Part shown: positions 1 to 64,000 of the stretch, one piece after another
Numbering within the stretch: position 1 is the stretch's first letter
Layout: the number at the start of each line of letters is the position of its first letter
The notes under the pieces: generated by a model
What the model was told of the DNA's origin: nothing
What the model saw: the letters and a program-made list of their open reading frames with translations, nothing else
Database searches by the model: none
Position numbers and translations under genes: made by a program
NCBI RefSeq assembly: GCF_030406045.1
Contig: NZ_CP128988.1
Span: 1,151,438 to 1,215,437, forward strand
Length of the DNA: 64,000 nucleotides
From: Thiohalobacter sp. IOR34
GTDB taxonomy: Bacteria > Pseudomonadota > Gammaproteobacteria > Thiohalobacterales > Thiohalobacteraceae
Direction of reading: 5' to 3'

Positions 1-1
1 G

Positions 2-328
2 ATCAGCGGCATGCTCTCACCGGAGGTCAAGGAAGAGATCATCGGCCTGGCCGAGGTGAAGGACGTGTTCCGTTCCTCCAAGCTGGGTGCCATCGCCGGC
101 TGCATGGTGGTCGATGGCGTGGTGCGTCGCAACGCGCCGATCCGCGTGCTGCGTGACAATGTGGTGATCTTCGAGGGCGAGCTGGAATCCCTGCGCCGCC
201 ACAAGGATGATGTCAACGAGGTCCGCGCCGGCACCGAGTGCGGTATCGGCGTCAAGGACTACAATGACATCAAGCCGGGAGACCAGATCGAGGTCTTCGA
301 ACGCACCGAGGTCGCCAGAACACTGTGA
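2..328 (+). CDS. infB: Translation initiation factor IF-2, C-terminal fragment
   Basis: The last 108 codons of IF-2; the reading frame is open from the window edge, so the 5' part lies outside. IF-2 is the GTPase that places initiator fMet-tRNA on the 30S subunit and promotes 50S joining. The visible part is the C-terminal beta-barrel (domain IV/C2) that contacts fMet-tRNA. Recognisable features are [15 protein letters not shown], a basic [13 protein letters not shown] strand, [10 protein letters not shown] and [17 protein letters not shown]. The protein ends EVARTL at a TGA. It is followed after 52 bp by rbfA, the usual infB-rbfA-truB-rpsO-pnp order of gammaproteobacteria. Identity is very secure; only completeness is lacking. 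Confidence 0.97.
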
Positions 329-335
329 TCGACGA

Positions 336-357
336 CCCGCCGCCTGCGGGCGGCGGG
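336..357 (+). other. Strong hairpin between infB and rbfA
   Basis: A perfect 9-bp inverted repeat, CCCGCCGCC, with a TGCG loop and GGCGGCGGG, fills most of the 52-bp gap between infB and rbfA. No T-run follows, so it is not a classical terminator. It could be an RNA-processing or stability element or a partial attenuator. No good Shine-Dalgarno sequence precedes the rbfA ATG, so this structure sits where translation control would act. Confidence 0.4.
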
Positions 358-380
358 CGGCGGCCGCTACTGCAGCCAGC

Positions 381-758
381 ATGCCCCGAGACTTCCCCAG
401 AACCCGCCGTGTCGGCGACCAGATCCAGCGCGAACTCGCGGTGCTGATCCGTGACCAGCTCAAGGATCCGCGCCTGGGGCTGGTCACCGTGTCCGCTGTC
501 GAGGTGTCGCGTGATCTGGCCTATGCCAAGGTGTTCGTCACCCTGCTCGGCGAGGAGGAACCCGAGCGGCGCGACGAGATGCTGACGGTGCTCAACCGGG
601 CGGCAGGCTTCCTGCGTCACCAGCTGGGCCAGAGCATGAAGCTGCGCACCGTGCCGCAGCTGCGGTTCCTGTACGACGACAGCATCGACCGCGGCAGCCG
701 TCTGGATTCGCTGATCGAGGAGGCAGTGGCCAAGGATCGGGAACGGCGTGGCGAATGA
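381..758 (+). CDS. rbfA: 30S ribosome-binding factor A
   Basis: RbfA is a KH-fold 30S maturation factor that helps process the 5' end of 16S rRNA and is needed for cold growth. The 125-aa product from the ATG at 381 starts MPRDFPRTRRVGDQIQREL and has the conserved LKDPRLGLVTVSAVEVSRDL stretch. It also has the C-terminal VPQLRFLYDDSIDRGSRLD segment, all typical of the family and at normal length. A longer frame upstream from 207 overlaps infB and lacks family similarity, so the 381 start is preferred, although the SD there is poor. The gene sits between infB and truB. Confidence 0.96.
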   Translation: MPRDFPRTRRVGDQIQRELAVLIRDQLKDPRLGLVTVSAVEVSRDLAYAKVFVTLLGEEEPERRDEMLTVLNRAAGFLRHQLGQSMKLRTVPQLRFLYDDSIDRGSRLDSLIEEAVAKDRERRGE

Positions 759-790
759 TTTCAATGGTTTGTTTTTGAGGCATGACACAG

Positions 791-1708
791 ATGGCACGTC
801 GACGCCCGAAAGGCAGAAACGTTAACGGTATCCTGTTGCTGGACAAGCCGACCGGGCTGACCTCCAACAAGGCGCTACAGATCGTCAAACAGCTGTTCAA
901 GGCACGCAAGGCCGGGCACACCGGCAGTCTCGACCCGCTGGCCAGCGGCCTGCTGCCGATCTGTCTCGGCGAGGCGACCAAGGTCTCCGGTTTCCTGCTC
1001 GATGCGGACAAGCACTACCGGGTGCGCTGCAAGCTGGGCGAGAAGACGGCCACCGGCGATGCCGAGGGGGAGGTGATCGAGACCCGGCCGCTGGAAGGCG
1101 TCGACGCGGCGCGGCTGGAATCGGTGCTGGCCGCTTTCCGCGGTCCCATCGAGCAGATTCCGCCCATGTATTCGGCGGTCAAGCACCAGGGCCAGCGCCT
1201 CTACAAGCTGGCCCGGGAGGGGGTCGAGGTGGAGCGCGAGCCGCGAACGGTGGTGATCCACGAGCTGACCCTGCTGGCCTTCGAGCCGCCCTTCTTCGAT
1301 ATCGACGTGCGTTGCAGCAAGGGCACCTATGTCCGCACCCTGGCCGAGGACATCGGCGAGCAGCTGGGCTGCGGCGCCCACGTCACGGCCCTGCGCCGGC
1401 TCGGTGTCGGCCCCTACGACGATGCCGGCATGGTCACCCTGGATGCGCTGAAAACGCTTGAAGAACAGGGTCTTGCAGCGCTGGATGCGCAACTGCTGCC
1501 GATCGAGAGCGCGCTCACCCAATGGCCCGACGTGCAGCTCAACAGCGATGCCGCCTTCTATCTGCGCCAGGGACAGGCAGTGCAGGTGCCGCATGCGCCG
1601 ACCAGCGGCTGGGTGCGGCTGTACGAGGCCGACCACCGCTTCATCGGCATGGGCCAGATCCTCGATGACGGGCGGGTGGCGCCGAAGCGCCTGATGGCCT
1701 CGGCCTGA
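791..1708 (+). CDS. truB: tRNA pseudouridine(55) synthase TruB
   Basis: TruB isomerises U55 in the T-loop of elongator tRNAs. The 305-aa product shows [15 protein letters not shown], the catalytic motif [29 protein letters not shown] and [15 protein letters not shown], then a C-terminal PUA-like domain ending in [14 protein letters not shown]. An in-frame ATG lies at 782. The 791 start is preferred because it puts the catalytic aspartate at residue 48, as in E. coli TruB, and because the GAGG at about 776-779 is better spaced for it. It is preceded by rbfA (32 bp) and followed by rpsO. Confidence 0.96.
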
Positions 1709-1731
1709 GCGCCGGCAGGGGCAAAATCATC

Positions 1732-1761
1732 TGGACGCCGCACTGGCGGCAAAGTTAGAAT
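1732..1761 (+). promoter_or_regulatory. Candidate sigma-70 promoter for rpsO-pnp
   Basis: In the 109-bp truB-rpsO gap, TGGACG (1732-1737) and TAGAAT (1756-1761) match -35 and -10 consensus at four and five of six bases with an 18-bp spacer. They lie about 57 bp before the rpsO ATG. A separate rpsO promoter at this place is known in E. coli; assigning it here is inference from position and match only. Confidence 0.4.
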
Positions 1762-1817
1762 ATGCGGCTTGATTTGAAGGTTACCGAGCAATCGGTCTAT
1801 TGGGAGTTAAGTAAACC

Positions 1818-2087
1818 ATGTCATTGAATGCTGAACAGAAAGGCCAGGTCGTCAAGGACTATCAGCTGGCCGAGGGCGACACCGGGTCGCCGGAAGTCCA
1901 GGTTGCGCTGCTCACCGCGCGTATCCAGCATCTCACGGATCACTTTGCAGAGCACAAGCAGGATCACCATTCCCGCCGTGGCCTGCTGCGCATGGTCAAC
2001 CAGCGCCGCAAACTGCTGGACTACCTGAAGCGCAAGGACTCCAAGCGCTATCAGGATCTGATCGGCCGCCTCGGCCTGCGCCGCTGA
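1818..2087 (+). CDS. rpsO: 30S ribosomal protein S15
   Basis: A primary 16S-binding protein of the 30S platform. The 89-aa sequence has normal length and carries the family hallmarks: [46 protein letters not shown] and the C-terminal [13 protein letters not shown] lies 9 bp before the ATG. In E. coli S15 represses its own translation through a leader pseudoknot; no such structure could be confirmed here by eye. pnp follows after 61 bp, the conserved pairing of these two genes. Confidence 0.98.
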
Positions 2088-2148
2088 GCGTCAGGCATTG
2101 CGCCGATCCGCCGTCCCCGTGTCATCGAAGGCTAGCTAGGAAGAGACC

Positions 2149-4236
<2,088 letters not shown>

Positions 4237-4260
4237 GCCATGCTGCAGAAGGCAAGGACG

Positions 4261-4288
4261 GACAGGGGGCTTCGGCCCCCTTTCTGTT
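4261..4288 (+). terminator. Rho-independent terminator of the rpsO-pnp operon
   Basis: GGGGGC (4265-4270), a TTCG tetraloop and GCCCCC (4275-4280) are followed by the T-rich TTTCTGTTGTT. UUCG-capped GC stems with a T tract are textbook intrinsic terminators, and this one sits 25 bp after the pnp stop. Confidence 0.9.
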
Positions 4289-4378
4289 GTTGGCGTCTGC
4301 GAGTTTCCAGGGCTGGCGGCGTGACCGCCGGTCTCCATCAGGCACGGGCGGGGCGTTTTGTTCAGGGATGGGGGGACG

Positions 4379-4987
4379 ATGACTGAATTCGCGGTCGGCC
4401 TGTTCTGCAGTGTCCTGTTTCTGGGCCTGTCCTTTGCCATCAACCGGCGTCTCCGCCATGGGCCGCTGGCCTTCGATCCCTACCGCGCATTGCTCATGGC
4501 CAGCGCCGTCTTTGCCCTGGCCGTGCCCCTGGAGGCGCTGGTCGACGGTTTCTATGCCACGGCCAGGGGGCAGTTGCTCTGGCGCTACGACATCCTGCCG
4601 CGCCACGGCGGCAGCGTCTCGGCCCTGGGGGCGCTGATCTGGCCGGCCTACGGCCTGCATCTGTACTGGCTGCTGCAGGTGCTGGAACAGCGCCTGCCGG
4701 AGGGCTGGCGGGGGCGGCTTCTCCAGGCCCTGATCATCGGCCTGGATGCGCCGCTGTTCTTCGAGGTGACCGGAAATCTCCTGTTTCTTGCCATCACCGG
4801 TCGCTACTATGCCTACTACCTGCCAGGCGAGCTCTGGCATCTGACCTCCTGGCAGGTGGTGCCCATCTACATGCTGTGCCTCTTTCTCGGGCTGACGATC
4901 CTGCAGCGGCTTCTGGCCATGCGCCCCCGTGCGCTGCTGCCGCCGGGGCTCTATCTTGCCGGCCTGGGTTTCGTCTGGCTGGGCTGA
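4379..4987 (+). CDS. Uncharacterised polytopic membrane protein
   Basis: I do not recognise the family. The 202-aa product has about six hydrophobic segments: near residues 4-20, 36-54, 75-100, 115-135, 155-178 and 183-200. Charged loops such as INRRLRHG and QRLPEGWRGRLLQ separate them. Aromatics and short polar kinks (GNLLFLAITGRYYAYYL) suggest an inner-membrane protein without a soluble domain. The ATG at 4379 is chosen because GGGGGGAC precedes it at good distance; an ATG 21 bp upstream has no SD. It is a single-gene unit, between the pnp terminator and a terminator that serves the opposite strand. Function unknown. Confidence 0.75.
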   Translation: MTEFAVGLFCSVLFLGLSFAINRRLRHGPLAFDPYRALLMASAVFALAVPLEALVDGFYATARGQLLWRYDILPRHGGSVSALGALIWPAYGLHLYWLLQVLEQRLPEGWRGRLLQALIIGLDAPLFFEVTGNLLFLAITGRYYAYYLPGELWHLTSWQVVPIYMLCLFLGLTILQRLLAMRPRALLPPGLYLAGLGFVWLG

Positions 4988-4990
4988 CAT

Positions 4991-5016
4991 GAAAAAGGCC
5001 GCCCTTGCGGGCGGCC
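4991..5016 (-). terminator. Intrinsic terminator for the minus-strand propeller gene
   Basis: Read on the minus strand, GGCCGCCC, loop GCAA and GGGCGGCC are followed by TTTTTC. The 8-bp GC stem with a 5-T tract lies about 20 bp after the stop of the gene at 5038-6387. On the plus strand the same hairpin could also slow transcription leaving the membrane-protein gene. Confidence 0.85.
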
Positions 5017-5037
5017 CAGGTCGCGGGCAGTGAGGGT

Positions 5038-6387
5038 TCAGCGCAGGGCCAGCTGCAGCGGCTGCAGGCTGGTATTGCGCACCTGCAGCAGTCCCTCGTC
5101 CAGATCCAGTTTCTTGTAGCCGATGTTGCGCTGTTCCCAAACCAGGTTACCGGAGGCGGCATCGAACACCTTGAGCAGGCCGCCGGCACAGGCCACGGCC
5201 ACCCGGCGGCTGTCGGGAGAGACGTCGGTGACGCAGCGCTTGCCTTCGCTGCGCGAGTCGGTGATGGTCAGCTCGCGCTCGTCGCCGGTACGGGTATCGA
5301 CCACGAACACCTTGTCCGCCTTGCCATAGGACTTCGGCAGGCCATCTTCACCGAAGACGATGAACGAGCGCTTCGGCTTGACCAGCACGAAGTAACTGAG
5401 ATCAGGGGCCACCTTGACGCTGGAGGTACGTCCCTTGCGCACGGCAGAGTCCTTGCTCCAGGAGAGCTCGGTCTCCTCGCGGCAGGCGATGTCGTAGATG
5501 TAGTTCAATGAAACCAGCTTGCTGGCATCACGGTTGAAATACAGGGCGCTGAACTGGCGGGGGATCTGGAATACCGCATTCGGATAGCTCTCCACCACCT
5601 GCTGGCTGCCGGCCTCGATGTCCAGCACCGCAAAGCGGTCGCGGCCGACGTAGGCGATCTTGTTGCCGTCGTTGGAGATGCCGGCGGCGTAGACGCCGGA
5701 ATCCAGCTTGCTGCGGCTATGCACGACCTTCAGCGTGGTCAGGTCGACCACGTGCAGGGTGGAATCGTACTGGGCGATCGGCACCTTGCGATCGTTCTTC
5801 TCCTTGCAGGTGTTGACCACCACGGCGGCGAAGCGGCCGTTGTCCGAGGCCACCACCGGGCCGATGAATTCATAGGCGGCGTCGGTGCCACAATGATGCC
5901 TGGCACGGCTGTCGCTGACCGCCAGCGGGATGCGGCGGGTATGCTTGCCGCCAAAATCGAGAGTGCCGCCGAAGAAATCGGGCAGATTGACGTTGGCGGC
6001 CTTGTCCATGCGTCCCAGGGAACTGGGCAGAAGCAGGATCTTGCCCTCCGGATAGCTGCCGTTCAGAACGATGTCCTTGAAGCTGTGGATCCCCCAACGG
6101 CGCTTGCCGATGCGACCGTACTGGTCGCCGAAGATGGTCTGGATGTGCACCTGCTGACCGAAGGCCTTGATCAGCTTGCCGCTGTTGACGTCCCACAGCT
6201 TGATGCCGCCGGAGAAGTTCTTGTCGTAGGTCATGCTGTTGCCGCCCGAGCCGCCGGTGACCAGAAACCGGCCGTCCTCGGAGAACTGGACCGCGTAGAT
6301 GTCCTCGGCGCCGGCCAGGCTCAGGGTGGAAGCGCACAGGCAGGCGCTGGAGAGGCTTGCAATCAGAAGCGTCTTCAATCTTTTCAT
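5038..6387 (-). CDS. Secreted WD40/beta-propeller-like protein, function unknown
   Basis: The 449-aa product from the ATG at 6387 begins MKRLKTLLIASLSSACLC and continues to a probable cleavage after LAGA, a Sec signal peptide. The mature part has repeated blade-like strands: VQFSEDGRFLVTGGSGG, GGIKLWDVNSGKLI, AYVGRDRFAVLDIEAG, VFVVDTRTGDE, VSPDSRRVAVACAGG and LKVFDAASGNLVWEQ. These are typical WD40 or quinoprotein-like propeller blades. A handful of Cys residues could form disulfides in the periplasm. An upstream in-frame start (6414) would place nine residues before the signal and is less likely; AGGA lies 10 bp before the chosen ATG. It is monocistronic with its own terminator. Ligand and partners are unknown. 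Confidence 0.8.
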   Translation of the reverse strand: MKRLKTLLIASLSSACLCASTLSLAGAEDIYAVQFSEDGRFLVTGGSGGNSMTYDKNFSGGIKLWDVNSGKLIKAFGQQVHIQTIFGDQYGRIGKRRWGIHSFKDIVLNGSYPEGKILLLPSSLGRMDKAANVNLPDFFGGTLDFGGKHTRRIPLAVSDSRARHHCGTDAAYEFIGPVVASDNGRFAAVVVNTCKEKNDRKVPIAQYDSTLHVVDLTTLKVVHSRSKLDSGVYAAGISNDGNKIAYVGRDRFAVLDIEAGSQQVVESYPNAVFQIPRQFSALYFNRDASKLVSLNYIYDIACREETELSWSKDSAVRKGRTSSVKVAPDLSYFVLVKPKRSFIVFGEDGLPKSYGKADKVFVVDTRTGDERELTITDSRSEGKRCVTDVSPDSRRVAVACAGGLLKVFDAASGNLVWEQRNIGYKKLDLDEGLLQVRNTSLQPLQLALR

Positions 6388-6888
6388 TGTCTGGAGTTCC
6401 TGATCAGTGGGCACTGCTGCCCGGAAACGGTGGCCATCCCCTGATGACCGCTCGCCTCGTCCTTTCCCGCAGTCTGCGGCGATGGATCGTTCAGCGGCTC
6501 GACCCGGGCAACGAGGGCTGGTTTGTGCGCCAAATCCTTGACATCTATGGCTGCTTCAGGTATCGGCAGTCGGACTGCAAAGCTTGAGAGGGGGATGGCG
6601 GTGGCTTGGGCAGGGTGCGCCTGGGGTTGGGCAACTTATTGAACAGAAAGATTTATCTGTGAGGATAGGGGGAGGGGGAGAATCCCCCTCCCCGAGGAGG
6701 TCGGGCTGCGTGACGGGCGTGTGCAGCGCGGAGGCGGGGCCGGCAAGGCCCCCGAAAAGGACACGGATTTCCGTCGCGATGGCGACCCTGCGAGGGCTGC
6801 GTTTCTTTTACGCAGTCCGGCGAATCCCCGCTGGCGTGAGCACCACGCTGCGCCATGCTGAGGTATTCACGCCAACCCGGGGGGGCAG
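6388..6888. other. 501-bp intergenic region with an 11-bp hairpin
   Basis: Non-coding space between the acs stop and the start of the propeller gene (both on the minus strand). It contains a perfect hairpin, GGGGAGGGGGA (6669-6679), loop GAA, TCCCCCTCCCC (6683-6693). This could end the acs transcript, although no clean T-run follows on either strand. A second short inverted repeat, CTGCGT...ACGCAG, lies near 6799-6817. The propeller gene's promoter should lie near its start, but no convincing boxes were found. Open frames here lack family features. Confidence 0.5.
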
Positions 6889-8826
<1,938 letters not shown>

Positions 8827-8901
8827 GAGGGGGTACTCCTTGTTCGCTGTCGGGTGCTGGGCTGTTTATGTCACAACCGGCGGTCAGATGCCAGCCCGTG
8901 G

Positions 8902-9828
8902 TCAGCGCCGGGCCGCGGCCTCGACCCGGATCGCGGCCTGCGCCGGAATGGCCAGCGGATCCCAGTGGGCGATGGCCCACCGCCAGATGGCGTCCAGAGA
9001 CTCGCCTTGCAGCGCCCGCGGCGGGCGCTGGCCGAGAAAATCCAGGGCGCGAAGGATCAGGGCGGCGGGATCGGCGTCCTCGATCGAGGGTGCGCGGGTC
9101 TGCTTGCTCAGCTTGTCGCCGGCGGCGTTCACCGCCAGCGGCAGGTGCAGGTAGCGGGGCGTCGGCAGGCCGAGCAGCCGCTGCAGGTGGATCTGGCGCG
9201 GGGTGGAACTCAGCAGGTCGCTGCCACGCACCACCTCGGTAATGCCCTGGCTGGCATCGTCCACCACCACCGCCAGCTGATAGGCGACGATACCGTCGGC
9301 GCGGCGGATCACGAAATCGCCCACCTCCTCTTGCAGCGGCTGCCGGAAACGGCCCAGCAGTCGGTCTTCGAATTCCAGGTCGGCGGCCGGCAGCCGCAGG
9401 CGCAGGGCGCGGGGCTCCCGTCCTGGAGGCAGGCCGTTGCGGCAGGTGCCGGGATAGATGGGGCCTTCCGGGCCAGGACGTCCCCGTTCGGTGATCTCGC
9501 GCCGGGTACAGCCGCAGGGGTAGCTGTGACCGGCCGCTGCCAACCGTTCCAGCGCCGCCAGGTAGGCCTCCGCCCGGCGGCTCTGCCACATCACCTCGCC
9601 ATCCCAGTGCAGGCCGTATCGTTCCAGGGTACGGAGGATGGCATCCGCCGCACCCGGCACCACGCGGGGCCGGTCCAGATCCTCCATGCGCAGCAGCCAC
9701 TGCCCCCCCTGGCTGCGCGCGTCGAGAAAGCTGCCGACGGCGGCGATCAGCGAGCCGAAGTGCAGGGGACCGGTGGGGGAGGGGGCGAAACGGCCGCGAC
9801 AGGGCCTGTCTGCGCTGGGGTCGGGCAT
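8902..9828 (-). CDS. gluQ: Glutamyl-Q tRNA(Asp) synthetase
   Basis: GluQRS is a truncated GluRS paralogue that loads glutamate onto the queuosine base at position 34 of tRNA(Asp); it lacks an anticodon-binding domain. The 308-aa product has RGRFAPSPTGPLHFGSL (HIGH-type motif), LRMEDLDRPRV and a Zn site CGC...C. It also has RRADGIVAYQLAVVVDD, GSDLLSSTPRQIHL and the KLSKQ loop. The ATG at 9828 gives the family's normal N-terminus; an upstream TTG (9846) would add six residues. Neither has a clear SD. It lies downstream of dksA as in E. coli. QueF, also in this window, feeds the queuosine pathway that makes its substrate. Confidence 0.95.
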   Translation of the reverse strand: MPDPSADRPCRGRFAPSPTGPLHFGSLIAAVGSFLDARSQGGQWLLRMEDLDRPRVVPGAADAILRTLERYGLHWDGEVMWQSRRAEAYLAALERLAAAGHSYPCGCTRREITERGRPGPEGPIYPGTCRNGLPPGREPRALRLRLPAADLEFEDRLLGRFRQPLQEEVGDFVIRRADGIVAYQLAVVVDDASQGITEVVRGSDLLSSTPRQIHLQRLLGLPTPRYLHLPLAVNAAGDKLSKQTRAPSIEDADPAALILRALDFLGQRPPRALQGESLDAIWRWAIAHWDPLAIPAQAAIRVEAAARR

Positions 9829-9860
9829 GGAGTTATTGCACCGCAAACGGGTCAGCGGTG

Positions 9861-9899
9861 CAAAGGAAGGGAGGAAGGACCCGCGGCCGGCGCGGGTCC
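9861..9899 (-). terminator. Probable dksA terminator/attenuator
   Basis: On the minus strand GGACCCGC, a 7-nt loop and GCGGGTCC are followed by the pyrimidine-rich TTCCTCCCTTCCTTTG, starting 11 bp after the dksA stop. The T tract is interrupted, so read-through into gluQ is likely; the hairpin may set the dksA/gluQ ratio. Confidence 0.55.
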
Positions 9900-9909
9900 G
9901 TGATCGGGC

Positions 9910-10599
9910 CTACTTGCCGAGCTGCTTCTCGCGGATCTCGTCCAGCGTCTTGCAGTCGATGCACAGGTTGGCGGTGGGGCGCGCCTCGAGGCGGCGGATA
10001 CCGATCTCCACGCCGCAGGCCTCGCAGTAGCCGTATTCTTCCTGTTCCAGCGCTTCAAGGGCCTCGTCGATCTTCTTGATCAGCTTGCGCTCGCGGTCAC
10101 GGGTGCGCAGCTCCATGCTGAACTCGGACTCCTGGGTGGCGCGGTCGTTGGGGTCGGGGAAATTGGCCGCCTCGTCCTGCATGTGGTGCACGGTGCGGTC
10201 GACCTCCTCCATGAGTTCCCGCTTCCATGCCAGCAGGATCTCGCGGAAGTGCTTCCGCTGGGCCTCGTTCATGTATTCCTCGCCCGCCGTCTCCTGGTAG
10301 GGGGCGATGCCCTCGATCACCGTGTGATGGACGCCTGGCTCGGCAGTCTTTTTCGCAGCGGCCTTCCTGGCCGGAGTCTTCCTGGCAGCCGTCTTCTTGC
10401 TGGCGGCCTTTTTCTTCGCGACTGCCTTCTTGGCGGGCGCCTTCTTGGCCGCGACCTTCTTGGCCGCGGTCTTCTTCACCGCCGTCTTCTTGCCGGCCAC
10501 CTTCTTCCTGGTGGTTGCCGGCTTCTTCGCCGCTGTCTTCTTGGTGGCCGTCTTGCTCGCCACCTTCTTCTTTGCTGCCGCCTTCTTCTTGGTCGCCAT
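9910..10599 (-). CDS. dksA: RNA polymerase-binding factor DksA with an H1-like Lys/Ala tail
   Basis: DksA enters the RNA polymerase secondary channel and, with ppGpp, tunes rRNA and amino-acid promoters. Residues from about 91 onward match standard DksA closely: [18 protein letters not shown], the coiled-coil tip [16 protein letters not shown] with the conserved Asp and Ala, [11 protein letters not shown], then the zinc finger C192-x2-C195...C213-x2-C216. Residues 1-86 are instead a tail of AAKK, TAAKK and KKA repeats like histone H1 or AlgP, making 229 aa against 151 in E. coli. The ATG at 10599 has AGGAGA at 6-bp spacing; frames further upstream are GC-rich read-through. The tail is in frame and uninterrupted. 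DNA or RNA binding by the tail is inference. Confidence 0.95.
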
Positions 10600-11009
10600 C
10601 CAGCTCTCCTGCAAGGTTCGGGTCGTACGCCGCCAGGGTGGGCGATACCAACCCCGGCCGGCCGCGGTGGCGGGTCGCGCCGCGGCGACCGCCGTGGGAG
10701 GCCGCCCCGCCGTCGTACCGGCGTCATGTCTCCCGGTCACGGGCCTTTTCCGGCGCAGGCCCCCGGCCCGCTCGAATACAAGCGGCTAAGTTTCGGGGTA
10801 GCAGGGGGCGGAGTCAAGCCCGGGATCGACGGCCAAACCACCTGTTCGATGACGGCACGGGGGTGCAGGGCCGGGTGGCGGCTGTCTCGCGGCGCTTCGG
10901 CTTGCCGGGCAGCGATTTCCCTGCGCCGTGTCCCTGAAATGGCGATGGATGCTGCGCTGGGATAAGCTATGGCGCCTCATTCTGCCAGCACAAGAAGCGA
11001 GCGATCTGA
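10600..11009. other. 410-bp divergent intergenic region
   Basis: This spacer holds the promoters of dksA (minus) and the HAD gene (plus). The dksA leader is very GC-rich with several short palindromes (for example CGCGCCGCGGCG near 10676-10687), which may give a structured 5' UTR. A weak TAAGCTAT lies about 45 bp before the HAD start. No convincing paired -35/-10 set, RNA gene or repeat was found. Confidence 0.4.
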
Positions 11010-11789
11010 ATGTCTGAACTCAAAGCCCTGTTATTCGATGTCGACGGCACCCTGGCCGAAACCGAGGAGGTTCACCGCCAGGCCTTCAACAGTGCCTTTG
11101 CCGAGGCTGGCCTGGACTGGGTCTGGGACCAGGATCTCTACCGGCAGCTGCTGGCCGTTACCGGGGGCAAGGAACGCATCCGTTACTACCTCGACCGGTT
11201 CAATCCGGAGTTCCCGCGGCCGGCAGCACTCGACGACTTCATCGCCGGTCTGCATCAGGCCAAGACCCGCCACTACACCGAGACGGTGGAGGGGGGCAGG
11301 GTGCCGTTGCGCCCCGGGGTGCGGCGGCTGATCGAGGCGGCGCGTGATGCCGGCCTGCGCCTGGCCATCGCCACCACCACCACACCGGCCAATGTCACTG
11401 CCCTGCTGCGCGCCAGCCTGGCCGAGGACGCCGAGGACTGGTTCGAGCTGATCGCAGCCGGGGGGGTGGTGCCGAACAAGAAGCCGGCACCGGACATCTA
11501 TGACTACAGCCTGGAGAAGCTGGGGCTGCAGCCCGAGCAGTGCCTGGCGCTGGAGGATTCCCGCAACGGCCTGCGCTCGGCGCTGGCCGCCGGCATCCCT
11601 ACCCTGGTCTCCGTCAGTCACTACACCCAGGGCGAGGATTTCGACGGTGCGCTGCTGGTGGTCGATCAGCTCGGTGAACCGGACCAGCCCTTCCGGGTGC
11701 TGGCCGGCGATGCCGCTGGCGCCAGCCATGTGGATGTCGATCTGCTGCGCCAGCTGCATGCCGCGGCTACGGAGGCGGCGCCGGCCTGA
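11010..11789 (+). CDS. HAD-superfamily hydrolase, CbbY-like
   Basis: The 259-aa product is a class-I HAD phosphatase/phosphoglucomutase-like enzyme. Motif I is LLFDVDGTLAETEEVH (nucleophile Asp and general-acid Asp). The cap domain runs to about residue 95. Motif II Thr lies in LAIATTTTPANV, motif III Lys in NKKPAPDIYDYSLEKLG and motif IV in ALEDSRNGLRSALAAG. This pattern and length match CbbY/xylulose-1,5-bisphosphatase-type proteins, often linked to Calvin-cycle side-product repair. No cbb genes are visible here, so the substrate is open. A ribulokinase-like gene nearby is at least compatible with pentose metabolism. An aminotransferase follows after 2 bp, so the two are probably cotranscribed. 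Confidence 0.88.
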   Translation: MSELKALLFDVDGTLAETEEVHRQAFNSAFAEAGLDWVWDQDLYRQLLAVTGGKERIRYYLDRFNPEFPRPAALDDFIAGLHQAKTRHYTETVEGGRVPLRPGVRRLIEAARDAGLRLAIATTTTPANVTALLRASLAEDAEDWFELIAAGGVVPNKKPAPDIYDYSLEKLGLQPEQCLALEDSRNGLRSALAAGIPTLVSVSHYTQGEDFDGALLVVDQLGEPDQPFRVLAGDAAGASHVDVDLLRQLHAAATEAAPA

Positions 11790-11791
11790 GC

Positions 11792-12958
11792 ATGAAAGGG
11801 ACAGCGCTCGCGGCGCGGATGCAGGATATCCAGCCGTTTCACGTGATGAAGCTGCTGGCCCGTGCCCGTGCCCTGGAGGCCGCAGGACGGCACATCGTTC
11901 ACCTGGAGATCGGCGAACCGGACTTCCCGACCGCCGCGCCCATCGTCGCCGCCGGGCGTGCCGCCCTGGCCGCCGGTCATACCCACTACACGCCGGCCAC
12001 GGGGCTGCCCGAGCTGCGCCAGGCACTCAGCGATCACTACCGGACCCGCTACGGCCTGGAGGTGGCGCCACGGCGCATTCTCATCACTCCGGGTGCATCC
12101 GGTGCCCTGCAGTTGCTCATGGCTGCGCTGGTCGATCCCGGGCGGCAGGTGCTGATGAGCGACCCGGGTTATCCCTGCAACCGCAACTTCGTACGCCTGG
12201 TGGAGGGCGAGGCGCTGAACGTGCCGACCGATGCCGAGCACGGTTACCAGCTGACCCCGGAACTGGCCGAACGCCACTGGACGGCGCGCAGTGCCGCGCT
12301 GCTGGTCGCCTCGCCATCCAATCCGGCCGGCACCCTCCTCGACCGCGAGCAGCTGGCGGCACTGGCGGCCTTTGCGGAGGCCCGGGGTGGCAGTCTGATC
12401 GTCGACGAGATCTACCACGGACTGACTTACGACTGCGAGGCGACCAGTGCCCTGGCCGTCTCCGAGCGGGTGTTCGTGCTCAACAGTTTTTCCAAGTTCT
12501 ACGGCATGACCGGATGGCGGCTGGGCTGGCTGGTGGCGCCGGAGGATGCGGTAGAGGCGCTGGACACCCTGGCCCAGAATCTGTTCCTGGCTGCACCGAC
12601 CCCGGCCCAGTGGGCGGCACTGGCGGCCTTCGAGCCGGAGGCCCAGGCGATCTTCGAACAGCGTCGCCAGGCCTTCCGCGAGCGGCGTGACTACCTGCTG
12701 CCGGCGTTGCGTGAGCTCGGTTTCCGCATCCCGCTGACCCCCGGCGGGGCCTTCTATCTGTACGCCGACTGCAGCGCACTGACCGACGACAGCTTCGAGT
12801 TCAGCCAGCGGCTGCTGGAGGAGGCCGGGGTGGCGGTCACCCCGGGGCTGGACTTCGGCCGCCACCAGGCCGCCCGCCATCTGCGCTTCGCCTACACCAC
12901 CTCGCTGGACCAGCTCGAGGAGGGCGTGCGCCGCATCGCCGCCTTCCTCGATCGCTGA
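11792..12958 (+). CDS. PLP-dependent class I/II aminotransferase
   Basis: The 388-aa protein has the fold-type I pattern: HLEIGEPDFPTAAPI, THYTPATGLPELRQAL, ITPGASGALQLLM, SPSNPAGTLLD, VDEIYHGLTYD and the PLP-lysine motif SFSKFYGMTGWRLGW, then a C-terminal domain with PGGAFYLYADCS. It resembles AspC/YbdL-like aminotransferases; substrate specificity cannot be read from the motifs. It starts 2 bp after the HAD stop. A second ATG at residue 10 is also possible, since that is where homology usually begins. The gene ends 1 bp before the stop of convergent cysZ. Confidence 0.88.
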   Translation: MKGTALAARMQDIQPFHVMKLLARARALEAAGRHIVHLEIGEPDFPTAAPIVAAGRAALAAGHTHYTPATGLPELRQALSDHYRTRYGLEVAPRRILITPGASGALQLLMAALVDPGRQVLMSDPGYPCNRNFVRLVEGEALNVPTDAEHGYQLTPELAERHWTARSAALLVASPSNPAGTLLDREQLAALAAFAEARGGSLIVDEIYHGLTYDCEATSALAVSERVFVLNSFSKFYGMTGWRLGWLVAPEDAVEALDTLAQNLFLAAPTPAQWAALAAFEPEAQAIFEQRRQAFRERRDYLLPALRELGFRIPLTPGGAFYLYADCSALTDDSFEFSQRLLEEAGVAVTPGLDFGRHQAARHLRFAYTTSLDQLEEGVRRIAAFLDR

Positions 12959-12959
12959 C

Positions 12960-13703
12960 TCAGCCGGATTCCGTCCGCCCCTTCAACGCCCGCACCCAGA
13001 GCGCGGTGGCGCCGGCCACGGCGGTCGGCATGGCGATGAAGTTGATCACCGGGATCAGGGTCATCAGCAGCACCCCACTGCCGAAGCCCAGGGTCAGCAG
13101 CCGTCGTGAACCCAGCAGCCGGCGCTGGGCGGGGAACAGCAGGCGGTGGTTGTTGAGCGGATAGTCGGCGTACTCCAGGGCCAGCATCCAGGCGCTGAAC
13201 AGTCCCCAGAGCACGGGTGCCGCCAGGTTGAGGCCGGGGATCAGGAAGCAGAGGCCGACCGGCAGCGCCCGGAGCAGGAAGTAGAGCAGTTTCTGCACCT
13301 CGGACCAGAGGCTGGGCAGGATGTCCCGGAGGATCTGCCGCCAGCCGCCGATGCCTTCCAGCGACTGGCCGGTGAGGTGACGCTCCACGGCCTCCGCCAG
13401 CAGGCCGTTGAAGGGCGCGGCGATCAGGTTGGCGAGAATGCTGAAGCCGTAGAACACCACCAGCAGCACGCTGGCCGCGAACAGTGGCCAGAGCAGGTAG
13501 CGCAGCCAGGCCAGCCAGTCGGGCAGAAAGCCGAGCAGGTAGTCCATCAGCCGGCCGAACTCGCTGGCGGCGAAGCCGATCAGGCCCGCGAAGAGCAGCA
13601 GGTTGATGGCCAGCGGCACCAGAACGAAGCGCCGCAGGCGCGGTTGCCGGATCAGTTGCAGGCCGCTGGCGACGAAGCCGAGGCCCTGGATGAAATCCCT
13701 CAT
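12960..13703 (-). CDS. cysZ: CysZ/EI24-family membrane protein (sulfate permease-like)
   Basis: The 247-aa integral membrane protein matches the CysZ/EI24 family: MRDFIQGLGFVASGLQLIRQP at the N-terminus, TM segments near 27-47, 65-95, 140-170 and 205-235, and the signatures SILANLIAAPFNGLLAE and YPLNNHRLLFPAQR. CysZ of E. coli imports sulfate for cysteine synthesis. Its ATG overlaps the TGA of the kinase upstream (ATGA), a sign of translational coupling, and AGGAGGGGC precedes it. Pairing with a sugar kinase is unexpected; sulfate-transport function is inferred from family only. Confidence 0.88.
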   Translation of the reverse strand: MRDFIQGLGFVASGLQLIRQPRLRRFVLVPLAINLLLFAGLIGFAASEFGRLMDYLLGFLPDWLAWLRYLLWPLFAASVLLVVFYGFSILANLIAAPFNGLLAEAVERHLTGQSLEGIGGWRQILRDILPSLWSEVQKLLYFLLRALPVGLCFLIPGLNLAAPVLWGLFSAWMLALEYADYPLNNHRLLFPAQRRLLGSRRLLTLGFGSGVLLMTLIPVINFIAMPTAVAGATALWVRALKGRTESG

Positions 13704-15001
13704 GGGTGATGCCCCTCCTGCCGGGAATGGATGAGCTGGCCGTGCCGGGCCAGGCGGGCGCTGCCGCAGGCCGCCTGGCGTTCCGGCAGGTTGTGCACCG
13801 GGATGCCGAGCAGCCGTTCGCGGATCTCGCGCCAGGGCATGTTGCTGGCCCCGCCGCCGATACTGTACACGGCCTCCGGCCAGGGGGCGCCGAGTTCGTG
13901 CAGCAGGCGATAGCCGCGCCGCTCGATGCGCGCCATCCCCTCCAGCAGGCCCTGGAAGAAGCGCAGATCGTCGCGCGGCCGGGGCGAGACCCGGGGCGGC
14001 AGCGCGGGGTCGTTGATGGGGAAGCGTTCGCCGGGGGCGGGCAGGGGATAGTAGTCGAGGCAGGTGCGGTGGCGCGGGTCGAGACGGGCGGTCAGTTCGG
14101 TCAGTTGCGCCTGGCTGAAGAAGCGGCGCAGCACCGCGCCGCCGCTGTTGGAGGCGCCGCCGATCAGCCACAGGTCGCCGAGCCGGTGGCTGTAGATGCC
14201 ATATTCCGGGGCGTTGAGCGGGCGTTCGGCGAGCACCTTCAGCACCAGGGTGCTTCCCAGCACGCTGACCGCCTGCCCCGGGCGCTGGACCCCGGTGGCC
14301 AGCACGGCGGCAGTGCTGTCGGTGGTGCCGGCCACCACCAGGGTGTCTTCCGCCAGCCCCCAGCGCCGGGCCAGGTCCGGCTGCAGCTGACCGAGCGGGC
14401 TGCCGGCGGGGCGTATCTCCGGCAGCAGGCCGTCGGGGATGGGCAGTTCGGCCAGCCAGTCGGGCCAGCGGCGGGCCTGCGGGTCGTAGCCGAGCTTGAG
14501 GGCGTTGTTCTCGTCGCCGAGGTCGAAGCGTCCGAGCAGCCGCCCGCTGATCCACTCGGCCTGGTGCAGGGCGTGGCGGGCCGCCTCCCGGGCGGACCCC
14601 GAGAGCAGGTGCAGCAGCTTGGCCAGGCTGCTGCTCGCGCTGCGCGCCGGGCTGTCGGCGGGAGCCACGGCGGCGATGCGCCGGGCGGCCTCCGGGCGGC
14701 TGTCGTTGTACATCAGCGCCGGGCCGAGGGGCCGGCCCTCGCCGTCGGTCAGCAGCAGGGTGCCGGCGGTGCCGTCCACGGCCAGCGCGCGGACGCTGGC
14801 CAGGGAGGTCTGCCGACCGAGTTCCCGCAGCAGGGGGTCCAGCGCCTGCCACCAGAGCGCCGGATCCTGGCGTACGCCGTCCGGCCCGCGCTCCGGCGGG
14901 GGCAGGTCCAGCATCGCCTGGGTCAGGGGCCGGCCAGCGTCGTCACACAGGCAGGCGCGCACGCCCGAGGTCCCGAAGTCGATGCCGAGAAAGAGGTTCA
15001 T
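13700..15001 (-). CDS. FGGY-family carbohydrate kinase, probable D-ribulose kinase
   Basis: The 433-aa product is an actin-fold sugar kinase. It has LGIDFGTSGVRACLCDDAG (phosphate 1), VDGTAGTLLLTDGEG, LMYNDSRPEAA, SSSLAKLLHLL, DENNALKLGYD, GTTDSTAAVLATG (phosphate 2 region), LGSTLVLKVLAERPLN, IGGASNSGGAVLRRFF, LDYYPLPAPGERFPI and SIGGGASNMPW. Order and wording closely follow the cyanobacterial/plant SePSK-type D-ribulose kinases rather than XylB or GlpK. Such an enzyme would make ribulose-5-phosphate from D-ribulose. The ATG at 15001 begins the fold directly; a longer frame upstream runs into a repeat element. It ends overlapping cysZ. Confidence 0.85.
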   Translation of the reverse strand: MNLFLGIDFGTSGVRACLCDDAGRPLTQAMLDLPPPERGPDGVRQDPALWWQALDPLLRELGRQTSLASVRALAVDGTAGTLLLTDGEGRPLGPALMYNDSRPEAARRIAAVAPADSPARSASSSLAKLLHLLSGSAREAARHALHQAEWISGRLLGRFDLGDENNALKLGYDPQARRWPDWLAELPIPDGLLPEIRPAGSPLGQLQPDLARRWGLAEDTLVVAGTTDSTAAVLATGVQRPGQAVSVLGSTLVLKVLAERPLNAPEYGIYSHRLGDLWLIGGASNSGGAVLRRFFSQAQLTELTARLDPRHRTCLDYYPLPAPGERFPINDPALPPRVSPRPRDDLRFFQGLLEGMARIERRGYRLLHELGAPWPEAVYSIGGGASNMPWREIRERLLGIPVHNLPERQAACGSARLARHGQLIHSRQEGHHP

Positions 15002-15030
15002 GGCCGGGAGGGGCGCACGGGAGGGTTGGC

Positions 15031-15179
15031 TTAGCAGGCTGTTGAAAAAGTCTCTGGCGAGTGCGAGACAAGGCAAAAAATGGCGAAAAAGCGCAGTTTA
15101 CATGGTCGTAAATGAGCATTTTGAGCCATTTTTTTAACGCCGTATCGTGCCGTCAGAGGGTTTTTCAACAGCCTGTTAG
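15031..15179. mobile_element. 141-bp hairpin element with 4-bp TTAG duplication
   Basis: The core 15035-15175 begins CAGGCTGTTGAAAAA and ends with its inverse TTTTTCAACAGCCTG. It is flanked by TTAG on both sides (15031-15034, 15176-15179), a clean 4-bp target duplication. The interior also folds on itself with the tip TTTAC-ATGGTC-GTAAA near 15097-15112. It has no coding capacity, so it is a MITE-like, non-autonomous element. Similar GGCTGTTGAAAAA-ended palindromes are widespread in gammaproteobacteria. The right-hand TTAG contains (as CTAA on the minus strand) the TAA stop of queF. The T-rich arms could also terminate queF transcripts. Confidence 0.85.
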
Positions 15180-15565
15180 GGAAGCACTACCGGGGGCTTG
15201 GCCTGCCAGTCCGGCGCCTGGTGTTCGGCGACCACCGTGGTGTAGATGCCGCCGCGGACGTTGAACTCGGCGGTGACGCGCATGAAGCGCGGTGCGCAGG
15301 CCGTCACCAGGTCGCTGAGGATCTGGTTGGTGACTGCCTCGTGGAAGGCCCCCTCGTCGCGGTAGGACCAGATGTAGAGCTTGAGCGATTTCAGCTCCAC
15401 GCAGAGCCGGTTCGGCACATAGTCGACGTGCAGGGTGGCGAAGTCCGGCTGGCCGGTCTTGGGGCACAGGCAGGTGAATTCCGGGATCCGGATGCGGATG
15501 CTGTAGTCACGCTCGGGACGCGGGTTCTCGAAGGTCTCGAGCGTCTTGCTGGGCTGGGTAGACAT
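15176..15565 (-). CDS. queF: NADPH-dependent 7-cyano-7-deazaguanine reductase
   Basis: QueF reduces preQ0 to preQ1 in queuosine synthesis. The 129-aa product is the short unimodular type. It has [20 protein letters not shown] with nucleophile Cys34 and Asp41 (spacing as Cys55/Asp62 of B. subtilis QueF), the family motif [20 protein letters not shown] and C-terminal [12 protein letters not shown]. The ATG at 15565 is the natural start; longer upstream frames overlap the smc promoter. It is divergent from smc. The stop codon TAA lies in the target duplication of the adjacent palindromic element, so the last codons abut the insertion. Confidence 0.96.
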
Positions 15566-15722
15566 GCGCGGAAAGATACAGCAAGCAGCCCCTGCCCACA
15601 ACAGAAAGACGGGGCAATCCGGTGGCTTGGCGGACATTGTTTCGGCGCTCTCGAAAGGGACCGGACTGTCCCCCCCGGGGCCATCTTGTGGGGGGTATCC
15701 GAATCGAGTATCTTGCCGCTCC

Positions 15723-18700
15723 ATGCGCCTGACAAAGATCAAACTCGCCGGTTTCAAGTCCTTCGTCGATCCCACCACCATCTCCGTGCCCAGCAATCTG
15801 GTGGGTATCGTCGGCCCCAACGGCTGTGGCAAGTCGAACACCATCGACGCCGTGCGCTGGGTGATGGGCGAGTCCTCCGCCAAGCACCTGCGCGGCGACT
15901 CCATGGCCGATGTCATCTTCAACGGATCCAACGCCCGCAAGCCGGTCGGCCATGCCAGCGTGGAGCTGGTGTTCGACAACAGCGAGGGCAAGCTGGCCGG
16001 CCAGTACGCCCAGTACAACGAGATCTCGGTCAAGCGCCAGGTGTCGCGCGACGGTCAGTCGCAATATTTTCTGAACGGCACCCGTTGCCGGCGGCGCGAC
16101 ATCACCGACATCTTCCTCGGCACCGGCCTCGGCCCGCGCAGCTACTCGATCATCGAGCAGGGCATGATCTCCCGCCTGATCGAGGCCAAGCCCGAGGAGC
16201 TGCGCGTCTACCTGGAGGAGGCGGCCGGCATCTCCAAGTACAAGGAGCGCCGCCGTGAGACCGAGAACCGGATCCGCCACACCCGGGAAAATCTCGATCG
16301 ACTCAATGACTTGCGTGATGAAATAGAGAAGCAGCTTGAGAAGTTGAAGCGTCAGGCGCGGACCGCCGAGCGCTACAAGGAGCTCAAGCAGCAGGAACGC
16401 CGGGTCAAGGCCGAGTGGCTGACCCTGCGCTACCAGGCGCTGCACGAGGAGATCCGCTCCAAGGAACGGGAGATCCAGGGACGGGAGACGGCGCTGGAGG
16501 CGGTGATCGCCGAGCAGCGTGCCCTGGAAGCCGCGATCGAGAAATCCCGCGAGGAACAGACCGCGGCCAACGACAGTTTCAACGAGGTCCAGGGCCGCTA
16601 CTACGGGTTGGGGGCCGAGATCGCCCGCGTCGAGCAGGCCATCCAGCACGCCCGCGAGACCCGCCAGCGCCAGCAGGCGGAGCTGGAGAAGGCCGAGAAG
16701 GCCTGGAACGAGGTCGAGGCCCACATCAGCGTCGACGGCCAGCGGCTGACCGACCTGGCCGCCGAGCTGGCCGCCAGGGAGCCGGAGCTGGCGGCGCTGC
16801 AGGCGCAGGCGGCTGCCTCCGGCGAGGCGCTGCAGGCGGCCGAGGCGGCGATGCAGGCCTGGCAGGCGGAATGGGACGAATTCAACCGCCGTGCCGCGAT
16901 GCCGCAGCAGACTGCCCAGGTGGAGCGGACCCGCATCGATCACCTGGAGCGCCAGCTGGCCCAGCTGGAACAGCGGCTGAAGCGTCTTGCCGAGGAGCGC
17001 GAGCGCCTGAGCGGCGATCCGCTGGAGGCGGAGATCGAACGCCTGGTCGCCGAAGAGAGCGAACGCGGGGCGGCCGCGCAGCGGCTGCAGGGCGAGCTGG
17101 ATGCGGTGCGTGGCCAGATCGCCGAGCTGCGTGAGCGGTTGCAGACCCAGGCCGCGGAGCTGGATGAGGCGCGTCGGGAGCAGCAGCAGCAGCGTGGCCG
17201 GCTGGTCTCCCTGGAGGCCCTGCAGAAGGCCGCACTCGGCGAGGACGACGGCGCCGTTGGCGACTGGTTGCAGCGTCAGGGCCTGGCCGAGGCGTCACGC
17301 CTGGCCCAGCAGATCGAGGTCGAGGCCGGTTGGGAGCGGGCGGTCGAGACGGTGCTCGGCGACTACCTGGAGGCGGTCTGTGTCGAGGGGCTGGAGCCGC
17401 TGGCCGACGGGCTCTGCGAGCTGGGAGAGGGCGGCATCGCCCTGTTCGACACCGAGGCCGCCCGGTCCGCCGGTGGGGACGCGGCTGATGCCGGCATGCT
17501 GCTTACCAAGGTTCGCGCCGCCTGGCCGCTCGAGACCCTGCTTGCCGGCATCCATACCGCCGACACCTTGGCCGAGGCGCTGGCGCTGCGGCCCCGCCTG
17601 GCCGCCCATGAGTCCGTGGTCACGCCGCAGGGCGTCTGGGTCGGCCGCACTTGGCTGCGCCTGGCGCGGGCCGACGACCAGGGTCGCGGGGTGCTGGAGC
17701 GGGAGAAGGAAATCAATGCGTTGAAGTCCTCTCTTGAGGATTTGGATGAAAAGGTGGCGGCGTCCGAGAGCCGGCTCGAGGCGACCCGCCAGAGCCTCCA
17801 CCAGCTCGAGCAGCGGCGCGAGGAGCTGCAGGCCGAGGTCAACCAGGCCCACCGCCAGCACAGCGAGGTGCGGGCCCAGCTCGGCGCCCGGCGCTCGCGC
17901 CTGGAACAGATCCGCGGCCGTGCCGAGGCCATCGACAGCGAGATCGGGGAACTGCGGGACCAGCAGCAGCGCGATGGTGAGGAGCACGCCGCGGCCCGCA
18001 GCCGTCTCCACCAGGCCCTGGCTGAAATGGAGGATCTGGCCCGCGAGCGCAGCGAACGCGAGGCCGAGCGCGAGACCCTGCGTGGGCAGCTGGAGGCGGC
18101 GCGCCGCCAGGCGCAGGCCGACCGGGAGGCGGCCCACGGTCTGACGGTGCAGATCGAATCGATGCGCACTGCGCAGCAGAGCACCGCCGAGAACCTGGAA
18201 CGCATGCAGGGCCAGCAGGTGCATCTGCGGCTGCGGCGCGAGGAGCTGAGGGAGGCGCTGGCCGCTGGCGAGGCGCCGCTCGCGGAGCAGGAGGCCGAAC
18301 TGACCCGGCTACTGGAACAGCGTTCCACGGTGGAGAACGAGCTGGCCGAGGCGCGCCGTCGCCTGGAAGCCGTCGAGCACGAGCTGCGTGAGCAGGAGCA
18401 GGGGCGGGCGGCCCGCGAGCGCGAGGCCCAGGAGATGCGCGAGGCGCTCAACCAGGCGCGCATGGCCTGGCAGGAGATCAAGGTGCGCAGCCAGACCCTG
18501 CTGGAGCAGCTCGCGGAGACCGGTTTCGAACTGGAGACCCTGCAACGCGAGATGCCGGAAGAGGCCGATCTGGAGACCTGGGCCGCCGAGGTCGAGGCCC
18601 TGGAGCGGCGCATCCAGCGCCTCGGGCCGATCAATCTGGCGGCGATCGACGAATTCGAGGAGCAGTCCGAGCGCAAGGTCTATCTCGATGCCCAGCACGC

Positions 18701-19235
18701 CGACCTCACCGAGGCCCTGGAGACCCTGGAGGGAGCCATCCGCAAGATCGACCGCGAGACCCGCACCCGCTTCAAGGAGACCTTCGACAAGGTCAACAGT
18801 GGTCTGCAGCGCATGTTCCCGCGGCTGTTCGGCGGCGGTCACGCCTACCTGGAGCTGACCGGCGAGGACCTGCTGGATACCGGCGTCACCGTCATGGCCC
18901 GCCCGCCGGGCAAGCGCAACAGCACCATCCATCTGCTCTCCGGCGGTGAGAAGGCGCTGACCGCCGTGGCCCTGGTGTTCGCCATCTTCGAGCTCAATCC
19001 CTCGCCCTTCTGCATGCTGGACGAGGTGGACGCGCCGCTGGACGACGCCAATGTCGGCCGCTTCTGCGATCTGGTGCGGGAGATGTCGGAACGGGTGCAG
19101 TTCATCTTCATCACCCACAACAAGATCACCATGGAGCTGGCCAACCAGCTGACCGGCGTGACCATGCACGAGCCGGGCGTGTCGCGGCTGGTGGCGGTGG
19201 ATATCGACGAGGCCGCGCAGATGGCGGTGATGTAG
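15723..19235 (+). CDS. smc: Chromosome segregation protein SMC
   Basis: The 1170-aa condensin ATPase organises and segregates chromosomes. It has the N-terminal Walker [10 protein letters not shown] (residues 31-39), a Q-loop region [15 protein letters not shown] and the first long coiled coil (about 170-510). The hinge spans about 513-646, the returning coiled coil about 660-1000. The C-terminal signature [16 protein letters not shown] (near 1071) and Walker [18 protein letters not shown] (near 1096) complete the head. Length is typical. The ATG at 15723 begins [14 protein letters not shown] as in homologues; a longer frame from 15546 is not supported. smc is followed by zipA after 111 bp. 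The kleisin partners ScpA and ScpB are not in this window. Confidence 0.97.
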
Positions 19236-19284
19236 CCTGCCGGTACCGCAAGGCGGCCCGGTCGAGCGGCGACGGGGCCGGTCA

Positions 19285-19320
19285 GGGCCGGCGCGTCTGC
19301 CCGTTCGCGGGCGCCGGCCT
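19285..19320. other. GC-rich hairpin between smc and zipA
   Basis: GGCCGGCGC (19286-19294) pairs with GCGCCGGCC (19311-19319) around a 16-nt loop. No T-run follows, so it is at most a weak or Rho-assisted stop or an mRNA-stabilising structure between smc and zipA. Confidence 0.3.
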
Positions 19321-19346
19321 GGCATCAATCGGGGATCCCTCATTCA

Positions 19347-22141
<2,795 letters not shown>

Positions 22142-22246
22142 GGACTCAAGTCCCGAAGACCGGTGCCGCCAGCCTGGGAAGGCGAACCGGCCTGGCGCCA
22201 GAGCCATGGGCCAGGCGTGCCAAAACGAGACGAAATGGACGTTCCT

Positions 22247-24529
22247 ATGTCGGACAGTGGATACACCGCATCGACCGGGCTCTCGCCCAAATTTGGCAAG
22301 CTGATCGAAGGCTGCCGGCGAATGACCCCCACCCACCTGGCACCGCTGCTCATCCAGATGCTCGAGCAGGCCGAGGTCGGCCTGCTCGAGGCCGCCGAGC
22401 GGGCCGAGAACAATGAGATGCAGAACCAGTACTTCGCGGTGATGAAGGCCATCAAGCACAACCAGAACCGCATCCTGCAGACCTTCCTGCAGGGCATCGA
22501 CCGGGGCTTTGCCGACTTTCTCGAGGGCCGGGCAGGTGCGCGCGGGGATGAGACCTCACTGGACGCATTCGAGGCCGACCAGCTGGCACTGGTCGACAAG
22601 GACGAGGTCGACTGGGCGCTGCCGGTGCAGAACCTGGTCTCCCGCGCCAATGCCGAGTATGTCCAGGCGCTCTATGCCCTGGATCAGCGGCTGGCGGTGA
22701 TCAATGGCGGCAGCAAGCTGGCCGCCGAGGCCCTGCCCGGCGGGCCGCAGCAGATCGCCGAGGCCTTCCGCGACGCCCTGCGTGGCCTGGATACCGTGAA
22801 GCAGATCCGCCTCATGCTGTTCGCTTCGTTCGACCGGCACGTGATGCGGGAACTCGGCCCCTATTTCGAGGAATACAACCGCCGCCTGGTCAATGCCGGC
22901 GTGCTGCCCAATCTCAGCTACGAGATCCGCAAGCACCAGGACCCGCGGCGGGTTGCCCGGGACGAGCATCAACCGCCTGACGGGAGCCCGCCCGAGGAGG
23001 CCGACGAGGAGACCTTCCGGACCATCTCCCGTCTGCTTGCCGAGCGCCGCGCCGCGGCGGGTGAGGCCGGGGGCTCGGCTACGACCTCTGCGGCCGTCCC
23101 GGGCGAGGCGCCGGCCGGGGGTGACAGCTCGGGCGCTGCTGGCGGATCCGGCGGCGGTCTCGGTGGCCGGGTGGCCCTGGTGGGGGCCATCAACCAGCTG
23201 CAGGAGGCGCAGAGCCAGGCCCAGCCACGCGGGGAACCCGACCTGGACAGCTACTTCGAGGATATCCGCATCGACAAGGGGCTGCTCGACCGGCTGCAGT
23301 CGATACTCGACCAGGAACGCAAGCGGCTCTACGAGTATGTCGACCGTCGGCATCTCACCGAGGAGGACGTCGACGTCATCGATCTGGTCGGTATGCTGTT
23401 CGAGTTCATGCTGCGCGACAAGACCCTGCCCAATGTCGCCAAGGCCCTGCTCAGCCGCCTGCATACCCCCTACCTGAAGGTCGCCATACTCGACAAGGCC
23501 TTCTTCGTGCAGAAGCGGCATCCGGCACGCCGTCTGCTCGATGCCATGGTCGAGGCCGGCAGCCAGTGGATCGTGGAGGACGATCTGCAGCGCGGCATCT
23601 TCCCCTGCATGCGCCATGTGGTCGAGCAGGTGCTGGACGAGTTCGAGGACGATCTGGATCTGTTCGAGGAATTGCTGCAGGCCTTCAGCGTGCGGGTGCG
23701 CGAGATCGAGCACAAGGCCAGCCTGATCGAGAAGCGCAGCGTGGAGGCGGCCGACGGCCAGGCGCGGCTGCAGGACGCGCGCCGTCGTGCCCACGCGCAG
23801 ATGGCGCGCATGCTGGCCGAACGGCAGCTGCCCGAGGAGGCCTTCGAGTTCTTCTCCCGGGTCTGGTCGGAGAAACTGATGTTCATCCTGCTGCGCGAGA
23901 AGGAAGGCGAGCAGAGCGCGGCATGGAAGCTGGCGATCAGGGTGGCGGGCGACATCATCGACAGCATCGAACCGCAGATGGCCGAGGTGGAGCGGGCCCG
24001 CATCAAGCAGTCGCTGGCGGCCCTGCGTCAGGCCATCCACATGGCCCTCAACGATCTGAGTCCCTACGGACCGCGGGACAACGAGCAGATGTTCGAGCAG
24101 ATCGTCGCCTGGCAGGATGCGGCCCTGCTGACCCCGCAGGCGGTCGCCGAGGCCGCGCGCGCCCGTTCCGAGCGTGCCCCCGAGATGCCCGCGGAACCGG
24201 TCAAGGCACCGTTGCCGCCCGAGGCGGAGGCGGCGGCGCGGCGCCTGGAATCCGTCGACTTCGGCACCTGGTTCGAGTTCCACGATACGCAGACGGAGCT
24301 GGTACGCCGGTTGCGCCTGGCCTGGTTCAGCGAGATCAGCTCGAACTATATGTTCGTCGACGCTATCGGCGTCAAGGCGGCGGAGTACAGCCGTGACCTG
24401 CTGGCGAGGATGATGGCGCAGGGCGAGGTGAGCATCGTCGAGACCGAGAAGCGACCTTTCATCGAACGTGCCCTGGCGGCGGTGCTCGGCCTGCTGGGGC
24501 GCCGCCCGGACAGCACCCTGACCCACTGA
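22247..24529 (+). CDS. DUF1631 family protein
   Basis: The product is about 760 aa and resembles the DUF1631 family of beta- and gammaproteobacteria, which has no settled biochemical role. It is largely helical and soluble: MTPTHLAPLLIQMLEQAEVGLLEAAE, FLQGIDRGFADFLEG, YVDRRHLTEEDVDVIDLVGMLF, LLSRLHTPYLKVAILDKAFF and DFGTWFEFHDTQTELVRRLRLAWFS. A low-complexity Gly/Ser/Ala stretch interrupts it near residues 275-330. Start is 22247 or the in-frame ATG 22235; neither has a strong SD. A c-di-GMP-type PilZ gene follows 13 bp downstream. DUF1631-PilZ adjacency is recurrent, so a role in c-di-GMP-dependent surface behaviour is a reasonable inference. Confidence 0.85.
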   Translation: MSDSGYTASTGLSPKFGKLIEGCRRMTPTHLAPLLIQMLEQAEVGLLEAAERAENNEMQNQYFAVMKAIKHNQNRILQTFLQGIDRGFADFLEGRAGARGDETSLDAFEADQLALVDKDEVDWALPVQNLVSRANAEYVQALYALDQRLAVINGGSKLAAEALPGGPQQIAEAFRDALRGLDTVKQIRLMLFASFDRHVMRELGPYFEEYNRRLVNAGVLPNLSYEIRKHQDPRRVARDEHQPPDGSPPEEADEETFRTISRLLAERRAAAGEAGGSATTSAAVPGEAPAGGDSSGAAGGSGGGLGGRVALVGAINQLQEAQSQAQPRGEPDLDSYFEDIRIDKGLLDRLQSILDQERKRLYEYVDRRHLTEEDVDVIDLVGMLFEFMLRDKTLPNVAKALLSRLHTPYLKVAILDKAFFVQKRHPARRLLDAMVEAGSQWIVEDDLQRGIFPCMRHVVEQVLDEFEDDLDLFEELLQAFSVRVREIEHKASLIEKRSVEAADGQARLQDARRRAHAQMARMLAERQLPEEAFEFFSRVWSEKLMFILLREKEGEQSAAWKLAIRVAGDIIDSIEPQMAEVERARIKQSLAALRQAIHMALNDLSPYGPRDNEQMFEQIVAWQDAALLTPQAVAEAARARSERAPEMPAEPVKAPLPPEAEAAARRLESVDFGTWFEFHDTQTELVRRLRLAWFSEISSNYMFVDAIGVKAAEYSRDLLARMMAQGEVSIVETEKRPFIERALAAVLGLLGRRPDSTLTH

Positions 24530-24542
24530 AGAGGATGGCTGG

Positions 24543-24872
24543 ATGAACGACAAGCGCAAGCAGGTCCGGACGGAGATCAGTGCGGAGATAGAGGTCCGCG
24601 ATCATCACAGCGGCGAGCCGGTGGGCCGGCTGGTCAATCTGTCGCCGAGCGGCATGATGCTGTTCGTAGGGCGGGAGATCGCACCGCACAGCGTCTATCA
24701 GTTCGATCTGTTGCTGCCGGGGGTAGTGCTGGAGACGGATACCCTCACCCTGGGTGCCGAGAGCCTCTGGTGCCAACCCTGTGAGTCGGGCGAGTTCTGC
24801 GCCGGCTTCCATTTGATCGACATCCCGCCGGACCAGCAGGACGTGCTGGCCGCCCTGATCCAGGGCGAGTGA
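24543..24872 (+). CDS. PilZ-domain protein, probable c-di-GMP receptor
   Basis: The 109-aa protein is a single PilZ domain. It carries both c-di-GMP contact motifs: RKQVR (RxxxR) at the N-terminus, and NLSPSGM ([D/N]xSxxG) about 25 residues later. Beta strands such as VGRLVNLSPSGMMLFVG and FCAGFHLIDI follow the fold. It starts 13 bp after the DUF1631 gene and likely forms an operon with it, so the pair may act as receptor and effector. A GGDEF-EAL enzyme at 54-56 kb could set the ligand level. Binding is predicted, not shown. Confidence 0.92.
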   Translation: MNDKRKQVRTEISAEIEVRDHHSGEPVGRLVNLSPSGMMLFVGREIAPHSVYQFDLLLPGVVLETDTLTLGAESLWCQPCESGEFCAGFHLIDIPPDQQDVLAALIQGE

Positions 24873-24884
24873 GGCCGGAGCTTC

Positions 24885-25676
24885 TCAGCCGTCCGGCGCG
24901 GGCGGAAAGACCTCTCGATACAGGGCCAGGCTGGCATAGGCCAGCACCGGCAGGGTCACGCACAGCAGCGGTAGCAGCAGGATGGAGACCAGGGTCGTAG
25001 CGCCGAGCAGCAGGCCCCAGACCAGGCTGGCCGCGGGATTGCCGAGCACCGCGCGCACGCTGGCGCTGACCGCCTGCACCAGACCGGCGCGACCCTCGTA
25101 CAGCAGCGGTATGGAGAAGGCTGTCACGGTGAAGACGATGCCAGCCAGCACCGCACCCATCAGTGCCGCCCAGAGCTCAAAGCCGATCACCGCCGGTTGC
25201 AGCCGGATCAGCCAGGGCGCCCCGTAGCCCAGGGCTTCACCACCGATCATCATGCTGTAGAGGATGGCCGCGTCGGTGATCCAGATCAGGAACAGGAAGG
25301 CGCAGAGCAGGCGGAGCAGCCAGATCCCGCCTGGCGCCCGGACGATGGCCGACAGGGCCCGGCGCAGCCGGGGCCGCTCGGCGCGCTCCGGCAGCTCGGC
25401 AAGGTGGAAGAAGCCGTCCAGCAGGGCCGGTGCCAGGAGCAGGAAACCGCCGGCCACGGGCAGGGCCATGGGCGCGAGGCCGAGGGCGCCGAGCGCGGCG
25501 AGCAGCGCACCGCCGACGACAGCGGCAATGGCGGCCAGTGCCAGGCTGGGGGCAGGAAGGGTGAGGAATGTGGAGGCGCCGGCAGCCAGCGCGTGGCCGA
25601 TCTGGCGCAGGCCGTAGGGACGGGGCACGGGAAGAGCGGTTGCCGCCAGGGAGGATGCGCTGCGGGAGGCCTGCAT
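24885..25676 (-). CDS. DUF2189-like integral membrane protein
   Basis: The roughly 263-aa product has about six TM segments and the DUF2189-like pattern: PYGLRQIGHALAAGASTFL at the N-terminus, GGFLLLAPALLDGFFHLAE, TDAAILYSMMIGG, FTVTAFSIPLLYEGR and ASVRAVLGNPAASLVWGLLL. Family members are uncharacterised inner-membrane proteins, sometimes near respiratory genes. The start is uncertain: ATG 25676 (MQASRS) or 25694. It converges on the PilZ gene with a 12-bp gap. Its upstream side is occupied by a chain of palindromic elements that begins 22 bp away, which could affect its promoter. Confidence 0.75.
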   Translation of the reverse strand: MQASRSASSLAATALPVPRPYGLRQIGHALAAGASTFLTLPAPSLALAAIAAVVGGALLAALGALGLAPMALPVAGGFLLLAPALLDGFFHLAELPERAERPRLRRALSAIVRAPGGIWLLRLLCAFLFLIWITDAAILYSMMIGGEALGYGAPWLIRLQPAVIGFELWAALMGAVLAGIVFTVTAFSIPLLYEGRAGLVQAVSASVRAVLGNPAASLVWGLLLGATTLVSILLLPLLCVTLPVLAYASLALYREVFPPAPDG

Positions 25677-25697
25677 GCCACCATTGTAAGGCAAATC

Positions 25698-25866
25698 CTA
25701 GCAGCCTGTCGGACTCAGGACTGATCTACTGCGCGGGTGGGAGAGCGGCCCGAATCTCCCCGATTTCTCGTTGCGTAGTGCCCGCTATGCGCCTCGAAAT
25801 CGTGAAGATTCGTTCTCGTTCTCCCACCCTGCTCGCTACGATCGCCTAAGTCCGACAGGCTGCTAG
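25698..25866. mobile_element. 161-bp hairpin element, CTAG duplication
   Basis: The core 25702-25862 starts CAGCCTGTCGGACT and ends with the inverse AGTCCGACAGGCTG. It is flanked by CTAG at 25698-25701 and 25863-25866. Internal arms continue the hairpin: GGGTGGGAGA against TCTCCCACCC-type sequence, GATTTC against GAAATC, and a GCGTAG/GCTATGC tip near 25776-25794. It is non-coding. Its right CTAG is also the left CTAG of the next element, so the two insertions share a target site. It is related in layout and end sequence to the element at 15031-15179. Confidence 0.85.
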
Positions 25867-26114
25867 CCCGCATATTGCACCAAGGATTCGATGCCGAGGG
25901 CGAATCCGGCAAAGCAGCTTGGGCGATCGGCCGAAAAAGCATGGCCGTCGCCATGGTTCGAGGGGGATCGCTCAAGATGCGCAGCCCGATTCGGCCTGAC
26001 ATCGAATAGGCACAAAGTGTACCTGCCCAAACGGCTCTCTCATGGTCATCTCGGCCTTGTGTAACAGCCTCAATGCCGACCATGCAGACCGCCTTGGTGC
26101 AATATGCGGGCTAG
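25863..26114. mobile_element. 244-bp TIR element, copy A1, CTAG duplication
   Basis: The core 25867-26110 has 18-19 bp terminal inverted repeats starting CCCGCATATTGCACCAAGG and is flanked by CTAG on both sides. A central stem runs from ATTCGATG (25886-25893) to CATCGAAT (26000-26007), capped by CATGGC-CGTC-GCCATG (25940-25955). A second complete copy with paired substitutions lies at 60544-60796. There is no open frame of note. A 4-bp YTAR duplication fits families such as the IS5 group, but no transposase is present here, so family assignment is inference. Confidence 0.88.
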
Positions 26115-26542
26115 GGCTTCAACACCACACCAATCGCGGCCTGGAGACCGCTCCTACAACATATTGTGCCGCCACGCCCCGTAGGAGCGGCCTCCAGGCC
26201 GCGATGCTCGGAGTCAATCGTACAGGCACAAACTGTAACCCGCCCAAGGGGCCTTTCATGGTCATATCGTCCCTGTATTGCAGCACGAACCCCCTTCATG
26301 CGCGCCGCCGTGGTGCAATATGCGGGCTAGGGCTTCAACACCACACCAATCGCGGCCTGGAGACCGCTCCTACAACATATTGTGCCGCCACGCCCCGTAG
26401 GAGCGGCCTCCAGGCCGCGATGCTCGGAGTCAATCGTACAGGCACAAACTGTAACCCGTCCAAGGGGCCTTTCATGGCCATATCGTCCCTGTATTACAGC
26501 ACGAACCCCCTTCATGCGCGCCGCCCTGGTGCAATATGCGGG
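26111..26542. repeat. Two tandem 216-bp composite repeat units
   Basis: Units 26111-26326 and 26327-26542 are nearly identical; only a handful of bases differ. Each starts at a CTAG. It then holds a paired inverted motif (ATCGCGGCCTGGAGACCGCT... and GTAGGAGCGGCCTCCAGGCC..., the genome's REP-like arm). It ends with the right half of element A (ACAGGCACAAACTGTAAC ... GGTGCAATATGCGGG). Since 216 is divisible by three, a spurious 184-codon frame with a 72-residue repeat crosses them; it shows no protein signal. A diverged inverted copy lies at 43700-43860. Confidence 0.85.
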
Positions 26543-26585
26543 TTAACCCGGCAGCTGAACACAACCTGTATGGCTGCCGGGTTAA
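26543..26585. repeat. 35-bp mini-palindrome between two TTAA sites
   Basis: TTAA-CCCGGCAGC, a 17-nt loop and GCTGCCGGG-TTAA form a perfect 13-bp stem ending the repeat island. The loop holds CACAACCTGTAT, like the internal CACAAACTGTAA of element A. It looks like an internally deleted relative inserted at a YTAR site. It lies 130 bp before the vWA gene and could influence its promoter. Confidence 0.6.
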
Positions 26586-26714
26586 TAACTGGTTGAATCT
26601 AAACTATATCTGAAAGTTGCCGATACAGCGGTGGAGGCCGGCCGGCTATCCGCCAGTGCACGGCCGTCGCAGTACCTGGGGAACAGCGAGAAAAAACAAG
26701 GGTATGGGAACGTG

Positions 26715-28340
26715 ATGAAAGGACAAGAGGGAAACCTGCCGATGCCGGGCATGCCGGCCAGGGTGCTGGCCGCGTTGCTGCTCTGGTGTCTCGCCTGGAT
26801 GGCGCCGTTCGCCATTGCAGCCGATGAGGGTACTGCCGCCGAGGGGGTCGATGCAGTGCTGGTCATCGACAGTTCCGGCAGCATGAAGGAAACCGATCCG
26901 CGGCGCCTGCGGGTGGCGGCGGCGAAGATGTTCGTCTCGCTGCTCGGCCCGGAGGACAGGACCGGCCTGATCAGTTTTAGTGACGATGGCTATCCGGTGC
27001 TGCATCTGACGCCGGCCACGCCGGCGAACCGCGAACGCTTGTTCAAGGGCATCGAGAAGGTTTCGGCGCGTGGCGTCTATACCAATCTCCATGCGGCCCT
27101 GCTCAAGGGGCGGGAGATGCTGGACAAGGAGGGCCGGCCCGGTCACCGGCGGCTGCTGGTGCTGATGTCGGATGGCAAGATGGACGTCGGCGACTGGAAC
27201 GAGGACCAGCGTCTGAAGCAGCAGATCCGCGGATCCCTGATCGAGGCGTTGCGCAACAGCGGCATCGAGGTCTACACCATCGCCTTTACCGAGGCCTCCG
27301 ACATGACGTTGCTGCGTGAGATCGCCGATGGCACCGGGGCCTTGTCGCGCATGGCCTCCAACGACCGCGAGCTGCACAAGGTCTTCAGTGCCATCTTCGA
27401 AAGTGCCAAGCAGCCCGACATGCTGCCCATCGAGGGTGGCGATTTCGTGGTCGACGACTCGGTCGACGAAGTCACCATCATCGCTTCCAAGGTAAGGCCG
27501 GACAGCGAGATCCAGCTGCTGATGCCCGACGGGCGGCGCATCACCGCCGAGGTGGCGGGGCGCGCGGTGCGCTGGTTCCGCTCCGAGGGCTTCGACATGA
27601 TCACCATCCAGGGTCCCCCGCCCGGCCGCTGGCACCTGGTCTCGGACAGCACCGACAACCGGGCCTATGTGGTGACCGATATGGGCATCGAGGCCCGCCT
27701 CGCTGCAGAGCGGGTCAAGGTGGGAGAGAGTAACGGACTCAAGGCCTGGCTGGTGCAGAATGGCGAGCTGCTGGCCACGCCGGAGATTCTGGCCACCACC
27801 CGTTACCGGGTCGATGTCGAACAGCCCGATGGCAGTGCGCTGCAGGTCGAGCTGAACAACGAGGAACCTCTGGAGGACGGTGTCTACGAGGCGGCCCTGC
27901 AGTTCCAGCAGCCGGGCCAGTACCGGCTGAAGGTGAGCGCCCGCAGCCAGACTTTCCAGCGTGAGAAGGTGCTGTATCTCGATGTCGAGCCGCTGCCGGA
28001 AGGCGCCGCGCCGCCCCCGGTGGTTGCCGAACCCGAGCCAGAGCCGCAGCCCGTTGCCGAGTCTGAACCCGAACCGGAACCCGAGCCGCAACCCCCGGCG
28101 GAGCCTGCAGCGGAAGCGCCCGAAGTCGAGGAGCCGCCCCCGGCGCTTCAGGAGGAGGAGCTGCTGACGGAGGAACCGGCCGATGAGGGGATCAACGTCG
28201 GTCTGATCATCTCCCTCTTCGTCCTGGTCAATCTGTTGATCGGCGGACTGGTGGCCGGATTCATCTTCTGGAAGAAACGCCGCGGCGCACGGGCGGCCGA
28301 GAAGGTGGAAGACGCGGATGACGAGGACGTCGCCGAATAG
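26715..28340 (+). CDS. Membrane-anchored von Willebrand factor A domain protein
   Basis: The 541-aa product has an N-terminal Sec signal (ARVLAALLLWCLAWMAPFAIA). A vWA domain spans about residues 46-240 with a MIDAS motif D52-S-S-G-S56, a downstream Thr in GVYTNLH and VLMSDGKMDVG. A beta-rich region (about 250-440) follows. Next comes a Pro/Glu linker (EPEPEPQPVAESEPEPEPEP), one TM segment (about 492-516, IISLFVLVNLLIGGLVAG) and a basic then acidic cytoplasmic tail. The vWA head would sit in the periplasm. The ATG at 26715 has GGGA upstream; 26742 is an alternative. It is followed after 48 bp by the coiled-coil repeat gene, probably cotranscribed. Function unknown; vWA domains usually bind proteins through metal. 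Confidence 0.82.
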   Translation: MKGQEGNLPMPGMPARVLAALLLWCLAWMAPFAIAADEGTAAEGVDAVLVIDSSGSMKETDPRRLRVAAAKMFVSLLGPEDRTGLISFSDDGYPVLHLTPATPANRERLFKGIEKVSARGVYTNLHAALLKGREMLDKEGRPGHRRLLVLMSDGKMDVGDWNEDQRLKQQIRGSLIEALRNSGIEVYTIAFTEASDMTLLREIADGTGALSRMASNDRELHKVFSAIFESAKQPDMLPIEGGDFVVDDSVDEVTIIASKVRPDSEIQLLMPDGRRITAEVAGRAVRWFRSEGFDMITIQGPPPGRWHLVSDSTDNRAYVVTDMGIEARLAAERVKVGESNGLKAWLVQNGELLATPEILATTRYRVDVEQPDGSALQVELNNEEPLEDGVYEAALQFQQPGQYRLKVSARSQTFQREKVLYLDVEPLPEGAAPPPVVAEPEPEPQPVAESEPEPEPEPQPPAEPAAEAPEVEEPPPALQEEELLTEEPADEGINVGLIISLFVLVNLLIGGLVAGFIFWKKRRGARAAEKVEDADDEDVAE

Positions 28341-28388
28341 CCGCCGCCCGTTCACGGCATGCGGCACACCCATGGAGAGAGGGCAGGA

Positions 28389-30065
28389 ATGATGGCGGGA
28401 TATGTCTACAGTCTGCTGGGGGTGCTGGAGCTGGTGTTCGTGCTCGCCGGCCTGTCGATCTATCTGCATCTGCGTCACAGCAAGGCCAGGCGACTCATCG
28501 ATGAACTGCAGGCCAGTCTTCGCGAGCAGAGCGGGAAGCAGGCGGCGGGGGCGGTCGATGCGGCCAAGGGGGAACATGCCGAGGCACCAGTTCCGGACTA
28601 TGCCAGCTTCCTGAACGAGGAACTGGAGGCATCCAGCCTGATGCTGGGACCCCAGCCGGAGGGTGAGGCGGAGCAGGGGGACGATACCGTGCGGCAGATG
28701 CTGGCAGCCCGTCACCAGTTCCTGCAGCTCGAACTTGATGTCCAGTCCCTGAGCAGGAAGGACCCGGAGAGCCGCCGCAAGCGGCTGGTGGAAGGCATGC
28801 AGAGCCTGCTCTCCAGTCTGTTGCCCGACAAGGATGGCGCAAACGATGCAGCGGTTGGCACGACGGAGACCCGTGGTGAAAAGGATGCGGCCGGCCTGAG
28901 CCGTGAACAGCAGCTCGAGGAGCAGCTCTCCCATCTGCGCGGGGTCATCGACAACCAGCACGAGGTGATGCGCGAACTCAAGCACATGCTGGAGGAGACA
29001 CTGGACGATTCGCCCCAGGCCCAGGAGATCATGCACAAGTTGCTCGATGCCGAGGGGCGCAGCAAGGAGATGGAGGCCTTCCTCGCCGGCTTCGCCTCGC
29101 CGGAGGCCATGGCGTCCAAGGGCGGCACCGTCCACCATCCGGACACCGACATGCTGCGTGACCTGGTCGGCAACCAGCAGCAGACCATCGATCATCTGCG
29201 CAATATGCTGCGGGACATCCTGCCGGAAACGGAAGAGACCAAGCGCTTGTGCGATGCCCTGAACAAGGTGCAGCGCACCAACCAGGAACTCGGCACCTGT
29301 GTCCAGGTGCTGGAGGACGAAAACCTGCGGCTGCGTGATCAGGTCGACAGCCTGCAGGCCCGGCTCGATGAACTCGGTCGGGCCGAGCCGGTGCCCTCGG
29401 AGGAGCCGTCAGCCGGCGAGCAGCCTCCCGCCGCCGGACCCGCGGCCGCAGAGGCGGAAACCGCAGAGGCGGAAACCGCAGAGGCGGAAACCGCAGAGGC
29501 GGAAACCGCAGAGGCGGAAACCGCAGAGGCGGAAACCCCAGAGGCGGAAACCCCAGAGGCGGAAACCCCAGAGGCGGAAACCCCAGAGGCGGAAACCCCA
29601 GAGGCGGAAACCCCAGAGGCGGAAACCCCAGAGGCGGAAACCCCAGAGGCGGAAACCGCAGAGGCGGAAACCCCAGAGGCGGAAACCCCAGAGGCGGAAA
29701 CCCCAGAGGCGGAAACCCCAGAGGCGGAAACCCCAGAGGCGGAAACCCCAGAGGCGGAAACCCCAGAGGCGGAAACCGGGGTGGCGGAAACCGGGGTGGC
29801 GGAGAGAGGTGGATCCGAACGCGAGCTGCAGATGCCGTCACCCGACGCCGTTGCCCTGGATGCCGACGAGGAGGGCGGACGGCCTGCCGAAGATGACATC
29901 GATGCCCTCCTCGACGAGGTGTTGCAGCGGCCGGAAGAGGAGGACGATGCCGACGCCGGCGTCGTCGATGACATCGATGCCCTGCTGGAGGCGGCTGCCG
30001 CACCCGCGGCCGATGCGGAAACCGATGCCGAGGCGCAGGCCGGCTCCGGCCAGGCTTCCGGCTGA
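28389..30065 (+). CDS. Membrane coiled-coil protein with Glu-rich pentapeptide repeats and DIDALL motifs
   Basis: I do not recognise a named family. The 558-aa product has an N-terminal TM segment (residues about 3-26), then charged heptad-like helices to about 335 (QQLEEQLSHLRGVIDNQHEV, LGTCVQVLEDENLRLRDQV). An (A/P)EAET pentapeptide tract spans residues 354-463, and the tail is acidic. The tail holds two near-identical motifs, DDIDALLDEVL (from 502) and DDIDALLEAA (from 527). These resemble the EIDALL helix at the N-terminus of FliM that docks CheY-P. The start is MMAGYV at 28389, with GAGAGGG upstream. It lies between the vWA gene and mrcB, all on one strand. Probably an inner-membrane scaffold with a cytoplasmic tail. 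Confidence 0.75.
   Translation: MMAGYVYSLLGVLELVFVLAGLSIYLHLRHSKARRLIDELQASLREQSGKQAAGAVDAAKGEHAEAPVPDYASFLNEELEASSLMLGPQPEGEAEQGDDTVRQMLAARHQFLQLELDVQSLSRKDPESRRKRLVEGMQSLLSSLLPDKDGANDAAVGTTETRGEKDAAGLSREQQLEEQLSHLRGVIDNQHEVMRELKHMLEETLDDSPQAQEIMHKLLDAEGRSKEMEAFLAGFASPEAMASKGGTVHHPDTDMLRDLVGNQQQTIDHLRNMLRDILPETEETKRLCDALNKVQRTNQELGTCVQVLEDENLRLRDQVDSLQARLDELGRAEPVPSEEPSAGEQPPAAGPAAAEAETAEAETAEAETAEAETAEAETAEAETPEAETPEAETPEAETPEAETPEAETPEAETPEAETPEAETAEAETPEAETPEAETPEAETPEAETPEAETPEAETPEAETGVAETGVAERGGSERELQMPSPDAVALDADEEGGRPAEDDIDALLDEVLQRPEEEDDADAGVVDDIDALLEAAAAPAADAETDAEAQAGSGQASG
29448..29807 (+). repeat. 15-bp in-frame minisatellite, 22 units plus 2 degenerate
   Basis: Unit (G/C)CAGAGGCGGAAACC, 15 bp, repeats 22 times without any other substitution (29448-29777). 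The order is six GCA (Ala) units, eight CCA (Pro), one Ala, seven Pro. Two GGGGTGGCGGAAACC-like units (GVAET, GVAER) follow. Near-perfect DNA identity points to recent expansion by slippage. Because the unit is five codons, copy-number change alters linker length without frameshift. Confidence 0.97.
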
Positions 30066-30143
30066 TCCCCCCGTACAGACGGCTGACATCCCCCGGCGAG
30101 TTGCGTAAGCTAGGCGCTTTCAGCGCCCGATGTGACCCCCTGG

Positions 30144-32489
30144 ATGGCAGCCCGCCGCAAAGCCCGCCGCAAGAACGCCAGTACCCGCTCCCCCAAGAAA
30201 CGCCGCAAGGCAGGCCGCCGCGGCGGCCGCTCCGGCTTTCCCTGGCTGCGGCTGTTGCTCACCCTGCTGGTGGCGCTGGCCGCCTATGGCGTCTACCTCG
30301 ATGCCCGGGTCCGCAGCCAGTTCGAGGGCAAACGCTGGGCCCTGCCGGCCAAGGTCTATGCCCGGCCGCTGGAACTCTATGCCGGTCTGGAGCTCAGTGC
30401 CCGCGATTTCGCCGCCGAACTCGAACAGCTCGGTTACCGGCCGGTGCGCAGCCCGCGGCGGCCGGGTGAGGTGGCGCGTGACGGTGGGCGCTTCGATCTC
30501 TATACCCGCGCCTTCGCTTTTCCCGACGGGGCCGAACCGGGCCGGCGTATCCGGCTGCGCTTCGAGGCAGGGCGCCTGGCGGAGCTGAGGGCAGCGGATA
30601 CCTCCCGGTCGCTCGATCTGCTGCGACTCGAACCCCTGCAGATCGCCAGCATCTATCCCGCCCACCGGGAAGACCGCATCCTGGTGCGTCTGGACGAGGT
30701 GCCGCCGCTGCTGATCGAGACCCTGATCGTGGTCGAGGACCGGGCCTTCTACCGCCACCATGGCATCTCGCCGCGCGCCATCGCCCGTGCCATGCTCGCC
30801 AACCTGCGTGCCGGCGGCCTGGTGCAGGGCGGCAGCACCCTTACCCAGCAGCTGGTCAAGAACTTCTATCTCAGCCAGGCGCGCACCCTGAGCCGCAAGC
30901 TCAACGAGGCCCTGATGGCGCTGCTCCTGGAGCTGCACTATTCCAAGGACGAGATCCTCGAGGCCTACCTCAACGAGGTCTATCTTGGCCAGGACGGGGC
31001 GCGGGCCATACACGGCTTCGGCCTGGCCAGCCGTTTCTATTTCGATCGCCCGCTGAAGGACCTGGCGCCGGAGCAGATCGCCCTGCTGGTGGGGCTGGTC
31101 AAGGGTCCCTCCTACTACGACCCGCGTCGTCATCCGCAGCGCGCCCGTTCGCGTCGCAACCTGGTGCTGGAACTGATGGCCAGCCAGGGACTGATCGAAT
31201 CGTCACGTCTGGCCAGCTACCGGGCGCGGCCGCTGGGCACGGTGCGCCTGCGCAGGCTGGCGAGCAATGCCTATCCTGCCTTCCTCGAACTGGTGCGCAG
31301 TCAGCTGTACCGCGATTACCGGGAGGAGGATCTGCGTTCCGAGGGGCTGCGCATCTTCACCAGCCTGGACCCGCGCATCCAGCGTGCCGCCGAGGCCGGC
31401 CTGGCCACCCGGTTGGGCCGCCTGGAACGGTTGCGCGGCATGGAGAGCGGCGTGCTCCAGGGGGCGGTGCTGGTGACCGGGACCGAGGACGGCGAGGTGC
31501 TGGCGGTGGTCGGCGATCGCCAGCCCCAGCAGGCCGGTTTCAACCGTGCCCTGGCTGCGCGGCGACCGGTCGGTTCGCTGCTCAAGCCGGCCGTCTATCT
31601 CACCGCACTGGCCGAGCCGCGGCGCTACACCCTGGCCACCCTGCTGGACGACAGTCCCCTGGAGGTGCAGCAGCCGGACGGCAGTGTCTGGGCGCCGCAG
31701 AACTACGATCACCGCTTTCGCGGCCCGGTGCTGCTGCATGATGCCCTGGTGCATTCCTATAACGTACCCACGGCCCGGCTTGGCCTGGCGCTCGGCGTGC
31801 CGCAGGTGATCGGGATCCTGCACCGGCTGGGCCTGGAGCGGGAGTTCTCGCCCTGGCCCTCGCTGCTGCTCGGCGCGGCGGAACTGACGCCGCTGGAGAT
31901 CACCCGTCTCTATCAGACCTTCGCCGCCGGGGGGTTCCGCACGCCGCTGCGCGCGATCCGCGCCGTGCTCTCTGCCACAGGGGAGGCGCTGCAGCGCTAT
32001 CCGCTGCAGGTGGAGCAGGTATTCAGCCCGGCGCAGAGCTTCCTCATCAACAGCGCGTTGCAGGACGTGGTGCGCGAGGGGACGGCCGCCCCCCTGGCGC
32101 GGCGCTTTGGCGCCGAGGCCGGGATCGCCGGCAAGACCGGTACCACCGACGATCTGCGTGACAGCTGGTTCGCCGGTTTCGACGGGCGGCGGCTGATGGT
32201 CGCCTGGGTCGGCCGTGACGACAACCAGCCGATGGGACTGACCGGCAGTGCCGGGGCCCTGCAGGTGTGGTCCGAGGTGGCGGGCCGGATCGGCATCGTG
32301 CCCCGGCGGATGCCTCAGCCGGAGGACATCGAATGGGCCTGGATCGACCGGGCCAGCGGTCTGCGTGCGGACAGCGGCTGCGAGGATCGCATAGAATTGC
32401 CCTTCATCGCCGGTACCGTGCCGACCGGGCTGGCGCCCTGCGCGGGTCGCGGGCCGGCCGGCTGGCTCAAACGTATATTCACACCATGA
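30144..32489 (+). CDS. mrcB: Penicillin-binding protein 1B (bifunctional transglycosylase/transpeptidase)
   Basis: A class A PBP that polymerises and crosslinks peptidoglycan. The 781-aa product has a basic cytoplasmic tail (KARRKNASTRSPKKRRKAGR), a TM segment (LRLLLTLLVALAAYGVYL) and a UB2H region (about 80-150). The GT51 domain has catalytic Glu in VVEDRAFYRHHG, GGSTLTQQLVKNFYL and EAYLNEVYLGQDG. The transpeptidase domain has SLLK (S478), SYN and GKTGTTDD. A GTG 12 bp upstream is an alternative start; neither has a clear SD, and a small hairpin (GGCGCT/AGCGCC, 30113-30127) sits just before. The last codons overlap the ATG of a TPR lipoprotein gene. Confidence 0.96.
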   Translation: MAARRKARRKNASTRSPKKRRKAGRRGGRSGFPWLRLLLTLLVALAAYGVYLDARVRSQFEGKRWALPAKVYARPLELYAGLELSARDFAAELEQLGYRPVRSPRRPGEVARDGGRFDLYTRAFAFPDGAEPGRRIRLRFEAGRLAELRAADTSRSLDLLRLEPLQIASIYPAHREDRILVRLDEVPPLLIETLIVVEDRAFYRHHGISPRAIARAMLANLRAGGLVQGGSTLTQQLVKNFYLSQARTLSRKLNEALMALLLELHYSKDEILEAYLNEVYLGQDGARAIHGFGLASRFYFDRPLKDLAPEQIALLVGLVKGPSYYDPRRHPQRARSRRNLVLELMASQGLIESSRLASYRARPLGTVRLRRLASNAYPAFLELVRSQLYRDYREEDLRSEGLRIFTSLDPRIQRAAEAGLATRLGRLERLRGMESGVLQGAVLVTGTEDGEVLAVVGDRQPQQAGFNRALAARRPVGSLLKPAVYLTALAEPRRYTLATLLDDSPLEVQQPDGSVWAPQNYDHRFRGPVLLHDALVHSYNVPTARLGLALGVPQVIGILHRLGLEREFSPWPSLLLGAAELTPLEITRLYQTFAAGGFRTPLRAIRAVLSATGEALQRYPLQVEQVFSPAQSFLINSALQDVVREGTAAPLARRFGAEAGIAGKTGTTDDLRDSWFAGFDGRRLMVAWVGRDDNQPMGLTGSAGALQVWSEVAGRIGIVPRRMPQPEDIEWAWIDRASGLRADSGCEDRIELPFIAGTVPTGLAPCAGRGPAGWLKRIFTP

Positions 32490-32998
32490 CGACACGCACG
32501 ACATTTCGCTGGCTGCCCCTTGCCATGTTGCTGCTGGGCGGTTGTGCCAGCGTACCGCCGGGCGGGGCGCCGCCGGTGGAGGAGCGCGGCGATGCCGCGA
32601 CCCGCTCCGTGCCAGCGCCGGGCCCGACGCCCGGGGTCGAACGCCGCCCCTACCGTGCCGAACCGCCGGCAGCGCAGCGCTCAGCGGTCGAGACCCTGGT
32701 GGCACGCGCCGACCGGGCCGTGCAGGGTGGCCAGTGGGCCGAGGCCGGTGCGGCGCTGGAGCGGGCCCTGCGCATCGCCCCGGGTGATGCGCGGCTCTGG
32801 TACCAGCTGGCCGAGGTGCGTCTGGCACAGGGCCGTTATGCCCAGGCGGTGCAACTGGCCCGCAAGTCGAATGGCTATGCCAGCGGCGAGCCGCGTCTGC
32901 TGCAGGCCAACTGGCGGCTGATCGCCGAGGCCCTCGAGGCCCTGGGGGATGGCCGCGGCGCCGCAGAGGCGCGCCGCCGCGCCGCCCGCTACCCCTGA
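32486..32998 (+). CDS. TPR lipoprotein, candidate PBP1b activator (LpoP-like)
   Basis: The 170-aa product has a lipobox, LAMLLLGGCAS, after a short basic start. A Pro-rich tether (about 22-65) follows, then a TPR region: VETLVARADRAVQGGQWAEA, LERALRIAPGDARLWYQLAE and VRLAQGRYAQAVQLARKS. It should be an outer-membrane lipoprotein. Its ATG overlaps the mrcB TGA (ATGA), a strong hint of shared function. In Pseudomonas aeruginosa PBP1b is activated by LpoP, a TPR-containing lipoprotein encoded beside it; this gene has the same architecture and place. The role is therefore inferred, with good contextual support. Confidence 0.85.
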   Translation: MTTRTTFRWLPLAMLLLGGCASVPPGGAPPVEERGDAATRSVPAPGPTPGVERRPYRAEPPAAQRSAVETLVARADRAVQGGQWAEAGAALERALRIAPGDARLWYQLAEVRLAQGRYAQAVQLARKSNGYASGEPRLLQANWRLIAEALEALGDGRGAAEARRRAARYP

Positions 32999-33075
32999 GC
33001 ACCGGCTCGGGGCATCCCCAACTTGTGTACAATGGCGGTACCCGCGCCGGGGGGCGCATACGTCCACAAGAGACC

Positions 33076-33606
33076 ATGTCCGATTCGTCCGATCACGCCA
33101 ATCCCTATGCCGTCGATCGTCTGATCGCCGAGGCGCGGCGGCTGGCCGCCGAGTACCGGCGTGCTACCGGCACCCCCTTGCCCGGCATCAGCAGCGAGAT
33201 CGCCGAGAACGACGCCGCCCGGCTGCTCGGGCTGGAGCTGGTCAAGGATCCGCAGCAGGCCCATGATGCCCTCGGCCGCGGCCGCCGCGAGGGGCTGCGC
33301 TACCAGATCAAGAGCCGCACCATCTTCGACGAGAGCAAGAGCGGACACCGCATCGGCCAGCTCAAGGTCGACAAGGAATGGGACGCGGTGTTGCTGGTGC
33401 TGATGGACGAAGACTACGAACCCTTCGAGATCCACGAGGCCGACCGCGAGACCCTGCTCGAGGCCGTGGCCGAATCGGCCAGCAGCCGGCGCAGCAAGCG
33501 CGGCGCCCTGTCGGTGGCCAAGTTCAAGGCCATTGGCCGGTTGGTCTGGACCCGTGAAGAGGGTGAGATCGACGACGAGATCTGGGACAACCAGGGGGGC
33601 GACTGA
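33076..33606 (+). CDS. Conserved-looking small protein with a YQIKSR core, function unknown
   Basis: The 176-aa soluble protein has no signal or TM segment. It shows a helical start (NPYAVDRLIAEARRLAAEYR), then GISSEIAENDAARLLGLEL, YQIKSRTIFDES, HRIGQLKVDKEWDAVLLVLM and DYEPFEIHEADRETLLEAV. It ends with a basic SSRRSKRGALSVAKFK and an acidic tail. The E...QIKxR layout recalls restriction-endonuclease-like folds seen in DUF6998-type proteins, but a catalytic set cannot be confirmed by eye. It precedes the DinG/YoaA helicase by 23 bp on the same strand, so a DNA-linked role is possible. The ATG at 33076 is the first that gives a compact protein. Confidence 0.6.
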   Translation: MSDSSDHANPYAVDRLIAEARRLAAEYRRATGTPLPGISSEIAENDAARLLGLELVKDPQQAHDALGRGRREGLRYQIKSRTIFDESKSGHRIGQLKVDKEWDAVLLVLMDEDYEPFEIHEADRETLLEAVAESASSRRSKRGALSVAKFKAIGRLVWTREEGEIDDEIWDNQGGD

Positions 33607-33629
33607 ACGCCCCGCGTCCCCAGGCCACC

Positions 33630-35582
33630 ATGTCCCTGACCCCTCCAGAACCTGCCGAGCTGCTCAGCGCCCAGGGGCCGCTGGCCCGCCGCCTGCCGGG
33701 TTTCGCGCCGCGGGAAGCCCAGCAGCGCATGGCCGAGGCCGTGGCCGATGCGCTGGCCGCTGGCGAGAACCTGGTGGTCGAGGCCGGCACGGGTACCGGC
33801 AAGACCTTCGCCTACCTGGTGCCGGCCCTGCTCTGCGGCCGCAAGGTGATCGTCTCCACCGGCACCCGGCATCTCCAGGATCAGCTCTTCCACCGCGACC
33901 TGCCGCTGGTACGCGAGGCGCTCGGCACCGGGGTCGACGTGGCCCTGCTCAAGGGCCGGGCCAACTATCTGTGCCTGCACCGGCTGGAGCTGGCCGAGGC
34001 CGAGGGGCTTTCCGCGCGGCGCCAGGCCCGTGAGCTGCAGGCCATCCGCCGCTGGTCCGGCAGCACCGCCGACGGTGACATCGCCGGCATCGGCGGGGTG
34101 CCGGAGGACGCCGCAATCTGGCCGCGGGTGACCTCCACCAGCGACAACTGCCTGGGTGGCGAATGCCCGCGCCATGCCGACTGTTTCGTGGTCAAGGCGC
34201 GGCGCCGCGCCCAGGAGGCCGACCTGGTGGTGGTCAACCATCACCTGCTGTTCGCCGACATGGCGCTCAAGGAAGAAGGCTTCGGCGAGCTGCTGCCCGA
34301 GGCCGGCGCCTTCATTGTCGACGAGGCCCATCAGCTGGCCGAGACCGCCTCGGCCTTCTTTGGCCTCAGCCTGGGCAGCCGCCAGTTGCTGGGCCTGGCG
34401 CGCGACGCCGTGCTGGAACATCTTGCCGAGGCTGGCGACATGGCCGCCTTGCCGGACAGCGCCCGGGCGCTGGAGACGGCGGTCGCCGATCTGCGCTTGG
34501 CTTTCGGCCGCGACAGCGGTCGTCGCCCCTGGCAGGCGGTGCAGTCCGTTCCCGAGGTGCAGGCGGCGTTGCAGCGCCTCGGCGAGATGCTCGACGAGCT
34601 GACCGCCTGGCTGGAGGCGGCGGCACCGCGCGGACGCGGTCTGGAGGCCGTCTGGCACCGCGCCCAGGGTCTGCAGGAACGCTTGCGGCTGGTGCGTGAG
34701 GCGCCCCCGGCGGGCTATGTGCAGTGGCTGGAGACCTTCCGTCGCAGTTTCGGCATCCACTTCACCCCGCTCGACATCGCCGCCATCTTCCGCGAACAGC
34801 AGCAGCATCTGGAGGGCAGCTGGGTGTTCACCTCGGCGACACTGGCGGTGGGCGACAGCTTCGAGCACTTCACGGCCCAGCTTGGACTGGAGGCCCCGCG
34901 CACCCTGCGCCTGGACAGCCCCTTCGACTATGTCCGCAACACGCTGTTGTACCTGCCGCCCGGGCTGCCGGCACCGAACCAGCCCGCCTACAATGCCGCC
35001 GTGACCGAGGTCGCCCGTCAGCTGCTGCCGCTCAGCCGTGGCCGGGCCTTCCTGCTGTTCACCAGTCACCGGGCGTTGCGCCAGGCGGCCGAGGCATTGC
35101 GCGACAGCCTGGACTATCCGCTGCTGGTGCAGGGCGAGGCGCCGCGTTCCGAACTGCTGCGCCGCTTTCGCGAGCTGGGCGACGCGGTGCTGCTCGGTAC
35201 CGGCAGCTTCTGGGAGGGGGTCGACGTGCGCGGCGAGGCGCTGTCGCTGGTGTTGATCGACAAGCTGCCCTTCGCCTCGCCCGGCGATCCGGTGCTGCAG
35301 GCGCGCCTCGACCTGCTGCGCGAGCAGGGTGGCAACCCCTTCATGGACTACCAGCTGCCAGGGGCGGTGATCGCCCTCAAGCAGGGCGTGGGCCGGCTGA
35401 TCCGCGACGTCAGTGACCGTGGGGTGCTGGTGCTCTGCGATCCCCGCCTGCTGGACAAGCCCTACGGGCGCCTGTTCCGGGCCAGCCTGCCGCCGATGCC
35501 GCAGAGCCGCCGGCTGGAGGACGTGGCGGCGTTCTTTGCCGGCCCAGGCACGGCCGAGGCCGCCGCCGGAGGCGGTACATGA
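33630..35582 (+). CDS. yoaA: ATP-dependent Fe-S helicase of the DinG/YoaA family
   Basis: A superfamily 2 XPD-like 5'-3' DNA helicase. The 650-aa product has Walker A (VEAGTGTGKTFAYLVPALL), four Fe-S cluster cysteines (NYLCLH, then CLGGECPRHADC), VVNHHLLFADMAL, the DEAH box FIVDEAHQL, motif III/IV FTSATLAVGD and the C-terminal RecA-like lobe. That lobe includes GRAFLLFTSHRAL, GTGSFWEGVDVRGEAL and GVGRLIRDVSDRG. Length and lack of an exonuclease domain favour YoaA over firmicute DinG. YoaA works with the polymerase III chi subunit in replication repair in E. coli. Its stop overlaps the tsaB ATG (ATGA). Confidence 0.93.
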   Translation: MSLTPPEPAELLSAQGPLARRLPGFAPREAQQRMAEAVADALAAGENLVVEAGTGTGKTFAYLVPALLCGRKVIVSTGTRHLQDQLFHRDLPLVREALGTGVDVALLKGRANYLCLHRLELAEAEGLSARRQARELQAIRRWSGSTADGDIAGIGGVPEDAAIWPRVTSTSDNCLGGECPRHADCFVVKARRRAQEADLVVVNHHLLFADMALKEEGFGELLPEAGAFIVDEAHQLAETASAFFGLSLGSRQLLGLARDAVLEHLAEAGDMAALPDSARALETAVADLRLAFGRDSGRRPWQAVQSVPEVQAALQRLGEMLDELTAWLEAAAPRGRGLEAVWHRAQGLQERLRLVREAPPAGYVQWLETFRRSFGIHFTPLDIAAIFREQQQHLEGSWVFTSATLAVGDSFEHFTAQLGLEAPRTLRLDSPFDYVRNTLLYLPPGLPAPNQPAYNAAVTEVARQLLPLSRGRAFLLFTSHRALRQAAEALRDSLDYPLLVQGEAPRSELLRRFRELGDAVLLGTGSFWEGVDVRGEALSLVLIDKLPFASPGDPVLQARLDLLREQGGNPFMDYQLPGAVIALKQGVGRLIRDVSDRGVLVLCDPRLLDKPYGRLFRASLPPMPQSRRLEDVAAFFAGPGTAEAAAGGGT

Positions 35583-36262
35583 AGCTCCTGGCGCTGGATA
35601 CCGCCACCGAGGCCTGCAGCGCCGCGCTGCTGGTCGATGGCGAGCTGCGCGAGACCAGCCGGGTCGAGCCGCGCGGCCACGCCCGCCTGCTGCTGGCCAT
35701 GATCGAGACCCTGCTGGCCGAGGCCGGGCTGTCGCCGGGACAGCTCGACGGCCTGGCCTTCGGTCGTGGCCCCGGCAGCTTCACCGGCCTGCGTATCGCC
35801 GCTGGCGTGGCCCAGGGCATCGCCTTTGCCGCCGATCTGCCGGTGCTGCCGGTGTCGACCCTGGCGACCCTGGCGCAGGGGGCGAGGGACGCAGCGCTCG
35901 AGGGCGTGCTGGCGGCCATCGACGCGCGCATGCAGGAGGTCTACTGGGGGGTCTACCGCAGCGGTGCCGAGGGCCTGGTCGAACTCGAGGGCGAGGAGCG
36001 GGTCTGCGCGCCGGCGGCGGTGACGGTGCCGGCGGGCGGGCGCTGGCGTGGGGCGGGGACCGGCTGGGGCAGCTATGGCGAGGCGCTGGCCGCGCGCTGT
36101 GCCGGTCTGCAACTGGTGGCGGTCGAGCCCGGCGCCCTGCCGCATGCCCGCGACATGCTGCCGCTCGCCGCGGCGGCACTACGCGTCGGTGGGGGGCTGC
36201 CGGCCGAGCAGGCGCAGCCAGTCTATTTGCGCAATAATGTCGCCGACCGCCCGCGCTCCTGA
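35579..36262 (+). CDS. tsaB: tRNA threonylcarbamoyladenosine biosynthesis protein TsaB
   Basis: TsaB pairs with TsaD and TsaE to make t6A37 on ANN-decoding tRNAs. The 227-aa ASKHA-fold protein shows KLLALDTATEACSAALLVDG, LAFGRGPGSFTGLRIAAGVA and LPVLPVSTLATLAQ, plus IDARMQEVYWGVYR and a C-terminal QPVYLRNNVADRP. It overlaps yoaA by ATGA, a common proteobacterial arrangement. Its partners TsaD and TsaE are not in this window. Length and motifs are normal. Confidence 0.95.
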   Translation: MKLLALDTATEACSAALLVDGELRETSRVEPRGHARLLLAMIETLLAEAGLSPGQLDGLAFGRGPGSFTGLRIAAGVAQGIAFAADLPVLPVSTLATLAQGARDAALEGVLAAIDARMQEVYWGVYRSGAEGLVELEGEERVCAPAAVTVPAGGRWRGAGTGWGSYGEALAARCAGLQLVAVEPGALPHARDMLPLAAAALRVGGGLPAEQAQPVYLRNNVADRPRS

Positions 36263-36284
36263 ACGGGGCGTTCGGAGAGATCCC

Positions 36285-36563
36285 ATGAGCGACGAGGCAT
36301 TGCAGCAGGTGCTGAAACAGGTGCGGGAACGGGTCGGGGCCGACACCCACGGCGCCGCCTCCCTGGTGCTCTTCGCCCTGATGAAGACCCTGTCCACGGA
36401 CAACGGCCAGTACCTGTTCCTGCTCAACAAGCTGCAGGACCTGCAGGCGGCGGACCGGCGCCTGGCCTACGGCCTGATGGAACTGATGGCGCGTGGCCTG
36501 CACCGGGACGCCAACTGGCAGCAGACCCTGACCGCCATCGAGACGGAGATCCGCGGCGGATGA
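36285..36563 (+). CDS. Small helical protein between tsaB and modA, function unknown
   Basis: The 92-aa protein begins MSDEALQQVLKQVRERVGAD and is almost entirely helical (ASLVLFALMKTLSTDN, FLLNKLQDLQAADRRLAYGL, LMARGLHRDANWQQTL). GGAGAGA precedes the ATG at 5 bp, and its TGA overlaps the modA start (ATGA), so it is very likely a real coding gene translated with modA. No TM, signal or metal motif was seen. I do not recognise the family; a link to molybdate uptake is suggested only by coupling. Confidence 0.75.
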   Translation: MSDEALQQVLKQVRERVGADTHGAASLVLFALMKTLSTDNGQYLFLLNKLQDLQAADRRLAYGLMELMARGLHRDANWQQTLTAIETEIRGG

Positions 36564-37318
36564 TGCGCGGCCGGTTTCGCCTGCGCCCCCTTTTGTTCTG
36601 CATCGCCCTGCTGGGCAGCGCGGCACCGCGCGCCGAGACCCTGCAGGTCGCGGTGGCCGCCAATTTTGCCGCCGCCCTGCGCGCGCTGGCCGAGCGTTTC
36701 CATGCCGACAGCGGTCACCAGCTGCTGCTGGCCGTCGGTTCCACCGGCAAGCAGTATGCGCAGATCCGCCACGGCGCCCCGTTCGACCTGTTCTTCGCCG
36801 CCGACCGCAGACGGCCGCGGCTGCTGGAGGAGGCCGGGCTGGCCTTGCCCGGCAGCCGCTTCACCTATGCCGTCGGCCGGCTGGCCCTCTGGTCGCCCGA
36901 TCCCGCACGGGTGGATGGCGAGGGCCAGGTGCTGGAGCGCGGCGATTTCCGCCACCTGGCGATCGCCAATCCCCGACTGGCGCCCTATGGCCTGGCGGCA
37001 AGCCAGGTGCTGCGTCTGCGCGACCTCTGGGCACGCCTGCTGCCGAAGCTGGTCTATGGCGAGAACATCGCCCAGACCTTCCAGTTCGTCGCCAGCGGCA
37101 ATGCCGAGCTGGGCTTTGTCGCCTGGTCGCAGCTCAAGCGGCCGGGGGTGGCCATCCCCGGTTCCTGGTGGCTGGTGCCGGCCGTGCTCCACTCGCCGAT
37201 CGAGCAGCAGGCGGTGCAGTTGACCGACAGCCCGGCGGCCGCGGACTTCCTGCGCTTCGTGAAGAGCCGGCCAGGGCGGCGGATCATCCACGACTTCGGT
37301 TACGCCACCGTCGACTGA
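36560..37318 (+). CDS. modA: Molybdate ABC transporter substrate-binding protein
   Basis: Periplasmic molybdate/tungstate binder of the modABC importer. The 252-aa product has a Sec signal (RPLLFCIALLGSAAPRAE) and the ModA pattern: LQVAVAANFAAALRALAE, LAVGSTGKQYAQIRHGAPFDLFFAA, YAVGRLALWS, LAIANPRLAPYGLAA and LVYGENIAQTFQFVASGNAE. It closes with SPAAADFLRFVKS. It is the first transporter gene, overlapping the small orphan upstream; modB begins 10 bp after its stop. No ModE box or molybdenum riboswitch was recognised upstream. Confidence 0.93.
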   Translation: MMRGRFRLRPLLFCIALLGSAAPRAETLQVAVAANFAAALRALAERFHADSGHQLLLAVGSTGKQYAQIRHGAPFDLFFAADRRRPRLLEEAGLALPGSRFTYAVGRLALWSPDPARVDGEGQVLERGDFRHLAIANPRLAPYGLAASQVLRLRDLWARLLPKLVYGENIAQTFQFVASGNAELGFVAWSQLKRPGVAIPGSWWLVPAVLHSPIEQQAVQLTDSPAAADFLRFVKSRPGRRIIHDFGYATVD

Positions 37319-37327
37319 GGAGGCATC

Positions 37328-38008
37328 GTGCTGGCCGGGAACGACATCGCCGCCCTCTGGATCACCCTGCGCCTGGCCGGATTGACCACCCTCATCCTGC
37401 TGCTGTTCGGTACCCCCCTGGCCTGGTGGCTGGCGCATGGCGAGGGACGCCTGAAGACCCTGGTCGAGGCGCTGGTGGCGCTGCCGCTGGTGTTGCCGCC
37501 GACGGTGCTCGGTTTCTATCTGCTGATCCTGCTCGGTCCCCAGGGGCCGGTCGGCGGCCTGCTGATCCGGCTCGGCGGCGAGGCGCCGGCGTTCCGCTTC
37601 TCCGGGCTGGTGATCGGCTCGGTGCTCTATTCGCTGCCCTTCGTGGTCCAGCCGCTGCGCAACAGCTTCGCCGCCCAGGGACGGCGCCTGTTCGAGGCCG
37701 CCGCCACCCTGCGGGCTTCGCCGCTGGACCGTTTCTGGAGCCTCGCCGTGCCCCTGGCCAGGCCGGGTTTCCTGACCGCAGCGGTGCTCGGCTTTGCCCA
37801 CACCATCGGCGAGTTCGGGGTGGTGCTGATGATCGGCGGCAACATCCCCGGCCGCACCCAGGTGCTGTCGATTGCCATCTACGACCATGTCGAGAGCCTG
37901 TCCTATGACCAGGCACACTGGCTGGCGGGGGGGCTGCTGCTGTTCGCCTTCGTCCTGCTGCTGCTGGTCTACAGTCTCAACCGCCGTGCCAGGCCGGCCG
38001 TGGCATGA
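37328..38008 (+). CDS. modB: Molybdate ABC transporter permease
   Basis: The 226-aa inner-membrane permease has five to six TM segments. It has the ABC-permease EAA loop FEAAATLRASPLDRFWSLAVP, and GFAHTIGEFGVVLMIGGN, a ModB signature. LPLVLPPTVLGFYLLILLG is also typical. GAGG lies about 4 bp before its GTG start (GTG CTG GCC GGG). It works with ModA and ModC; its stop overlaps the modC ATG (ATGA). Confidence 0.94.
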   Translation: MLAGNDIAALWITLRLAGLTTLILLLFGTPLAWWLAHGEGRLKTLVEALVALPLVLPPTVLGFYLLILLGPQGPVGGLLIRLGGEAPAFRFSGLVIGSVLYSLPFVVQPLRNSFAAQGRRLFEAAATLRASPLDRFWSLAVPLARPGFLTAAVLGFAHTIGEFGVVLMIGGNIPGRTQVLSIAIYDHVESLSYDQAHWLAGGLLLFAFVLLLLVYSLNRRARPAVA

Positions 38009-39075
38009 GCATCGAAGTCCGCTTCCGTCTGCCGCTGGGCAGTTTCGAGCTGGATGTCGATTTCAGCATCCCGGCGCGCGGCGTCACCGCCCTGTTCGGA
38101 CCCTCCGGTTGCGGCAAGACCACCTGCCTGCGCTGCATCGCCGGCCTGGAACGGCCGTTCGAGGGGCGGCTGAGCGTCGCCGGGCGGCTCTGGCAGGACA
38201 GTGCCTCGGGCCGGTTCCTCGACCCGCACCGGCGGCCGCTGGGCTATGTCTTTCAGGATCTGGCCCTGTTCCCGCATCTCTCGGTCCGGGCCAATCTGGA
38301 GTACGGCTACCGGCGGCTGGAGGCCGCCCGGCGCCGGCTGCATCCGCCGGAGGTGATCGAGCTGCTCGGTCTCGGGTCCTTGCTCGAGCGCTCCCCACTG
38401 CGTCTCTCGGGCGGTGAGCGCCAGCGGGTGGCCCTCGGCCGGGCGCTGCTCACCAGCCCGGAACTGCTGCTGCTGGACGAGCCCCTCTCGGCGCTGGATG
38501 ACAGCAGCAAGGCGGAGATCATGCCCTATCTGGAACGCCTGCACCGCGAGCTGGAGATGCCCAGCCTCTACGTCAGCCATTCCCTGGACGAGGTGGCGCG
38601 CCTCGCCGACCGGGTGGTGCTGATGGAGGCGGGGCAGGTGCGTGGTCAGGGGCCGGTCGGCGAGCTCTTCACCCGCCTCGACCTGCCGCCGGCCCACCGG
38701 CCGCAGGCGGCGGCCATCATCGAGGCCGAGGTCAGGGGGCAGGACGGCGAGTTCTGCCTGACCGAACTGGGTTTTTCCGGTGGCCGGCTGCGCCTCCCCT
38801 GCACCGAGCTGCCGGTCGGTACCGCGGTGCGGGTGGTGATCCATGCACGCGACGTCAGCCTCGGCCTGCAGCGGGCCACGGACACCAGCATCCTCAATAT
38901 CATCGAGGCGCGGGTGACCGGTCTCAGCGAGGACGGGCCGGCGCAGATGCTGGTGCGCCTCGATGCCGGCGGCCAGGCCCTGCTGTCGCGCATCACCCGC
39001 AAGTCGGCGGTCCAGCTCGGCCTGCGTCCGGGGCTGGCGCTGTACGCGCAGATCAAGAGTGTGGCGCTGCTCTGA
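38005..39075 (+). CDS. modC: Molybdate ABC transporter ATP-binding protein
   Basis: The 356-aa ATPase powers ModB. It has Walker A GPSGCGKTTCLRCIAGLER, a Q-loop GYVFQDLALFPHL, signature LSGGERQRVALGRALL, Walker B LLLLDEPLSALDD and the H-loop YVSHSLDEVARLADRV. A C-terminal TOBE/MOP-like domain (about 290-355) begins SILNIIEARVTGLSED; in ModC proteins this binds molybdate and gives feedback control. It overlaps modB by 4 bp. The yoaA-tsaB-orf92-modABC series is compact enough to be one transcript. Confidence 0.95.
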   Translation: MSIEVRFRLPLGSFELDVDFSIPARGVTALFGPSGCGKTTCLRCIAGLERPFEGRLSVAGRLWQDSASGRFLDPHRRPLGYVFQDLALFPHLSVRANLEYGYRRLEAARRRLHPPEVIELLGLGSLLERSPLRLSGGERQRVALGRALLTSPELLLLDEPLSALDDSSKAEIMPYLERLHRELEMPSLYVSHSLDEVARLADRVVLMEAGQVRGQGPVGELFTRLDLPPAHRPQAAAIIEAEVRGQDGEFCLTELGFSGGRLRLPCTELPVGTAVRVVIHARDVSLGLQRATDTSILNIIEARVTGLSEDGPAQMLVRLDAGGQALLSRITRKSAVQLGLRPGLALYAQIKSVALL

Positions 39076-39220
39076 CCGCCCTGGTCACCGCTTTCGACCC
39101 ACACAGACGTAACGCTCCATGACCGGTTGGAGGCATCGCGAATTGGCGGTGATCCAGGTCACGATCAGGGCAGTCATGCTGCCGCGGCGGCAGCCCCGGT
39201 GCCTGGTGCGCACCTCCGTT

Positions 39221-39257
39221 GTGCGTGGGAGCGGCTTCCAGGCCGCGATGGGTTTTT
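39221..39257 (+). repeat. Single REP-like arm with downstream T-run
   Basis: GGGAGCGGCTTCCAGGCCGC followed by GATGGG and six Ts matches one arm of the genome's GTAGGAGCGGCCTCCAGG repeat. The GCGGC/GCCGC stem plus T-run lies 150 bp after modC and could act as a terminator. The rest of the modC-39358 gap shows nothing clear. Confidence 0.5.
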
Positions 39258-39357
39258 TCCCGACCTGGCTTGACGCTCGATAGGGCCAGCGGTAGATTCG
39301 ACGGCAAGGCAGACAATAACCACAAGAATCCAAACAAAAGGAAAGGGGGGGGTCGCC

Positions 39358-41730
39358 ATGGGTATTCGGCAGACAGGCATCTCTGTCTTGTTCCACGCCA
39401 TGGTTCTGGTTTCGCTGCTTCTTCCCCCTGTTTCCCACGCCGATGTTACCGCCGATGCCCTTCGCAAATGGGGTGTGACGCCCGGCCAGAAGGCCGGGGG
39501 CGACATCGCTGCCAGCGAACGCTTGCAACCCCTGATCGACAATTACCCCATCTGGCTGGCGGCCAGGTTCATCCCCGACTATTTCGACGATGAGATGGTG
39601 CGCCGCTATGTGATCAAGGAGCTGGACAAGGCGCGCCGCTTCTACCGCGAGTATCGCGGCAGGGGGCCGGACAAGCCCTGGCTGAGCAAGGCCGAGGTCA
39701 AGGACCGCAACCCGGAGCTGGCGGCGCCGGAGTTCATGGACCGCTACAAGGCGCTGATCCGCGACTTCACCAATGGCCTTTCCACCCGGCTGCGGGTCTA
39801 TTACCAGATCGGTGCGCCGAACTACAACGTCAAGACCGGGCGCATGCAGTTCGGGCCCTCGAAGGAGCAGACCAATCTGGCCTGGCAGGTGACGCCAAGC
39901 GAGCACAACAGCCGTGGCTATATCGCCTTCCGCCAGCAGTTCGGCGCGGAGATCGCCAATCGGGCTGCGGAAAAGACCGCCGGCTACCGCCTCGGCCTGT
40001 TGAGCACCCACCAGGGGGACGACGTGCGCATTCGCCTGGCGCCGGAAACCTATGTCCCCCTGATCCTCAGGAGTGTTGGCAAGCCGGCCGCCTCGCGGCT
40101 GCCGATCTACCTGGCCCTGGACCGGGATCTGATCACCCAGGGCCTGCCCATGTCCCAGCGCGATGCCGAGCGTTTTCTCAACAAGTATGCGAATCGGTCC
40201 AACGCCAGCGTCCGTATCGACATCCGGGTCAAGGATGCGGTGCGTCTGCGCCGCGTGCTGCGCGGGCGGCCCGTGGCCGAGGAGGTGTTGATCCTGGTGG
40301 CAGACGTCGAATCGCTGAGTCTCCATTCGCCACCCCGCCCGGTGCGGGTGAACGGCGTGCCCACCGCCAAGTCCGAACTGGTCGCCCGCTACGCGGCGGC
40401 GGATCTTCCGCCGGCCAGCGACACCCTGGCCCAGCAGCGGGCAGCCTACGAGAAGCAGCACCAGCAGGCGGCACGGGAGGCGGAGGAGGCCAAGCGCAGC
40501 CTGGCCTCGGGCATCGAGGCCAAGACCCGCGAGTGCGAGGCCAGCGGCGCGCCCCAGTGCTGGGGGGAGCTGTGCAAGGCGATAGCCCGCCAGGGCGACC
40601 GCAACAAGCTGGCCTGGTGTACCGAGAAGCGCAAGCAGTCGATGCTCGCCTATGGCAAGGCGATGAAACAGCAGCGGATGCAGGCCATGCAGCAGTCGGC
40701 CAGGGAGATCATGGCCGCCAAGGCGCCACCAGGCACAGCCAAGCAGGCCGCGATCCCCGCGCATTGCCGCTCGCGCTACAGCGGCAGGAATGCCGCGCCC
40801 TGGTATCCGCACAGTGGCAGCGCCGAGTATGACGCCGCCCTGCAGGCCTGCAGCAAGGAACGGGTCCGCAAGCCCTACGGGCCGGACATCCTCGGCCTGC
40901 GTCTGGGGATGAGGGTCAACGACGCCTTGCCCCTGCTGCAGCGGCAGCAGATGAGCCGCCGCGCCACCAGCAACGACGCGCGGCCCTTTCACGAGGCAAG
41001 CCTGGAGTGGAACCGCAAGGGTGACCACGGCATCGCCCTGTTCTATCTCTTCAACGGCGAGTTCAAGCGGCTGGCGGCGGTCAGCCGGCGGCTCTATCTC
41101 GACGACAAGGCGATGGGCATAGAGCAGGTCCGCGACGGACTGCGCAAAAAATACGGCCGTGAGCTGTGGACAGGGAAGGGCGAGGCCGGTTCCATGCTCT
41201 GGGCGTTCGCCGGGCAGGACGGGGGCGCGGATGCGAAGGCCTGTGCGGGGCTGGTCGAGCTGCTCGAGGAGCGCGCGGGCTGGAGCCGGGAATGGGAGGC
41301 GCCACGCTCCAGCCGCAGCACGCGCAGCAGCGCGGGCAGTGCCTCGGCGAACGATATCAAACAGCAGTGCTTCGCCGAGGCCGGCATCACCCTCGGTGGC
41401 ATGCCGGCCATGGACATGGGCAAGATGATGGCCCTGCAGCGCTGCATGCAGGAGAAGGCTGGGAAGATGATTCCCGGCGCAGACCCCGCGGAGAAGGACA
41501 AACAGACGGCCCGCCTGCCGCTGATGGTCGACAAGGGCGGTGAGGCCGCGCGCTATGCCCGCTTCAGGAACTGTGGCCCAACCATCATTGCCCGCTTCAA
41601 GAACGGGGAGGACGGCAAACTGCAGGACCTGTCACTGCTGCTGCTCGATCCAGCCTGGCTGGCGGAACAGCCGGGCTTCATGTTCGACGCGGCAGGCGTG
41701 GCGGAAGGCGGTGCCGGGATCCAGTTCTGA
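39358..41730 (+). CDS. Large secreted protein of unknown function (first of three)
   Basis: I do not recognise a family. The 790-aa product begins with a probable Sec signal (ISVLFHAMVLVSLLLPPVSHA). The mature part has an N-terminal globular region (about 30-350: YPIWLAARFIPDYFDDEMVRR, VYYQIGAPNYNVKTGRMQFG). A charged Ala/Gln/Glu helical stretch (about 360-460) follows, with a small Cys cluster (KTRECEASGAPQCWGELCKA). A region starting GLRLGMRVNDALPLLQ resembles the CLSLGMPPEE-type fold in the next gene, and a Cys-containing C-terminal domain follows. AGGGGGGG lies just upstream of the ATG. The gene 18 bp downstream is also secreted, so the two probably act together in the periplasm or outside. 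Confidence 0.7.
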   Translation: MGIRQTGISVLFHAMVLVSLLLPPVSHADVTADALRKWGVTPGQKAGGDIAASERLQPLIDNYPIWLAARFIPDYFDDEMVRRYVIKELDKARRFYREYRGRGPDKPWLSKAEVKDRNPELAAPEFMDRYKALIRDFTNGLSTRLRVYYQIGAPNYNVKTGRMQFGPSKEQTNLAWQVTPSEHNSRGYIAFRQQFGAEIANRAAEKTAGYRLGLLSTHQGDDVRIRLAPETYVPLILRSVGKPAASRLPIYLALDRDLITQGLPMSQRDAERFLNKYANRSNASVRIDIRVKDAVRLRRVLRGRPVAEEVLILVADVESLSLHSPPRPVRVNGVPTAKSELVARYAAADLPPASDTLAQQRAAYEKQHQQAAREAEEAKRSLASGIEAKTRECEASGAPQCWGELCKAIARQGDRNKLAWCTEKRKQSMLAYGKAMKQQRMQAMQQSAREIMAAKAPPGTAKQAAIPAHCRSRYSGRNAAPWYPHSGSAEYDAALQACSKERVRKPYGPDILGLRLGMRVNDALPLLQRQQMSRRATSNDARPFHEASLEWNRKGDHGIALFYLFNGEFKRLAAVSRRLYLDDKAMGIEQVRDGLRKKYGRELWTGKGEAGSMLWAFAGQDGGADAKACAGLVELLEERAGWSREWEAPRSSRSTRSSAGSASANDIKQQCFAEAGITLGGMPAMDMGKMMALQRCMQEKAGKMIPGADPAEKDKQTARLPLMVDKGGEAARYARFRNCGPTIIARFKNGEDGKLQDLSLLLLDPAWLAEQPGFMFDAAGVAEGGAGIQF

Positions 41731-41748
41731 CAGACGGAGAGGACGACG

Positions 41749-42852
41749 ATGAGCCACGACAGGACGTTTTCGCTGCGGCAAATGCCGGTCCTGCTTTGGC
41801 TGGTGGCGCTGCTGTTGCCGCTGCATGCGGCCAGGGCCGACGACACAGCGGCGGAGGTCTTCCGCCAGTTGCCGGAGGAGATCCAGAACCGCATCCTCGA
41901 CGAAACCAGCAAGGCGCGGCAGGAATGTTCCATGGCCAGCCTGCGCCGCGCCCATTATGACTGCAACTGCGTGGCCGAGGCCTTCAAGCAGGCGCGCACC
42001 CTGGGTGGGCCGCAACCCCCCTATCACGAACTCTATTCGGGAGCCTTCGAGAAACGCTGTATCGACCGCGAGGCCGTCACCAAGCTGTACGAGAGCCAGT
42101 GCATGCAACAGAACAGCGTTAAATTGCAGGCAGGTGCCAGGGACTATTGCGCCTGCTATGGGGAGAAGACCGCCGAGCGTTTCCTCGACAAGCCCTATTT
42201 CAGCAATGAATACCGGGGCCTGGTGCACCGCGAGGTGAGCAAGGCCTGTGACTGGAACCGCTATCTGGCGGCGGTGTTGGCGCGGCAGGAAAAGCAGAAG
42301 CCGCAGGCGGCTCCCCCTGCAGCTCCTTCCGGGGTTGGCGCCACCCCCTATCCCTGGGAATGGCTGTCGCTGGGCATGCCGCCCGAGGAGGTCGAGCGCA
42401 ATCTGCTCGCGGCCGGCCTCAAGGTTCGTTTCAACCGCAAGCACTGTTTCGACAGGAAGTACTGCGATCGCGAATATATAGGCGCCCTGCCAGGCACGAA
42501 GTACACGAGGATCCGCCTGACGGTCAGAAAGAGATGGATCACCGGGCTGAACATGGAGATCAGTTATCCGCCTTCGGCCCGGGCCGAGGTGGAGAAACGG
42601 CTCGGCAGCAGTATCAGCGATGCCATGCTCAAGCCGGCGGAAGGGCAGTCGGAAGCGAAGGCCCCCTACTGCAATGCCAAACGGACGACCTGTTACAACA
42701 TCCCCGATCCCACAACCCCGGCGGAGAGTCCGCGCATGCTCTATCGTCACTTCGGCTTGGGGAAGGACAAGGCTGGCAGGTGGGGAAGGCTGTCCTACCG
42801 CATCAACGCCGCCGCCTATCTTCTGTCTGAGCTGGGACTCACAGCACAATGA
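41749..42852 (+). CDS. Secreted cysteine-rich protein of unknown function (second of three)
   Basis: The 367-aa product has an N-terminal signal (MPVLLWLVALLLPLHAARA) and about a dozen Cys, probably paired. The first half holds CSMASLRRAHYDCNCVAEAF, KRCIDREAVTKLYESQC and YCACYGEKTAERFL, spaced like a small disulfide-bonded helical domain. A Pro/Ala linker (about 187-200) leads to a second domain, WLSLGMPPEEVERNLLAAGL, with CFDRKYCDRE and a late CNAKRTTC. The WLSLGMPPEEVE phrase parallels GLRLGMRVNDALPLL of the upstream protein, suggesting a shared domain. Its stop overlaps the next ATG. No family could be named. Confidence 0.7.
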   Translation: MSHDRTFSLRQMPVLLWLVALLLPLHAARADDTAAEVFRQLPEEIQNRILDETSKARQECSMASLRRAHYDCNCVAEAFKQARTLGGPQPPYHELYSGAFEKRCIDREAVTKLYESQCMQQNSVKLQAGARDYCACYGEKTAERFLDKPYFSNEYRGLVHREVSKACDWNRYLAAVLARQEKQKPQAAPPAAPSGVGATPYPWEWLSLGMPPEEVERNLLAAGLKVRFNRKHCFDRKYCDREYIGALPGTKYTRIRLTVRKRWITGLNMEISYPPSARAEVEKRLGSSISDAMLKPAEGQSEAKAPYCNAKRTTCYNIPDPTTPAESPRMLYRHFGLGKDKAGRWGRLSYRINAAAYLLSELGLTAQ

Positions 42853-43568
42853 ATGATGCCCGAAACCGCAGCACCGCCATTGTCCGCCGTCAGCGGTTTC
42901 CCCTGAGCTTCAGGGTCGGTGCGCTGGCCGTGCTGCTGGCCGCAGGGCTGCCGGCGCAGGCCGCCAAGGGGGTGAAGCTGCGCACTGCGGCCTTCTGCCC
43001 GGACTATACGCAAGGCGACACCTGGACCTTCCGCGAGACCATCCGACCCAGGAGCGGCGGCCCTGTCAGCCAGAACACCGTGACCTTCACGGTCACCGAC
43101 ATCAGGGGGGACAGGGTCACCATCGAACAGCTCAGTTCCGGTTCACCCACTGGCAAGATCGTCGCCGAGTACCGGGTGGACAGAAACGGCGGTCTGGTCC
43201 CGGTCAGGACGCTGATGAACAACGCCAATGTGGTGATCGAACAGACCTCGCAGACCCCCATCTGCCCACCGGTCACCGGCGCGGTGCTCGAGGCAACCAG
43301 CCAGGTCAATGGCATGCCCGCTTCCAACATCCGCCTGACCTTCCTCGGCGTCGCCCCTAAACCCACCCCCGTCAGCGTCCCGGCCGGCACCTTCGACACC
43401 TATGCCGCCCAGTATCGGATCACGATCACGCCGCTGGCCGGCGGCGGCCCGTCACAGACCACCACCGGCACCTGGTACATGGTCAAGGGCCTGGCCAATG
43501 CCAGGCAGACCATGGAGACGCCGGAGGCCAGCATCACCCACGAACTGCTGAATTACAGTATCCAGTAA
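42849..43568 (+). CDS. Secreted beta-rich protein of unknown function (third of three)
   Basis: The 239-aa product has a basic N-region and hydrophobic core (FRVGALAVLLAAGLPAQA), so is exported. The mature part is mostly beta: YTQGDTWTFRETIRPRSGG, VTFTVTDIRGDRVTIEQLSS, RLTFLGVAPKPTPVSVPAG and TTTGTWYMVKGLANARQTM. Two Cys (in AAFCPDYTQ and TPICPPVTG) could pair. Its ATG overlaps the TGA of the gene upstream. It looks like a lipocalin- or DUF3108-like beta-sandwich, but this is a guess from shape. No terminator follows at once. Confidence 0.7.
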   Translation: MNDARNRSTAIVRRQRFPLSFRVGALAVLLAAGLPAQAAKGVKLRTAAFCPDYTQGDTWTFRETIRPRSGGPVSQNTVTFTVTDIRGDRVTIEQLSSGSPTGKIVAEYRVDRNGGLVPVRTLMNNANVVIEQTSQTPICPPVTGAVLEATSQVNGMPASNIRLTFLGVAPKPTPVSVPAGTFDTYAAQYRITITPLAGGGPSQTTTGTWYMVKGLANARQTMETPEASITHELLNYSIQ

Positions 43569-44087
43569 CGCGCAGTAGATGCGGGTTAAGGAATGTCTGA
43601 CCAAACCTGGCCGTAACGCCAAGAAGCGTCCATGAATTCAACCACTAGCAACTTGGCGCCCTTGGCGTCGTGGCGGCTATGTCAATTGCCCAGCGTTTCC
43701 TAGCCCGGATATTGCATCAGGACCCCGGATGATGGCGTGGCTGGACCCGCCGGGGATCGCGGCCTGGAGGCCGCTCCTACGGGGCATGGCGGCACCCTGG
43801 TAGGAGCGGCCTCCAGGCCGCGATTGGCGTGGTGTTGACAGGCCCTGGTATGCGGGCCAGAGGTTCTGGAATCGAATGGCACAACCTGTATCCCGCCATG
43901 AAGGCCTATTTGCGAGTTCATGTCTTGGTACCCGCCTTTTTGTGTTGCCAAGCCGGTATCCATGCCTTGACCGGATATCTCGGTTATCCAACTGAAATTC
44001 ATTGCTATTCTCTGTTGGCTCCTTGGCGCTGTGATTGTCGATATATCTTACATTCAAGAAGCGGGGCAGGGGGCAGATCAGGGTGTT
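43569..44087. other. Repeat-rich intergenic region
   Basis: Non-coding. Contains the degenerate element at 43700-43860. After it, AATGGCACAACCTGTATCCC (43874 on) and a CCTTTTTGTGTTG tract recall the right half of element A, so older copies have decayed here. The short GCCAAGAAGCGTCC...GGCGCCCTTGGCGTCG stretch (43618-43673) is a weak inverted repeat. No gene is supported. Confidence 0.5.
43700..43860. repeat. Diverged, inverted copy of the 216-bp composite repeat
   Basis: It starts at CTAG (43700-43703) followed by CCCGGATATTGCATCAGGA. It then has two REP arms (GATCGCGGCCTGGAGGCCGC and GTAGGAGCGGCCTCCAGGCC) and ATTGGCGTGGTGTTGA, and ends GCGGG-CCAG (43852-43860). This is the reverse of the 26111-26542 unit with an internal deletion and point changes; the right CTAG has mutated to CCAG. 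Confidence 0.7.
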
Positions 44088-44353
44088 TACTAAGACAAAC
44101 GATAACAAAGCCTCATTCAGCGGGTCTCTGGACGATCAGCCCGCAAGGCGCAATGGCGCCGGCAGGGTGATTCCCTGTCAAGCCATAGCAACCTGCGGAT
44201 GGCCGTCCAGAGGCCCGCCCGCAGGGAGCTTGCCAGGCGCCCCGGCTCTGCGTTGTACCCCTTGGCAAGGGCGGGCCATTCCCTGCGGGGCACGCCTTGA
44301 TCCGGGGCGCCTGGCAAGCTCTGAATGACGCTTTGTTATCGTTTGTCTTAGTA
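44088..44353. mobile_element. TIR element of family B, first copy (about 266 bp)
   Basis: Left end TACTAAGACAAACGATAACA and right end TGTTATCGTTTGTCTTAGTA are inverse repeats of about 33 bp, with one internal mismatch. The interior is GC-rich, has no gene and shows the palindromic GGCGCCC.../CCGGGGCGCC and GGCAAGGGCGGGCCATTCCC. A related copy lies at 47131-47412. Both ends fall at TA dinucleotides, as expected for IS630/mariner-type insertion, but no duplication longer than TA is seen. The stop codon TAA of dsbB is inside the right TIR. Confidence 0.8.
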
Positions 44354-44869
44354 TGTCTTGTCACCACCCCTTTTGCGTTGCCAGGCCGCCAGCATCAGGC
44401 CGCCGGCTGCCAGGCTGAGCAGGGCGCCGATCGCCACCAGGCCCTCGGCCATGGTGATGCCGAGGGGCAGGTCCGGGGTGTAGCCGCAGGGGGTCTGGGG
44501 CTCGAATACGCTCGGCAGCCACTTGTCCAGCGCGAACCAGGCGGGCAGGCCGGTATCCATGCTGCAACTGCCTTCCAGGGTGCCGCGCTCCACGCCAAGC
44601 AGCTTCCAGGCACGTTCCAGCAGGCCGATACCGATGCCGGCGGTCAGGGCGTGGCTGGCGAGATTCAGTGCGCGGTGCCTGCGGGTCAGCAGGCCGAACA
44701 GGGCGGCCAGGATCAGCGCCAGTGTCCAGATGCGCACATGGATGCAGAGCACGCAGGGCCAGTAGTCCAGGCGGTACTGGTAGAAGAGGGCGATGCCTTC
44801 CATCGCCACGCCCAGGCCGGCCAGGGCCAGCCAGTACCAGGAGCTCTTGCCGGTGTCTGCCAGGGTCAT
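44348..44869 (-). CDS. dsbB: Disulfide bond formation protein B
   Basis: DsbB reoxidises DsbA and passes electrons to quinones. The 173-aa product has four TM segments, the first periplasmic Cys pair in YWPCVLCIHVRIW and the second in SCSMD...TPCGYTP, the expected 2+2 cysteines. It lies 28 bp after cmoB on the minus strand. Its last residues (KRGGDKTY) and TAA come from the terminal repeat of the element at 44088-44353, so the C-terminus was probably trimmed or rewritten by insertion. The catalytic part is intact. It could serve the Cys-rich secreted proteins nearby. Confidence 0.93.
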   Translation of the reverse strand: MTLADTGKSSWYWLALAGLGVAMEGIALFYQYRLDYWPCVLCIHVRIWTLALILAALFGLLTRRHRALNLASHALTAGIGIGLLERAWKLLGVERGTLEGSCSMDTGLPAWFALDKWLPSVFEPQTPCGYTPDLPLGITMAEGLVAIGALLSLAAGGLMLAAWQRKRGGDKTY

Positions 44870-44897
44870 TGTCGGATCTCCATGTCGTGTTCGTTCT

Positions 44898-45875
44898 TCA
44901 GTCCGGCCGTTCGGCGAGCAGGATGGCGCGCCGCGGGGCGGGGTGCCCTTCGACCGTCAGGCTTGGATCTTCGGGGTCGAGGCAGCGGTCCAGGGATTCG
45001 AAACGCATCCAGTCGGTGCTGCGTTGTTCGTCGGGGGTGGTGGGGCTGACGTCGACGCAGCGGATGTGACGGAAGCCGCAGCGGGCCAGCCAGGCCTCGA
45101 GTTCGGGCACCGAGGGGATGAACCAGACGTTGCGCATGCGCGCGTAGCGGCCATCCGGCACCAGCACCTCGCCGCGGCCGCCGTCGATCACCAGGGTCTC
45201 CAGCACCAGTTCCCCGCCGGGACGCAGGGCCTCGCGCAGCCGGAGCAGATGGTCGAAGGGCGAGCGGCGGTGATAGAGCACGCCCATTGAAAACAGGCTG
45301 TCCCAGGCCGGCAGTTTCTCCGGCAGATCCTCCAGCGCCAGCGGCAGCACGAACAGTCCCTGGTGGCCGGCATAGCGGCGCACGGCCTGGTACTGCATGA
45401 GGTGGAGCAGGGTGGGATCGATGCCGACCACCAGGGCGGCGCCGCGGGCGATCATGCGCCAGCCGTAGTAACCGTTGCCGCTGCCCACGTCGAGCACCCG
45501 GCGGCCGGCCAGCGGCGCGATATGGGGTTCCAGTCGCGCCCACTTCCAGTCCGAGCGCCACTCGCTGTCGATGTGCAGGCCGAAGAGTTCGAAGGGGCCC
45601 TTGCGCCAGGGATGCAGTTCGCGCAGGGCGCCCTCGAGGCGGGCGCGCTGTTTCCCATCGAGATCGGCGGCACGGCCGATCCGGGGTCGCGGCCGGTCCA
45701 GCTCGACGGTGGAAGGAACCGCCTCGGGCAGGCTGGCGAGGGCCTTTGCCCAGCGTGTCAGGTCGCCGTGGCGCGCCGGGTGCAGCCGTGCCTCGACCTG
45801 GTCTGGCAGCGTCTCCAGCCAGTCGGTGGCCGGCGTCTCGGCGAGCGCTGCATACAGCGGGCGGTAGTCGATCAT
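44898..45875 (-). CDS. cmoB: tRNA U34 carboxymethyltransferase CmoB
   Basis: CmoB transfers the carboxymethyl group of carboxy-SAM to ho5U34, giving cmo5U in tRNAs. The 325-aa product has WRKGPFELFGLHIDSEWRSD, the SAM site VLDVGSGNGYYGWRM, GIDPTLLHLMQYQAV, FSMGVLYHRRSPFDHL and LVLETLVIDG, all family signatures. The ATG at 45875 overlaps the cmoA TGA; a longer upstream frame overlaps cmoA and is not used. The pathway partner CmoA is immediately upstream. Confidence 0.96.
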   Translation of the reverse strand: MIDYRPLYAALAETPATDWLETLPDQVEARLHPARHGDLTRWAKALASLPEAVPSTVELDRPRPRIGRAADLDGKQRARLEGALRELHPWRKGPFELFGLHIDSEWRSDWKWARLEPHIAPLAGRRVLDVGSGNGYYGWRMIARGAALVVGIDPTLLHLMQYQAVRRYAGHQGLFVLPLALEDLPEKLPAWDSLFSMGVLYHRRSPFDHLLRLREALRPGGELVLETLVIDGGRGEVLVPDGRYARMRNVWFIPSVPELEAWLARCGFRHIRCVDVSPTTPDEQRSTDWMRFESLDRCLDPEDPSLTVEGHPAPRRAILLAERPD

Positions 45876-46615
45876 TTGAAGGCGGCCAGGGCGGCGAAGT
45901 TGAAGCACTGGAACCAGGTCTCGATGCGCTGGAAGCCGGCCCAGCCGAGGCGTTCGCGGTGCTGTTCCAGGGTGTCCGGGATCAGCACCCGTTCCAGGGC
46001 GCTGCGCTTGCGGCTGATCTCCAGCTCGGAGTAGCCATTGGCACGCTTGAAGGCGAGGTGCATGCCGGTGTGGAAGTCATGGCTGAGTTCGTTGGCGAAG
46101 TCGATCTTCTCCGCCAGCAGCAGCACCCCGCCGGGGCGCAGGCCATGATGGATCCGCTCCAGCAGTGGCAGGCGGTCGGCGGGGTCGATGAACTGCAGGG
46201 TGAAGTTGAGCACCACCACCGAGGCGTCTTCGATGGGCACCTCGCGCAGGTCGGCGCAGCGCAGCTCCACCGGGGTCGGCTGCGGATCGGCGGCAAGGTG
46301 TTCGCGGGCCCGTTCCAGCATGGCCTCGGCGTTGTCGACGGCGACGATGCGGCAGTCGGGGTGGGGGATGCGGCGGCGCATGGCCAGGCTGGCCGCGCCC
46401 AGCGAGCAGCCGAGGTCGTAGAGGGTGCTGCCGGGCTGGGTATAGCGTTCGGCGAACAGCCCGAGCAGGCCGATGATTTCCCCGTAGCCCGGCACCGAGC
46501 GGCGGATCATGTCCGGAAACACCCGCGCCACCGCGCTATCGAAGCGGAAGTCGACGAGCATTCCGGGATCGTCGGCGAACAGCCGGTCGCGGGGCGGATC
46601 GGTCGGGTCGTTCAT
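45872..46615 (-). CDS. cmoA: Carboxy-S-adenosyl-L-methionine synthase CmoA
   Basis: CmoA makes carboxy-SAM from SAM and prephenate. The 247-aa product shows DRLFADDPGMLVDFRFDSAV, the SAM loop YDLGCSLGAASLAMR, AVDNAEAMLERARE, VVLNFTLQFIDPADRLPLL and KRANGYSELEISRKRSALE. The ATG at 46615 lies 8 bp after the stop of the YcgN-like gene. cmoA-cmoB adjacency is diagnostic for gammaproteobacteria. Confidence 0.96.
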   Translation of the reverse strand: MNDPTDPPRDRLFADDPGMLVDFRFDSAVARVFPDMIRRSVPGYGEIIGLLGLFAERYTQPGSTLYDLGCSLGAASLAMRRRIPHPDCRIVAVDNAEAMLERAREHLAADPQPTPVELRCADLREVPIEDASVVVLNFTLQFIDPADRLPLLERIHHGLRPGGVLLLAEKIDFANELSHDFHTGMHLAFKRANGYSELEISRKRSALERVLIPDTLEQHRERLGWAGFQRIETWFQCFNFAALAAFK

Positions 46616-46623
46616 GGCCTGGT

Positions 46624-47070
46624 TCAGTCGTCGCCGCCCGGCAGCAGGTGCTCCGCCCAGTCGTCGGGATGCACGTGTTCCTCGCTGATCGCCTGATCGC
46701 GGATGGAGATGCCGGCGGCGTGCACGCTCTCCGGGTCGCCGGAGACCAGCGGATGCCAGTCCGGCAGATCCTGGCCTTCCCTGAGCAGCCGATAGGCGCA
46801 GCTCTCCGGCAGCCAGTCGAGCCCGGCGACCAGCCGGGCGTCGAGCACCAGGCATTCCGGGACGAAGTCGCGGCGTTCCCGGTAGTGCCGGCAGCGGCCA
46901 CTGGCGTTGTCGAAGTAACGACAGACGATGCTGGTATAGTGCAGCTCGCCGCTGTCCTCGTCCTGCAGCTTGTGCAGGCAGCAGCGGCCGCAGCCGTCGC
47001 ACAGCGACTCCCACTCCTCGCGGGTCATCTCGGCCAGCGTCTTGCGCTGCCAGAAGGGCGGAAGGCTCAT
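46624..47070 (-). CDS. YcgN/UPF0260-family cysteine-cluster protein
   Basis: The 148-aa product has the family pattern FWQRKTLAEMTREEWESLCD, then GCGRCCLHKLQDEDSGE, YTSIVCRYFD, GRCRHYRERRDFVPECL and LDWLPESCAYRLL. It ends with PLVSGDPESVHAAGIS and HPDDWAEHLLP. The ordered cysteines suggest metal or Fe-S binding, but the role is unknown. It is the first gene of the minus-strand unit with cmoA, cmoB and dsbB. A TIR element sits 60 bp upstream in its promoter region. Confidence 0.9.
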   Translation of the reverse strand: MSLPPFWQRKTLAEMTREEWESLCDGCGRCCLHKLQDEDSGELHYTSIVCRYFDNASGRCRHYRERRDFVPECLVLDARLVAGLDWLPESCAYRLLREGQDLPDWHPLVSGDPESVHAAGISIRDQAISEEHVHPDDWAEHLLPGGDD

Positions 47071-47130
47071 GACATGGGCTCCGTGGCCGGGAGCGTGGCG
47101 GATTGCGCTGTCTGGGTCATTCGCCCATTA

Positions 47131-47412
47131 TACTTGAGACAAACGATGATAAGCCTCATTCAGCGGGTGTCCGGGCGGCCAGCCGCAAGGTAGACCCGCG
47201 GCGGCATGGTCATCCCATGTCAAACCGGGGTTTATGCCCTTTGGGTACACACCGCGGCTGGCCGCCCGGACACCCGCCCGCAGGGAGCGGCCCCGGCGTC
47301 CCGGCTCGGCGTTGCCTTGCTTGGCAAGGGCGCGCCATTCCCGGCGCAACGCGCCTTGATCCGGAACGCCGGGGTCGCTCTGATTGAGGCTTATCATCGT
47401 TTGTCTCAAGTA
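47131..47412. mobile_element. TIR element of family B, second copy (about 282 bp)
   Basis: Left end TACTTGAGACAAACGATGAT and right end ATCATCGTTTGTCTCAAGTA are inverse repeats extending about 34 bp with one mismatch. The interior shares GGCAAGGGCGSGCCATTCCC and CGCCTTGATCCGG with the copy at 44088-44353, but the TIRs have diverged between copies in matched fashion. It lies in the divergent region between the YcgN-like gene and the antiporter gene and may carry or disrupt promoters. Otherwise the gap 47071-47544 shows no gene. Confidence 0.82.
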
Positions 47413-47544
47413 TGCCGGATCGATGCCGCCTGGCCTGCTGGTCACCCCCGTGCCGGGGAGCAGCCGGCCGTGGGGGCTGGCCGCCGTGATTCCCGGTGCC
47501 CACGAGACGGACACGGCCGACAACCCATCTGGGAATCGGGATTC

Positions 47545-48714
47545 ATGCAGAACGAGCCACTGCTGTACACCATCTTCCTGATCTTCACCGGTGCCGCGGT
47601 GGCGGCAACCCTTGCCCTCTATGCAAGGCAGGCACTGCTGGTGTCCTACATCCTGCTCGGCATGCTGTTCGGCCCCTGGGGGCTGGGCCTGGTCGACGAT
47701 CCGGAGCTGATCAGGGGCATCGCCAAGATCGGCATCATCATGCTGCTGTTCCTGCTCGGTCTGGATCTGCCGCTGCGCAAGCTGCTGCAGCTGGTCGGCG
47801 AGACGACCCGGGTCACGGGACTGAGCGCCCTGCTGTTCGCGCTGCTCGGCATCGGGGTCGGTTATGCCTTCGGCTATGACGCCACGGAACGGCTGCTGAT
47901 CGGCGCCGCGCTGATGTTCTCCAGCACCATCATCGGTCTCAAGCTGCTGCCCACCACCATCCTCCACCACAAGCGCACCGGCGAGATCATCGTCAGCATC
48001 CTGCTGCTGCAGGATCTGATCGCCATCCTCATCCTGCTGCTGCTGGAGTTCCAGGGTGGTGGCGAGATCGGCGCGGGCCGCATGCTGTTGCTGGCCCTGG
48101 CGCTGCCCGGGTTGCTGTTGCTGGCCGGGGGGCTGGAGCGTTGGGTGCTGCAGCCGCTGATCCGCCGCTTCGATACCATCCAGGAATACATCTTCCTGCT
48201 GGCCATCGGCTGGTGCCTGGGGTTCGCCGAACTGGCCGGCGTGCTCGGCCTGTCGCACGAGATCGGCGCCTTCATCGCCGGCGTGGCGCTGGCCGCCAGT
48301 CCCATCGCACTGTTCATCGCCGAAAGCCTCAAGCCGCTGCGCGATTTCTTCCTGATCATCTTCTTCTTCTCGCTGGGTGCCGGCTTCGACCTCGGCATCC
48401 TCGGTGCGGTCTTCGTGCCGGCGCTGCTGCTGGCTGCGCTCAGCATGCTGGTCAAGCCCCTGGTGTTCCGTTTCCTGCTGCAGCAGGCGGGGGAGTCACG
48501 GGAACGGGCCGGGGAGATCGGCGTGCGTCTCGGTCAGATCAGCGAATTCTCGCTGCTCATCGCCGTGCTGGCCTTCGACCAGCAGGTGATCGGCCGCGAG
48601 GCCTCCTATCTGGTCCAGGCGGCGACCCTGCTGACCTTCATCGCCTCCTCCTACTTCATCGTCCTGCGCTATCCGACACCGATCGCCGTATCGGAGCGGC
48701 TGCGGCGCAACTGA
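47545..48714 (+). CDS. Monovalent cation:proton antiporter (CPA2/KefB-type, membrane domain only)
   Basis: The 389-aa product is all membrane, with about 11-12 TM segments. It has the Na/H exchanger fold: ALLVSYILLGMLFGPWGLG, IGIIMLLFLLGLDLPLRKL, GAALMFSSTIIGLKLLPTT, ILLLQDLIAILILLLLEF, GLSHEIGAFIAGVALAASP and FFLIIFFFSLGAGFDLG. It lacks the C-terminal RCK/TrkA-N domain of KefB/KefC, so control by glutathione or nucleotide is not expected. Transported ion (Na or K) cannot be read. The ATG at 47545 is chosen over longer frames that run into the repeat element. Confidence 0.88.
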   Translation: MQNEPLLYTIFLIFTGAAVAATLALYARQALLVSYILLGMLFGPWGLGLVDDPELIRGIAKIGIIMLLFLLGLDLPLRKLLQLVGETTRVTGLSALLFALLGIGVGYAFGYDATERLLIGAALMFSSTIIGLKLLPTTILHHKRTGEIIVSILLLQDLIAILILLLLEFQGGGEIGAGRMLLLALALPGLLLLAGGLERWVLQPLIRRFDTIQEYIFLLAIGWCLGFAELAGVLGLSHEIGAFIAGVALAASPIALFIAESLKPLRDFFLIIFFFSLGAGFDLGILGAVFVPALLLAALSMLVKPLVFRFLLQQAGESRERAGEIGVRLGQISEFSLLIAVLAFDQQVIGREASYLVQAATLLTFIASSYFIVLRYPTPIAVSERLRRN

Positions 48715-48735
48715 GCCGCTTCCTCGCGCCCGGCT

Positions 48736-49995
48736 TCAGCGCCACCAGAGGCTGGTCTCGGGGAGGTAGGTGATCAGCATCAGCCAGACCAGCATGATGG
48801 CGAGAAAGGGCAGGGCGGCGAGGAACAGGTCGAGGACCGGCCGCCCGAAGCGCTGGCTGGCGATGAACAGGTTGATGCCGACCGGTGGTGTGCTGTAGCC
48901 GATCTCCAGGTTGGCCAGCAGGACGATGCCGAGGTGTACGGGGTCGACACCGAACTCGCGGGCGATGGGCAGGATCAGCGGCACCAGCACGACGATGGCG
49001 GAGAAGATGTCCATCATGGCGCCGACCGCCAGCAGCACCAGGTTGAGCAACAGCAGGAACTGCAACTGGCTGTCGATGTGCTCGCGCATCCAGGCCAGCA
49101 GCCGCATCGGGATCTCGGCGTCGACCAGCAGGTTGGTCAGGCCCATGGCCATGCCGAGGATGATCAGCAGGCTGCCGACCAGCATGCAGCTGTCCCGCAG
49201 CAGTGGCAGCAGCTGGCGGGAGAGGCGCAGGTTGCGATGGATCAGGCTCTCCAGCAGCAGCGCATAGGCGGCGGTGCAGGCCGCCGCCTCGCTGACCGTG
49301 ACATAGCCGCCGAAGATGCCGGTCACCACGCCGACCGGCATCAGCAGATCCCAGATGCCGTCGCGCAGCGCTGCGCGCAGCTGGGCCAGGCTGAAGGCAT
49401 GGCGCGGCACGTCGAAGCGGTATCCCACCGACATGCTGTAGAGCAGCAGCATGGCCAGCAGGATCAGCCCCGGCACCACACCGGCCAGGAACAGCTCGTC
49501 GATGTTGACCCCGGCGACGATGCCGTAGACCAGCACTGCCAGGCTGGGCGGGAACAGCAGGCCCAGCGAGCCGGAAGAGGTGAGCAGGCCGAGGCTGAAG
49601 CGCTCGTGGTAACCGACACTGCCGAGCATCGGGAACAGCAACCCGCCAAGCGCGAGGATGGTCACCCCCGAGGCGCCGGAGAAGGCGGTGAAGAAGGCGC
49701 AGGCACAGAGCGCCACCGCCGCCAGGCCGCCGGGCAGCCAGCCGACCATGGCATTGAACAGCCGGATCAGCCGCTGCGGCGCGCCGCCGGCCGCCAGCAC
49801 CACGCCGGCGAAGGTGAACAGGGGGATGGCGGTGAGGTTGGGCGAGGAGGCGAGCCGGTTCAGCTCGATGATCAGCACCGCCGGGTCGAGTTCCGCCTGG
49901 TGCACGGCATACAGGCCGCCGGCACCGAGCACTGCGAACAGCGGCAGGCCCAGGGTGGCGAGCAGCAGCAGCAACAGGACCACGGCGAGGTTCAT
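48736..49995 (-). CDS. dctM: TRAP transporter large permease (DctM)
   Basis: The 419-aa product has about 12 TM segments and is the sodium-coupled translocation subunit of a TRAP system. Typical features are TAIPLFTFAGVVLAAGG, AFFTAFSGASGVTILALGGL, SLGLLFPPSLAVLVYGIVAG, LDPAVLII and ATPPVGINLF-like STPPVGINLFIASQRFG near the C-terminus. It overlaps dctQ by 4 bp and closes the minus-strand operon arsC-like/dapE/tatT/dctP/dctQ/dctM. It converges on the antiporter gene. Confidence 0.93.
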   Translation of the reverse strand: MNLAVVLLLLLLATLGLPLFAVLGAGGLYAVHQAELDPAVLIIELNRLASSPNLTAIPLFTFAGVVLAAGGAPQRLIRLFNAMVGWLPGGLAAVALCACAFFTAFSGASGVTILALGGLLFPMLGSVGYHERFSLGLLTSSGSLGLLFPPSLAVLVYGIVAGVNIDELFLAGVVPGLILLAMLLLYSMSVGYRFDVPRHAFSLAQLRAALRDGIWDLLMPVGVVTGIFGGYVTVSEAAACTAAYALLLESLIHRNLRLSRQLLPLLRDSCMLVGSLLIILGMAMGLTNLLVDAEIPMRLLAWMREHIDSQLQFLLLLNLVLLAVGAMMDIFSAIVVLVPLILPIAREFGVDPVHLGIVLLANLEIGYSTPPVGINLFIASQRFGRPVLDLFLAALPFLAIMLVWLMLITYLPETSLWWR

Positions 49996-50486
49996 GCTCC
50001 GCCATCTCCCTCGTCAGGGCCGAGCAGCAGGCCGAGCAGGAAGTGCAGGCCGAGCAGGCCGAAACCGACCGGCAGGATCAGGTTGAACAGCACCGCCCAG
50101 CGCTCGTAGCCGGCCGCATAGCTCCACTCGTCCCACCAGAAGCGGCCCGCCGCCTGCAGCAGCAGGCCGGTGATCAGCAAGCCGACGGTCTGCAGCGGCC
50201 GGTAGAGCCGGGCCGTCCAGTGATCCGGCAGCCAGGCGGCGATGACGTCGATCTTGATATGGGCGCGGGCGTCGCTGGCCAGGGCGGCGCCGAGGAAGGT
50301 GACGTAGAGCACCAGGTGGCGGGCCAGGGTGTCGGCGGCGGAGAGTCCCGTATCGAACAGGTTGCGGGCGACGATCTGGCCGAGGGTGATCAGCAGCAGC
50401 AGCAGCAGGCTGGTGCCGGCGAGATAGATTTCCAGGCGGACCAGGGCGCGGCGCAGGCCGTTCAGGCTGGCCGTGGCCCAGGTCAT
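49992..50486 (-). CDS. dctQ: TRAP transporter small permease (DctQ)
   Basis: The 164-aa product has four TM segments and the DctQ pattern: YLAGTSLLLLLLITLGQIVA, RNLFDTGLSAADTLARHLVL, YVTFLGAALASDARAHIKID and WWDEWSYAAGYERWAVLFN. It supports DctM in the membrane. Both its ends overlap neighbours (ATGA with dctP upstream and dctM downstream), showing strict coupling of the three subunits. Confidence 0.92.
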   Translation of the reverse strand: MTWATASLNGLRRALVRLEIYLAGTSLLLLLLITLGQIVARNLFDTGLSAADTLARHLVLYVTFLGAALASDARAHIKIDVIAAWLPDHWTARLYRPLQTVGLLITGLLLQAAGRFWWDEWSYAAGYERWAVLFNLILPVGFGLLGLHFLLGLLLGPDEGDGGA

Positions 50487-51523
50487 TCGCCGCCGGATCC
50501 GCTGGCCGCCCCGGCCCGGCTGGAGCGGAACTCGTGCAGCAGACGGCGGGTGCGCTGCAGCAGCTCGGCCGGGATGTAGTTCTGTCGGGTCAGCTCTTGC
50601 GCGGCCTTGTCGCGCATCGCGACCAGCTCGGCCGGGTCCAGGTCCTCGGGCCCGAACATGAACTCCAGGCCCTCCTCTTTGAGCACCTCGATGCTCTTGG
50701 CGTTGTCGACGCGGGTGGCGCGGATCAGCTCGCGGCTGGCCTCGCGGCCGGTGTCGCGCAGGATCTGCTGCAGATCGGGCGGCAGCCGGTCGAAGAAGCG
50801 GCGCGACACCAGCAGGCCGCCGATGCCGTTGGCCATCGGCAGTTCGGTGACATAGCCGACCTTGGTGAACCACTGCAGGGCGATGGCCGCCAGGGGGGTG
50901 CAGTAGACGGTGTCGAGCAGACCGGTGGAGAGGCTGGTGAAGACGTCGGTGATCGACAGCGGCACCGGTGCCAGGCCGCTGGCGCGGAACAGGGCCTCGC
51001 CCAGCGGATCGCCCTGCCACAGCCAGATCCGCTGCTGCTTCAGGTCGTCGAAGGAGTGGATCGGCTGCTTGGAGAAGAAGTACACGAAACCGACCTCCAT
51101 CCAGCCGAGCAGTTCATAGCCGTGGTCGCGGAAACCCTGTTCGAACTCGGGCATGAAGTGTTCGCGGACGAAGTCGATCTCGGCATAGTCGTTGAACAGG
51201 AAGGGCAGTTCCAGGACGCGCGCCGGCGAATAGATGCGGCCCATGCCGTAGCCGGTCAGGGCCGCGCCCTGGAGCTGGTTGAAGCGGATCTTCTTCAGCA
51301 CGTCGGGCTCGTCGCCCTGCACGCCGCCGGGATAGAACTTGAAGACCAGCCGCCCCTCGCTGCGCACCTTCACTGCCTCGCCCCAGTCCTCCAGCAGGTT
51401 CATCCAGGTCGAGCCGGGCGGCGCCAGGGTGGCGAACTTGAGGACATAGCGCGGGCCGGCGCCGGCCGCCGGGCCGAACAGCAGGCCGAGCAACAGCAGG
51501 GTGGTGGTGAACAGTCGTTTCAT
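50483..51523 (-). CDS. dctP: TRAP transporter periplasmic substrate-binding protein (DctP)
   Basis: The 346-aa product has a Sec signal (LFTTTLLLLGLLFGPAAGA). The DctP fold shows as LKFATLAPPGSTWMNLLEDW, FKFYPGGVQGDEPDVLKKI, LELPFLFNDYAEIDFVRE, IWLWQGDPLGEALFRASGL, PVPLSITDVFTSLSTGLLD and YVTELPMANGIGGLLVSRR. The ligand, usually a carboxylate, cannot be told. The ATG at 51523 gives a normal signal; the ATG at 51535 adds four residues. It is preceded by a TatT gene, which marks the TatT-type TRAP subgroup. Confidence 0.93.
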   Translation of the reverse strand: MKRLFTTTLLLLGLLFGPAAGAGPRYVLKFATLAPPGSTWMNLLEDWGEAVKVRSEGRLVFKFYPGGVQGDEPDVLKKIRFNQLQGAALTGYGMGRIYSPARVLELPFLFNDYAEIDFVREHFMPEFEQGFRDHGYELLGWMEVGFVYFFSKQPIHSFDDLKQQRIWLWQGDPLGEALFRASGLAPVPLSITDVFTSLSTGLLDTVYCTPLAAIALQWFTKVGYVTELPMANGIGGLLVSRRFFDRLPPDLQQILRDTGREASRELIRATRVDNAKSIEVLKEEGLEFMFGPEDLDPAELVAMRDKAAQELTRQNYIPAELLQRTRRLLHEFRSSRAGAASGSGGE

Positions 51524-51550
51524 GGTGTTCGGCATCTCCTCGTCACCCGG

Positions 51551-52441
51551 TCAGAACCAGGCCGCCTCCTTTGCAAGCAGGGCACGGGCCCGTTCCCGGG
51601 CGACCTGGTTGGCGAAGCCCAGCTCCGGGAAGCTGCCAGGCGGCGTCTCCAGGACGGCCGTCAGGCGCTGGTGGAAGGTCTTGCGGTCCATCATCTGCCG
51701 GGCCAGGAATTCGGCGTGCAGCACATCGACCATCAGCAGCCGCCCCTGGCTGATCTCCCGGGCGCGCGCGAAGTGCCGGGCCGACTTCTCGAAGTCGCCG
51801 CCGAACATGGGTGCGCGGGCGCCGTAGTAGACGCCAAAGAACAGGTGGGGGCCGCCGTGATAGAAGGTCTCGTCCAGCTCCAGGACCCGCTGCATCAGAC
51901 GCGCGGCCCGGGTCAGACGGGCGATGCCGCGCGGGTCGTCGCGGTTCATGTCGATCCACTTGGCCCAGCAGGAGGCGCTCCAGAACAGGGCCGGCACGGC
52001 GCGCTGTCCGGTCTTGGCCAGGGCGCGGTCGAGTTCGGCCAGCGGTACCCGGCGGATGTCGATGTCCAGGCCGCCGTCGGCCAAGGCCAGCCGGGCCTGG
52101 TCGAAACAGCGCCGGTACAGCGCGGCGGCGCGGCGGCGGGATTCAGGCTCGACGAAGGCGTAGCTGTAGCCGTAGTAGCCCTCGGCGGCGTACAGCCGCA
52201 GGCGACGGTTGTGCGGATCCTCGACCAGCATGCCGTCCAGCATCTTCAGGGTGGCGGGGATGGCCGCGCGCGCCAGTTCCAGATCGGTCTCGCGGTTCAT
52301 GGCCTCGATGCCGCCTTCCATCAACGTCATCGAGCTGCGTACCACCACCTGACTGACCGAACAGCCGCCGAGCAGGGGCAGCAGCAGGAGCAGCAGCCAG
52401 GACAACGTGCGGCGGGCGGGAGAGGTGTGGGTGTCGGTCAT
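51551..52441 (-). CDS. tatT: TRAP-associated TPR lipoprotein TatT
   Basis: The 296-aa product has a lipobox LLLLPLLGGCS and is otherwise helical with TPR-like repeats: EDPHNRRLRLYAAEGYYGYS, YRRCFDQARLALADG, SASCWAKWIDMNRDDPRGIA and FYHGGPHLFFGVYYGARAP. It has the order expected of the T-component family described from Treponema (TatT binds TatP). It probably hands ligand to, or assembles with, DctP in the periplasm. The start at 52441 lies 23 bp after dapE; dctP follows at 27 bp. Confidence 0.9.
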   Translation of the reverse strand: MTDTHTSPARRTLSWLLLLLLPLLGGCSVSQVVVRSSMTLMEGGIEAMNRETDLELARAAIPATLKMLDGMLVEDPHNRRLRLYAAEGYYGYSYAFVEPESRRRAAALYRRCFDQARLALADGGLDIDIRRVPLAELDRALAKTGQRAVPALFWSASCWAKWIDMNRDDPRGIARLTRAARLMQRVLELDETFYHGGPHLFFGVYYGARAPMFGGDFEKSARHFARAREISQGRLLMVDVLHAEFLARQMMDRKTFHQRLTAVLETPPGSFPELGFANQVARERARALLAKEAAWF

Positions 52442-52464
52442 GGCGGTTTCCTTGTCCTTGGCGG

Positions 52465-53956
<1,492 letters not shown>

Positions 53957-54167
53957 GGGATGTCCTGGCGCTGCATGGTGCCGCCTATTATCCCGATCCG
54001 GAGTGTCGCTGGGAATAAAAATATCCTCCTGGCCCATGTGATCCGTACGACGGGTCAAGAAATGCCGGCCCCGGTCGAAACAGGAGGGAGGAACCCGCGT
54101 CCTCACCCCGGACGGCAGATTGCCCGGCGAGCAAGGGATTGGCCGAACAACGAGAAGAGCAGAGGCC

Positions 54168-56294
54168 ATGACAGCAGAACAGCCGTATTCACACAGTTTG
54201 TCCTTCAGCGAGCCCTCACTCGACTGCACCCCAGTGGCGCCGCAACTGGATGCCCAGCCGGCTGCCCTGTTTCGCGGCCGACTGAGCGCAGACGGCCGCG
54301 AATGCCGCATCGACTGGCAGAATGCCGCGGCGGCTGCCCTGCTGGGGGCGGTGGAAGGCGAGTCCCTGCAGCGCTGGCTGGAGCGGGTCCATCCCGCGGA
54401 TCGTGAGCGCCTGCGCCTGGGGCTGCTGCGGTTGCGTCGCGAGGGCTGGTTGCAGTGCGACTACCGGCTGCGCACCGATGCCGGCCCGTGCTGGATCCGG
54501 GACCAGCGTCGTCTGCTGGCATCGGAGGGGGATGGCAGCGCCCTGATGATCGGTTCCTGGAGCGATGTCAGCGACCGCTACCGGCTCGAGGGACAACTCC
54601 AGGAACGCGGCCGTCTGCTGCAGCAGCTGATGGCCATCCAGAGCGAGGGCGTCTGTGTGATCGATCTCCAGGGCCGGTTGCGGGAGATCAACCCGGCGGG
54701 GCTGGCGTTGCTGGATACCGACCGCCCCGTCGAGCTGCTGGGCCGATCGCCGCTGGAATTCGTCACCGAACAGAGTCGCCCGCGGCTGCTGGTCTCGGCG
54801 CGCCGCGTGCTGGCCGGCCACGAGGCACGGCTGCGCATCGGCCTGTGCACCGCCGGTGGCCGGGTGCGGCGGGTCGAGGTGCGGGCCGCGCCGCTGCTGG
54901 ATGGCGAGGGTCGGGTGGCATCCATCCTTGCCGTGGTGCGTGACGTCAGCAAGGTGCGGGCCGTGGAATCCCGGGCCAAGTACCTGGCCCATTACGACAC
55001 CCTCACCGGCCTGCCCAACCGGGCCCTGTTCCGTGACCGCCTGCTGCAGGCCATGGCCCAGGCGCGGCGTACCGAGTCGCTGATCGCGGTCATGTTCCTG
55101 GACATCGACCGCTTCAAGGACGTCAATGACACCTTGGGCCACGCGGTCGGCGACCGCCTGCTGCAGGAGACGGCCTCGCGCATCGCCTCCTGCCTGCGCG
55201 AGACCGACGTGGTGGCCCGCTTCGGTGGTGACGAGTTCGGCCTCATCCAGACCAATCTCACCCGCGTCGACAGTGCCGCCGATCTCGCTGGCCGCATCGT
55301 GCACGCCGTGAGTCAGCCCCTGCGCATCGACGGCCACGAGATCCATACCGGTGTCAGCATCGGCATCACCCTCTATCCCTTCGAGGAACAGGAGGCGGAC
55401 GATCTGTTGCGCAATGCCGACATGGCGATGTACATGGCCAAGCGTGAGGGACGCAACCGCTACCAGTTCTATCTCGCCGAGCTGAACCGCATCATCCTGC
55501 GTCGCACGGTCATCGAGCGCGAGCTGCGCGCGGCGCTGGAGCGGGAGCAGATGGAGTTGCACTACCAGCCGCAGATCTGCCTGCAGAGCGGCCGGGTGAT
55601 CGGTGTCGAGGCGCTGCTGCGGTGGGAGCACCCCGAACTCGGCAAGGTGTCGCCGCAGGAGTTCATCCCGGTGGCGGAGAGCAGCGGCATGATCATGCGC
55701 ATCGGTGAATGGGTGATGGCCAGGGCCTGCCGGCAGGCCCGTGCCTGGCAGGAGTCAGGACTGCCGCCACTGCGGGTGGCGATCAATCTGTCAGCGGTGC
55801 AGTTCCGGCACCGCGGATTGCTGGACTCCATCACCCGGGTGCTGGAGGAGACCGGTGCCGATCCGGCCATGCTCGAGGTGGAACTGACCGAATCCCTGAT
55901 CATGAAGGACGTGCATGCCGCCATCGACGTGCTGCGGCATCTGCACGACCTGGGGGTACAGATCGCGGTCGACGACTTTGGTACCGGCTATTCCTCGCTC
56001 AGCTACCTGACCCGCTTCCCGATCCAGAAGATCAAGCTCGACCAGTCCTTCGTGCGCGATGTCGGCAGCAAGGACGGGGCGGCCATCGCCCGCACCGTGA
56101 TCATGCTCGGCCACACCCTGGGCATGCGGGTCATGGCGGAGGGCGTGGAGAACCAGCAGCAGCTCGATTTCCTGCGCCTGCATGATTGCCACGAGGCCCA
56201 GGGCTACTATTTCAGCCGGCCAATGCCGGCTGCCGAGCTGGAGACGCTGCTGCTCGAGGGCCGGGAGGGGCTGCGTGCCCTGGCTCTCGAGTAG
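54168..56294 (+). CDS. Dual GGDEF-EAL protein with PAS-type sensor domains
   Basis: The 708-aa product has two N-terminal PAS-like regions (about 30-145 and 150-270, with DRYRLEGQLQERGRLLQQ linking them). The GGDEF domain has DTLTGLPNRALFRDRL and an intact GGDEF at 353-357 (FGGDEFGLI). The EAL domain has EALLRWEHPELG (from 481), a NLSAVQF substrate motif and DDFGTGYSSLSYL. Both active sites look intact, so it may make and break c-di-GMP, with the PAS input deciding. No TM segment is seen. GAAGAGCAGAGG precedes the ATG. The gene is plus-strand between two minus-strand dap groups. Its TAG stop reads into GTAGGAGC, the start of the repeat arm downstream. Confidence 0.94.
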   Translation: MTAEQPYSHSLSFSEPSLDCTPVAPQLDAQPAALFRGRLSADGRECRIDWQNAAAAALLGAVEGESLQRWLERVHPADRERLRLGLLRLRREGWLQCDYRLRTDAGPCWIRDQRRLLASEGDGSALMIGSWSDVSDRYRLEGQLQERGRLLQQLMAIQSEGVCVIDLQGRLREINPAGLALLDTDRPVELLGRSPLEFVTEQSRPRLLVSARRVLAGHEARLRIGLCTAGGRVRRVEVRAAPLLDGEGRVASILAVVRDVSKVRAVESRAKYLAHYDTLTGLPNRALFRDRLLQAMAQARRTESLIAVMFLDIDRFKDVNDTLGHAVGDRLLQETASRIASCLRETDVVARFGGDEFGLIQTNLTRVDSAADLAGRIVHAVSQPLRIDGHEIHTGVSIGITLYPFEEQEADDLLRNADMAMYMAKREGRNRYQFYLAELNRIILRRTVIERELRAALEREQMELHYQPQICLQSGRVIGVEALLRWEHPELGKVSPQEFIPVAESSGMIMRIGEWVMARACRQARAWQESGLPPLRVAINLSAVQFRHRGLLDSITRVLEETGADPAMLEVELTESLIMKDVHAAIDVLRHLHDLGVQIAVDDFGTGYSSLSYLTRFPIQKIKLDQSFVRDVGSKDGAAIARTVIMLGHTLGMRVMAEGVENQQQLDFLRLHDCHEAQGYYFSRPMPAAELETLLLEGREGLRALALE

Positions 56295-56302
56295 GAGCCC
56301 AC

Positions 56303-57103
56303 CGAATCGCGGCGTGGCCGCCGCTCCTACGGGGTATGGCGGAACCGCTTGTTTGCAGGAGCGGCCTCCAGGCCGCGATCGGGTTACCGCCCAAATCGCG
56401 GCGTGGCCGCCGTTCCTGCGGGGCATGGTGGAACCGCTTGTTTGCGGGAGCGGCCTCCAGGCCGCGATCGGGTTACCGCCCAAATCGCGGCGTGGCCGCC
56501 GCTCCTACGGGGTATGGCGGAACCGCTTGTTTGTAGGAGCGGCCTCCAGGCCGCGATCGGGATTGACCGCCCGACTCGCGGCGTGGACGCCGCTCCTACG
56601 GGGTATGGCGGAACCGCTTGTTTGCGGGAGCGGCCTCCAGGCCGCGATCGGGATTGACCGCCCGAATCGCGGCGTGGCCGCCGTTCCTACGGGGCATGGC
56701 GGAACCGCTTGTTTGCAGGAGCGGCCTCCAGGCCGCGATCGGGATTGACCGCCCAAATCGCGGCGTGGACGCCGCTCCTGCGGGGCATGGAGGAACCGCT
56801 TGTTTGTAGGAGCGGCCTCCAGGCCGCGATCGGGTTACCGCCCAAATCGCGGCGTGGCCGCCGCTCCTGCGGGGCATGGCGGAACCGCTTGTTTGTAGGA
56901 GCGGCCTCCAGGCCGCGATCGGGATTGACCGCCCGACTCGCGGCGTGGACGCCGCTCCTACGGGGCATGGAGGAACCGCTTGTTTGTAGGAGCGGCCTCC
57001 AGGCCGCGATCGGGTTACCGCCCAAATCGCGGCGTGGACGCCGCTCCTACAGGGCATGGCGGAACCGCTTGTTTGTAGGAGCGGCCTCCAGGCCGCGATC
57101 GGT
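56303..57103. repeat. Nine-unit palindromic REP array, 89/91-bp period
   Basis: Nine units each hold ATCGCGGCGTGG(C/A)CGCCG plus CTCCT, a GGGGCATGGCGGAACCGC-type loop and (T/C)AGGAGCGGCCTCCAGGCC. Successive arms start at 56361, 56450, 56539, 56630, 56721, 56812, 56901, 56992 and 57081. Spacing is 89 bp with the joint GGGTTACCGCCC or 91 bp with GGGATTGACCGCCC. It fills the space between the GGDEF-EAL stop and the dapD stop, ending 1-2 bases before the latter. It should fold into a row of hairpins and could terminate both convergent genes. Frames inside it are artefacts. Confidence 0.95.
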
Positions 57104-57104
57104 C

Positions 57105-57926
57105 TCAGATGTCCCGCAGCAGCTCGTTGATGCCCACCTTGCTCAGGGTCTTGGCGTCCACCTTCTTGACGATCACCGCGCAGTACAGGCTGTACTTGCC
57201 GTCCCTGGAGGGCAGGTTGCCGGATACCACCACCGACCCGGCCGGCACCCGGCCATAGAGGATCTCGTCCTTCTCGCGGTCGTAGATGCGGGTCGACTGG
57301 CCGATGTAGACGCCCATGGAGATCACCGAGCCTTCCTCGACGATGACCCCTTCCACCACCTCGGAGCGGGCACCGATGAAGCAGTTGTCCTCGATGATGG
57401 TCGGTGCGGCCTGCAGCGGTTCCAGCACGCCGCCGATGCCGACGCCGCCGGAGAGGTGCACGTTCTTGCCGATCTGGGCGCAGGAGCCGACCGTCGCCCA
57501 GGTGTCGACCATGGTGCCGGAGTCGACATAGGCGCCGATGTTGACATAGGAGGGCATCAGCACCACGCCGGGGGCGATGTAGCTGCCGCGGCGGGCGGTG
57601 GCCGGCGGTACCACCCGCACCCCGCCCTCGCGGAAATCACGGGAGTTGTAGTCGGCATACTTGGAGGGCACCTTGTCGTAGTAGTTGGTGAAGCCGCCCT
57701 TCATGAACTGGTTGTCCTCGATGCGGAAGGACAGCAGCACGGCCTTCTTCAGCCAGTCGTTGACCTGCCACTGGCCGTCGATCTTCTCCGCCACCCGCGC
57801 CTTGCCGCTGTCCAGCAGGGCGATGGCCTCCAGTACCGCCTCCTTGACCAGCGGCTCGACGCTGCGCGGATTGATGTCGGCGCGGCGCTCGAAGGCTTCC
57901 TCGATGATGGGCTTGATGTCACTCAT
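57105..57926 (-). CDS. dapD: Tetrahydrodipicolinate N-succinyltransferase
   Basis: DapD succinylates tetrahydrodipicolinate in the lysine/DAP pathway. The 273-aa product has the helical N-domain ([20 protein letters not shown]) and [16 protein letters not shown]. The left-handed beta-helix carries hexapeptide repeats such as [39 protein letters not shown] and [14 protein letters not shown]. It ends [19 protein letters not shown]. It lies 37 bp after dapC. The repeat array abuts its stop codon. Confidence 0.97.
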
Positions 57927-57963
57927 GGCGGATCTCCAGTCGTCTCGTTGTTCCCGAATGTTG

Positions 57964-59163
57964 TCAAAGGTGTTCCACGAAGCGGCGGATGCGACGTGCC
58001 GCCTCGATGCAGTCTTCCAGCGGGGCCACCAGGGCCAGGCGCACATGATTGCGGCCCGGATTACCCTGTTCGGTGTCGCGTGACAGGTAGCTGCCGGGCA
58101 GCACCGTGACATGCTGTTCGGCGTACAGTCGGCGGGCGAATTCGGCATCGTCCAGCGGGGTCCTGGGCCAGAGGTAGAAGCCGGCCTCGGGCAGCGCAAG
58201 CTCCAGCAGGCCGTCGAGGATGTCGAGCACGGCGGCGAACTTCTCGCGGTACAGGGTCCGGTTGTCGCGCACGTGGCGCTCGTCGCCCCAGGCCTTGATG
58301 CTCGCGGCCTGGGTGGGCGGCGGCATGGCGCAGCCGTGGTAGGTGCGGTAGCGGTGGAAGGCTGCGATCAGTTCGGCGTCGCCGGCGACGAAGCCGGAGC
58401 GCAGCCCCGGCAGGTTGGAACGCTTGGACAGGCTGTGGAATACCAGGCAGCGGCGGTAGTCGTCCCGGCCCATGGCCGCGGCCGCTGCCAGCAGGCCGCC
58501 GGGCGGCGTCTTCTCGTCGGGGTAGATCTCCGAATAGCATTCGTCGGCGGCGATCACGAAGTCGTGCTCGTCGGCCAGGCGGATCAGCGATTGCAGGGTC
58601 TCCGGGGCGAGCACCGCGCCGGTCGGGTTGCCCGGGCTGCAGACGTAGATCAGCTGGCAGTCGCGCCACACGTCTTCCGGTACCGCGCTGAAGTCCGGGC
58701 GGTAGCCGTTGTCGGCGGTGGTGTTCAGAAACCAGGGTTCGGCACCGGCGAGCAGGGCAGCGCCCTCGTAAATCTGGTAAAAGGGATTGGGCGAGAGCAC
58801 CAGCGCACGCGCAGCGCCACGGTCGACCAGGGCCTGGGCGACGGCGAACAGGGCCTCGCGGGTGCCGTTGACCGGCAGCACCTGGCGTTCCGGGTCGATG
58901 CTGCCGGCGGGCAGTTCGAAGCGCCGTACCAGCCAGTCGGCGATGGCCGCGCGCAGTTCCGGCCGGCCGCGGGTCAGCGGGTAGTTGGCCAAGCCGTGCA
59001 GGTGGGAGATGATCTCCTCGGCGACGAAGTGCGGCGGCGGATGATTGGGTTCGCCGATCGACAGGTTGACGTGAGAGAGCCCCGCCGGCGGCTGGATCCC
59101 GGACTTGAGCCGGGCGAGCCGTTCGAAAGGGTAGGGCTGCAGCCTGTCGAGATCGGGATTCAT
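57964..59163 (-). CDS. dapC: Succinyldiaminopimelate transaminase
   Basis: The 399-aa class I aminotransferase has [115 protein letters not shown] and the PLP-Lys motif [20 protein letters not shown]. This is the DapC subfamily of proteobacteria, and the dapC-dapD order fits. It would make N-succinyl-LL-DAP for DapE. It is divergent from the EamA transporter with a 66-bp gap. Confidence 0.94.
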
Positions 59164-59229
59164 GGGTGGCGGGCGCTGTCCGGATGGGGGTGAGGGGTTG
59201 AAGATTGGCTCGGCATTATACGGGTTCCA

Positions 59230-60150
59230 GTGAAGGCGACCAAACCAGATAGCGGGCTGCTGCCCGTCCTCAGTCTGTTGTTTGCCGCTACCCTGTGGGG
59301 GGTGATGTGGTATCCGCTGCGCTGGCTGGAGACGCAGGGGATGAGCGGCCTGTGGAGCAGTCTGCTGCTCTATGCCGCCGCCGCCCTGGTCGGCCTGCCG
59401 CCGTTGCTACGCGGCCGCCGCCAACTGCGCGAGGCGCCGCTGGCCCTGCTGGTGCTGGCGCTGGCGGCCGGCTGGTGCAACGTCGCCTTCATCCTGGCGG
59501 TGCTGGAGGGAACGGTGGTGCGGGTGCTGCTGCTGTTCTATCTGTCGCCGCTGTGGACGGTGGTGTTCGGCTGGCTGCTGCTGGGCGAGCGGCTGTCGAC
59601 CGAGGCACGGCTGGTGTTCCTGCTGGCGCTGACCGGGGCCATGGTGATGCTCTGGGACGATGCCATCGGCCTTCCCTGGCCGCGGGATCGTGGCGACTGG
59701 CTGGCGGTCTCCTCCGGCGTGGCCTTCGCCCTGGCCAACGTCATGGTGCGGCGCCTGCAGCAGGTTTCGGTCTGGGTCAAGACGGAGATCAGCTGGTGGG
59801 GGGTGATTCTGGTGGCCCTGGTCGGCCTGCTGCTGGCCGGCAGCCAGCCCCTGCCACCAGCGGATGCCGGCCTCTGGGGGGTGGCGGTTGCCCTGGGCGC
59901 CATCGGTATCGTGGTGATGACCCTGACGGTGCAGTACGGCGTGACCCAGATGCCGGTGCACCGTTCCGCCATCATCCTGCTTTTCGAGCTGGTGGCCGGC
60001 GCCCTCTCCGCCTACTGGCTGACCGACGAGGTGGTACAGCTGCGCGAATGGCTGGGTGGCGGCCTGATCATCGCCGCGGCCTGGCTGGCGGCGCGCATGC
60101 AGACCGGGGAGCGGGGATGGGAGAGGGACCCGTCCGGGCAACGATACTGA
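59230..60150 (+). CDS. EamA/DMT-family transporter
   Basis: The 306-aa membrane protein has about ten TM segments in two EamA halves. The first has LFAATLWGVMWYPLRWLETQ, NVAFILAVLEGTVVRVLLLF and YLSPLWTVVFGWLLLGERLS. The second has VSSGVAFALANVMVRRLQQV, YGVTQMPVHRSAIILLFELV and GALSAYWLTDEVVQLREWLG. It starts with GTG. Drug/metabolite exporters of this kind often move amino acids or their derivatives; the substrate is unknown. A VOC gene follows after 22 bp. Confidence 0.88.
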   Translation: MKATKPDSGLLPVLSLLFAATLWGVMWYPLRWLETQGMSGLWSSLLLYAAAALVGLPPLLRGRRQLREAPLALLVLALAAGWCNVAFILAVLEGTVVRVLLLFYLSPLWTVVFGWLLLGERLSTEARLVFLLALTGAMVMLWDDAIGLPWPRDRGDWLAVSSGVAFALANVMVRRLQQVSVWVKTEISWWGVILVALVGLLLAGSQPLPPADAGLWGVAVALGAIGIVVMTLTVQYGVTQMPVHRSAIILLFELVAGALSAYWLTDEVVQLREWLGGGLIIAAAWLAARMQTGERGWERDPSGQRY

Positions 60151-60172
60151 ACGACGAGAGGAGAGTGCGGAG

Positions 60173-60547
60173 ATGAAGGTCACCCGCCTGCACCACGTCA
60201 GTCTGCTGGTGGCGGATACCGCGCGGGCCCTGCAATTCTACTGCGGCCTGCTGGGGCTGGAGCTGGACCCGGCGCGTCCGGACCTGGGCTACCCCGGCGC
60301 CTGGCTGCAGCTCGGCGGGGCGCAGATCCACCTGCTGGAACTGCCGAACCCGGATCCCGTCCGGGGCCGGCCGCTGCACGGCGGTCGTGATCGCCACATC
60401 GCCCTGACTGTCGACGATCTGGATGCCGTCCGCGAGCGGCTGGATGCGGCCGGGATCGAGTACAGCCTCAGCCGTTCGGGCCGCCGGGCGCTGTTCTGCC
60501 GCGACCCCGATGCCAATGCCGTGGAGCTGATCGAGACAGCGGACTAA
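60173..60547 (+). CDS. Glyoxalase/VOC-family protein
   Basis: The 124-aa protein is one VOC module of two beta-alpha-beta-beta-beta units. It has RLHHVSLLVADTARALQFYC, GLLGLELDPARPDLGYPGAW, IHLLELPNPDP, GGRDRHIALTVDDLDAV and RALFCRDPDANAVELIETAD. Metal-type His and Glu ligands are at H7 or H8, E (LLEL), H (RHIAL) and the terminal Glu. The reaction is unknown. GAGAGGAGAG precedes the ATG. The TAA stop lies in the CTAA duplication of the adjacent element. Confidence 0.9.
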   Translation: MKVTRLHHVSLLVADTARALQFYCGLLGLELDPARPDLGYPGAWLQLGGAQIHLLELPNPDPVRGRPLHGGRDRHIALTVDDLDAVRERLDAAGIEYSLSRSGRRALFCRDPDANAVELIETAD

Positions 60548-60796
60548 CCCGCATATTGCACGAAGGATTCGAGTTTCAGGGCGAATCTGGCCAAGCAGTT
60601 TGTTCGATCGCCCGCCGAAGCATAGCCGTCGCTATGGTTCAAGGGGGATCGGGCGAAATGCGACGCCAGATTTGGTCTGAACTCGAATAGGCACAAACTG
60701 TAACAGGGCACAATTGCTCGCATAGGTGATCACTGCCTTGATAAATACCGGAAAAATTACGCTTTCAAGGCCGCCTTCGTGCAATATGCGGGCTAA
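60544..60796. mobile_element. 245-bp TIR element, copy A2, CTAA duplication
   Basis: The core 60548-60792 has 19-bp TIRs CCCGCATATTGCACGAAGG, flanked by CTAA at 60544-60547 and 60793-60796. It is homologous throughout to 25863-26114. Its central stem ATTCGAGTT (60567-60575)/AACTCGAAT (60679-60687) and tip CATAGC-CGTC-GCTATG (60621-60636) differ from copy A1 in paired positions. It sits between the VOC stop (inside the left CTAA) and the pncB stop (6 bp beyond the right CTAA). It is non-coding. Confidence 0.9.
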
Positions 60797-60802
60797 CGGT
60801 TG

Positions 60803-62155
60803 TCAGGGGACAGCCGTGGCCGCAGCGTCGGCCTGCCGGGTGACTGCCTGCAGCGCCGGCGAGACGTCCACTGCATAGCGCGGCTCGGCCGCCTCCAGGC
60901 GGCGCAGCCGCTCCGGCAGGCGCTGCAGTTCCCGCGCGGCATGTTCCCGTATCCGTTCCAGGTCCGGCAGCGGCGCCAGCAGTCGGCCGCCGCGCATCAC
61001 CGGCTGGAGCAGCGGCTCGCCCGGCTGGCGGTCGTCCAGGATGGTCAGGGTATCGCCCGCCAGCCGTCCCTGGTCGTCCAGACGGCGGTAGACCTGCTTG
61101 CGACCGGCCCAGGTCGCCTTGCCCTCGGAACGCTTGCGGCGTGGCCGGCCGGCATACTCCTGCAGCTTGTAGGCACAGTCCAGCGAGGGCGCGTCGCTGG
61201 AGACGTCCATGCGCGTGCCGATGCCGAAGCCGCTGATGGGCGCGCCCGCTGCGAGCAGGGCCTGCAAGCGGTATTCGTCCAGATTGCCGGAGGCGAAGAT
61301 GCCGGTCTGCTGCAGGCCGCCGGCGTCGAGGATGGCCCGCACCCGACGGGCGTGCTCGGCCAGGTCGCCGCTGTCGATGCGTACCGCCTTGATGTGGATG
61401 CCGCGGGCCGCCAGCCGGGGGGCGAGTTCGACCACTTTCTTCGCCCCGGCCTCGGTGTCGTAGGTGTCGATCAGCAGCACCACATTGTCCGGGTGGGAGA
61501 GGGCGAAATGTTCGAAGGCCTGCATCTCGTCGTCATGGGCCTCGATATAGGAATGGGCCATGGTGCCGAACAGCGGGATGTCGAAGAGCTGTCCGGCGAG
61601 CACCGTGGCGGTGCCGTTCAGCCCGGCCAGATAGGCGGCGCGCGCGGCCAGCAGCCCCGCCTCCCCGGCATGGGCGCGGCGCATACCGAAATCGACCAGC
61701 AGGGCCTCGGCTGCGGCCAGGCGCATGCGTGCCGCCTTGGAGGCGATCAGGGTCTCGAACTGCAGCAGGTTGATGATCCGGCTCTCGATCAGCTGGGCGA
61801 CGGGCAGCGGGGCGGTGACGCGCAGGATGGGTTCGTCGGCGAAGAAGGCGGTGCCCTCGGGCATGGCGTCGACGTCGCCCTCGAAGCGCAGCCCGGCCAG
61901 GTAGTCGAGCAGCGGGCGGCGGAAGCGGCCGCTGGCCTCCAGCCATTCCAGTTCCCCGGCCTCGAAGTGCAGCGCCTGGAGAAAGTCGATGACCCCGGCC
62001 AGCCCGGCCGCGAGCAGGAAGTTGCGCTCCCGGGGCAGGCGGCGGACGAAGAACTCGAACACCGCCGTCTCCTCCAGGCCATGATCGAGATAGGACTGCA
62101 TCATGGTCAGCTGGTAGAGGTCGGTGAGCAGGGGGCTGTCGCTACGGTATCTCAT
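60803..62155 (-). CDS. pncB: Nicotinate phosphoribosyltransferase
   Basis: PncB joins nicotinate to PRPP, giving NaMN for NAD salvage. The 450-aa product has LLTDLYQLTMMQSYLDHGLE, FFVRRLPRERNFLLAAGLAG, ESRIINLLQFETLIASKAAR, DFGMRRAHAGEAGLLAARAA and FGTMAHSYIEAHDDE with the conserved His. It also has LLIDTYDTEAGAKK, IRIDSG-type RIDSGDLAEHARRV and FASGNLDEYRLQALLAAGAP. Its ATG overlaps the pncA TGA. A palindromic element lies just beyond its stop. Confidence 0.95.
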   Translation of the reverse strand: MRYRSDSPLLTDLYQLTMMQSYLDHGLEETAVFEFFVRRLPRERNFLLAAGLAGVIDFLQALHFEAGELEWLEASGRFRRPLLDYLAGLRFEGDVDAMPEGTAFFADEPILRVTAPLPVAQLIESRIINLLQFETLIASKAARMRLAAAEALLVDFGMRRAHAGEAGLLAARAAYLAGLNGTATVLAGQLFDIPLFGTMAHSYIEAHDDEMQAFEHFALSHPDNVVLLIDTYDTEAGAKKVVELAPRLAARGIHIKAVRIDSGDLAEHARRVRAILDAGGLQQTGIFASGNLDEYRLQALLAAGAPISGFGIGTRMDVSSDAPSLDCAYKLQEYAGRPRRKRSEGKATWAGRKQVYRRLDDQGRLAGDTLTILDDRQPGEPLLQPVMRGGRLLAPLPDLERIREHAARELQRLPERLRRLEAAEPRYAVDVSPALQAVTRQADAAATAVP

Positions 62156-62751
62156 GCCGTCAGCTCTTCGCAGCGTGCCAGCCTAGCGCCGGCCCCGAGC
62201 ATCTCCTGCAGGGCGCGCTCGCCGTCGCCGGGCCGGACGTCCACGGCACGGACCGCATCGCCGAGCAGCACCACCCGGAAGCCGGCGCGCAGGGCATCCC
62301 GCACCGTCTCCAGCACGCAGTAGTCGGTGGCCAGCCCGCCGATGAATAGCCGTTCCACACCGGCCTCGCGCAGGCGGCTCTCCAGCCCGGTTCCCTGGAA
62401 GCCGGAATAGGCCTCCTGGCTGGCATGAGTCGCCTTGGAGACGATCAGGGTGTTCGCGGGCAGCTGCAGGGTCTCCGGGAAGGCGGCGCCGGGCGTGCCG
62501 GCGATGCAGTGGGCCGGCCAGGGGCCGCCCTGTTCCCGGAACGAGCAGTGATCCCGCGGATGCCAGTCGCGGGTGGCGATCACCGGCAGGCCAAGCCGGT
62601 CGAACAGGGCGGCGCAGCGGTTCAGGGGGGGGATCACCCGATCGCCCTCGGGGACCGCAAGGCTGCCGCCGGGCAGGAAGTCGTTCTGCACGTCGACGAT
62701 GAGCAGGGCATCGCCGGGAGCGAGGTGGAACGCACTCGGGGTCTCAGCCAC
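62152..62751 (-). CDS. pncA: Nicotinamidase/pyrazinamidase
   Basis: PncA deamidates nicotinamide to nicotinate, which PncB then uses. The 199-aa cysteine hydrolase has the triad D20 (LIVDVQNDFLPGGS), K106 (VSKATHASQEAYSGF) and C145 (GGLATDYCVLETV), with metal ligands in RDWHPRDH and H81. It starts with GTG and is translationally coupled to pncB. Together they form a two-step NAD salvage unit. No NAD-responsive operator (for example an NrtR box) was recognised in the divergent region. Confidence 0.95.
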   Translation of the reverse strand: MAETPSAFHLAPGDALLIVDVQNDFLPGGSLAVPEGDRVIPPLNRCAALFDRLGLPVIATRDWHPRDHCSFREQGGPWPAHCIAGTPGAAFPETLQLPANTLIVSKATHASQEAYSGFQGTGLESRLREAGVERLFIGGLATDYCVLETVRDALRAGFRVVLLGDAVRAVDVRPGDGERALQEMLGAGARLARCEELTA

Positions 62752-62881
62752 GGTCCGCCCCCGTTCCCCGATCGCTCACCAGTGGCCCCGGTCCATGCGG
62801 CTGCGGTTGTGATCGCTTGATGTGGGACAACATAAAAACCGCCGTATTTTTACTATGCTTGCCTATATTACGGTAGCACGC

Positions 62882-62895
62882 AGGAGGCAACAGGG
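62882..62895 (+). promoter_or_regulatory. Strong ribosome-binding site in an AT-rich leader
   Basis: AGGAGG (62882-62887) lies 8 bp before the ATG at 62896. The 50 bp upstream (CATAAAAACCGCCGTATTTT and CCTATATTACGG) are unusually AT-rich for this genome and should hold the promoter, but no well-spaced pair of boxes could be fixed. Confidence 0.6.
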
Positions 62896-63573
62896 ATGCA
62901 ACTACCTATACCCGATCGCCGCGCCGCCGGCCAGGCACTGGCCGAGGCCCTGCAGGGTTACCGCGGACGGAAGGATCTGATCGTCCTGGCCCTGCCGCGC
63001 GGCGGGGTGCCGGTGGCGGCCGAGATCGCCGATGCCCTGCAGGCACCGCTCGACCTGATGCTGGTGCGCAAGCTTGGGGTACCCGGCTACCCCGAGCTGG
63101 CCATGGGGGCGATCGCCAGTGGCGGCGTCCAGGTGATGAACGACAGCGTGCTGCGCGGCAGCGGCATCGGCCCCGAGGCGATCCAGGCCGTGGTGGAGGC
63201 GGAGCGCCGCGAGCTGGTACGCCGCGAACGGGCCTATCGCGGTGACCGCCCCTGGCCGAAGCTCGAGGGGCGCTGCGTGATCCTGGTCGACGACGGCCTC
63301 GCCACCGGCGCCACCATGCGTGCCGCGGTCGACGCGGTGCATGTCCAGCGGCCGGCCCGCATCGTGGTCGCGGTGCCGGTGGCGCCGCCGGATACGGTAC
63401 GCATGCTGCAGCGGAAGGTGGACGAGGTGGTCTGCCTGTTCCAGCCCGAGCCCTTCATGGCCATCGGCCAATGGTATGTGGATTTCTCCCAGGTCTCGGA
63501 CAGCGAGGTCGAGGCGCTGCTGGCCGAGCGCTGGGGATCCCGGGCTTCGGCGCCGGGCGAGGGGGCGGAATGA
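62896..63573 (+). CDS. Phosphoribosyltransferase-domain protein (COG1926-like)
   Basis: The 225-aa product has the PRTase fold. It shows LIVLALPRGGVPVAAEIADA, LDLMLVRKLGVPGYPELAMG, AIASGGVQVMNDSVL and the PRPP-binding motif CVILVDDGLATGATMRAAVD. IVVAVPVAPPDTVRML and VDEVVCLFQPEPFMAIGQWY complete the COG1926-type pattern. The partner base is unknown, and such proteins often lack a proven reaction. It overlaps the small gene downstream by ATGA and is divergent from pncA. Confidence 0.88.
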   Translation: MQLPIPDRRAAGQALAEALQGYRGRKDLIVLALPRGGVPVAAEIADALQAPLDLMLVRKLGVPGYPELAMGAIASGGVQVMNDSVLRGSGIGPEAIQAVVEAERRELVRRERAYRGDRPWPKLEGRCVILVDDGLATGATMRAAVDAVHVQRPARIVVAVPVAPPDTVRMLQRKVDEVVCLFQPEPFMAIGQWYVDFSQVSDSEVEALLAERWGSRASAPGEGAE

Positions 63574-63977
63574 CAGACATCGAGGTGCCTGAGGCCCAGT
63601 GGCCGGCGTTCTGTGAGGCCTTCAGCCTGGAACATCACGGCTGGCTGGTGAATGTCAGACGGGTGGCGACCGACCTCCTCGGCCGCGACCGGGCCGCTGC
63701 CATCGAAGCCGGACATCTCTTGGCGCAGGAGCAGCCACTGCAGGGGATCAGCCTCCAGCCAGGGGATGAGTGGCCGCGGCTGGAGGTCAGTGTCGGCGAG
63801 GCAGGCCGGCCAGAGTGCTTTCCGGTCGCGGCAGTGAGGCGACTGTTCCGGGAACGGGTCAATGAGCAACACCAGGGGTTGCGGATCGACGCCAGTGACG
63901 GTCAGAGCCTGCTGGTGGAGTTCCGTACGCCGGCACGTCCAGAATCCCTGGACGGCCTGGCGGCATCCGAGTTGTGA
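63570..63977 (+). CDS. Small protein, possibly DUF5335-like
   Basis: The 135-aa soluble product starts MTDIEVPEAQWPAFCEAFSL and includes HHGWLVNVRRVATD, HLLAQEQPLQGISLQPGDEW and FRERVNEQHQGLRIDASDGQ, ending RPESLDGLAASEL. The beta-rich pattern with an early W and HGW resembles DUF5335, but I am not sure. Its ATG overlaps the stop of the phosphoribosyltransferase gene, so the two are cotranslated. Longer upstream frames lie inside that gene. The stop is 23 bp before the window end. Confidence 0.65.
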   Translation: MTDIEVPEAQWPAFCEAFSLEHHGWLVNVRRVATDLLGRDRAAAIEAGHLLAQEQPLQGISLQPGDEWPRLEVSVGEAGRPECFPVAAVRRLFRERVNEQHQGLRIDASDGQSLLVEFRTPARPESLDGLAASEL

Positions 63978-64000
63978 TGCCGGCATCAAGGGGAATGCAG

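Follow-up and report, generated by a model that had tools for sequence, protein, structure and literature searches.

The Two Insertions and Their Host Genes

The window, a 64,000-nucleotide stretch of the genome of Thiohalobacter sp. IOR34, contains two different short elements, A2 and B, each inserted exactly at the end of a gene, as well as an adjoining pair of elements located between them. The features discussed below are as follows (coordinates are those of the window).

13700..15001, minus strand: carbohydrate-kinase-like gene (open reading frame; ATG at 15001 by reading)
15031..15034, plus strand: left target duplication TTAG of element B (direct reading)
15035..15175, no strand: element B, a 141-bp MITE with ends CAGGCTGTTGAAAAA...TTTTTCAACAGCCTG
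15176..15179, minus strand: right target duplication TTAG of B; minus-strand cTAA is the queF stop codon (15178-15176)
15176..15565, minus strand: queF (PF14489)
25702..25862, no strand: copy of element C, with CTAG on both sides
25867..26110, no strand: second A copy of the window, adjoining C and not on a stop codon
60173..60547, plus strand: gene of the VOC/glyoxalase family whose end coincides with the target site (PF00903, 62.7 bits, Pfam)
60544..60547, plus strand: left target duplication CTAA of A2; TAA at 60545-60547 is the VOC stop codon (direct reading)
60548..60792, no strand: element A2, a 245-bp MITE with terminal inverted repeats CCCGCATATTGCACGAAGG...CCTTCGTGCAATATGCGGG
60793..60796, plus strand: right target duplication CTAA of A2 (direct reading)
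60803..62155, minus strand: nicotinate phosphoribosyltransferase gene, convergent to the VOC gene (PF17767)

Direct reading of these positions verified what an earlier, sequence-only reading had described, namely that A2 is bounded by CTAA with the VOC stop codon in the left copy, and that B is bounded by TTAG with the queF stop codon in the right copy on the minus strand. The sequence-only reading had taken A2 and B to be different elements sharing one type of YTAR duplication, and they are indeed two distinct MITEs. The opposing nicotinate phosphoribosyltransferase gene has its stop codon 6 bp past the right CTAA of A2.

The insertions were also said to have occurred without loss of coding sequence, and comparison with orthologues agrees, as both genes are untruncated. 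The queF product aligns over its full length with the orthologues of all ten family relatives (129/129 residues, same end point), and the C-terminus of the VOC protein lies within a few residues of the orthologue ends in two of the compared genomes (G001 and G010). In relatives, queF is followed by the kinase gene in the same orientation, with a gap of very few bases, whereas here element B sits between the two genes. With a gap this small, the queF stop codon is nearly the sole non-genic site available at this place.

Element Families and Target Duplication

Family A amounts to about 218 copies, with 217 forward and 220 reverse ends detected in the 2.96-Mb genome and 0 matches to a reversed control pattern. 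At 245 bp (< 500 bp), with 19-bp ends and terminal inverted repeats, A has the size and the ends of a MITE, and it also displays the corresponding target duplication, since identical 4-bp flanks, mostly YTAR, were found in 80 of 138 pairs. When the flanks were checked for frame, 78 of 132 pairs carried an identical 4-bp flank and matches dropped once the frame was moved, indicating that the duplication unit is four bases. The 80 identical flanks were mainly CTAG (48), followed by TTAG (12), CTAA (6) and TTAA (5). For B, 11 paired copies were present in a 0.99-Mb sample of the genome, six of them with identical flanks, all six YTAR. A third family, C (161 bp), is represented in the sample by 34 paired copies, of which 18 have identical flanks, again YTAR in 18/18 cases. 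A 4-bp target duplication is therefore common to A, B and C, nearly always YTAR, with CTAG as the commonest form.

These flanks are true target duplications, as the sequence-only reading had assumed: they vary across sites and agree within a site, and an occupied and an empty version of one place exist in a sister genus. A genome of another genus in the same family (G003) carries a 234-bp C-like element exactly on the queF stop codon, with CTAG on both sides (L349, near 1890), and the homologous queF place in its congener (G007) has a single CTAG and no element. Taken together with B in the genome of the window, the queF stop codon has been struck twice, independently.

The C copy and the second A copy of the window form a chain, CTAG-C-CTAG-A-CTAG, at 25698-26114, in which the two elements share a duplicated CTAG. 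Such chains with a shared duplicated target occur 11 times in the sampled genome, as expected if a later element used the duplicated target of an earlier one.

Other repeats were noted alongside these families. Long inverted ends (AAGACAAACGATAACAAAGCC-like / GAGACAAACGATGATAAGCC) characterise a further family located at 44088-44353 and 47130-47413, and the B element at genome positions 882320-882994 is interrupted by a copy of the AAGACAAACGATAACAAAGCC/GAGACAAACGATGATAAGCC type plus another family (GGGCCTGTTAACACTATCCC). The region 56297-57194 is a tandem array of a ~ 90-bp unit (spacing 89/91) with hairpin-like repeats TCGCGGC...GCCGCTCCTAC, which are also scattered at 26133, 26349 and 43756. 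At 26001-26545, a segment of the A element recurs together with its neighbour on the 3' side in a 216-bp array, and a direct repeat array with ~ 25 units of 15 bp spans 29356-29893.

Probable Parent Transposon of Family A

Family A carries no transposase of its own. Its ends match those of a complete, autonomous 1631-bp element, flanked by CTAG on both sides, in the gammaproteobacterial chromosome OY282433.1 (L243). The 429-aa protein of this element is an IS1380 transposase (PF13701, 545.9 bits; NF033539, 418 bits against a cut-off of 180), and three full copies of the element in OY282433.1 are flanked by CTAG, CTAG and CTAA. No IS1380 transposase above the cut-off was present in the host genome. 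The ends and target duplication shared with a complete IS1380 element point to A as a probable IS1380-type MITE, whose mover would be either gone from the host or never resident in it. The nature of the mover is inferred here from the IS1380 element of another genome.

No parent was seen for B or C, whose ends differ from those of A. Viral contigs yielded loci with B ends and loci with C ends, no parent being present at the B loci, and a plasmid search for A returned 0 matches. Large end-to-end pairs in the host's own genome (1.7-2.9 kb) were considered as parents and turned out to contain ordinary genes (e.g. YaeQ-like) with no transposase, while a four-copy IS4-like transposase of the same genome, weakly matching PF13701, could be tied to neither A nor B. 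A possible stop coincidence of the autonomous IS1380 copies was likewise discarded, as the frame at the sole promising copy was a spurious open reading frame.

Occupancy of Stop Codons in the Host Genome

The frequency of stop-codon insertions was determined in the 0.99-Mb sample of the 2.96-Mb genome, which consists of stretches taken around element copies. Paired elements were excised leaving one copy of the duplication, genes were called on the emptied sequence with our own dicodon model rather than taken from curated annotation, and the insertion sites and all other YTAR sites were classified identically. The 125 unique YTAR insertion sites divide into 45 exact stop codons, 66 other intergenic sites, 13 coding sites and 1 gene edge. 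Exact stop codons thus make up 45/111 of the non-genic insertion sites compared with 68/541 of the empty non-genic YTAR sites; stratification by tetranucleotide gives an odds ratio of 3.26 (45 observed vs 25.9 expected, z 5.1). The requirement for matching flanks itself favours stop codons, because selection holds the gene-side copy while intergenic copies decay. When this filter was lifted and decayed sites were kept, 49 stop codons were observed against 33.4 expected, a 1.5-fold excess (p 0.00025). Hence, the enrichment at stop codons over intergenic YTAR sites, on which the sequence-only reading had staked its proposal, is present in both forms of the count.

Coding YTAR sites in the sample are occupied in 5% of cases and stop sites in 40% (45/113), and the genes struck at their stop codons look complete. 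Their proteins are 92-979 aa long in 44 of 45 cases, and a random draw includes what we take to be ClpP, HscB, TatD, FliS and FlgL, each complete to the C-terminus. Gene ends are clearly preferred among the surviving insertions, and the picture of gene ends as a safe harbour fits these results. Stop coincidences occur in all three families, whose ends differ. A split meant to single out young copies, based on a mixed consensus, revealed no clear trend with identity, and no conclusion is taken from it. The stop codons of the sampled genes are TAG in 193 cases and TAA in 72.

Possible Alternatives: Chance, Targeting and Termination

Since YTAR holds TAA or TAG, two stop coincidences in one window might mean nothing. 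Stop codons account for 23% of the empty CTAG sites outside genes, so that two per window would be unremarkable alone, but the excess over background in the sampled host genome and in independent genomes makes chance a highly improbable explanation. The independent set comprised 117 stretches with the same ends, drawn from numerous gammaproteobacteria plus a small number of other records, and here stop codons represented 19/51 of the non-genic insertions vs 156/1000 of the empty sites (stratified odds ratio 2.43, z 2.8). A more specific proposal would be that the transposase prefers stop codons, or some DNA state at gene ends, beyond YTAR. As insertions avoid coding DNA, stop codons should properly be compared with YTAR sites in the vicinity of gene ends. 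Relative to such sites at a distance of up to 60 bp from a 3' end, the stop-codon excess in the host genome is 1.21-fold with the duplication filter (p 0.010), which, like the coincidences in three families with different ends, would favour such targeting; without the filter, which by itself raises the share of stop codons, it falls to 1.11-fold (p 0.11). The view of stop codons as the preferred site therefore holds relative to intergenic YTAR sites at large, whereas the excess nearly vanishes next to gene ends, and a particular preference for the stop codon as such is not established. In the independent genomes, no excess was observed at this level, the zone 1-30 bp past the stop codon being occupied as much as the stop codon itself. 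We know of no IS1380 component that could read a stop codon, and consider active targeting improbable. One observation lies outside the prediction of pure gene-end tolerance: in the host genome, the zone 11-30 bp past the stop codon is oddly empty, with 3/38 sites occupied vs 45/113 stop codons.

The sequence-only reading went further and proposed that each element would gain a ready place as a 3' terminator, in which case copies at stop codons would be retained since the hairpin ends transcripts or blocks convergent read-through. The hairpins are certainly very stable, with predicted folding energies of - 127.5 kcal/mol for A2 (z - 11.3) and - 57.5 kcal/mol for B (z - 9.0). The gaps between genes offer a further hint. 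Among convergent stop codons, occupied ones have shorter gaps than empty ones (7/20 vs 2/38 below 40 bp; rank test p 0.006), and among codirectional stop codons a short gap is less common at the occupied ones (3/25 vs 16/47), although both comparisons are exploratory and belong to a series of several tests. Short convergent gaps leave few other free sites, however, so that this signal fits tolerance as well. Against a role in termination, no intrinsic terminator, that is, a G+C-rich stem followed by a T-tract, was found at A2 or B. The share of convergent neighbours is equal at occupied and empty stop codons (20/45 vs 38/85), and the orientation of the elements relative to the gene (13 vs 10) displays no clear bias. 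The copy of B at queF also speaks against this role, as it separates two genes that in relatives adjoin each other and run in the same direction. A terminator role for the hairpins is not supported, and retention of the copies on its account appears unlikely.

Target Sequence and Tolerance of Gene Ends as the Probable Explanation

The placement of the IS1380-type and other YTAR MITEs is best accounted for by their target sequence combined with tolerance of gene ends, to which we assign a probability of roughly three in four. According to this explanation, A2 and B are non-autonomous miniature transposons, inserted by a transposase at YTAR with duplication of that tetranucleotide, and both strands would be cut four bases apart, a geometry suggested by the duplication. 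As it contains TAA or TAG on both strands, a YTAR site can provide the stop codon for a gene to its left or to its right. In either arrangement, the flank beside the gene keeps a whole YTAR, so that frame and stop codon survive, as can be read at the sites themselves. The idea that the duplication repairs the stop codon has to be abandoned on the same grounds, because the gene-side flank always retains its own YTAR. Insertions into coding DNA would be purged by selection, and those at or just past the 3' end tolerated, as the occupancies suggest; about a third to two fifths of the surviving non-genic insertions would then lie exactly on stop codons. Each insertion moreover duplicates its own target, allowing further elements to land alongside and giving rise to chains. 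As tolerance and YTAR explain the placement, no terminator function is needed.

A bolder extension would see in the overlap of YTAR with the stop codon a way in which the transposon has adapted to its host. Gene ends would then act as landing pads that preserve themselves and that several unrelated transposon families exploit in parallel, and copies residing there would change the transcript ends of convergent genes. We regard this extension as speculative and rather unlikely.

Relation to Known Elements

Family A resembles the IS1380 family in its terminal repeats and its CTAG/CTAA duplications, both matching the 1631-bp element of OY282433.1, and differs in being devoid of the transposase. 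For IS1247, a member of that family, the listed duplication is 5 bp long (PMC3281130). Duplication of YTAR is described for IS5 of E. coli (PMC10359306), and an exact, conserved 4-bp duplication for IS701 (PMC2266710). Both are like A in the 4-bp length, and IS5 also in the YTAR motif, whereas their transposase families differ from that of the presumed parent of A, which is IS1380.

MITE-like repeats such as BOX, QMITE1 and QMITE2 often lie at or just past the 3' ends of genes, as observed here. In pneumococcus, the stop codon is encoded by BOX at the extreme 3' end of 36 CDSs (PMC3049150), and QMITE2 of Coxiella resides mainly in 3' untranslated and intergenic regions (PMC5896051). In those cases the gene end is overlapped or provided by the element, whereas here the stop codon itself is the target and the gene retains its sequence unaltered. 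When ISPsp10 (IS5 family, IS427 group) inserts beside TAA, a stop codon is contributed by the target (PMC4133298); that stop codon serves the transposase gene of ISPsp10 itself, whereas the one considered here belongs to a host gene. Our search of the open-licence literature found no paper joining the YTAR target with stop-codon occupancy. The placement of MITEs at 3' ends and the YTAR target of IS5 are known already, and the useful part of the present analysis is the quantified link between motif and stop codon.

This link offers a simple, countable reason why hundreds of transposon copies can be present in a compact, gene-dense genome, as the target is itself a stop signal and many insertions at such a target would be harmless by construction. 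The same count is applicable to any element with a 4-bp YTAR or TTAA target. For the annotation of MITEs, it provides a practical rule, namely to inspect stop codons and to be prepared for chains wherever an insertion creates the target used by the following one.
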